A stretch of 33,385 bases of DNA from Deltaproteobacteria bacterium (GCA_021372415.1 JAJFUM010000198.1:1-33385), one strand, 5' to 3'; counted from the first letter of the stretch, positions 1 through 33,385 are shown. Notes: a model not told the origin generated them from the letters alone. A program made the numbers and translations.

Positions 1-97
1 GCAAAACCGACCATTCCTATCCCCCCCCTGATCCTGCCGCCCCCTCTATCGTATGGATTATCCGAGTTATTAATCGTCCCCCTTTACCGCAGGACAA

Positions 98-113
98 TGG
101 CATAGGATATGCT
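98..113 (+). promoter_or_regulatory. candidate sigma54-type promoter upstream of the methyltransferase/TRAP operon
   Basis: TGGCAT and ATGCT are placed so that the GG and GC dinucleotides are exactly 10 nt apart, as in -24/-12 promoters. About 10 of the 14 informative consensus positions match. Transcription would start near 124 and leave a leader of roughly 235 nt before the first gene at 359. The rest of 1-358 contains no convincing gene. An open frame continues upstream from 359 to 176, but it has no ribosome binding site and does not look like protein. I saw no B12-box or other recognisable riboswitch. Confidence 0.35.
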
Positions 114-358
114 CTAGTTGTTATATTCACCATGACGTCCCTGATCGGCAGGCAGCCGACAAAACAAGCCGGCCCTTGAAACTCGTTGTCATGATGTTTC
201 GATTTCCGATTCGCAAACCCTGCCTGACCCGCTCCGGCTCTCTGAAGGGCCGGGATCGCTATCGGGCGCAACCCCTCTGGACGGCCTTAACGCAGGCCCG
301 GGGGGGGACACTGCGCGTGGTCCGCATCCACACAAACAGGCAAAATAGGAGAATAACG

Positions 359-1372
359 ATGAACAGCCGAGAGAGGGTGGCAGCAACGCTGCGATTCAAG
401 AATCCGGACCAGGTGCCGGTGGACATGTGGATCCATCGGGCCACCCAGTTGAAATACGGAAAGGATCTCGACGCCCTTCTGGAACAGCATCCGCTGGATA
501 TTGTCAGGATGTTCGGCCCGACGGACCGAAACTTCTACCCCGAGATGTCGGACGTCGGGGATATCCGGGACGCCTGGGGCAGTACCTGGAGGGTCCTCCG
601 CCAGGGCATCAACGGAGAAGTCAAGATCCCGGCCATCGACGATATCGCCAAGGTCGGGGCCTACCACACTCCGCTGGAGTGGCTGGAGCAGGAATGGCGG
701 AAGCACGGGGATAACATCGACCGGAAGATCGAGGAGGGCCGCAGGAAGAACCGGTTCATCCTGGGGGGATACATCGAACTGTTCCAGAGGATGCAGTTCA
801 TCCGAGGCACCGAGAACCTCTTCTACGACATGGCAGGCGAGCCGGAAAGGGCGGCAATCCTCAGGGACAAGGTGCTGGAGTATTTCAAGGTTTATCTCCA
901 GTACTGGCTGAAGAAGGATGTCGATGCCATCTACTTTTCCGACGATTACGGGACCCAGAGGGCCCTTCTCATCTCCCCGAAGATGTGGAGGGAGTTCTTC
1001 AAGCCTGCCTACCAGGAGATCATGAAAACAATCAAAGATTCCGGAAAGTTCATCTTCTACCACACCTGCGGCCATGTGTTGGAGCTGTACCCTGAATTGA
1101 TCGAGCTGGGGATCGACGCGATCAATTCCCAGATCTCCTGCATGGGCCTGGAGAATATTGCAGACCGGTTTGCGGGAAAGATCACCTTCTGGGGGGAGAT
1201 GGACCGGCAAGGCCTGCTGCCCCACGGGACCCCGGAGGAGATCCGCCGTACCGCCGCCGAAATGAAGACAAGGCTCTTTGTCAACGGCGGGGGGTTGATC
1301 GGGCACAGTGTGGCGGGGGTCGATGTTCCCCTGGAGAACATCAAGGCCATCCTGACCTGCTGGAACCCCTAA
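359..1372 (+). CDS. uroporphyrinogen decarboxylase-fold (MtaA/UroD family) methyltransferase
   Basis: The 337-residue protein resembles the UroD superfamily branch that moves methyl groups between substrates, corrinoid proteins and thiols or folates, rather than heme-pathway HemE. The N-terminus (MNSRERVAATLRFKNPDQVP) is typical of these proteins. The zinc-site motif HTCGH lies at residues 235-239, matching the H-x-C of MtaA-type enzymes. The third ligand, usually a Cys in a Gly-Cys near the C-terminus, is not seen; the matching stretch reads GGLIGHSVAG at 311-320. The start at 359 is chosen for AGGAG at 347-351 with 7-nt spacing; the frame is open upstream to 176 but has no initiation site. 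It is the first gene of an operon that ends with its likely partner, the corrinoid protein at 4299. A substrate-specific MttB-type methyltransferase is absent, so this enzyme may itself demethylate the substrate (inference). Confidence 0.85.
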   Translation: MNSRERVAATLRFKNPDQVPVDMWIHRATQLKYGKDLDALLEQHPLDIVRMFGPTDRNFYPEMSDVGDIRDAWGSTWRVLRQGINGEVKIPAIDDIAKVGAYHTPLEWLEQEWRKHGDNIDRKIEEGRRKNRFILGGYIELFQRMQFIRGTENLFYDMAGEPERAAILRDKVLEYFKVYLQYWLKKDVDAIYFSDDYGTQRALLISPKMWREFFKPAYQEIMKTIKDSGKFIFYHTCGHVLELYPELIELGIDAINSQISCMGLENIADRFAGKITFWGEMDRQGLLPHGTPEEIRRTAAEMKTRLFVNGGGLIGHSVAGVDVPLENIKAILTCWNP

Positions 1373-1378
1373 CGGCCC

Positions 1379-1398
1379 GGCGTCGCCGTCCTGACGCC
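1379..1398 (+). other. intercistronic hairpin between methyltransferase and dctP
   Basis: GGCGTC (1379-1384) and GACGCC (1393-1398) form a perfect 6-bp stem with an 8-nt loop in the 89-nt gap before dctP. No T tract follows, so it is more likely an mRNA processing or stability element than a terminator. Confidence 0.25.
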
Positions 1399-1461
1399 CT
1401 GCCGTGATCGCTGTTCCAGCCCAACTTGGACCGTTTCAGAAGAAAGGAGGAGGCACGACCA

Positions 1462-2451
1462 ATGAAAAAATGGATTGTTTTGACTATCTTCATGGTTTTG
1501 TTCATTCCTTCAGGAATCACCTTCGCCGCGATGCAGATGAGCGTCGCCTACAGCGGTTCTCCCGGCGCCGAGGAAGACCTCGCCGCCATACAATTCAAGA
1601 AATGGATCGAGGAGAGGACCAAGGGGCAGATCGATGTGAAGCTGTTCGGCAGCGAGCAGCTGGGCAAGGAGGTCGACATCGTATCGGGGCTTCAATTGGG
1701 CAGCGTCGACATGTCCATCATGGGCACCACCATCCATGAGCAGGCCGCACCGCGATACAACATCTGGAGCGCCTATTACATCTTCGGAAGCAGCGACGAG
1801 GTGGCGCACGTCCTGAACGGACCGATCGGCCAGAAGGTCAATGCGGAAATGCTCAGCAACAAAGGCATCCGCATGATCGGTTATGGCCTGAGAGGTCCGC
1901 GGAATCTGACCTCCAACCGGCCGATCAAGGACCCCAAGGACGTAAAAGGCCTGAAGATCAGGATCCCCCTCCAACCCATCTATGTGGAAAGCTGGAAGGA
2001 ATTGGGCGCCCAGCCCACGGCGATCGCCTACGGCGAACTCTATCTGGCCCTGAAGCAGGGGGTAGTGGACTCCCAGGAGAATCCCCTCTCCTACATCTAT
2101 ACCCCGGCCTTCTACGAGGTCCAGAAGTACGTCAACGTCACCGAGCATCAGCGGGCCTTCTTCACCTACGTGGTCGGCGAAAAATTCTTCCAGCGCCTGA
2201 ACCCTGAACAGCAGAAGATCCTCATTCAAACCGGAAAGGACATCACCGTCTATCACAACAATCTTCAGGCCAAGATGGAAGGACAATGGAAGCAGAAACT
2301 GATCGACAAGGGGATGACCTTTGTCGCGTCGGACCAGGCCGCGTTTAAGGATCGATTAAAGGACATTCCCAATAAATTCGCCAGCCAGTGGGCCCCGGGC
2401 CTCTATCAGGAGATCCAGAAGGAAATCAAGGAATACCGTCCCAAAAAATAG
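1462..2451 (+). CDS. dctP: TRAP transporter substrate-binding protein (DctP family)
   Basis: This periplasmic solute receptor of a tripartite ATP-independent transporter has 329 residues, normal for DctP. The N-terminus is a clear Sec signal peptide (MKKWIVLTIFM, hydrophobic core, cleavage likely after TFA). The family core is visible: GLKIRIP with the conserved Arg that usually binds the substrate carboxylate, followed by LGAQPTAIAYGELYLALKQG and VVDSQENP. The start at 1462 has a strong AAGGAGG at 1444-1450. The receptor predicts a carboxylate-bearing ligand, but its identity cannot be read from sequence. It is followed by a terminator-like hairpin and then by both membrane subunits, so the receptor is probably made in excess over the permease. 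Confidence 0.93.
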   Translation: MKKWIVLTIFMVLFIPSGITFAAMQMSVAYSGSPGAEEDLAAIQFKKWIEERTKGQIDVKLFGSEQLGKEVDIVSGLQLGSVDMSIMGTTIHEQAAPRYNIWSAYYIFGSSDEVAHVLNGPIGQKVNAEMLSNKGIRMIGYGLRGPRNLTSNRPIKDPKDVKGLKIRIPLQPIYVESWKELGAQPTAIAYGELYLALKQGVVDSQENPLSYIYTPAFYEVQKYVNVTEHQRAFFTYVVGEKFFQRLNPEQQKILIQTGKDITVYHNNLQAKMEGQWKQKLIDKGMTFVASDQAAFKDRLKDIPNKFASQWAPGLYQEIQKEIKEYRPKK

Positions 2452-2458
2452 AGGATCA

Positions 2459-2487
2459 GGGGAGAGGGGCTCCTCTCCCCATTTTTT
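2459..2487 (+). terminator. partial intrinsic terminator between dctP and dctQ
   Basis: GGGGAGAGG (2459-2467) pairs perfectly with CCTCTCCCC (2472-2480) around a 4-nt loop and is followed by A and six T residues (2482-2487). This is a textbook rho-independent terminator shape inside an operon. Partial read-through would give high receptor and low permease expression, and the stem would protect the 3' end of the dctP message. Confidence 0.85.
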
Positions 2488-2521
2488 CATAAAAGCCTTG
2501 ATAACAGGGAGGGTATCCGTA

Positions 2522-2998
2522 ATGGGATCGAAACTGGCAGTCATGATCGAAAGGATCAACGGGGTCCTGTTGGCGATCATCGTTGTCCTTCTTTTTCTGC
2601 AGGTGGTCACCCGCTATGCCAACATCACGGCCTTTCTCTGGGCGGGGGAGGCGGCCCTCTGGATCTTCGTCTGGGTGGTCTTTTTGGGGACAGCGGTCCT
2701 TTTCCACAGGAAAGAGCACATGATCGTGGATATCATCGAATATTTCCTGCATGGGGAAACGAAGGCGAAGGTTCAGAGAATACTGGCCGTCATCATCAAG
2801 ACGGTCTGCTGGGTCTTCCTGGCCGTCATCTTCTACTATTCGATCCTCTTTACAGCGTCCGTGGCCAACCAGTACGCGGTTTCCTTCAGGCTATCGAGGC
2901 TCTACCTCAGTGCCGCCCTGCCGGTCTCCATCGTCATCATGGTCATCTTCGAGATCCTCTCTCGATACGACAAGACAAGGGGGGACGAATCATGCTGA
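2522..2998 (+). CDS. dctQ: TRAP transporter small permease subunit (DctQ family)
   Basis: This 158-residue inner-membrane protein has four hydrophobic segments: about residues 12-32 (LLAIIVVLLFLQVVT), 40-62 (AGEAALWIFVWVVFLGTAVLF), 85-110 and 125-150. That layout and its place between DctP and DctM identify the small TRAP subunit. The motif AGEAALWIFVWVVFLG is characteristic of DctQ proteins. The ATG at 2522 is preceded by GGGAGG at 2508-2513, so I prefer it to an in-frame TTG at 2498. The 3' end overlaps the dctM start by 7 nt (ATGCTGA), which indicates translational coupling. Confidence 0.92.
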   Translation: MGSKLAVMIERINGVLLAIIVVLLFLQVVTRYANITAFLWAGEAALWIFVWVVFLGTAVLFHRKEHMIVDIIEYFLHGETKAKVQRILAVIIKTVCWVFLAVIFYYSILFTASVANQYAVSFRLSRLYLSAALPVSIVIMVIFEILSRYDKTRGDESC

Positions 2999-4272
2999 CG
3001 ATGGTCGCAGGGATCATGATTGTGGGTTTCGTCATCGGCCTGCCGGTGGCCTTCACCTTGGGAACGGCCACCATGGCCTATTTCTTTGCCTCCCCCTACC
3101 TCTCCCCCGCGATGATCCCCCTGAACATCATCACCGGGACCCAGGCGGAGAGCTTGATGGCCATCCCCCTGTTCATGCTGGCAGGCGGGATCATGAACAC
3201 CTCGGGCCTTACCGAACGGCTCTTCCGGTTCAGCAAGAGTCTGGTCGGCCATTTCCCCGGCGGGACAGCCCAGGTGAACGTCCTGGCCAACCTCATCATG
3301 GCCGGGATGTCGGGTTCCGAATTGGCCGACGCCAGCGGAATCGGGAAAGTTCTGATCCCGACCATGAAAAAAGAGGGGTACGACAGCGAATTTGCCGCCG
3401 CCCTGACAGGTGCGGCCTCTACAATCGGTCCCATCTTTCCTCCCAGCATCCCGATGGTCCTGATCGGAGGAATTACCGGGATCTCGATCGGCAAGTTGTT
3501 CGTCGGGGGCGTCATCCCCGGCATCTTCATGGCGGGATACCTGATGGTCATGGTCTATTATCTGGCCAAGAAAAGGAACTATCCGAGGTCAGAACGGGTC
3601 CCCCTCAAGGAATTGGCGAAGTCCTTTGTGATCTCCATTCCGGCACTGAGCGCACCGGTCATCATCATCGGCGGGATGGTCACCGGAATCTTCACGCCGA
3701 ACGAAGCCGGCGTCGTGGCCTGCTTCTATGCCATGGCGATCGCCCTATTCGTCTATCGGGACCTGAAATTGTCCAAGGTCTTTTCGGAACTGGTGGCCAC
3801 CGCCATATATACGGCGAAGATCATGTTCATCGTGGGTTGCGCCTATGCCCTCGCCTGGGTTTTCTCTCGGGAACAGATGGGGCTCTACCTGACCAAAGTC
3901 CTCACTTCGGTTTCGGCGGATCCGACCGTCATCCTCTTTCTGATCGTCATGTCCTTCCTGATCGCCGGTTGTTTCCTGAACCCCTCCGCCCTGATCATCA
4001 TCTTCATCCCCTTGCTCATGCCGGTGGTGAACAGCGTACACATGGACCCCGTCGTCTTCGGCGTGGTGTCTACGCTGGCCCTGATGATCGGCCTGATGAC
4101 CCCGCCGTTCGGATTGTGCATGTACATCGTCTGCGATATCGCCAAGATCTCCGTGAAGCAGTTGACCATCGCCTCTTTCCCCTTTTATGTCGTCCTGCTG
4201 CTCGCCCTCTTGACGATGATCATCTTCCCCCAGACGGTCACCTATTTGCCGAATCTGCTCTTTGCCAAATGA
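2992..4272 (+). CDS. dctM: TRAP transporter large permease subunit (DctM family)
   Basis: This 426-residue membrane protein is the sodium- or proton-coupled transport subunit of the TRAP carrier. It is hydrophobic throughout with about 11-12 membrane segments. DctM hallmarks are visible: FMLAGGIMNTSGLTERL near residues 60-75, AGMSGSELADASGIGKVLIP near 103-122, the PPSIPMVLIGG stretch near 150, and the second-repeat elements GCFLNPSALIIIFIPLLMP and LMTPPFGLCMY. Length is normal for the family. The gene overlaps dctQ and ends 26 nt before the corrinoid protein, so transporter and methyl-transfer genes form one transcription unit. Confidence 0.95.
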   Translation: MLTMVAGIMIVGFVIGLPVAFTLGTATMAYFFASPYLSPAMIPLNIITGTQAESLMAIPLFMLAGGIMNTSGLTERLFRFSKSLVGHFPGGTAQVNVLANLIMAGMSGSELADASGIGKVLIPTMKKEGYDSEFAAALTGAASTIGPIFPPSIPMVLIGGITGISIGKLFVGGVIPGIFMAGYLMVMVYYLAKKRNYPRSERVPLKELAKSFVISIPALSAPVIIIGGMVTGIFTPNEAGVVACFYAMAIALFVYRDLKLSKVFSELVATAIYTAKIMFIVGCAYALAWVFSREQMGLYLTKVLTSVSADPTVILFLIVMSFLIAGCFLNPSALIIIFIPLLMPVVNSVHMDPVVFGVVSTLALMIGLMTPPFGLCMYIVCDIAKISVKQLTIASFPFYVVLLLALLTMIIFPQTVTYLPNLLFAK

Positions 4273-4298
4273 CTGGCCAAACAGGAGGGTATCCGACC

Positions 4299-4931
4299 AT
4301 GTCGATTTTGGATGAGATCAAGGAAGGCGTCGTCGCCGGAAACGCGAAGAAAGTCAAGGAATCCACGGAGCGCGCCGTGTCCGAAGGGTTGGCCGTTGCC
4401 GGCATCCTCAACGACGGCCTGATTGCCGGCATGAACATCATCGGCGCCCGGTTCAAGGTCAACGAGGTGTACGTCCCCGAGGTCCTGATGTCGGCACGGG
4501 CCATGCACACGGGGATGGCCGTCATCAAACCGCTGATCGTCAGCGCGGGGATCGCGGAAAAAGGGACGATCGTCATCGGCACCGTCAAGGGCGACATGCA
4601 CGATATCGGCAAAAACCTGGTGATCATGATGCTGGAAGGCGCTGGCTACCGCGTGGTCGACCTGGGCATCGACGTGCCGACGGAACGGTTCATCCAGGCC
4701 TTCGACGAGCACAAGCCCCAGGTGGTGGGCCTCTCGGCCCTCCTGACGACCACCATGCCGCAGATGCAGGAGACGGTCGAAGAACTCCGTGCCCATCACG
4801 ACAAGGTCATGATCGCCGTGGGGGGCGCCCCGGTCACGGATCGGTTCGCCCGCGAGATCGGGGCGGACGGATATGCCGCCGACGCGGCAAGCGCCGTGGA
4901 CATAGTGGCGGCCCTGACTGCGAAAGCCTGA
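4299..4931 (+). CDS. cobalamin-binding corrinoid protein of a methyltransferase system
   Basis: This 210-residue protein is a cytoplasmic methyl carrier of the MtaC/MtbC/MttC type. Residues 1-85 look like the helical cap that covers the cobalamin (SILDEIKEGVVAGNAKKVKE ... GMNIIGARFKVNEVYVPEVL). Residues 90-210 are the Rossmann B12-binding domain with the cobalt-ligand signature GDMHDIGKN (D-x-H-x-x-G), followed by VDLGIDVP, SALLTTTM and VGGAPV. The start at 4299 is set by AGGAGGG at 4283-4289; the frame is open far upstream only as an out-of-frame shadow through dctM. It should accept or donate the methyl group handled by the UroD-fold enzyme at 359. A reactivating ATPase (RamA type) is not in the window. 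Confidence 0.93.
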   Translation: MSILDEIKEGVVAGNAKKVKESTERAVSEGLAVAGILNDGLIAGMNIIGARFKVNEVYVPEVLMSARAMHTGMAVIKPLIVSAGIAEKGTIVIGTVKGDMHDIGKNLVIMMLEGAGYRVVDLGIDVPTERFIQAFDEHKPQVVGLSALLTTTMPQMQETVEELRAHHDKVMIAVGGAPVTDRFAREIGADGYAADAASAVDIVAALTAKA

Positions 4932-5078
4932 CCGTAAAGGCCGCCTCGCTCCGGGCGGGAAATTCGTGCCGGTCCCGGGTCCCGAAGATCCCTGAGGCAG
5001 CCCTGCGCTCTGCCTTCTCTTGGATCCACAGCACGCTCCCGGCCCTGTCAAGCGGTTCGTATGCATGTCGAATTCCCG

Positions 5079-5107
5079 TTGACAGGCGGAAGTGCATTCT
5101 CTATTCT
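5079..5107 (+). promoter_or_regulatory. near-consensus sigma70 promoter for the acid sugar kinase gene
   Basis: A perfect TTGACA (5079-5084) is followed after 17 nt by TATTCT (5102-5107, 4 of 6 matches). The expected transcription start near 5114-5115 lies only 2-3 nt before the ATG at 5117. No Shine-Dalgarno sequence precedes that ATG, so the message may be effectively leaderless. The 185-nt gap after the corrinoid gene holds only a weak GC hairpin (CCGCC/GGCGG at 4941-4958) and no T-tract terminator. Confidence 0.65.
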
Positions 5108-5116
5108 TCCAAAATC

Positions 5117-6445
5117 ATGCGACCATCCCATTCCGACAAGAGAATCGGTGTCATTGCCGACGACCTGACCGGCGCAAACGATACGGGGGTGCAGTTCGCC
5201 AAGCAGGGCTTGACGACCCTCGTTTTGATGGGAACGCACCTTACTCCTGGCGGGCTCGAAGAGGACGTGGTGGTTGTGGACTGCCGGAGCCGGGCCCTGG
5301 CGCCTGAGGAGGCCTACCGGAAGGCGGCCCAGGCGGCCCTGCTGTTCAAGGACAGCCGGTTTCGCTTCATCTTCAAAAAGATTGATTCCACGCTGCGCGG
5401 CAACATCGGTCGCGAAATCGACGCCGTTATGGATACCTGTGGACAGGAGCTGGCTATCGTCGCGCCCGCCTACCCCAGGAACGGCCGGACCACCATAGGC
5501 GGCTACCACCTGCTCCACGGCATCCCCCTGGAGGACACGGAGATCGCCCGGGACCCCAGATGTCCGATCCGGGAATCCCACATTCCGACCCTGTTGTCAG
5601 GACAGACCCCCAGAAAGGTGGGACACGTGGGGATCAAGGCGGTCGCCGCCGGCCAGGAGGCCATTCTGGAGGCAATGAGGGAAAGGATCGCCGCTGGCGA
5701 GCAGGTACTGCTGTGCGACATCTGGCAGGACGAACACTTGAAGATGCTGGCCGCAGCAGGGATGCGTCTCGGCAAGCCACTCCTGTGGGTCGGTTCGGCC
5801 GGATTGGCGGAGCACCTGCCGCCCCTGCTGGGGCCGGTCGAGCCGCCGGATGGGAAGGACCCGGCAGGGGCAAGGCTATCGGAAGGGAAAGCGGTGGTTG
5901 TCCTGGCCGGGAGCGTGAGCCCTGTAACCCGTAGCCAGGTGGGGATGCTCATACAGAGGGCGGATGTCGAGTGGATCGAGATGGACCCGTGTACTCTGCT
6001 GCAACCGGAAGCGGCAACCCATGAAATCAGCCGCTGTCTGGACGCGGCCCTCGACGCCGTGAAGTCCGGCCGGAATGTCGTGATGACGACCGGATACGGC
6101 GGTGATGCCGTGGACAAGGTTCGGAAGGAGGCCTTCGCTTTGGGCCTTCCCGTCCAGGAAACCGCAGAGAGGATCGCCGACGCCCTGGGCGATCTTGGCC
6201 GGCGGATCGCTGCGGGCGAAACCCTGGCCGGCCTCGTTTTGACGGGCGGGGACATCGCCGCGAGCGCCTGCAGTCTTCTTTCGGCCACCGGGATCAGGAT
6301 CATCGAAGAAATCGCCCCGGGGATCCCTTTGGGGATGCTGAAAGGCGGACCCTTTGACGGTCTGAAGGTCGTTACGAAGGCAGGTGCTTTCGGTGCGGAA
6401 GATGCCCTGTGCAAGGCGGTGGCTCGTCTGAAACGGACCCCCTGA
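5117..6445 (+). CDS. four-carbon acid sugar kinase family protein (DUF1537, OtnK/DtnK-like)
   Basis: This 442-residue protein has the two-domain DUF1537 layout. The N-terminal domain begins with the substrate-binding signature IGVIADDLTGANDTGVQFAK and contains FKKIDSTLRGNIG. The C-terminal nucleotide-binding domain starts near residue 255 (VVVLAGSVSPVTRSQV) and ends with VLTGGDIAASA and TKAGAFGAEDAL. Characterised members phosphorylate threonate, erythronate or related acid sugars at C4. The product is then oxidised and decarboxylated by a PdxA2-type enzyme, and such an enzyme is encoded convergently at 6563-7588. The ATG at 5117 is the only sensible start because ADDLTGAND lies immediately behind it. 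The exact acid sugar cannot be assigned. Confidence 0.9.
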   Translation: MRPSHSDKRIGVIADDLTGANDTGVQFAKQGLTTLVLMGTHLTPGGLEEDVVVVDCRSRALAPEEAYRKAAQAALLFKDSRFRFIFKKIDSTLRGNIGREIDAVMDTCGQELAIVAPAYPRNGRTTIGGYHLLHGIPLEDTEIARDPRCPIRESHIPTLLSGQTPRKVGHVGIKAVAAGQEAILEAMRERIAAGEQVLLCDIWQDEHLKMLAAAGMRLGKPLLWVGSAGLAEHLPPLLGPVEPPDGKDPAGARLSEGKAVVVLAGSVSPVTRSQVGMLIQRADVEWIEMDPCTLLQPEAATHEISRCLDAALDAVKSGRNVVMTTGYGGDAVDKVRKEAFALGLPVQETAERIADALGDLGRRIAAGETLAGLVLTGGDIAASACSLLSATGIRIIEEIAPGIPLGMLKGGPFDGLKVVTKAGAFGAEDALCKAVARLKRTP

Positions 6446-6562
6446 GAAGGGACCCCATCGTGAAGCGCGGCCCGGCTCGACCGCTAACCGCCCATCGGGA
6501 TCAGCGTCAAGTCACGGCACTGTACTGCAAGATAAGGCGATCTTCCCTCCATCCCTAGCCCG

Positions 6563-7588
6563 TCAATCCTTTGAGGCGAACCGGGCGGCGACCCGGAGCG
6601 CATCCACCATGCTCTCGGGGTTGGCCCGGCCCTCACCCGCCTTGCCGAAGGCCGTCCCGTGGTCCACGGACACCCGGATGATCGGCAGCCCGCAGGTGAT
6701 GTTGACGCCGGAGACGCTCCCCCAGGTGTTCGTCCGGACATCGTACTTGAAACCGATGATCTTGGTGGGGATATGTCCCTGGTCGTGGTACATGACCACC
6801 ACCAGATCGTACTGCCCCCCCTGCATCTTGGAAAAGACCGTATCCGGGGGGATCGGTCCATCGACGCTGAACCCCTCCGACCGGGCCTGCCGGATGGCCG
6901 GATCGATCTCCTCGATCTCCTCGCGGCCCATGAGGCCCGCCTCGCCCGCGTGGCAGTTGAGCCCCGCCACGGCGATCCGCGGCTTGTCCACCCCCAGCTT
7001 CCGCACGGCGTCGTATCCGAGACGGATGACCCGGAGGACCCGGTCCTTCTTGACCCGGTCGCAGGCCTCGCGCATCGACACATGGGTGGAGACATGGATC
7101 ACCCTGAACTGGTCGTGGACCAGCATCATGGCGTAATCCTTCGTATGGGTGAAATCGGCATAGATCTCCGTATGGCCGGAATACTGGAAGCCGGCCAGGT
7201 TGATGGCCTCCTTGCTGATGGGTCCGGTCACCGTGGCATCGACTTGGCCGGCCATCGCCAGGTCGATCACCTTCCTGACGTATTCGAAGGAGGCGCGGCC
7301 GGTTTCGGCGGCGGCGATCTTGTGCCGGATGTCAGACGGCTCGATGTTCTTGAGGTCCAGCACGTCCAGGATGCCGCACCGGTAAAGCCCCTCCCCGGGG
7401 GCGGCCACGGGGCGCACTTCCAGATCCAGCCCGGAAAAACGGACAGCCTCCAGCATCATCCGCGATTCCGCGACGAGCAGGGGCCGGCACATCTCATAGA
7501 TTTCCGGCATGGCGAGAGCCTTCGCGGCAATCTCCGGCCCGATCCCCGCCGGATCGCCGACGCTGATTCCGATCAATGGTTTTTTCAT
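6563..7588 (-). CDS. pdxA2: PdxA2-type 4-phospho-acid-sugar dehydrogenase (4-hydroxythreonine-4-phosphate dehydrogenase family)
   Basis: The 341-residue protein is a full-length member of the PdxA family of NAD-dependent decarboxylating dehydrogenases. ISVGDPAGIGPEI at 8-20 is the N-terminal signature. The metal-binding histidines are in place: H169 (VSTHVSMREA), H213 (NCHAGEAG) and H268 (YHDQGHIPTK). YHDQGHIPTK is typical of the PdxA2 branch; vitamin B6 biosynthetic PdxA usually has YHDQGL. With the DUF1537 kinase next door, the predicted reaction is oxidation and decarboxylation of 4-phospho-threonate or -erythronate to dihydroxyacetone phosphate. The start at 7588 follows an AGAGGGA sequence. 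The two genes are convergent with 117 nt between them and no clear terminator. A housekeeping PdxA role is less likely but possible. Confidence 0.88.
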   Translation of the reverse strand: MKKPLIGISVGDPAGIGPEIAAKALAMPEIYEMCRPLLVAESRMMLEAVRFSGLDLEVRPVAAPGEGLYRCGILDVLDLKNIEPSDIRHKIAAAETGRASFEYVRKVIDLAMAGQVDATVTGPISKEAINLAGFQYSGHTEIYADFTHTKDYAMMLVHDQFRVIHVSTHVSMREACDRVKKDRVLRVIRLGYDAVRKLGVDKPRIAVAGLNCHAGEAGLMGREEIEEIDPAIRQARSEGFSVDGPIPPDTVFSKMQGGQYDLVVVMYHDQGHIPTKIIGFKYDVRTNTWGSVSGVNITCGLPIIRVSVDHGTAFGKAGEGRANPESMVDALRVAARFASKD

Positions 7589-7712
7589 CGATTCCCTCTC
7601 TGATTATCGGTTGACCGCATCCGTCCGGTCCGCCTCCCGGAACCGCTCCTTGGAAAAGGGCCTCCCGAAGCCGTCGTCCTTGCCCCGCGAACGGCCGCAA
7701 AGACCGCGTCTT

Positions 7713-7742
7713 TATCTAGCACAGGTTGAATCGAAGGATCAA
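7713..7742 (-). promoter_or_regulatory. candidate promoter for pdxA2
   Basis: On the minus strand, TTGATC (7742-7737) is followed after 18 nt by an extended -10 element, TGC then TAGATA (7718-7713). It would give a leader of about 115 nt before pdxA2. The -35 hexamer lies inside the palindrome at 7734-7756. Confidence 0.4.
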
Positions 7743-7756
7743 TGATATTGATCCTT
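7734..7756. promoter_or_regulatory. perfect palindromic operator-like site upstream of pdxA2
   Basis: AAGGATCAAT (7734-7743) and ATTGATCCTT (7747-7756) are exact inverted repeats around a 3-nt spacer, GAT. The size and symmetry suit a dimeric repressor or activator of the GntR, LacI or FCD type. It covers the -35 hexamer of the candidate pdxA2 promoter, so binding would control that promoter. No regulator gene is nearby. The remainder of the 416-nt gap 7589-8004 holds an AT-richer stretch (about 7868-7912) that may carry the promoter of the next gene, but no clear -35/-10 pair. Confidence 0.6.
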
Positions 7757-8004
7757 GTCCCCCGTCGAGGGGCACCGGCGTCTTGACCGACAACCTGGCC
7801 GGTCCGGGTGCCAACAGAATGAACACCCCTTCCCATAAAATTGGCAGTTCCGGTCGTCCCCCGGGGCATGCGATTTTCTTAATGGTCGAAACAATTAAAT
7901 ATTTTACATGGAATGGGTTTTGCTGTAAAGGAGGGCAACGGTGCGGCTTCCGCAGTGGGCCGTAGGGAACCTGTCGACCCAAATCACAATAAGGAGGGAG
8001 TCCA

Positions 8005-8238
8005 ATGAAGAGGCATCTCCTGGTTGCAATCGTTGCAGTTCTTGCGGTCATCGCTTTCTCCATTGCCGAGGCCGGGCAGGTCAAGGTGAGAAACTCCTGC
8101 GGAAACGGCATCATCGTGGTCCTGAAAAGCGTTCGCAGCCAAGCTCAGGACATCGACACCACCCAGAACGTCAATGGGAATTCGGAGGCCGCGATCTCCC
8201 TGTCGGACGGGTACTCCCCGAAGCACGCGAATGTCTGA
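8005..8238 (+). CDS. small exported protein of unknown function, probably frameshifted
   Basis: This 77-residue frame begins with a Sec signal peptide (MKRHLLVAIVAVLAVIAFSI, cleavage near AEA-G) and continues as a short polar domain (GQVKVRNSCGNGIIVVLKSV). A strong AAGGAGGGAG precedes the ATG. I recognise no family. The frame closes after GYSPKHANV, but the next reading frame carries a protein-like, Cys-containing stretch up to 8360. Adding a single C in the C4 run at 8216-8219 would join them into a protein of about 118 residues. The product is probably exported to the periplasm. A second small exported protein follows at 8449, possibly a distant paralogue judging by size and layout only. 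Confidence 0.6.
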   Translation: MKRHLLVAIVAVLAVIAFSIAEAGQVKVRNSCGNGIIVVLKSVRSQAQDIDTTQNVNGNSEAAISLSDGYSPKHANV

Positions 8239-8360
8239 GCCGCTGGAGCCAGCTCAATTCCCTGGAGATGAGCGAGCAGAACAGCGGCATCTCCTGCCAG
8301 ATGAGCCCCCAGAATCCCTTTTTTCCTGCCCAGTGCGAGTGCAGCGTCTTTATGCCATAG
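8220..8360 (+). pseudogene. out-of-frame continuation of the small exported protein at 8005
   Basis: Read from the codon GAA at 8220, this segment encodes EARECLSRWSQLNSLEMSEQ and ends with SCQMSPQNPFFPAQCECS before VFMP and the stop at 8358-8360. It has regularly spaced cysteines, no start codon or ribosome binding site of its own, and it lies directly behind the premature stop of the upstream frame. A lost base in the homopolymer at 8216-8219 is the simplest explanation, either a real mutation or a sequencing error. The composition is less suggestive of chance noncoding DNA than of a displaced C-terminus. Confidence 0.45.
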
Positions 8361-8448
8361 GGTTTCGGAAGGGCCTGAACGGGACCCGGAGGCCGGGGCC
8401 ACCGGGAGCCGGGCCGCCGTGGACGGGATCCATGAGAAGGAGGAGGAG

Positions 8449-8745
8449 ATGGATTCATCATTGATGAGAAGAAGCGGGGCGTTCCTTTCTGGCCGCCCTG
8501 CGGCCGTGGCCCTCGTGGCGGCCGTGCTCGTCGCCGCCTGGGTCGTGGCGGCCGGGGCCGCATCGCTCGCCATCAACAACCAGACGAAACCCGTCACCGT
8601 CAAGGCCTTCAGCGGCAGCAACGGTTCCTGCACCCCGCAGGTCGCCGACAAAGTCTCCTCGTCGGCCACCCTGACGATGGCCTGCCCGATCCGGGAGGGG
8701 ATATCCCGATATCCGGACGCATCGATCCTGGGATGGCCCCTATGA
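8449..8745 (+). CDS. small exported protein of unknown function
   Basis: The 98-residue product starts at the ATG at 8449 behind a very strong AGGAGGAGG. An internal ATG at 8464 would give a more conventional signal peptide. After positively charged MRRSG there is a long hydrophobic core (AAVALVAAVLVAAWVVAAGA), so it is exported or membrane-anchored. The mature part, beginning ASLAINNQTKPVTVKAFSGS, has two cysteines (SCTP, MACP) and no recognised domain. The stop overlaps the start of the next gene (ATGA at 8742-8745), indicating coupled translation with the HATPase-like protein. The last 20 residues look less ordered, so truncation by frameshift is possible here too. Confidence 0.6.
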   Translation: MDSSLMRRSGAFLSGRPAAVALVAAVLVAAWVVAAGAASLAINNQTKPVTVKAFSGSNGSCTPQVADKVSSSATLTMACPIREGISRYPDASILGWPL

Positions 8746-9188
8746 ACCGCAACGCTGAAGAGATCATCACCCTGTCCGTGGCCGCCGACATCGGACGGCT
8801 TTTCCTCATCCAGAAGATCACCTGGGAGGTGGCCCGGCAGTGCGGCTTCGGAGAAGAGAAGGCCTCCAGAATCTCGCTCGCCCTGGAGGAGATCTTCCAC
8901 TACTGCGTCCGGCTGATCAGGACGGGGACCGAGCCGTCGCGGATCAGCCTGGCCTATCTGCAGGGGCCCCGGGCCCTGGACATCCAGGTCGAATACCGGG
9001 GGCCGCGCGGCGCCCTGGAGAAGCACTTCATGCCCGGCCGCGAGCGGTCCTTCAAGCTCACCTCCTTCGAGGCGATCGGCCTGCGCCTGGCCGATAGATC
9101 GATCGACGATCTGACGTACACCCCCTTCCACGACGGGGCCAACCGCTTCACCATGACGATCCACACTCCGCTCGGAGACTCCCCGTAG
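8742..9188 (+). CDS. divergent HATPase_c_2 (anti-sigma/RsbW-like) ATP-binding protein
   Basis: The 148-residue protein has the size and opening of single-domain GHKL ATPases related to anti-sigma factors SpoIIAB/RsbW. LSVAADIGRLFLIQKITWEV corresponds to the first helix-strand unit, and ASRISLALEEIFHYCVRLI sits where the N-box (A-x-x-E-x-x-x-N) belongs. The canonical Asn there is replaced (EEIFHYC), so ATP/Mg binding may be altered or lost. The G1 and G2 boxes are hard to place. The ATG at 8742 gives a 4-nt overlap with the preceding exported-protein gene; an ATG at 8733 is an alternative. A regulatory role by protein-protein interaction is inferred. No sigma factor or anti-anti-sigma (STAS) gene lies nearby. 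Confidence 0.55.
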   Translation: MNRNAEEIITLSVAADIGRLFLIQKITWEVARQCGFGEEKASRISLALEEIFHYCVRLIRTGTEPSRISLAYLQGPRALDIQVEYRGPRGALEKHFMPGRERSFKLTSFEAIGLRLADRSIDDLTYTPFHDGANRFTMTIHTPLGDSP

Positions 9189-9217
9189 GCCAACGCCCCT
9201 TGTCCCCGGACGGCCCC

Positions 9218-9260
9218 CTGCCCCCTATCCGCCCATCCATGGGGGCAGCGGGCATCCCGC
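9218..9260 (+). terminator. tandem hairpins after the HATPase-like gene
   Basis: CTGCCCCC (9218-9225) pairs with GGGGGCAG (9241-9248), and immediately after it GCGGG (9248-9252) pairs with CCCGC (9256-9260) around CAT. No T tract follows, so this is a possible non-canonical terminator. The rest of the 278-nt gap up to 9466 includes an AT-rich patch near 9295-9318 but no clear promoter. Confidence 0.3.
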
Positions 9261-9466
9261 AACAGGCAACCCTTGAATGGCCTTGTCATCTGTGCTAATT
9301 ATATAAAATCTATACAACCGGTTGCCGGCTGCCCACGCTGCCGGCGCCATCGCCCTCACCATGGAAAGACGGACCGGGTAGCCACCCCGGGTCCGAAGAG
9401 ATATCGTGGGGCCGTCGCAGGGGAAAGGCGGCCAAACGCTGGTCCTTTGACGAAAGGGGATGAATC

Positions 9467-9739
9467 ATGCTCAAGGCCATGACGATGACGTTGGTGGGAG
9501 GCATCTTCCTTATCACCGCGGTCTGCTCCCTGGCTGCCGACAAGGGGGGGCCCAATGGGAAGACGCTCTTTGAAAACAACTGCGGCAAGTGTCACAACCT
9601 GGACCGGGCAACCTCGAAGAAGAAGACCAAGGACGAGTGGCAGGCGACCGTGCTCCGGATGAAGCAGAAGGGGGCCGCGATCAACGACGACGACGCGAAG
9701 CTGATTGCCGACTATCTCTCCGAGACTTATAAAAAATAG
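9467..9739 (+). CDS. small monoheme c-type cytochrome
   Basis: This 90-residue exported electron carrier has a signal peptide (residues 1-24, cleavage near SLA-AD) and one heme-attachment motif, CGKCH, with C39, C42 and H43. M65 (VLRMKQKGA) is a plausible sixth heme ligand, and the C-terminal helix DDDAKLIADYLSETYKK is typical of class I cytochromes. AAAGGGG precedes the ATG. It stands alone, with the DMT permease 42 nt downstream on the same strand. The redox partner is not evident; periplasmic electron transfer is inferred from export and the heme motif. Confidence 0.92.
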   Translation: MLKAMTMTLVGGIFLITAVCSLAADKGGPNGKTLFENNCGKCHNLDRATSKKKTKDEWQATVLRMKQKGAAINDDDAKLIADYLSETYKK

Positions 9740-9781
9740 GGACCCCTTCTATCGGGGGCAAAAGAGGGACTGCGGCTCATC

Positions 9782-10639
9782 GTGCTAAAAAAACTCTACG
9801 GCATCATCCTCCTGTTGATCGCGACCTTCCTGTTTGCCGTCCTCGACACGTCCTCGAAGTATCTGACCGCTTCCTTCGCTGTTCCGCTGGTGGTCTGGGC
9901 GCGCTATGCGGGCCACCTCGTCTTGATGCTGGTGGGTGTCGCGCCCGGCATGGGCCGCGAGATCGTCGTGACGGAGCGTCCGGGGTTGATGATCTTCCGC
10001 GGGTTCCTGCTGATCTGCAGCTCCCTGCTGGTCGTCCTGGCCTTCAGCACCCTGCCCATTGCGGAGACCACGGCGCTGGTCTTCGTCAACCCCTTGTTCG
10101 TCGCGCTGCTCGCCGGCCCCCTCCTCGGAGAGAAGGTCCCGCTCAGAACCTGGATGGCGACCCTTTCGGGATTCTGCGGCGTCCTGCTCATCGCCCGGCC
10201 GGGCGGCTCGATGTTCGGCATCGGCATCGTCTATGCGCTCGGTTGCGCACTCTGCTATGCCGGCTACCAGATCCTCACCCGCAAGCTCTCGGCCACGGAA
10301 CCGGCCATGCGCCAGCTCTTCTACACGGCCCTGATCGGCGCCCTTGCCATGTCCTTCGTCGTTCCGGCCTACTGGACCTGGGAGATCCCCACGCTCAAGC
10401 AGGCCCTGATCATCTCTTCGCTGGGCCTGTTCGGGGGAATCGGCCACTTCCTGCTCATCCGCGCCTTCCGCGTCACGATGGCCTCCACGCTCTCGCCCCT
10501 GCTTTACGTCCAGTTGGTCTGGGTCACGCTGCTCGGCTGGATTGTCTTCGACCACCTGCCGGACCTGCTCACAACCATCGGCATGCTGATCATCGGAGCA
10601 TCGAGCCTGAGCATCGCCCTGCGCTGGCCCCGAGGCTGA
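9782..10639 (+). CDS. DMT/EamA-family membrane transporter
   Basis: The 285-residue protein is composed of about ten hydrophobic segments in two EamA repeats. The first begins IILLLIATFLFAVLDTSSKY and the second near residue 150 with GIGIVYALGCALCYAGYQIL. Motifs typical of the family are AETTALVFVNPLFVALLAGPLLGEK in the first repeat and SPLLYVQLVWVTLLGWIVF in the second. Members export amino acids, metabolites or drugs; the substrate cannot be told. Translation starts at a GTG. Together with AzlCD downstream it may form an amino acid efflux neighbourhood, although hairpins at 10640-10677 separate them. Confidence 0.88.
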   Translation: MLKKLYGIILLLIATFLFAVLDTSSKYLTASFAVPLVVWARYAGHLVLMLVGVAPGMGREIVVTERPGLMIFRGFLLICSSLLVVLAFSTLPIAETTALVFVNPLFVALLAGPLLGEKVPLRTWMATLSGFCGVLLIARPGGSMFGIGIVYALGCALCYAGYQILTRKLSATEPAMRQLFYTALIGALAMSFVVPAYWTWEIPTLKQALIISSLGLFGGIGHFLLIRAFRVTMASTLSPLLYVQLVWVTLLGWIVFDHLPDLLTTIGMLIIGASSLSIALRWPRG

Positions 10640-10677
10640 CCTTTCCGCGGGGAAAGGGCGCTGCCCTCGTGCAGCGC
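10640..10677 (+). terminator. two perfect hairpins directly after the DMT transporter
   Basis: CCTTTCC (10640-10646) pairs with GGAAAGG (10651-10657) around GCGG, starting at the base after the stop codon. GCGCTGC (10658-10664) then pairs with GCAGCGC (10671-10677). Both stems are perfect 7-mers. There is no T run, so termination may be rho-dependent or the stems may stabilise the 3' end. Confidence 0.45.
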
Positions 10678-10748
10678 TCCACCCCGTCATCCTTGATTTC
10701 ATCTTCCCCGAAAATGTGATACCTATAACCGACTCTGAGAGGTGCAGC

Positions 10749-11465
10749 ATGCGGCGTCCCCCCTATCCTTCATCTCTAAAGGACGGCATGGCAGCGGCTT
10801 GGCCCATCTGCCTGGGGTACGTCCCCATTGGACTGGCCTTCGGCGTCCTGGCCCATAATGCCGGTCTTGCGCCATGGGAGATCGGCCTGATGTCGCTTAT
10901 CGTCTATGCCGGAAGCGCCCAGTTCATCGCGATATCCATGCTCGGCGGCGGCGCTGCCGTCATGCCCATCATCCTGACAACCTTTGTCGTCAATCTCCGC
11001 CATCTGCTGATGAGCTCGTCCCTGGCGGTCTATCTCCAACGCCTGGGCGTCGGCCGGCTTTCCCTGTACGCCTATGGGGTGACCGATGAGAGTTTCGCCC
11101 TCAACATGACGCGCTTCCGTGACGGGGCCTGGGATTGGCGGAGGGCCCTGGCGCTGAATCAGACCGCCAACCTGTCCTGGATCGTCAGCACGATCCTGGG
11201 AGGCTATGGCGGACAGTTCATTCCGGCGGGGGCCTTCGGGATCGATTACGCACTGCCCGCCATGTTCATCTGCCTGCTGGTCTTTCAGATCCGGGACCGT
11301 CTTCATGTCCTGGTTGCGGTCCTCTCGGGACTCCTGGCCGTCGCCTTCTCGCTGCTCTTTCCCGGCAACGCCTATATCGTGATGGCGTCGGTGGTTGCCG
11401 CGACATTCGGCCTGTTCCTCTGCCGATGGCGCGGCCGGGGAAGAGACCTCCAGGGGGGAGCATGA
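10749..11465 (+). CDS. azlC: AzlC family branched-chain amino acid exporter, large subunit
   Basis: The 238-residue inner-membrane protein carries the AzlC signature GYVPIGLAFGVLAHNAGL near residues 22-39, followed by SLIVYAGSAQFIAISML. It also has the conserved NLRHLLMSSSLAVYL segment and YGVTDESFAL. About six to seven membrane segments are present. AzlC with its small partner AzlD exports branched-chain amino acids or analogues. The ATG at 10749 is preceded by GAGAGG; an upstream in-frame ATG at 10716 has no ribosome binding site. A TATAAC hexamer at 10724-10729 might be a -10 box, but no matching -35 is seen. Confidence 0.93.
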   Translation: MRRPPYPSSLKDGMAAAWPICLGYVPIGLAFGVLAHNAGLAPWEIGLMSLIVYAGSAQFIAISMLGGGAAVMPIILTTFVVNLRHLLMSSSLAVYLQRLGVGRLSLYAYGVTDESFALNMTRFRDGAWDWRRALALNQTANLSWIVSTILGGYGGQFIPAGAFGIDYALPAMFICLLVFQIRDRLHVLVAVLSGLLAVAFSLLFPGNAYIVMASVVAATFGLFLCRWRGRGRDLQGGA

Positions 11466-11785
11466 ACACGGACTATCTGCTGCTGGTGATGGGAATGGGG
11501 GCCGTGACCTATCTGCCGCGCTGGGTTCCCCTGATCTTTCTATCCCGCCGCCGCCTGCCGGAGTGGCTGCGGCAATGGCTGGACTTCATCCCCGCGGCGG
11601 TGCTGAGCGCCCTGATCCTGCCCGCCCTGGTGACGACCGGAGAGCCCCGGCATCTGACCTTCCTTCAGCCGGCCCTCCTGGTTTCCATCCCCACGCTGAT
11701 CTTTGCCTGGAAGACCCGTTCGCTGGCAGGAACGGTGATCCTGGGGATGGCCCTCTTCTGGATCGCCGGGAAATTCCTCTCTTGA
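11462..11785 (+). CDS. azlD: AzlD family branched-chain amino acid exporter, small subunit
   Basis: This 107-residue membrane protein has three to four hydrophobic segments and the AzlD pattern VTYLPRWVPLIFLSRRRLPE, then LDFIPAAVLSALILPALV and the C-terminal GTVILGMALFWIAGKFL. Its ATG overlaps the azlC stop codon (ATGA at 11462-11465), so the two exporter subunits are translationally coupled. Length is normal. The 141-nt gap to the converging alkyl sulfatase gene contains no evident gene or strong terminator. Confidence 0.93.
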   Translation: MNTDYLLLVMGMGAVTYLPRWVPLIFLSRRRLPEWLRQWLDFIPAAVLSALILPALVTTGEPRHLTFLQPALLVSIPTLIFAWKTRSLAGTVILGMALFWIAGKFLS

Positions 11786-11926
11786 GCCTGCAGCGATTCC
11801 CCCGGGCCGTCCGCGGTATCGAAGGTTTTACGATGATACCCCCGCCTGCAGTCGTCTATGGCGATGATTCCGACGACCCGTGGGCGAAAGTCCGCATGAA
11901 CCGGTTGCGCCAAGGGCTTTTCACCC

Positions 11927-13900
11927 TCACGGGGTAATGATGTTGAACCACGGATCCAGTTCGTCCAGGCAGGACATCATCTCGACAAACTTCAGCGTCC
12001 GCCCCTCGACCCGGATATCCCCGGCCAGGATCCGGCCGAGGAAGGTGGCCTGCTTGGCCGCGATGGCGTTGAAGACCTCGCGGCTCAGGTAGACCGTCGC
12101 GTCTGGGTCGGGGTGGAGCCTGTCCCGCTTGTGGTTCAGGACCCCGTTTTCGAGGGTGACGGCGTATCGCTCCTCGGGATTGCTGAAGATCCAGTTAACG
12201 GCGATCCTTTTGCCTTCCGCCTTCGGCCCGTTGAGGCGGACGGCGAGCAGATCGAAAAAGGTCCCGAGGGGCACCGTCCGGATGACATCGCCCCCTGCCT
12301 GCTGCAGGGGGGCGTCCCTGCGGACCCCGCTGCGGAGCTCCATAGCCCCGGAGAGATAGAAGTTCCGCCAGACGGCCGATTCTGACTGGTAGCCGAGCTG
12401 TTCCAGGGCGTCGGCCTGGAGTTCCCGGGCATCCTGGTTATCCGGCTCGGCAAAGATGACGTGGTTGAGGGCCTGGACCACCCAGCGGTACTCGCCCCTG
12501 CGGAGATCCTCCCGGGCCCGGGCCAGGACAGATGCCGATCCTCCCATGTACTGCAGGTATTTCCTCGCCGCATCCTCGGGCGGAAGAGGCTGGAGGTTGG
12601 CGGGATTGCCGTCGAACCAGCCGAGGTAGCGCTGGTAAACGGCTTTCACGTTGAAATGGACGGTCCCGTAGAAATCGCGGGTGTACCACTCCGCCGCAAG
12701 GCTCGCGGGAAGAACGATCATTTCCGCACATTCTGCAGGCGTATATCCCCGGTTCATGAGGCGGACCGTCTGGTCGTGGATGTACCGGTAGAGATCCCGC
12801 TGCTTCTTCAGATAATCGGTGATCACCTCCCGGCCCCAACGCGGCCAGTGGTGGGTGGTGAAGAGGACCTCTGTCCCGCCGGCGAACAGGTCGATCGCCT
12901 CGTCGATGAAACGGGACCAGGCCCTGGCGTCGCGCACCTGGGCGCCGCGGGGGGTGAGCAGGTTGTGCAGGCTTGCCGAGACATTCTCGGCCATGCACAG
13001 GGCCTTGAGTTCGGGGAGGTGGAAATTCATCTCCACAGGGGCCTCTGTCCCGGGCGTCTGCTGGAAGACGAATCGGACGCCGTCGATCGTCATCTCCTGA
13101 AGGGGGCTTGCGATCTCCTCGGTGGGGGGGATGAAGCTGACTGTCCCGCCGGAGGCGGCCTTGCCGATTCCTGCATCGACCTGCCCCTTGGGTCCTTTCG
13201 GCAGGAGACCGCCGAACATGTACGCGGAGCGGCGCGCCATGGCGTTTCCCGCCAGCAGGTTTTCGCTGACCGCCTCCCGGGCCAGCCCTGCGGGGGCGAT
13301 GATCCGGACCTTCCCGGCCGCGACGTCCGCGGCGTCGACGATGCCTTGCACCCCTCCCCAGTGGTCGACATGGCTGTGGGTATAGATCACCGCCACCACA
13401 GGCTTAACGGGGAGATGCCTGCGCAGGAGCTCCAGCGCCGCCCGCGCCGTTTCCACCGACATCAGCGGGTCGACGGCGATGTAGCCGGTCTTCCCCTCGA
13501 TGAAGGTGAGGTTGGTGATGTCGTATCCCCGCACCTGGTAGATGCCGTCGGTGACCTTGAAGAGGCCCTGCACCGCATTGCGGCGGGCATGCCGCCAGAG
13601 CGCCGGGGGAACCGTATCCGGGTTCGACGAATCCGCCGCCAGGAAACCGTACGGCCGGGTATCGAAGACCGGTTTTCCATCCTTGCTGCGGATATCGACG
13701 GCAGGATCGGCGGCAATGAGGCCGCGGAGGGAGAATTCGGACTCCTGCCGGTCATCGGCCAGGAGGGTCGAGGGGAGCCGGCTGTTCATCTCCCGTGTCC
13801 TGGAGTCGGCTTCCTTTGGGCCGGAGGCTGCCATCGCCGCCGGGGCGGCACCGCAGAGAAGCGCGACGGCCAGAAGGATGCGTGCGCCTGTCTTTTTCAT
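11927..13900 (-). CDS. periplasmic alkyl sulfatase-like metallo-beta-lactamase hydrolase (SdsA1/YjcS family)
   Basis: The 657-residue precursor matches the three-domain SdsA1 class. A signal peptide covers residues 1-24 (cleavage near AMA-AS). The metallo-beta-lactamase domain has the dinuclear zinc motif THSHVDHWGG (H175, H177, D179, H180), AENVSASLHN and TTHHWPRWG. These are followed by the alkyl-sulfatase dimerisation region (around 400-530) and an SCP2-like C-terminal domain that may bind the alkyl chain. Family members hydrolyse primary or secondary alkyl sulfates such as SDS, releasing sulfate and an alcohol. The usual THxLHN near the second metal site reads SASLHN, so specificity could differ. 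The start at 13900 is chosen for the signal peptide and GGGAG. It is monocistronic and converges with azlD. Confidence 0.9.
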   Translation of the reverse strand: MKKTGARILLAVALLCGAAPAAMAASGPKEADSRTREMNSRLPSTLLADDRQESEFSLRGLIAADPAVDIRSKDGKPVFDTRPYGFLAADSSNPDTVPPALWRHARRNAVQGLFKVTDGIYQVRGYDITNLTFIEGKTGYIAVDPLMSVETARAALELLRRHLPVKPVVAVIYTHSHVDHWGGVQGIVDAADVAAGKVRIIAPAGLAREAVSENLLAGNAMARRSAYMFGGLLPKGPKGQVDAGIGKAASGGTVSFIPPTEEIASPLQEMTIDGVRFVFQQTPGTEAPVEMNFHLPELKALCMAENVSASLHNLLTPRGAQVRDARAWSRFIDEAIDLFAGGTEVLFTTHHWPRWGREVITDYLKKQRDLYRYIHDQTVRLMNRGYTPAECAEMIVLPASLAAEWYTRDFYGTVHFNVKAVYQRYLGWFDGNPANLQPLPPEDAARKYLQYMGGSASVLARAREDLRRGEYRWVVQALNHVIFAEPDNQDARELQADALEQLGYQSESAVWRNFYLSGAMELRSGVRRDAPLQQAGGDVIRTVPLGTFFDLLAVRLNGPKAEGKRIAVNWIFSNPEERYAVTLENGVLNHKRDRLHPDPDATVYLSREVFNAIAAKQATFLGRILAGDIRVEGRTLKFVEMMSCLDELDPWFNIITP

Positions 13901-14592
13901 GATTGACTCCCTGATTGAAGAAATGACCGAAATTGGACTCACGGCATACGGATCAGCCGAAACCGGGAACCCTCCGGTTTCTCACACCCCCTGACGATTA
14001 TGGGGATCTATTGGCGCTATGGCCCGATCACCTGAAACGATAACTGCCGTCCGTATCTTTCTTTGTATATTGTAAAAGCAGAAGATTGGCAATTCAGTTC
14101 CTAACAGGCTGTATCTTCCTTGCCTGATTTATACATCAAGAATGGATTCCTGTATGCCTCCCGCAACGATCTACAGCATAACAATGCGGATTTATTTGTA
14201 TTTCACGAAAAGATCTGGTCTATCAAGGGGCAAGGGATATGCCCTTATATGACCGGCGCAACAGGGTTGACCTGTCCGGACCTGTTAAAACAAGCGTTTT
14301 GTTACGATCGTGAATGATGATATATGTCTAACAGCATGGATTCGGTCCCGGCGCGGGCGGGGCCGGCCGCGCCGAATCCGCCCTGCTGGCTCCGGGCCCA
14401 GGCCGTGACCTGAGCAGGACCTGTTCCGACAGCGGGGGTCTGACGAACGCCCGTCGCGTCGGTGCAGGCCTCTCATGCGCCAACCTTGCAGAAGGCATGA
14501 CCGCCACGACGATTGAACGGGAGCACAAGAAGGATATAAGGAACATCACCGGCCAGACGGATCGCCGATTCAGAGGAGGGACTCGTAAGACC
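13901..14592. other. long AT-richer intergenic region without a recognised gene
   Basis: This 692-nt gap separates two divergent genes and must hold both promoters. From about 14000 to 14340 it is visibly richer in A+T than its surroundings. A 65-codon plus-strand frame at 14120-14317 lacks a ribosome binding site and family features. Small stems occur: AAAAC/GTTTT at 14285-14298 and an imperfect AAGGGGCA/TGCCCTT at about 14226-14247. From about 14340 the sequence returns to high GC. No tRNA, riboswitch or mobile element is recognisable. Confidence 0.5.
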
Positions 14593-15528
14593 ATGCCCAT
14601 CGAAACGGATTGCAATAAAAGGTTGAATCCCTGTATCGGCATCGCGGTTCACTCCCCTGCCTTTTCTGTGAGGGCCCTCGCGGTTCTCTTCGCGGCCCTG
14701 TTCCTGGCAGGCTGTGCCGCCTCAAGCGCTGGCCGGCTGGCCGAAGACCGGCCGATCGACGTCATCGATGCCCATACCCACTGCGTATTCAACAACACAC
14801 CCGAAAAGACGAGCGGGATCATCCAGTCCAAGGAGGAGTATCTCAGGGAGATGGCGGAAAACCACGTGGTCGGCGCCATCGCCCATACCGGATACCTCGG
14901 GGATTTTCACGAAGACCTCCGGGACCGGAACGTCGTTTTCTGTTACGGCGTCGGCGACGATATCGACGAGGCCCAGATCGAGGCCTCCCTGAAATCGGGA
15001 AAGTACGGCTGCATCAAGATCTATCTCGGCTACATCCATCGCTACGCCTATGACGATGCCTATCGAAGGCTATACAAGCTGGCGGAGACCTATGACGTCC
15101 CCGTCGTCTTTCATACAGGCGACACGTACAGCGCCAAGGCCAAGTTGAAGTATGCCGACCCCCTGACCATCGACGAGGTGGCCGTCGATCACCCGAAGGT
15201 CCGATTCGTGATCGCCCACTGCGGCAATCCCTGGATCAAGACCGCCGCCGAGGTCGCCTATAAGAACGCCAATGTCTATCTGGACCTGTCAGGCATCATG
15301 GTGGGGGATCTGAATCAATACCCGAAGGAACTGGTCGAGGAATACCTGGTCAGGCCGATCGGCTGGATCTTCAACTACGTGGGGGATCCGTCAAAGATCC
15401 TGTACGGGACCGACTGGCCGCTGGTTGATATGGGCCAGTACCTCAGGGCCATCAAAAGGGCGATTCCGGAGGAGCACTGGAAAGCCGTCTTTCACGACAA
15501 CGCCGTCAAGGTCTTCAAGCTGAAGTAA
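14593..15528 (+). CDS. lipoprotein amidohydrolase (PF04909-type metal-dependent hydrolase)
   Basis: The 311-residue protein is a TIM-barrel amidohydrolase with the metal ligands visible in order: DAHTHC (H61, H63), VVFHTGD, RFVIAHCG and GTDWPLVD. It is unusual in carrying an N-terminal lipoprotein signal, with the lipobox LAGC at residues 38-41, so the mature enzyme should be lipid-anchored in the cell envelope. Family members act as decarboxylases or hydrolases. The substrate is unknown. The start at 14593 is supported by AGGAGG at about 14574-14579; the frame extends upstream to 14497 without support. It stands alone and converges with the VWA gene. Confidence 0.85.
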   Translation: MPIETDCNKRLNPCIGIAVHSPAFSVRALAVLFAALFLAGCAASSAGRLAEDRPIDVIDAHTHCVFNNTPEKTSGIIQSKEEYLREMAENHVVGAIAHTGYLGDFHEDLRDRNVVFCYGVGDDIDEAQIEASLKSGKYGCIKIYLGYIHRYAYDDAYRRLYKLAETYDVPVVFHTGDTYSAKAKLKYADPLTIDEVAVDHPKVRFVIAHCGNPWIKTAAEVAYKNANVYLDLSGIMVGDLNQYPKELVEEYLVRPIGWIFNYVGDPSKILYGTDWPLVDMGQYLRAIKRAIPEEHWKAVFHDNAVKVFKLK

Positions 15529-15543
15529 CGGCCGCCTTCGCCA

Positions 15544-15559
15544 GGGCGCCGAAGCGCCC
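15544..15559 (-). terminator. UUCG-capped hairpin after the VWA gene
   Basis: On the minus strand GGGCGC, TTCG, GCGCCC forms a 6-bp GC stem with the extra-stable UUCG tetraloop, starting at the base after the VWA stop codon and ending 16 nt before the convergent amidohydrolase stop. No T run follows on the minus strand. It probably ends or protects both convergent transcripts. Confidence 0.45.
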
Positions 15560-16753
15560 CTAGTTTCTCCTCATCAGGTGCTGGACGGCCCTCTCCAGGC
15601 CGTCGAGGGTGAGCTCGAACATGGGGAAGATCGTCCCGATCTGGCCGATCGTCCAGGTGTACTCCCAGACCGGCTCGGCCTGGGGGTTCAGCCAGACGGC
15701 ATGCCGGAACGTCCGGGCCAGGAACTTCAGACGCTCCACGCTCGCCTGGCTGTCGTGCTGCCCCACGTAGAGCGAGCCGTTGGCCCCCATGAGCTCGTAG
15801 GGAGCCATCGCCGCGTCCCCCACGATGATGAGGCGGGTCTCGGGGTCGCGCCGGACAAACTCTTCGATCGCCTCGGGCCGGAGGTGCCGCTGCGGGTCAA
15901 GCCAGACGCGGCCATAGAGGGTGTTGTGGAAGTAATAGATCCGCAGGTCCTTGAACTGGGAGCGGGCGTAGTTGAAGAGGGTCTGGACGATCTCCACGTA
16001 GGGGTCCATGGACCAGCCGCCGTTGTCGATCATGAGGATCACCTTGAGGCGATCCGCCAGGTGCCGGTCGAAGACGATCGAGATCTCGCCGCCGTTGCGC
16101 ATCGTCTCGTCAATCGTCTTCTCCACGTTGACGACATCCCGCGGCCCCTGGGGGATCATCCGCCGGAGCCTCTTGAGCGCCTCCCCCATCTGCATCTCGG
16201 TCAGGGGGCCCTCCTGGCTGTAGTCCCGGTAGCGCCGCTCCATGGCGACCTTGACGGCGGACTTCCCTCGCGACGAGCCGCCGACCCGCATCCCGCCGGG
16301 ATGGTAGCCCGAATGACCGACCGGCGAGGTCCCGCCGGTCCCTATCCAGTGTTTCCCGCCGTGGTGCGCCCCCTTCTGGTCCTTGAGGCGATCGCGGAAA
16401 TATTGGACCAGTTCCTCGGGCGTGAGCTTCGCGAGCGTCTTCTCGTCGATCCCCAGGGCATCGGCCAATTCCCGGGGATTCTTCAGCCACTCCTCCAGGA
16501 GAGCCCGGACGATCTCGGAGAGCTCCGCATCTGTCGGGTCCTCGAGGACCGCCCCCCTGAAGCAACCGGCGAAGACTTGGTCGTAGGTGTCGAAGTACCG
16601 CTCGCTCTTGACGAGGATGGCGCGGGCCGAGGTGTAGAGGTCGTCGACGGAGCCGATTGCGCCCAGGGCCAGGGCCCTCTGGAGGCGCAGGTAGGAGGTG
16701 GGAGTGACGGGCACCCCCCGCTCCCTGAGACTGTAGAAGAAATTCAAGAACAT
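15560..16753 (-). CDS. VWA domain protein (CoxE-like), partner of the MoxR ATPase
   Basis: The 397-residue cytoplasmic protein has an N-terminal helical region (MFLNFFYSLRERGVPVTPTS), a Gly/His-rich linker at about 128-165 and a C-terminal von Willebrand A fold from about residue 225. The metal-ion site, normally D-x-S-x-S, reads DNGGWS at 243-248, so one of the usual serines is replaced by Gly. The long linker and Gly/His segment are typical of MoxR-associated VWA proteins. The gene follows the MoxR gene by 10 nt and is surely cotranscribed. Such pairs act as chaperones that insert metals or remodel a specific enzyme. No client enzyme is encoded next to them. Confidence 0.9.
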   Translation of the reverse strand: MFLNFFYSLRERGVPVTPTSYLRLQRALALGAIGSVDDLYTSARAILVKSERYFDTYDQVFAGCFRGAVLEDPTDAELSEIVRALLEEWLKNPRELADALGIDEKTLAKLTPEELVQYFRDRLKDQKGAHHGGKHWIGTGGTSPVGHSGYHPGGMRVGGSSRGKSAVKVAMERRYRDYSQEGPLTEMQMGEALKRLRRMIPQGPRDVVNVEKTIDETMRNGGEISIVFDRHLADRLKVILMIDNGGWSMDPYVEIVQTLFNYARSQFKDLRIYYFHNTLYGRVWLDPQRHLRPEAIEEFVRRDPETRLIIVGDAAMAPYELMGANGSLYVGQHDSQASVERLKFLARTFRHAVWLNPQAEPVWEYTWTIGQIGTIFPMFELTLDGLERAVQHLMRRN

Positions 16754-16763
16754 GACAGCCCCT

Positions 16764-17615
16764 CTAACGGCGGACGCGGCCCAACTGCTGGAGGGCGAGG
16801 TTCAGATCCAGGCTCTTCTTGAAGAGCACCCCGAGGTAGGGGAACTCGCCGTTCTTGAGTCGCGCCGGCCGGAAATCGGGATCGGCCCTGAGGGCCCGGA
16901 TCCAGTTGATCAACTCGCGTGTGGCCGGCTTCTTCTCGATCCCCCGGAATTCCCGGAGGCGGTAGAAGGCGTCCAGGGCCGCCCGGGCCAGATCCTCGGA
17001 GAGGTCTGGAAAATGGACGGCCAGAATCATCCGCATCATCTCGGCATCGGGAAAGGCGATGTGGTGGAAGTTGCAGCGGCCCAGGAAGGGGTCCGAGAGG
17101 TCCTTCTTGGCGTTCGAGGTGATGACGATGACGGGGCGGTGCTTGGCCTTGATGGTCTTGTCGATCTCGATGATGTCGAACTGCATCTGGTCCAGGACGT
17201 CGAGCATGTCGTCCTGGAAGTCCGTGTCGGCCTTGTCGATCTCGTCGATGAGCAGGACCGTCCGGCAGTCGGAGACGAAGGACTGGCCGATCTTCCCCAT
17301 CCGGATGTAGGCCTCGATGTTGCTCACGTCCCTCTTGGAATCGCCGAAGCGGCTGTCGTTGAGCCGGGTCAGGGTGTCGTACTGGTAGAGGGCGTCCAGG
17401 AGTTTCATGCTGGACTTGACGTTGAGGACGATCAGAGGCATCGCCAGGCTCTCGGCGATGGCGTGGGCGAGCATGGTCTTGCCCGTCCCCGGCTCGCCCT
17501 TGAGCAGAAGCGGCATCTCGAGGGCCATCGAGACGTTCACGATCTTGGCCAGCTCGTCGTCCAGGACGTACTTTGCTGCCCCTTCGAATCGGCAGGACCC
17601 GCCGGTTTTGTTCAT
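16764..17615 (-). CDS. MoxR-family AAA+ ATPase
   Basis: The 283-residue protein carries Walker A GEPGTGKT at 40-47 and Walker B VLLIDEIDKAD at about 120-130, followed by sensor 1 (VIVITSNAKKDL) and the arginine region DPFLGRCNFHH. This is a complete MoxR-type ATPase. Its start at 17615 is chosen because AGGAGGGA precedes it at the right distance; the frame continues to 17711 without a better site. With the VWA protein directly downstream it forms the common MoxR-VWA chaperone pair that matures or activates a protein complex using ATP. Confidence 0.92.
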   Translation of the reverse strand: MNKTGGSCRFEGAAKYVLDDELAKIVNVSMALEMPLLLKGEPGTGKTMLAHAIAESLAMPLIVLNVKSSMKLLDALYQYDTLTRLNDSRFGDSKRDVSNIEAYIRMGKIGQSFVSDCRTVLLIDEIDKADTDFQDDMLDVLDQMQFDIIEIDKTIKAKHRPVIVITSNAKKDLSDPFLGRCNFHHIAFPDAEMMRMILAVHFPDLSEDLARAALDAFYRLREFRGIEKKPATRELINWIRALRADPDFRPARLKNGEFPYLGVLFKKSLDLNLALQQLGRVRR

Positions 17616-17799
17616 CCTTCCCTCCTTCATGATCCGATATGGATCACCCTTAACCAATGTCCCGGTTTTTTTCCACTCATTTTTGCGTTCCTTTCCGTCC
17701 CTCCATCCCATCGGAAGATCGCCTTGCCCCTGTATTCTTCCCCGTCCTTTGCCCTCCTGGGCGTTCTGTGGTATGAGAAGGACAGCCGGAGATCGGTTG

Positions 17800-17926
17800 G
17801 GGTATCGTCCTGAAGCGCTTCGGGGAAACTCCCCCGCGAGGGCTACGGACGCGGGGCTTCGAAAGGACGGTAAAGGTCCGCGGATCGCCCGGCCGGGGAG
17901 TTCATGGGCCGTGCGACGGCCGTCGC
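17800..17926 (+). other. structured GC-rich leader before the DUF1460 gene
   Basis: The 326-nt gap 17616-17941 holds a dense set of stems near its right end. CCCCGCG (17832-17838) pairs with CGCGGGG (17850-17856), GGAC (17865-17868) with GTCC (17876-17879), and GGCCGT (17908-17913) with ACGGCC (17917-17922). The last stem competes with a perfect 14-nt palindrome, GCGACGGCCGTCGC, at 17913-17926, just before the ribosome binding site. I match it to no known riboswitch class. Alternative pairing next to the start suggests translational control, but GC-rich sequence alone can produce such stems. Confidence 0.35.
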
Positions 17927-17941
17927 AAAAGGGAGGGGAAG

Positions 17942-18781
17942 TTGATCTGTCGCCCCGAAGACCGCAGGATCTGCGAGAGGGTGCTCAGGACCGTCGGAAA
18001 GGCTCGAGAGGGGGCAACGCCCCTCGGCGAGCTCATCGTCGCCATTGGCCGGCACTTTCTGGATGCCCCCTACAAGGCCGAGACCCTAGAGGGGGCAGGC
18101 CCTGAGGAACTCGTCGTGAACCTCCGCGCCTTCGACTGCGTGACCCTGGTGGAAAACGCTGTCGTCCTGGCCGGCATGATCCGGGCGGGAAAGACCGCCT
18201 TTGACGACTACGCCGCGGCGCTGGAGCGGATCCGCTACCGCCGGGGCCGTTGCGCCGGCTATCCCTCGCGCCTCCACTATTTCACCGACTGGCTCTATGA
18301 CGGGAAGCGCAAAGGCATGGTCCGGGACATCACCGCAGAGACCGGGGGCGTGCCTTACCCCAGGGATCTCCACGGCCTCACGGACCGTCGCGGGAGCCAT
18401 CCAAAGATTTCGGATGCGGCCGTCTTCAGACGGATGCGGACCATCGAGGGGATCGCCTCCCGGCGCCTTCTCCACCATATCCCCAAGGCCGCCCTGGGAG
18501 GCATCGCAGACCGGATCCGACATGGCGACCTGATCGCGATCACGACGGACGAGGCGGGGTTCGACGTGGGCCATGTAGGAATCGCCGTCCGGACCGGAAA
18601 GGCTATCCGCCTCCTGCACGCCTCGAGCGAGGCGGGTCGCGTGGTCCTCTCGGAGGAGACGCTCGGCCGCTACCTGGCAGCCAAACCCTCCCGAACGGGG
18701 ATCATCGTGGCCAGGGCGATGCTGCCGGACAAGAACGGCGGCTGGCCAATGGCCCGCCGTCTGCACAGCGCCCGGCGGTGA
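17942..18781 (+). CDS. DUF1460 N-acetylmuramoyl-L-alanine amidase-like protein
   Basis: The 279-residue protein matches DUF1460, a papain/NlpC-like cysteine peptidase family thought to act on peptidoglycan fragments. The signature LVVNLRAFDCVTLVENAVVL contains the likely nucleophile C66, and DVGHVGIAV supplies the histidine. The middle part (SRLHYFTDWLYDGKRKGMV) is also typical. Translation begins at a TTG behind AGGGAGGGG. There is no clear signal peptide, although relatives are often exported, so the real start or the location is uncertain. It may cooperate with the cell-wall enzymes encoded near 22471-24402, but it is not in their operon. Confidence 0.85.
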   Translation: MICRPEDRRICERVLRTVGKAREGATPLGELIVAIGRHFLDAPYKAETLEGAGPEELVVNLRAFDCVTLVENAVVLAGMIRAGKTAFDDYAAALERIRYRRGRCAGYPSRLHYFTDWLYDGKRKGMVRDITAETGGVPYPRDLHGLTDRRGSHPKISDAAVFRRMRTIEGIASRRLLHHIPKAALGGIADRIRHGDLIAITTDEAGFDVGHVGIAVRTGKAIRLLHASSEAGRVVLSEETLGRYLAAKPSRTGIIVARAMLPDKNGGWPMARRLHSARR

Positions 18782-18878
18782 AACAGGCCCCGGATGGCGG
18801 GGACTCGACGGCCGCTCATCGAAATCCGGCGACGCTGCCGGCGTTCGGGATGCGGATTTTCAAAAGGAAGGAAAGATA

Positions 18879-19025
18879 ATGGGAGCACCGACAGACAACC
18901 GGCAGCCGGACAAGGGCTACCTCCATTTCGTCATCGCCATCTGCGTCGGCACGATGGCCTCCGCGGTGGGACTGGTCGTCCTCGAGTACTTCGGCATCAT
19001 CAACTACGTCAAGAACTGGCCCTGA
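18879..19025 (+). CDS. 48-residue single-span membrane protein of unknown function
   Basis: A short gene starts at the ATG at 18879 behind AAGGAAGGAAA. The product begins MGAPTDNRQPDKGYLHF, then has one membrane helix (VIAICVGTMASAVGLVVLEY) and ends FGIINYVKNWP. The hydrophobic segment, good ribosome binding site and clean codons support a real gene. It lies 97 nt after the DUF1460 gene on the same strand and may be cotranscribed. Small one-helix proteins of this type often tune a membrane complex; no function can be assigned. Confidence 0.6.
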   Translation: MGAPTDNRQPDKGYLHFVIAICVGTMASAVGLVVLEYFGIINYVKNWP

Positions 19026-19061
19026 TCGTGGCGACGCAGGGGGATGAGAGGACCGGACAGC

Positions 19062-19076
19062 CCCCGGTGTCCGGGG
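19062..19076. terminator. GC hairpin between convergent genes
   Basis: CCCCGG (19062-19067) pairs with CCGGGG (19071-19076) around TGT, in the 70-nt space between the small membrane gene and the convergent GNAT-DUF4922 gene. No T run is present. Confidence 0.3.
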
Positions 19077-19095
19077 TGTCCAATCCGCCCTCTCT

Positions 19096-20601
19096 TTATC
19101 CCGGCAACGAAGCCAACACGGTCTCGACTGCCCTCTCGTCGAAGGCAACCTCCCGGAAGATATCGTGGATCCGCGCCGAGTCCATGGCCAGGAAATCCTC
19201 CTCCCGCGGCGTGATGAGCAGCCCGCCCATGTCCACCGCTCCGGGGCTGACCAGGAGGCGGCCGGCGCCCTCCCGGAAATAGGCATCCGGCCGGTGCTTG
19301 AGGCGGGGAAAGAGGATCAGGCGCCATCGCCCTCCCCAATAGGAGGCGATCAGGTTCAGCATCGGCTCCTCCGGGGAATCCGCCGGACCGCCCAGGCCCG
19401 ACATCACCAGGCGGACCGCCGCCGCGACATCCGCCTTCCGTCCCCCCTCGATCACAATCGCCCCGCACCAGAGCCCATCGGTGCCGAAGATCTCCGCAGC
19501 GCCCCGCGGCAACAGAATCGTCCGCCCCCGTGACGCGGAAACTGCGGCCTCCACCGGCAGCAGGCGGGCGGGAACGGCCTGGAAGTGGAGGTGGTCCGGC
19601 GCCGAAGCACCGCACCGAGGGCCGTTGTACAGGACCACCAGCCGGGGGCCGAGATCCTCGGCCAACTGCAGGAACGTCTCCAGGCTGTCCGAAAGCGACT
19701 GGGGAAGATGTCTGCGGTGGGAAATCGTGTAATGAACCGGAAAGATCGGAGCCGGGTTGCACAGGAACAGGTAATCGTCGCGGTATAGGATCCCCTCCTG
19801 CTCGGGGGGGAGATGATCCGGACACAGGAAGCAGCGCCGGTTCCGGATCGACTCTGGATCGACCGGTGCGGTGGAACTCTTTGCACGCCCCGGGTTGTAC
19901 TGCACGCGGACCGAGGCCACCCCCACCTGGATCTCCCGTGTCCGGGCGCCGTTCAGGACGGCGTAGCCTTCGGCAAGCGCCGGCCACTGCCCCCTCTGGC
20001 TCTCCAGGAGCGAGGCCGCCATGTCGGCCAGGGGCAAGGGCTCATCCTCCCCGCTGAAGGCCGCAAAAAGCCTCCTTTCCAGGGAATCGCCCTGCACCGA
20101 CTGGACGACCACCTTATAGCCGATCCGGTGGGGCACCGTGGTTCGCGCCATCCGAAAGGGCTCCTCCAGGACGAAATGGAACCCCCGTTTTTCGTACCAG
20201 CGACCGGCGTGCACGTTCTGAGCCATCACCCCGACCCAGAGCTCCTTGAGACGGTTGGCCAAGGCCTCGTCCTCGGCGGCCCGCAGGAGGCGCCCCCCGA
20301 TCCCCGTTCCTTGAAAGCCGGGCAGGATGTAGAGGGAGGCAAGGTAGAGGCGTTTCTCGTCCCGGTGGAACTGCGTCCGGGCATAGCCCACCGCCTCGCC
20401 GTCGGCCTCGGCGATGGAGCCCCGCACATGGGGGTTGTCGTAAATCTCGGAAAGGGCGTCGATCCGGTAGGTCGACTCGAGGTAGGCCTTCAAGTCCTCC
20501 AGGGGGATGAAGGCGCTGTAGGCGGCGGACCAGGTCTCCCAGAGGATCTTCCTCACCGCCGGGAAATCCGCGCGCCGCCAGGGCCGGGTCAGGATCTCCA
20601 T
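19096..20601 (-). CDS. GNAT acetyltransferase fused to a DUF4922 nucleotidyltransferase-like domain
   Basis: This 501-residue protein joins two enzymes. Residues 1-165 form a GNAT domain with the acetyl-CoA loop GFQGTGIGGRLL at 95-106 and the terminal motif AGRWYEKRGFHF. Residues about 190-480 resemble DUF4922, a HIT-like fold related to sugar-nucleotide phosphorylases. They show VRVQYNPGRAKSS, SIRNRRCFLCP with a Cys pair (C257, C260), and the catalytic-type motif DHLHFQ with H337 and H339. The first 13 nt overlap the end of the glycosyltransferase gene at 20589, so the two are cotranslated. A role in providing or recycling a nucleotide-sugar for that transferase is inferred. What the GNAT half acetylates is unknown. 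Confidence 0.82.
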   Translation of the reverse strand: MEILTRPWRRADFPAVRKILWETWSAAYSAFIPLEDLKAYLESTYRIDALSEIYDNPHVRGSIAEADGEAVGYARTQFHRDEKRLYLASLYILPGFQGTGIGGRLLRAAEDEALANRLKELWVGVMAQNVHAGRWYEKRGFHFVLEEPFRMARTTVPHRIGYKVVVQSVQGDSLERRLFAAFSGEDEPLPLADMAASLLESQRGQWPALAEGYAVLNGARTREIQVGVASVRVQYNPGRAKSSTAPVDPESIRNRRCFLCPDHLPPEQEGILYRDDYLFLCNPAPIFPVHYTISHRRHLPQSLSDSLETFLQLAEDLGPRLVVLYNGPRCGASAPDHLHFQAVPARLLPVEAAVSASRGRTILLPRGAAEIFGTDGLWCGAIVIEGGRKADVAAAVRLVMSGLGGPADSPEEPMLNLIASYWGGRWRLILFPRLKHRPDAYFREGAGRLLVSPGAVDMGGLLITPREEDFLAMDSARIHDIFREVAFDERAVETVLASLPG

Positions 20602-22061
20602 CCCCTCACCCCATTCATCTTCCGGCGCGCCCGGATCTCCAGCGTCCGGAGACGGTCCTTGTAAAGGTCATAACGGTTCATCTGTTCGACGGACGGGGAG
20701 GCGTCGGTGTTCCCCTCCCAGCGGCGGCAGAGGTAAAGACTCTCAAAGATCCGCCCGATCCGGTACTCCCGCGAGAGGCGGAGCGACACCGCGTAATCCT
20801 CGCCATAACCCACGTTCGGGAAACCGACGTGGCGCAGGAGCGCCGTGTCGAAGGCGCGCGGGGCCCCAAGACCGTTGATCCTGAGGGCGTTGTTGCGTCC
20901 ATTGGCCTCGGTCCATTCCCGGTGGTCCACCAGCCCCGGCGGGATCTCCTCCAACCGTTCGTTGACCAGGGTATAGCTCCCGACGGCCATCGCGCAGTTT
21001 TGCCCCCTCATCAGATCGGCCAGCCTCTGGAGCGCACCCTCGCGGTAGAGGTCGTCCGAATCGAGCTGTACGGCGTAGCGGCCGCAGGCCGCCGAAAAGA
21101 TCGCCTCGTTCCAGCAGCCGCCGATGGAAAGGTCCTTGCGCTTGGGAACGATATGGACCAGGGAGGGGCTGCGTTCAGCCAGATCGGCGACGAGCGCCGT
21201 GGTCCCGTCGGTGGAGTGGTTGTCCACGACGATCACGTTGAAGGCAAAATCGGGCTTCTGGGCCAGGGCGCTCTTCACGGCGTCGGCCACCGTCCAGACC
21301 CGGTTCTTGACGGGGATGATGACGCTCGCTTCCACGGGGAAGGGGCCGGCGGCGCGGGGGACGTCCAGGAAGCCCGGTTCGAGGAAAGCCCCGATCCGTT
21401 TGAGATGCGCCGTGACCGCCTGCTCCATCTCCTCCTGGGGTGCGCGGTTGGCGGGATCAACGTAGGCGAAATGGCCCGCGGCCTCCCCCCGGTCTGCATC
21501 GACGATGGCCAGGCGCTCCGGCAAGCGGAGGGGCAGACGGTCCGTGGAGAGCTTGAGACGCAGGTCGTACCACCCGGCCCACCGGAAGGGCGGGACCTTC
21601 CCGTATCGGCGCAGGGCCTGCCGGGCGGCGGCCGTCGAAATCAGGATCAGGGGGCCGAAATCGAAGCCGTCCCGGAGGCTCCCGAGCTGGCAGTCGATCA
21701 GGGGCCGTTCCCGAAGGTCCCCGCCGGTCCTTTCGGCATAGTCGGCATAGACCATCGACGCCCCGGCCGCCTCGGCCGCCTCCAAGAGGCGCTCCGGGGC
21801 GCGGAGGTCCGGACGGACCCCTCCGGCATCGGGGACGAAGAGGATATAACTGGCGGCACTCCCTGCCAGGAGGGCGTTCCATGTCTCCCCGCAGAGAGGG
21901 CCGTCGCAGACCCGCGTTTCGCACCGGAGTCGGGAAACGGGCGTTCCGGAGCTCTGGAGAAAGACCGCATTCCTGACCAGGGGGTTTCGGAGGAGCTCGC
22001 CCAAGACCTGTTCAAGATCCGGCGAGGCGTTCCCGGAAAGTACGGCGGTGATCATCGTCAC
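20589..22061 (-). CDS. two-module glycosyltransferase family 2 protein
   Basis: The 490-residue protein has a complete GT2 domain at about 244-480: EASVIIPVKNRVWTVADAV, VIVVDNHSTDGT, the metal/nucleotide site LDSDD at 333-337 and GYGEDYAVSLRLS. Residues 1-240 also look like a divergent GT-A fold (MITAVLSGN, ILFVPDAGG, SMVYADYAERTGG) but lack a clear D-x-D, so this half may be structural or bind the acceptor. Start is GTG 22061 or ATG 22055, both behind GTGGAG. No membrane helix is present, so it is cytoplasmic. The gene lies 43 nt after an FmdB gene and overlaps the GNAT-DUF4922 gene, forming a three-gene cluster whose product is unknown. Confidence 0.85.
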   Translation of the reverse strand: MTMITAVLSGNASPDLEQVLGELLRNPLVRNAVFLQSSGTPVSRLRCETRVCDGPLCGETWNALLAGSAASYILFVPDAGGVRPDLRAPERLLEAAEAAGASMVYADYAERTGGDLRERPLIDCQLGSLRDGFDFGPLILISTAAARQALRRYGKVPPFRWAGWYDLRLKLSTDRLPLRLPERLAIVDADRGEAAGHFAYVDPANRAPQEEMEQAVTAHLKRIGAFLEPGFLDVPRAAGPFPVEASVIIPVKNRVWTVADAVKSALAQKPDFAFNVIVVDNHSTDGTTALVADLAERSPSLVHIVPKRKDLSIGGCWNEAIFSAACGRYAVQLDSDDLYREGALQRLADLMRGQNCAMAVGSYTLVNERLEEIPPGLVDHREWTEANGRNNALRINGLGAPRAFDTALLRHVGFPNVGYGEDYAVSLRLSREYRIGRIFESLYLCRRWEGNTDASPSVEQMNRYDLYKDRLRTLEIRARRKMNGVRGWRS

Positions 22062-22104
22062 GAAGCTCCACGGCCAAAACCCGCGCTAATGGAACGCGCG
22101 GAGA

Positions 22105-22308
22105 TCAACTGCTGAAGGGATGCTTGGGGTATTTGAAGCTCGGCGGCTCCCGGTAGTTGGGGTTGGCCACCACCGTCGCCGCGCCCAGGAGCCTCTTGAG
22201 TCCCTTGGCCCCGCAGGCCTTGCACTTGAGGCCCTTTTCCTGGGGGCTTTTGACGATGTATTCGCTGATATTCCCGCACTTGCTGCACTGGTAATCGAAC
22301 ATCGGCAT
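22105..22308 (-). CDS. FmdB-type zinc ribbon protein
   Basis: The 67-residue protein begins MPMFDYQCSKCG and has the two knuckles CxxC at C8/C11 and C29/C32 that bind one zinc. This matches the FmdB regulatory-protein family, small proteins of unclear function once linked to formamidase regulation. AGGAGG stands 7 nt before the ATG. It is the first gene of the minus-strand cluster with the GT2 enzyme and the GNAT-DUF4922 fusion. The C-terminal tail (NPNYREPPSFKYPKHPFSS) is Pro-rich and probably disordered. Confidence 0.9.
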   Translation of the reverse strand: MPMFDYQCSKCGNISEYIVKSPQEKGLKCKACGAKGLKRLLGAATVVANPNYREPPSFKYPKHPFSS

Positions 22309-22337
22309 GATCTGCCTCCTGGATTGAAATAGATTCT

Positions 22338-22367
22338 ACCTTACATCGGGACCCGGCCCCTTGTCAA
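22338..22367 (-). promoter_or_regulatory. possible promoter of the FmdB-GT2-DUF4922 cluster
   Basis: On the minus strand a perfect TTGACA (22367-22362) is followed after 18 nt by TAAGGT (22343-22338), a weak -10. A better hexamer, TAGAAT (22338-22333), lies 23 nt from the -35. The site is 30-60 nt upstream of the fmdB start, in the gap shared with the divergent L,D-transpeptidase gene. Confidence 0.35.
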
Positions 22368-22470
22368 CGGATCGGGTAATGGATTCCCCTTGATGCGCTT
22401 CTCCGAACATGCTAGGAATGCGCAAGTGGAGGGATTTCCGGCGGCTCCGGGCCGCCTCTCGTCGGAGTTT

Positions 22471-23322
22471 ATGCTGCACAGGATCATCCAGCTCATAGTG
22501 GGGTTCGTCGTCCTCTCGACCATCGCGGTGTTCGATCCGAAATCGACTTCCGAACCGGCGGCTTCACCGGAGGATCGCGCACAGGAGGACCTGAGCCGTT
22601 TCGAATACCCCAGCCAGGCCCGCATCGCCTGGAGGCCCCACTTCGTCAGGCCGCAGGACTCCCTGGAGCGGCTCTTCGGGAACGACTGGGTCCTGGTTGC
22701 CCGCTTCAACCGCATCGACCGCCGCCACGTCTACCCGGGCATGACGATCAAAGTCCCGCTCAAGATGGATGAGATCCGAAACTACACCCCTATGCCCACC
22801 CTTTACGAACCGGCACGCAAGTACCCGAAGTACATCTACCTGAGCGTCGCCGAACAGTGGCTCGGGGCCTACGAATACGGACGACTCGTCTTCTCCATGC
22901 CGGCGGCGACCGGGATCGAAGGGCATCTGGCCCCGACGGGCCTCTTCAAGGCGGAAGCCTACCACCGGAGGCACACCTCGTCGCTCTACAAGACGGCCAC
23001 GAAGGACGCCCAGTATCCGATGGATTACGCCATCCGTTTTCTGATCGACAAGGAGCACGTCTCCTACTGGATCCACGCCCGGGACCTGCCGGGACGGCCG
23101 GCCTCCCACGGCTGCATCGGCGTCTTCGACGAGGCGATGCAGAAGAGGGTCTACGGGGTGCCCGACCAACCGCTCCTCGATGACGCGAGGAAGCTCTACG
23201 AGTGGACGATCGGTCCGGAGGAGCTGGCCGCGGACGACGGGAGCGTCAGACTCCTCACCAACGGCCCGCCGATCGAGATCCGGGGCGAGTTGCCGAGGTA
23301 CCTGCCGAAACCGCCACGATAA
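22471..23322 (+). CDS. L,D-transpeptidase (YkuD domain) with LysM-like segment
   Basis: The 283-residue envelope protein has an N-terminal signal or anchor (MLHRIIQLIVGFVVLSTIAV) and a LysM-like peptidoglycan-binding stretch at about 61-96 (DSLERLFGNDWVLVARFNRI, then YPGMTIKVP). The YkuD catalytic domain covers about 120-235, with H202 and the nucleophile in SHGC at 212-215. Usually an Arg follows this motif (SHGCIR); here it is SHGCIG, a small departure at the active site. L,D-transpeptidases crosslink peptidoglycan or attach proteins to it. The start at 22471 has GGAG and a signal sequence directly behind it; the longer frame from 22390 adds an unlikely N-terminus. Confidence 0.9.
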   Translation: MLHRIIQLIVGFVVLSTIAVFDPKSTSEPAASPEDRAQEDLSRFEYPSQARIAWRPHFVRPQDSLERLFGNDWVLVARFNRIDRRHVYPGMTIKVPLKMDEIRNYTPMPTLYEPARKYPKYIYLSVAEQWLGAYEYGRLVFSMPAATGIEGHLAPTGLFKAEAYHRRHTSSLYKTATKDAQYPMDYAIRFLIDKEHVSYWIHARDLPGRPASHGCIGVFDEAMQKRVYGVPDQPLLDDARKLYEWTIGPEELAADDGSVRLLTNGPPIEIRGELPRYLPKPPR

Positions 23323-23445
23323 AGGCCAGCGGCGGTGAACCGGGGGCTGGATTTTTCCGGAGATTTGTGGTAGCGGGTTTTCAGTCGATCGTCGCGCGGT
23401 GCAAGAAGGTTTAGACCGGAATCTCCACGACCTGGGAGAGTTGCG

Positions 23446-24402
23446 ATGCCTTCCTCAGCGAAGCCCCTGACGTCTGGAACAACCGGCCGGCCGGCCGGAA
23501 GGATGCGAATCCTGAAATGGGCCACCGCCTTTCTTCTGTGGATGGCAACCGCGTCCCCATCGGCGGGCGCCGACTGGGCGGGGCTTGTGGAACGGCTGGC
23601 GGACGACGGCTTCGACCGGCCCACGGTCGAGGCCCTCTTTGCCAGGCCCGAAGTGACCTTCGAGCCGGACGCGATGGCCGGGAAACTCAAGGTCCTGATC
23701 CGCAACCGCTCGGCCGATACCGAGTCGGCCGCCGCGAGGCTTCGGACCGTCATCCGCCGGGGCTATCTCCAGAGCGGGATCATCTCCCGTGCGCGTTCCT
23801 ATCTCCGCGAGAACACCGAGGTCCTCAACGAGATCGCCGCTCTCTACGACGTCCCCAGAGAGATCATCGTCTCGATCCTCCTGATCGAAACCCATCTGGG
23901 CCGGAACACCGGCCACAGCCGGGTCTTCAACCGCCTGGCCAGCATGGCCCGCTGCACCGATCTGGAAACCATCCGTCCCTATCTGGCCCGGACCCTGATT
24001 ACCCCCGATACCGAGGCGTACGCCCGGCGCCGCTGCCGGGAGAAAGCCGATTGGGCCTACGAGGAACTCAAGGCCTTGATCCGCTATGCCGAACGGGACG
24101 GCGTCGATCCGCTCGACATCCGGGGATCGATCTACGGGGCGATCGGCATGTGCCAGTTCATGCCCACGAATGTCTTTAGCTTCGGCGTGGACGCCGACGG
24201 GGACGGCCGCATCGACCCCTTCGCCAAGCCGGACGCCCTCCACAGCATCGCCAACTACCTCCGGGAACATGGCTGGCACCGGAACCTGGACCGCCGGGGG
24301 CAGCACCGGGTGATCTTCGACTACAACCACAGCACCGTCTACGCGAACACGGTCCTGGCCGTCGCGGAGAAGATCGGCATGAAGAAGGTCTCCCGTCACT
24401 GA
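23446..24402 (+). CDS. MltB-type lytic murein transglycosylase
   Basis: The 318-residue protein is a periplasmic glycan-cleaving enzyme. The catalytic glutamate is E148 in LLIETHLGR. The MltB signature GAIGMCQFMPTNVFSFGVDA is followed by DGDGRIDPF and by the helical DALHSIANYLREHGW segment. Residues 20-42 form a signal peptide (MRILKWATAFLLW, cleavage near AGA-D) preceded by a 19-residue extension; the start at 23446 is favoured by GGGAG 8 nt upstream, with ATG 23503 as alternative. With the L,D-transpeptidase 123 nt upstream on the same strand it forms a cell-wall remodelling pair. Confidence 0.93.
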   Translation: MPSSAKPLTSGTTGRPAGRMRILKWATAFLLWMATASPSAGADWAGLVERLADDGFDRPTVEALFARPEVTFEPDAMAGKLKVLIRNRSADTESAAARLRTVIRRGYLQSGIISRARSYLRENTEVLNEIAALYDVPREIIVSILLIETHLGRNTGHSRVFNRLASMARCTDLETIRPYLARTLITPDTEAYARRRCREKADWAYEELKALIRYAERDGVDPLDIRGSIYGAIGMCQFMPTNVFSFGVDADGDGRIDPFAKPDALHSIANYLREHGWHRNLDRRGQHRVIFDYNHSTVYANTVLAVAEKIGMKKVSRH

Positions 24403-24629
24403 GGGGACAGGACCGCCGTCGGGCGGCAAAAGACCTGAGCCTCGCGGCCTGGAATAACCGCCCTTCGGTCTTACTGCCCATTTTTGGGGACGTACATCCT
24501 AACGCATCGACAGCTATAAATATTTTTATATTTTCCACAGGCCTTCCAGGAAGAACCGCTGACCGGATCCCCTATCCCCCCGTCAAGGCAGATCTTTTCC
24601 TTCTCCTCCCGTAGGGGGACCCCTTCTCA

Positions 24630-24658
24630 TTGACAGCCCTCCTCCCATTGCTTATATT
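24630..24658 (+). promoter_or_regulatory. strong sigma70-type promoter of clpS-clpA-aat
   Basis: TTGACA (24630-24635) and TATATT (24653-24658) are separated by an optimal 17 nt, 11 of 12 consensus bases. Transcription should start near 24665, giving a leader of about 48 nt before clpS. The rest of the 310-nt gap 24403-24712 contains a CCGCC/GGCGG stem at 24413-24426 and an AT-rich stretch near 24516-24537, but no gene of its own. Confidence 0.8.
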
Positions 24659-24712
24659 AGAACCGCTGTAGAAAGGAGCACGGAAAGGTGACCAGATCGC
24701 GGGGGATGACCC

Positions 24713-25027
24713 ATGGCGCATGATGAACGGGGCGCGTTGCCGGAAGGGGATGTGAAGGGCGATGAAGAGCTTCGAGAACCGAAAATGTACCGGGTTATCC
24801 TGCATAATGACGACTACACGACGATGGACTTCGTGGTCGAGGTCCTCGTTTCCGTTTTTCACAAGCCAGCCACCGAGGCGACAAAGATCATGATGGACGT
24901 CCACAAGAAGGGGAAAGGGGTCTGCGGCGTCTATACCTATGACATCGCGTCAACGAAGGTTTCCATCGTCCACCAGTTGGCCAAGCGAAGGGAGTTCCCC
25001 CTGAAATGCTCCCTCGATGAAGTCTGA
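24713..25027 (+). CDS. clpS: ATP-dependent Clp protease adaptor ClpS
   Basis: The 104-residue protein has the ClpS core YRVILHNDDYTTMDFVVEVL at about 26-45, with the N-D-D residues that grip the alpha-amino group of N-degrons. It then has MMDVHKKGKGVCGVYTYDIA with the conserved His, and a C-terminal helix. The first 24 residues are the usual flexible tail that enters the ClpA pore. ClpS delivers proteins with Leu, Phe, Trp or Tyr N-termini to ClpA. The ATG at 24713 has only GGGGGA upstream. A better Shine-Dalgarno, AAGGAG at 24673-24678, serves an overlapping 11-codon GTG frame at 24688-24723. ClpA follows after 22 nt. Confidence 0.96.
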   Translation: MAHDERGALPEGDVKGDEELREPKMYRVILHNDDYTTMDFVVEVLVSVFHKPATEATKIMMDVHKKGKGVCGVYTYDIASTKVSIVHQLAKRREFPLKCSLDEV

Positions 25028-25049
25028 GACCCCGGGCAGAAGAGGTATT

Positions 25050-27326
25050 ATGAAGATCAGCGAAACACTCAACCGCATCATCATGGCGGCTTATGCCGAG
25101 GCAAACGTCCGGCGGCACGAGTTCATCACACCGGAACATCTGCTCTACGCCAGCCTGTTCTTCGACGAAGGCCGAGATATCATCGTGAACTGCGGCGGAG
25201 ATCCGGACCAGCTCAAGAAGACCCTGGAGCGGCACCTGGGCGAGGCGGATACGGTCAGCACGGCGATCCGGGTGACCCAATCCCTGGGCTTCCAGAACAT
25301 CCTTGAAAGGGCCGCCTGGCACATCACCTCCGCCCAGAAGGACGTCCTGGAACTGGGGGACGTGCTCGTCTCGATCCTTGAGGAGAAAGAGTCCCATGCC
25401 TCCTTCTACCTCCAGCGGGAGGGGATCACACGCCTGGCCCTGCTCAACTACATCTCCCACGGCGTCTCGGTCCTCTCCAGTGAAAGCGGCGGGCAGAAGC
25501 CGGGTCCCGTGACCCGGGAGGAGGAGCCCTCCCGGGAAACGAAGGACGACCCGTCCAAATTTCTCAGGGCCTACACCACGGAACTGACGGCCAAGGCGAA
25601 AACCGGCGAGATGGACCCCCTGATCGGCCGGGATGAGATCCTCTCTCGGACGATCCAGGTCCTCTGCCGTCGGTTCAAGAACAACCCGGTCCACGTGGGG
25701 GAACCCGGCGTCGGGAAGACCGCCATTACCGAAGGGCTGGCCCAGCTCATCGCCAAGGGGGAGATCCCCAGGAAACTTCAAGGGGCGAAGATCTTCTCTC
25801 TGGATATGGGGGCGGTGATCGCCGGGACCCGTTTCCGGGGCGATTTCGAGGAGAGGCTCAAGAAGGTGATCGCCGAGATCCAGAAGCAGGACAAGGCGAT
25901 CCTCTTCATCGACGAGATCCACAACGTCGTCGGCGCCGGCGCTGTTTCGGGGGGGTCCCTGGACGCCGGGAACATCCTTAAACCGGCCCTTGTCTCCGGC
26001 AAGCTCCGCTGCATCGGTTCGACGACCTACGACGAATACCGCAAGTATTTCGAGAAAGACGGGGCCCTCTCCCGTCGTTTCCAAAAGATCGAGGTCCCGG
26101 AACCCTCCGTCGATGACACGGTGAAGATCCTCCAGGGCCTCCGCGGCCGGTACGAGGACTTCCACCAGGTCTCCTTCAGCGACGAAGGAATCCGGGAGGC
26201 AGCCGAACTGTCCCACCGTTACATCAGCGACCGCCGTCTGCCGGACAAGGCAATCGACGTGATCGACGAGGCCGGGGCCCTGGCCTCGATGGGCCGCTGC
26301 GACGAAACCGCGGAGCGGACCCCCATCGGCCCCCAGGAGATCGAAACCATCGTCGCCCGGATCGCCCGGATCCCCGAGAAGAATATCTCCACCTCGGAAA
26401 TCGAGAAGCTCAAGGACCTCGAGACAGATCTGAAGGCACGGATTTTCGGCCAGAACGAGGCCGTCCAAAAGGTCGTGGAGGCGGTCAAGCGCTCCCGGGC
26501 AGGTTTCCGCGAGCCGGACAAGCCAATCGCCTCGCTGCTCTTCGTGGGCCCGACCGGAGTGGGAAAGACGGAACTGGCCCGCCAGCTGGCCGCGCTCCTG
26601 AACGTGCCGCTTCTGCGCTACGACATGAGCGAGTACCAGGAAAAGCACACCGTGGCCAAGTTTGTCGGGGCGCCCCCGGGCTATGTGGGCTACGAGGAGG
26701 GCGGGCTCCTGACCGAGGCGGTCCGGAAGACCCCCCACGCGGTCCTTCTCCTGGACGAGATCGAGAAGGCCCACGCCGACATCTTCAACACGCTCCTGCA
26801 GGTGATGGACTACGCGACCCTCACGGATAACAACGGCAAGAAGGCGGACTTCCGGAACGTCATCCTCCTGATGACCTCGAATGCCGGGGCCAGGGAGATC
26901 GGCCGGCAAACCGTCGGCTTCGAGGGGAAACCCATCAACCGGGACGCCGTCTTCAAGGCCCTGGAGAAGACCTTCTCACCCGAGTTCCGGAACCGGCTCG
27001 ACGGGATCGTCAACTTCCGAGGCCTCGACGACGCGGTTCTCTTGAAGATCGTTCAGAAGGCGGTCGGGGAATTTGCCGCCCAACTCGCCGAAAAGAAGGT
27101 CCACCTGAAGGTCACCGATCCCTGCTCGGCCTGGCTCGCCCGAAAGGGTTACTCTCCCGAATTCGGGGCCCGGGAGATCGCCCGTTTGATCCAAGACCGG
27201 ATCAAACGGTTCTTTGTCGACGAGGTCCTCTTCGGGAATCTCAAGGGAGGCGGCGAGGCAGTCGCCGACATCGAAAACGACGACGTGGTTATCCGGGTCA
27301 CCCATGCCGGTCTATCGACTCCCTGA
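25050..27326 (+). CDS. clpA: ATP-dependent Clp protease ATP-binding subunit ClpA
   Basis: The 758-residue unfoldase is full length. A double Clp-N domain (residues 1-145) docks ClpS. The first AAA+ module has GEPGVGKT at 217-224 and LFIDEIHNVVGAG. The second has GPTGVGKTEL near 500, LLLDEIEKAH, and the loop TVGFEG whose V-G-F matches the IGL/IGF tripeptide that docks ClpP. No ClpP gene is in the window, so it must be elsewhere. AGAGG precedes the ATG at 25050. The gene sits between clpS and aat, overlapping aat by 23 nt, so all three parts of the N-degron pathway are made from one message. Confidence 0.97.
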   Translation: MKISETLNRIIMAAYAEANVRRHEFITPEHLLYASLFFDEGRDIIVNCGGDPDQLKKTLERHLGEADTVSTAIRVTQSLGFQNILERAAWHITSAQKDVLELGDVLVSILEEKESHASFYLQREGITRLALLNYISHGVSVLSSESGGQKPGPVTREEEPSRETKDDPSKFLRAYTTELTAKAKTGEMDPLIGRDEILSRTIQVLCRRFKNNPVHVGEPGVGKTAITEGLAQLIAKGEIPRKLQGAKIFSLDMGAVIAGTRFRGDFEERLKKVIAEIQKQDKAILFIDEIHNVVGAGAVSGGSLDAGNILKPALVSGKLRCIGSTTYDEYRKYFEKDGALSRRFQKIEVPEPSVDDTVKILQGLRGRYEDFHQVSFSDEGIREAAELSHRYISDRRLPDKAIDVIDEAGALASMGRCDETAERTPIGPQEIETIVARIARIPEKNISTSEIEKLKDLETDLKARIFGQNEAVQKVVEAVKRSRAGFREPDKPIASLLFVGPTGVGKTELARQLAALLNVPLLRYDMSEYQEKHTVAKFVGAPPGYVGYEEGGLLTEAVRKTPHAVLLLDEIEKAHADIFNTLLQVMDYATLTDNNGKKADFRNVILLMTSNAGAREIGRQTVGFEGKPINRDAVFKALEKTFSPEFRNRLDGIVNFRGLDDAVLLKIVQKAVGEFAAQLAEKKVHLKVTDPCSAWLARKGYSPEFGAREIARLIQDRIKRFFVDEVLFGNLKGGGEAVADIENDDVVIRVTHAGLSTP

Positions 27327-28044
27327 GGCTGCCGTCTTCCCGCCCGTTGAGGGTGCCACGAAGAACGGCCTTCTGGCCGTGGGCGGCGACCTGTCTCCCC
27401 GGAGGCTCCTGGCTGCCTATCGGGAAGGGATCTTTCCCTGGTATTCCGAGGGCGAACCTATCCTATGGTGGTCTCCGGACCCGCGTTTCGTCCTCTTCCC
27501 CGGGGAGCTGCGCGTCACCAGGAGCATGCGGCAGTTCCTGAAGAAGGAAACCCTCCGGATCACCTTTGACCGGGCCTTTCGGGCAGTCGTCACCGCCTGC
27601 CAGAAACCCCGACCCGGACAGGAGGGGACCTGGATCACCCCCGAGATGCGGGAGGCTTACTGCGTCCTCAACGGGATGGGCTATGCCCACTCAGTCGAAG
27701 CCTGGCAGAACGAAACGCTCGTAGGAGGCCTCTACGGCATCTCCCTGGGCCGCATCTTCTTCGGCGAGTCCATGTTCTCGCATGTACCGAACGCCTCCAA
27801 GGCGGCCCTCATCGCGCTGATCGGCCGCCTGAAGGACCGGGGTTTCGAGATGATCGACTGCCAGATCGAGACCGCCCACTTGGCGAGCCTCGGCGCCCGT
27901 CCCATCCCGCGTCTGGAGTTCGTCGGCCTCCTGAAGGAAGCCCTCTGCCATGAAACCCTTCAGGGCGACTGGGGAGCGCTCCTGGCGGCCCCTTCCGAAA
28001 CGCCTTCGGCCAAAGGGATGCCCCTCCGATCAGGGACCCGCTGA
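27304..28044 (+). CDS. aat: leucyl/phenylalanyl-tRNA--protein transferase
   Basis: The 246-residue enzyme transfers Leu or Phe from aminoacyl-tRNA to proteins with N-terminal Lys or Arg, creating the N-degrons recognised by ClpS. Family motifs are clear: FPPVEGATKNGLLAVGGDLS, REGIFPWYSEGEPILWWSPD, TWITPEMREAY, GGLYGISLGRIFFGESMFSH and DCQIETAHLASLGARPIPR. The ATG at 27304 begins MPVYRLPEAAVFPP and lies inside the end of clpA; earlier in-frame starts lack support. The C-terminal tail beyond about residue 225 is variable in the family. Confidence 0.97.
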   Translation: MPVYRLPEAAVFPPVEGATKNGLLAVGGDLSPRRLLAAYREGIFPWYSEGEPILWWSPDPRFVLFPGELRVTRSMRQFLKKETLRITFDRAFRAVVTACQKPRPGQEGTWITPEMREAYCVLNGMGYAHSVEAWQNETLVGGLYGISLGRIFFGESMFSHVPNASKAALIALIGRLKDRGFEMIDCQIETAHLASLGARPIPRLEFVGLLKEALCHETLQGDWGALLAAPSETPSAKGMPLRSGTR

Positions 28045-28241
28045 TCCTCCTCTCTGTTCGTCATGATCTTTCCGGTCTACGTCGACCTGCGCATCCTCAT
28101 GGCAATCCTGCCGTCCATATCGGCGTCGCTCGGCCTGGCCGCGGCGTTCGCCCCCAGGGAACATCAGGGGCCGGTCGAAAATTGATCGCGCAGGACCGAA
28201 CAGGATTTGACATCCGCCAGCAGGTTCGATAGATATCTTCC

Positions 28242-29396
28242 ATGGACCCCCTCTATTTCGACAACGCCGCGACCTCCTGGCCGAAACCGGAGGCAACCAG
28301 CGCGGCAATGGAAAGGTTTCTCCGCGAGAGCGGCGGATCTCCCGGCCGCTCGGGCCACCGCCTCTCCATCGCGGCGGGCCGGACCGTCCTCGAGGCCCGG
28401 GAGGCTATGGCCGCGCTGATCGGTGCGGACGATCCCCTGCGGATCGTCTTCACGAAAAACGCCACCGAGGCCCTCAACATCGCCCTTCGGGGTTTTCTCA
28501 GGCCGGGCGATCATGTCATCACCTCATCGATGGAGCACAACTCGGTCATGCGCCCGCTCCGGCAGTTGGAGGCCGACGGGGTGGCCCTGTCTGTCCTCCC
28601 CTGTTCCGGCCGGGGAGAACTCGATCCCGGGACGATCCAGCCGGCGATCCAGAGCCGCACCAGGATGATGGTCCTGACCCACGCCTCGAACGTGACCGGG
28701 ACAATCCTCCCCATCGCCGAAGCGGCCCGAATCGCCCACGACCATGGAATCGCCGTCTGCATCGACGCAGCCCAGACGGCGGGCGCCCTGCCGATCCACG
28801 TTAAGGAGCAGGGCATCGACCTTCTGGCCTTCACCGGCCACAAGTCCCTCTTCGGCCCTCCGGGGACGGGCGGGCTCTACATCGCGTCAGGACTGGAGGA
28901 GCAGCTCCGCCCCCTGATGGCGGGCGGGACGGGAAGCCGCTCCGAATTCGAAGCCCAACCCACCTTTCTCCCTGACAAGTTCGAAGCGGGAACGCCCAAC
29001 AGCGTGGGCCTCGCCGGTCTCGGGGCCGGCGTCTCCTGGCTCCTGGCGCGGGGCGTCGAGACCGTCCGGGCCCATGAAACGGCCCTGACGGCACGTTTCA
29101 TCGAAGGCCTCCGGGAGATCCCGGGGATCACCCTCTACGGGCCGGAGGACCCGTCGCTCAAGACAGCCATCGTCTCGTTCAACATCGCCGGCCTGGAACC
29201 GTCGGAGGCGGCCCTGGAGCTGGACGAACGGTTCGATATCCTCTCGCGGCCCGGACTCCACTGCGCGCCCGCCGCCCATAGGACGATTGGAACCTTCCCC
29301 CGGGGAACCGTCCGGTTCGGTTTCGGACCTTTCAACACCCCGGACCAGATCGACAGGGCCCTTGAGGCCCTCTGTTCGCTCGCCCAGAAAAGATAG
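28242..29396 (+). CDS. cysteine desulfurase-like class V aminotransferase
   Basis: The 384-residue PLP enzyme begins YFDNAATSWPKPEAT and has H99 (SMEHNS), D175/Q178 (CIDAAQTAG), the PLP lysine K201 (TGHKSLFGPPG) and the active-site Cys in RPGLHCAPAAH (C341). This is the SufS-type arrangement; the overall sequence resembles the EF2568-like subfamily of presumed cysteine desulfurases. It would remove sulfur from cysteine for Fe-S, thiolation or selenium chemistry. No scaffold (SufU/IscU) or other Fe-S gene adjoins it. The start has no good ribosome binding site. The preceding 197-nt gap has only a 40-codon hydrophobic frame without support. Confidence 0.9.
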   Translation: MDPLYFDNAATSWPKPEATSAAMERFLRESGGSPGRSGHRLSIAAGRTVLEAREAMAALIGADDPLRIVFTKNATEALNIALRGFLRPGDHVITSSMEHNSVMRPLRQLEADGVALSVLPCSGRGELDPGTIQPAIQSRTRMMVLTHASNVTGTILPIAEAARIAHDHGIAVCIDAAQTAGALPIHVKEQGIDLLAFTGHKSLFGPPGTGGLYIASGLEEQLRPLMAGGTGSRSEFEAQPTFLPDKFEAGTPNSVGLAGLGAGVSWLLARGVETVRAHETALTARFIEGLREIPGITLYGPEDPSLKTAIVSFNIAGLEPSEAALELDERFDILSRPGLHCAPAAHRTIGTFPRGTVRFGFGPFNTPDQIDRALEALCSLAQKR

Positions 29397-29417
29397 GGGG
29401 ATTCATCGGAATCCCCC
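29396..29417. terminator. bidirectional terminator between cysteine desulfurase and thioesterase genes
   Basis: GGGGGATTC (29396-29404) pairs perfectly with GAATCCCCC (29409-29417) around ATCG. The stem begins at the last base of the desulfurase stop codon. On the minus strand it is followed by TATCTTTT, a proper U-rich tail for the thioesterase message; on the plus strand only TT follows. Confidence 0.75.
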
Positions 29418-29458
29418 TTCGCGGCTGAAGAAGGCCTGAACGGAACAAAGTATCCCGA

Positions 29459-29875
29459 TCAGAGCGACCAGCGTTCCTTCTTTCGGTAGGCCATCCCCTC
29501 GAACTGCGAGACCACATCCCCTGTCCCGTCGGTGATCTGGATCGTATAGGAGGCGATCTTGGGGCCGCAGAACACCTCCCGGGCCTCGGCCCTGAGGAAC
29601 TCCCCCTGGGCCGCCTTCAGGTATGCGATTGAACAGTGGATCGCCACGGCCGTCCGGCCTCGGGAATTGACCGCCGCGGCAAAGGCGAGGTCGGCCAGGG
29701 TGAAGAGCACCCCGCCCTGGACCATGCCCAGGCCGTTCCGGTGATGGTCGTGCAATGTCAGGCGGGCCGTGGACCGACCCCCGCCCGCCTCGACGAGCTC
29801 GATGCCGACGAAATTGGCAAAGAGATCCTTCCGGAAAAAAGCCTTGAGCGCCTCAGAGGTTATCTCGTCTTCCAA
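29459..29875 (-). CDS. PaaI-type hotdog-fold thioesterase
   Basis: The 138-residue protein is a single hotdog domain that hydrolyses acyl-CoA thioesters. The core HHRNGLGMVQGGVLFTLADL matches the H-N-x-x-G-x-x-H-G-G pattern, except that the usual His before the Gly pair is Gln (VQGG). Asn and the Asp of LAD are kept. I place the start at TTG 29875 because AAAGGAGG lies exactly 7 nt before it; the ATG at 29902 would add nine residues and spans that ribosome binding site. The gene follows ferritin by 102 nt on the same strand. Confidence 0.88.
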   Translation of the reverse strand: MEDEITSEALKAFFRKDLFANFVGIELVEAGGGRSTARLTLHDHHRNGLGMVQGGVLFTLADLAFAAAVNSRGRTAVAIHCSIAYLKAAQGEFLRAEAREVFCGPKIASYTIQITDGTGDVVSQFEGMAYRKKERWSL

Positions 29876-29977
29876 ATCTGTGCCTCCTTTCCGATCCTGC
29901 ATCGCAGCGTCTTTTGTCCCCCGGGGCTGGAGGCAGTCGGCATGGCCTCGGACCGATCCGCCCCGGTCACATCGGGG

Positions 29978-30514
29978 TTAGGCGACCACATTGTAGGCCA
30001 GCGGGTCGAAGGACGATCCGGCCGGGAAGACACGGGCGCCCAGCTCGCGGTCCAGCATGAAGAGCCCTTCCTTGCTGTCGCCGATCATCTCCAGTTGGCG
30101 GCAGATCTTGTCTGTGTTGTTCTCCTCCTCGATCTGCTCGTTCACGAACCAGTTGAGCAGGGGCTCGGCCGTGTAGTCGTTCTCCTTGCGGGCGATCTTG
30201 AGCAGGTCATGGATCTTCCCCGTGATGAACTGTTCGTGGGCATAGGCGTCCTTCCAGGGCTCCAGCGGGTTCTTCCAGTTCGTCTTGAGCTGCTTGAGAT
30301 TCTGCAGGACCACAGAAGCCCCCCGGTTGGTCAGGTGATCGAAGAACTTCATCGCGTGGATCGTCTCCTCATGGACCTGAACGCGCATCCAGTGAGCCAT
30401 CCCGTCGAGGTTCTGGGAGTGGAAGTAACCCACCATGGACAGATAGATGTAAGCAGATTCCAGTTCGTGTTTGACCTGATCGTTGATGGCGTCATACATC
30501 TTTTTGCTGATCAT
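29978..30514 (-). CDS. ferritin (FtnA-like iron storage protein)
   Basis: The 178-residue protein is a four-helix-bundle ferritin that oxidises and stores iron in a 24-mer shell. The ferroxidase centre is complete, at the same numbering as E. coli FtnA: E17, E50 and H53 (VHEETIHA), E94, Q127 and E130. No heme-ligand methionine of bacterioferritin is apparent. The ATG at 30514 follows AAAGGAG; the longer frame to 30550 has none. A good promoter lies 50-80 nt upstream. I saw no clear Fur box. Confidence 0.96.
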   Translation of the reverse strand: MISKKMYDAINDQVKHELESAYIYLSMVGYFHSQNLDGMAHWMRVQVHEETIHAMKFFDHLTNRGASVVLQNLKQLKTNWKNPLEPWKDAYAHEQFITGKIHDLLKIARKENDYTAEPLLNWFVNEQIEEENNTDKICRQLEMIGDSKEGLFMLDRELGARVFPAGSSFDPLAYNVVA

Positions 30515-30565
30515 CGAGATCTCCTTTCGGTTGCGGGTTTGATGGAACATCGCTCTTACAGGATT

Positions 30566-30595
30566 ACTCTAGTCACTCCCCCCGGTCTCTGTCAA
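30566..30595 (-). promoter_or_regulatory. promoter of the ferritin gene
   Basis: On the minus strand TTGACA (30595-30590, perfect) and TAGAGT (30571-30566, 4 of 6) are spaced by 18 nt. The start site would be near 30558, leaving a leader of about 44 nt. Confidence 0.6.
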
Positions 30596-30663
30596 TGCCC
30601 TTGGTGAATCGTCGACCCCTTCCCATGCCGGAACGACGATCCCAATTGAAGCCCGCAGGTCCC

Positions 30664-33385
30664 TCACGATCGGTCCAGAACCTCCCGTACTTTTTTAGCA
30701 AGTTCGGTCGACGAGAAGGGTTTCTGGAGAAAAGAGATCCCCTCGTCCAGGACGCCGCGATGGGCAATCACATTGGCCGTGTAGCCGGACATAAAGACAC
30801 ACCTCAGGGCGGGACGAAGAAAACGCAGATTCTCCATCAACTCGCGGCCGTTCATCTCCGGCATCACCACGTCCGTGAGCAGCAGGTGGATTTCTCCGGG
30901 ATGATTCTCGACCAGTGACAGGGCTTCCCCTGGAGACCGCGCCGCCATCACCTGATAGCCCATCCCTTCCAGTCTCACCCTGAAGATCTCCAGAAGATCC
31001 TCCTCATCCTCCACCACGAGGATGGTCTCGGTTCCCGTCAAAGGCCCTGCCGGCGCCTCCTCTTCCTGCCCGCCCGTCTCTTCGGATGCGTGTCGGGGGA
31101 TGTAAATCTTGAAGGTGGTCCCCTGCCCCGGTTCACTGAACACGTCGATGAAGCCGTTGTTCTGTTTCACGATTCCGTAAACGGTCGCAAGCCCCAGACC
31201 GGTTCCCTTGCCCAGTTCTTTCGTGGTGAAAAAAGGATCGAACAGGTTTTCCATGATCCCGGGGTCCATCCCGGAACCCGTGTCGGTTACGGCCAGGAGC
31301 ACATATTCCCCAGGGGCCACCCCGTCGAACTTCTGGCAGTAGACCTCGTCGAACACTGCATTGTCAGTCTCCAGGGTGATGGTCCCCACCCCGTCGATGG
31401 CATCGCGGCTGTTCACCACGAGGTTCGCCAGGATCTGGTTGATCTGTGTGGCGTCCATCCGGACGGGCCAGAGATCGCTGCCGGGGACCCAGCAGAGTTT
31501 GATGTCCTCCCCGATGAGCCTGCGGAGCATTCGGATCATCCCCTGGACGGTTTCATTCAGGTCCAGGACCTTCGGGCTGATCGTCTGTTTCCTGGCAAAG
31601 GCCAGCAGCTGTCTGACGATGTCTGCCGAGCGCTGGCTTGCCTTGAGGATCTCCTGAAGGCCACGGTGAACCGGCCCTCCGGCATCGACCCGCAAGGAGG
31701 CCAATTCCGCCTGGCCGATGATGATCCCGAGTATGTTGTTGAAATCGTGGGCCACCCCCCCGGCCAGCCGGCCGACCGATTCCATCTTCTGTGCCTGCAG
31801 GAGCTGCATTTGGAGCTTTTCCTTCTCCTCCTCGGCCCTTTTACGATCGGTCACGTCCCAAACCATCGAGATCATCAATGGCCGGTCGGGAAGCGGGATG
31901 TTGGCGGCCGTGATGAACCGGGTTCCCCCGCCCTTGCGGGTAATCGGGATATCCGTCCAGACCATGCGCGCCGGATCGCCGGTGGCGCAATCGTCCCGAA
32001 CTTTCCTTTTGATCTTCTCCCTGAATTCGGGGTCTTCATAAACGGCGTCCCAGAAGGCATCCGGAGCGGTAAGTTTCTCCCTGGTCGTCCGATAGATCCG
32101 GGGAAAATTGTCGTTCATATATTCGAAGTGCACGATGGGATCCACGGAGTTGACGGCGACCCCGATGGGAAGACTCTCCAGGACCGCGTGAATGAAGGCC
32201 TCACTCTCACGCAACGCTTCCTCCGTGCGTTTGCGCTCGGTGATGTCCTGGACGATCGATCGGATGCCCGTGATGCGGCCCTCCCGATCCCGGACGATCA
32301 CGTCGTCGATCAAGGTCGCCACTGTGGTCCCGTCCTTTCGCCGGCAGGTGCAATCCACGCCCCTGTTGGGTGGCAACTCGCCGGCCAGCTTCGCCTTAAC
32401 CCTTTTTTCGGTATCCCCTTCGGCTATGAAGCGCCACACGGGCTGCCCCAGCATCTCCTCGGCCGCATAGCCCAGCATCTCCAATTCCCTTCTGTTGATC
32501 CTCACGATGCGCCCCTCGGCGTCCAACTCGTGATAGCCGACAGGGGCCCCGTCATAGAGACTGCGGAACCTTTCTTCGCTGTGACGGATCGTCTCCTCGG
32601 CCCGTTTGCGCTCGGTGATGTCCTCGAAGATCGTGGCGAAGTGTCCCCTGGACGGGGAGAAGACTGAGATCAGAAGGCGCTTCCCCAGAGGAGCAAAGGT
32701 CGTTTCAAAAGTCGTTGGTTCCCCCGTCAGGGCGACCCGGGCGTAAACGTCGAGGTAGGGCGCCTCTGTTGTCCCATAGAGCTCCGATGCCCGCTGTCCG
32801 ACGGCCCTTTCCCTCGGAATACCGATGATGCTCTCAAAGGCCGGATTCACATCAAGAAGCGTGTAATCGACCGGACGACCTTCCCCGTCGAAACGGATCT
32901 CGTGGAGGGCCATCCCCTCGTTCATCGACAGGAAGAGGGAGCGAAACCGCTCTTCGCTCTCCCGGAGCTCCTTCTCGGCGGCCCTGCGTTTCACCTCGGA
33001 CCGGACAATCCCCCAGGACCTCATGGCGAGAAAGGAGAAGACGAGGCTTCCGACCAGGAGGATGGCCAGCAGATAGAGGAGGCGGTTCCTGAAGCCCCTG
33101 AGGGAAGCGATGACCTCGTCTTCCGACGTGGCCACGACGATCGACCAGAAGCTGTCGGCGATCTTTACGGGGAGGTAGACGGCATGTTTCCTGACGACCT
33201 CGGTCACCTGTCCCCGGATCTGGTTGAAGAGATAGGTGGTGGTCCCCTGGCTCCCCTTGAGCATCTCTTTGGCCATGGCCAGGATCGTCGGAAAATTTTT
33301 GCCATTCTCGAAGACCGATTTCCCCATATGCCCCGGCACGGGGCAGTAAAGTTCGATCCCGTCCCGGTCGATCATCCAGGCATAG
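30664..33385 (-). CDS. hybrid sensor histidine kinase, N-terminus beyond the window
   Basis: The frame is open through the right edge (the last codons read YAWMIDRDG), so the true start lies outside. Numbering from the Met at 33375, the order is: the end of a periplasmic Cache-like sensor (to about 95), one membrane helix ([20 protein letters not shown]), three PAS/PAC units (about 140-255, 262-385 and 390-515), then the dimerisation/phosphoacceptor helix with the His in [10 protein letters not shown]. An HATPase domain ([32 protein letters not shown]) and a receiver ([12 protein letters not shown], phosphoacceptor Asp in [12 protein letters not shown], and the conserved Lys in LQKPFSS) follow. 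The AHDFNN type of kinase often lacks a DNA-binding partner nearby, and none is visible. Confidence 0.93.

Follow-up and report, generated by a model that had tools for sequence, protein, structure and literature searches.

What does a TRAP transporter bring into the cell when its genes are embedded among those for a UroD-superfamily protein and a corrinoid protein, and does the DUF1537 kinase/PdxA2 pair that lies next to them belong to the same pathway? Anaerobic demethylation supplies methyl groups to syntrophic and methanogenic food webs, and for many UroD-superfamily methyltransferases we know of no substrate. The locus lies in a complete 33,385-bp contig (C184, the whole stretch of DNA that was analysed and hereafter the window) of a 3.95-Mb, 477-contig assembly, such that the view ends at base 1. 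The host genome is taken as a member of the Syntrophales, as the nearest named relative of the operon is found in Syntrophaceae bacterium UBA6112 and G369, the apparent counterpart of UBA6112, is assigned to the family of the host.

All seven genes named in a sequence-only reading of this DNA were found in place, each confirmed by Pfam (Table 1), and DctP, DctQ and DctM all exceeded their Pfam cut-offs, consistent with a complete TRAP transporter. While the gene content of that reading stood, the single row of genes it described did not, as PdxA2 is encoded on the minus strand and 185 bp separate the corrinoid gene from the kinase gene. Since PdxA2 is convergent with the kinase, the seven genes cannot form one operon. 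The corrinoid protein contains the D-x-H-x-x-G motif, as G-D-M-H-D-I-G, and scored 249 bits against an MtgC-like model, under the cut-off of 370.

Table 1. Features of the locus, with positions counted from the first base of the window.
Feature	Position	Strand	Basis
UroD-superfamily protein, 337 aa, proposed substrate:corrinoid methyltransferase (MTI)	359..1372	+	PF01208 URO-D, 73 bits
DctP, TRAP solute-binding protein, 329 aa	1462..2451	+	PF03480, 238 bits
Hairpin then T-run, DctP-DctQ joint	2459..2480	+	consensus scan
DctQ, TRAP small membrane subunit	2498..2998	+	PF04290, 73 bits
DctM, TRAP large membrane subunit, 426 aa	2992..4272	+	PF06808, 384 bits
Corrinoid protein, 210 aa, cap and B12-binding domain	4299..4931	+	PF02607 (B12-binding_2) and PF02310 (B12-binding)
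DUF1537 four-carbon acid sugar kinase, 442 aa, neighbour outside the conserved operon	5117..6445	+	PF07005 (SBD_N) and PF17042 (NBD_C)
PdxA2-type dehydrogenase, 341 aa, convergent neighbour outside the conserved operon	6563..7588	-	PF04166 PdxA, 331 bits

A conserved five-gene operon

The UroD, DctP, DctQ, DctM and corrinoid genes follow one another on the plus strand with gaps of 89, 46, -7 and 26 bp. When one genome per species was scanned with the UroD protein, a single close relative (79% identity) was found, in Syntrophaceae bacterium UBA6112. In this organism the five genes occur in identical order, and their products share 79, 85, 72, 84 and 70% identity with the window UroD, DctP, DctQ, DctM and corrinoid proteins, respectively; the last two joints, of -7 and 26 bp, match those of the window. 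DNA similarity between the two loci extends from position 359, the UroD start codon, to 4917, within the corrinoid gene. The flanks are unrelated, the UBA6112 operon being bordered upstream by a gene for a PrpR_N/sigma-54 activator and downstream by RNase H-like and aconitase-family genes. For those genes that yielded estimates of both rates, dN falls far short of dS (the dS of UroD is saturated), indicating purifying selection. UroD-DctP-DctQ-DctM-corrinoid is a real conserved unit, and its recurrence in UBA6112 with sharp DNA boundaries bears out the proposal that UroD, TRAP and corrinoid genes share one operon here. The exact five-gene operon is known from these two genomes only. UroD relatives above the 1e-100 threshold were present in two Syntrophales genomes out of 155; in two samplings of the phylum (247 and 395 genomes) they were confined to the window's own genome. 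A search of plasmids returned only distant matches, with CmuA at 21%.

In UBA6112 the DctP-DctQ joint likewise contains a hairpin, with another sequence; across the region as a whole terminator-like sites are no more frequent than expected by chance. A promoter-like TTGACA-17-TATTCT sequence (5079-5107) is located in the gap between the corrinoid and kinase genes, and the region contains no excess of such sites over shuffled sequence (2 found, 2.7 expected). Upstream of the window operon, a search for a sigma-54 promoter yielded two-mismatch sites only, no more than expected by chance.

A candidate O-demethylase and its presumed partners

A UroD-superfamily MTI acting with a corrinoid protein, an MTII and an activase is an established kind of system, represented by MtvB, OdmB, VdmB, MtoB and CdmB (PMC13222342, PMC8630106). 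The window UroD protein exceeded the PF01208 cut-off, and a structure model built from four sequences, which is of modest confidence (pLDDT 68, pTM 0.72), displayed the expected fold with Z scores of 20-22. The matches were uroporphyrinogen decarboxylases (Z ~22) and the methylcobalamin:coenzyme M methyltransferase 4ay7 (Z 20.1, 3.6 A over 293 residues), with methionine synthases scoring 15 or less; CdmB was not among the 50 fold matches listed, which is uninformative either way. His235 and Cys237 of the UroD protein align with the His-x-Cys of 4ay7, while the third Cys of the site is replaced by His316 or Ser317, depending on a one-residue alignment gap. The protein thus lacks the His-Cys-Cys metal site of MtaA, MtbA and Mlp. 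Within the UroD superfamily this site is characteristic of S-methyltransferases, whereas in O-methyltransferases one or both Cys residues are replaced (PMC10418091). By this rule the loss of the third Cys, as read from sequence, suggests that the UroD protein leans towards O-demethylation, the replacement being His or Ser rather than Asp/Glu. CdmB, however, shows that a UroD-superfamily methyltransferase may function without zinc (PMC13222342).

The activase and methyl-THF methyltransferase are encoded elsewhere in the genome. The one RACo-type activase is found on contig C367, directly downstream of a second operon with the order DctQ-DctM-UroD-DctP-corrinoid, and a protein on contig C52 surpassed the cut-off of the model for methyl-THF:corrinoid/iron-sulfur protein methyltransferase (MeTr; 265 bits against 259). 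Both proteins, although off the window contig, presumably serve the window operon, and with them the genome contains an activase and an MTII in addition to the corrinoid partner within the cluster. No MttB (PF06253) was detected in the window's whole genome or in G369, the counterpart of UBA6112, while the Methanosarcina acetivorans control was positive; the lack of MttB previously noted from the window therefore holds for the genome. The presence of the activase and the methyl-THF methyltransferase, combined with the absence of MttB, makes the UroD protein the best candidate for the demethylase, and the assignment of this role to it in the sequence-only reading was reasonable.

Putative import and demethylation of an organic acid

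We propose, with a probability of roughly 0.55, that the five genes at 359-4931 form one operon that imports and demethylates a methylated organic acid. The proposal builds on the observed gene content, order and conservation of the unit, its sharp boundaries, the superfamily membership of the UroD protein and the other parts present in the genome. DctP would capture a carboxylate, an acid probably of the hydroxy or sugar type, which DctQM would bring into the cell. The UroD-fold protein would then transfer an O-bound methyl group to the Co(I) of the corrinoid protein, from which the MeTr-type enzyme may hand the methyl to tetrahydrofolate, with the single RACo-type activase rescuing corrinoid that has become oxidised.

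The likely class of substrate is indicated by DctP, whose nearest solved relative is 4pc9/4pcd (202 bits, 38% identity; the next best scored 149 bits). These structures presumably have six-carbon aldonic acids bound, a lead rather than a result. The DctPs are of more than one kind: those of two other loci (L095 and L040) lack the RGPRNLTS Arg and the QENP segment, both of which the window DctP keeps. Modelling DctP from two sequences gave no usable structure (pLDDT 34). The ligand is most likely a carboxylate with hydroxyl groups. The presumed aldonate binding of 4pc9, and the absence of aromatic-ring genes from the window, make it rather unlikely that a methoxylated aromatic acid is what the operon imports and O-demethylates, in the manner of MtvB/OdmB/MtoB systems, with the TRAP transporter replacing the usual importer. 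Such a substrate would be consistent with the loss of the third Cys, which fits O-demethylation, and with the preference of the characterised UroD-superfamily O-demethylases, which act on methoxylated aromatics (PMC13222342, PMC8630106).

The likeness of the window operon to MtvABC, OdmABCD and MtoABCD (PMC13222342, PMC8630106) lies in a UroD-fold methyltransferase with a corrinoid partner, and an activase and a methyl-THF methyltransferase in the genome; with respect to MtvB, OdmB and MtoB it is a likeness of gene set, fold and metal-site residues. The window operon differs in possessing a dedicated TRAP importer and in that its activase and MTII are located elsewhere in the genome. In the open full-text literature no description of a TRAP-coupled corrinoid demethylase was found. 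Apparently new here is the TRAP importer joined to a putative corrinoid demethylase operon, the underlying kind of system being already established. A D. hafniense paper in which both terms occur was set aside, as its TRAP set is one for isethionate and the RdhUVW cluster it describes is unrelated.

The adjoining kinase and dehydrogenase genes

Of 155 Syntrophales genomes, 12 contain a PdxA2 relative with an E value under 1e-90. All 11 PdxA2 loci other than that of the window (L032 and L110-L119, on pieces of 3.9 to 18 kb) are without a UroD or corrinoid gene, which is the outcome that the sequence-only reading had named as speaking against its joined pathway. In eight of the 11 a DUF1537 kinase gene lies upstream of PdxA2 in the same direction. 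With the DUF1537/PdxA2 four-carbon acid sugar pathway the window shares the adjacency of the two enzymes, but here the two genes run towards each other next to an unrelated operon, an arrangement that is unique within the sample. In UBA6112 the kinase/PdxA2 pair is found on the same contig as the operon, ~28 kb away and on the opposite strand; it is missing from the sister operon itself and from eight other TRAP/UroD/corrinoid clusters.

The two window enzymes differ in their closest relatives. PdxA2 displays 88-90% identity to sister-genus proteins, the partner kinases of which are only 34-36% like the window kinase, while the latter is 59-61% identical to the kinases of L116, L118 and L119. 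The kinase reached 320 of the 450 bits required by the NCBIfam equivalog model for D-threonate kinase, and PdxA2 314 of the 583 bits of PRK03371 (D-threonate 4-phosphate dehydrogenase). PdxA2 did surpass the general pdxA model TIGR00557 (323 bits against 290), and its nearest solved chains are 2hi1, 4jqp and 6e85. We infer that the kinase and PdxA2 constitute a separate threonate-type acid pathway, which adjoins the operon in this genome only.

These data bear on the joined pathway put forward previously, in which a methylated C4-type acid would be imported, demethylated, phosphorylated by the DUF1537 kinase and then oxidised and decarboxylated by PdxA2. The import and demethylation half of that proposal survives; its union with the threonate-type half we consider improbable. 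The operon, kinase and PdxA2 genes do adjoin, and kinase/PdxA2 loci elsewhere often come with their own TRAP set (L110, L116, L117 and L118), whereas the window pair has only that of the operon. In a tree of 45 DctPs, the entries of which were chosen as best hits, the window DctP grouped with kinase/PdxA2-linked and other methyl-linked DctPs (support 97/95), and the hydantoin-opening genes beside a TRAP/MttB/corrinoid set at L094 indicate that catabolic genes can accompany such sets. Against this, PdxA2 lies on the opposite strand, DNA similarity with UBA6112 stops before the end of the corrinoid gene, the UBA6112 operon stands without the pair and the operon genes are absent from every other PdxA2 locus. 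The window DctP, moreover, shares only 27-31% identity with the kinase/PdxA2-linked DctPs, and on this ground the window TRAP set was rejected as an ortholog of the TRAP sets linked to the pair.

Relation to CdmB and the mlp clusters

CdmBCA, the chloromethane methyltransferase of Acetobacterium dehalogenans, resembles the window system in its UroD-superfamily membership (PMC13222342). A profile of window UroD relatives matched CdmB (9rui, E 6e-9), whereas the window UroD protein, which is ~90 residues shorter, gave no CdmB match on its own and is accompanied by an acid importer. Type 1 mlp clusters likewise hold UroD-superfamily and corrinoid proteins together, but encode at least two Mlps and a Ram protein in one direction and have a His-Cys-Cys site (PMC10418091); the window lacks both Ram and the third Cys and encodes a single UroD protein, and the only activase is on C367. 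It is very improbable that the UroD protein has a different methyl or halogen compound (S-methyl, N-methyl or haloalkyl) as its substrate, or runs the reaction backwards to methylate the imported acid: the superfamily does include S-methyltransferases and haloalkane dehalogenases (PMC10418091, PMC13222342), and the His and one Cys are retained, but the site departs from His-Cys-Cys, the score against the MtaA/CmuA model TIGR01463 reached 63 of 235.4 bits, and an acid importer would be needless for volatile haloalkanes.

Recurring TRAP/UroD/corrinoid clusters in the Syntrophales

When loci were gathered by UroD or corrinoid similarity, blind to transporters, UroD, corrinoid and TRAP genes were found together in nine clusters from five Syntrophales genomes. 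These are the window, C367 and C104 in the window genome, C9, C20 and C78 in G369, and one cluster each in G376, G370 and G367; UroD-plus-corrinoid loci without TRAP are about as numerous. A further locus, L094, holds the TRAP/MttB/corrinoid set together with the hydantoin-opening genes. Gene order varies among the clusters, and in some a single protein combines UroD and corrinoid parts, which points to probable repeated reshuffling of the association. When the window operon is compared with that on C367, identity is 74% for the corrinoid proteins, against 34% for DctM, 28% for DctP and 21% for UroD. A conserved carrier alongside divergent DctP, DctM and UroD proteins is expected if the carrier must fit a shared activase while the substrate-facing parts vary. 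Across nine clusters from one order, the pattern suggests a modular cassette in which a conserved carrier is combined with an exchangeable importer and methyltransferase. Tentatively, Syntrophales may swap DctP and UroD jointly for each substrate, with a constant corrinoid carrier and activase, so as to demethylate O-methylated acids that are not aromatic, such as O-methyl sugar acids or methoxy hydroxy acids.

The presence of an importer in the operon provides a direct handle on the enzyme, as the ligand of DctP would point to a candidate methyltransferase substrate. If the modular organization is as suggested, at least nine clusters, spread over five genomes, would be open to this approach.

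A possible regulatory hairpin and related methyl-transfer loci

At the joint between the importer genes dctP and dctQ, the window operon contains a strong hairpin followed by a T-run. The corresponding operon of UBA6112 also has a hairpin at this joint, although its sequence is unlike that in the window, and the structure may allow DctP to be made in larger amounts than the membrane subunits. Elsewhere, the window encodes an alkyl sulfatase-type protein with a metallo-beta-lactamase fold.

The sole RACo activase detected in the window's genome (L121) sits 3' of another operon of the TRAP/UroD/corrinoid type, the second in this genome. Next to the activase, on the opposite strand, lies an additional group of UroD, corrinoid and DUF1638 genes. 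A RACo activase also occurs in the closely packed UroD/corrinoid/TRAP cluster L095, together with two UroD-corrinoid fusions, two TRAP sets, a LarA-like gene, a GntR/FCD regulator and an MtaA-like UroD that retains His-Cys-Cys.

Locus L149, a single row comprising a DUF1537 kinase, DctPQM and partial matches to a second kinase and to PdxA2, may represent an acid-sugar operon that has been disrupted or duplicated. L094 encodes MttB, a corrinoid protein, DctPQM, hydantoinases A and B and an Asp/Glu/hydantoin racemase, which looks like a set for importing an N-methylhydantoin-type compound, N-demethylating it and opening its ring.

Location of the features described
Feature	Source	Position	Strand
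dctP/dctQ hairpin	window	2459-2480	
Alkyl sulfatase-type gene	window	11927-13942	minus
L121, RACo activase	window's genome	14166-16196	
L095 cluster	G376:C116	1264-18887	
L149	G371:C8		
L094	G376:C116	1754-11730
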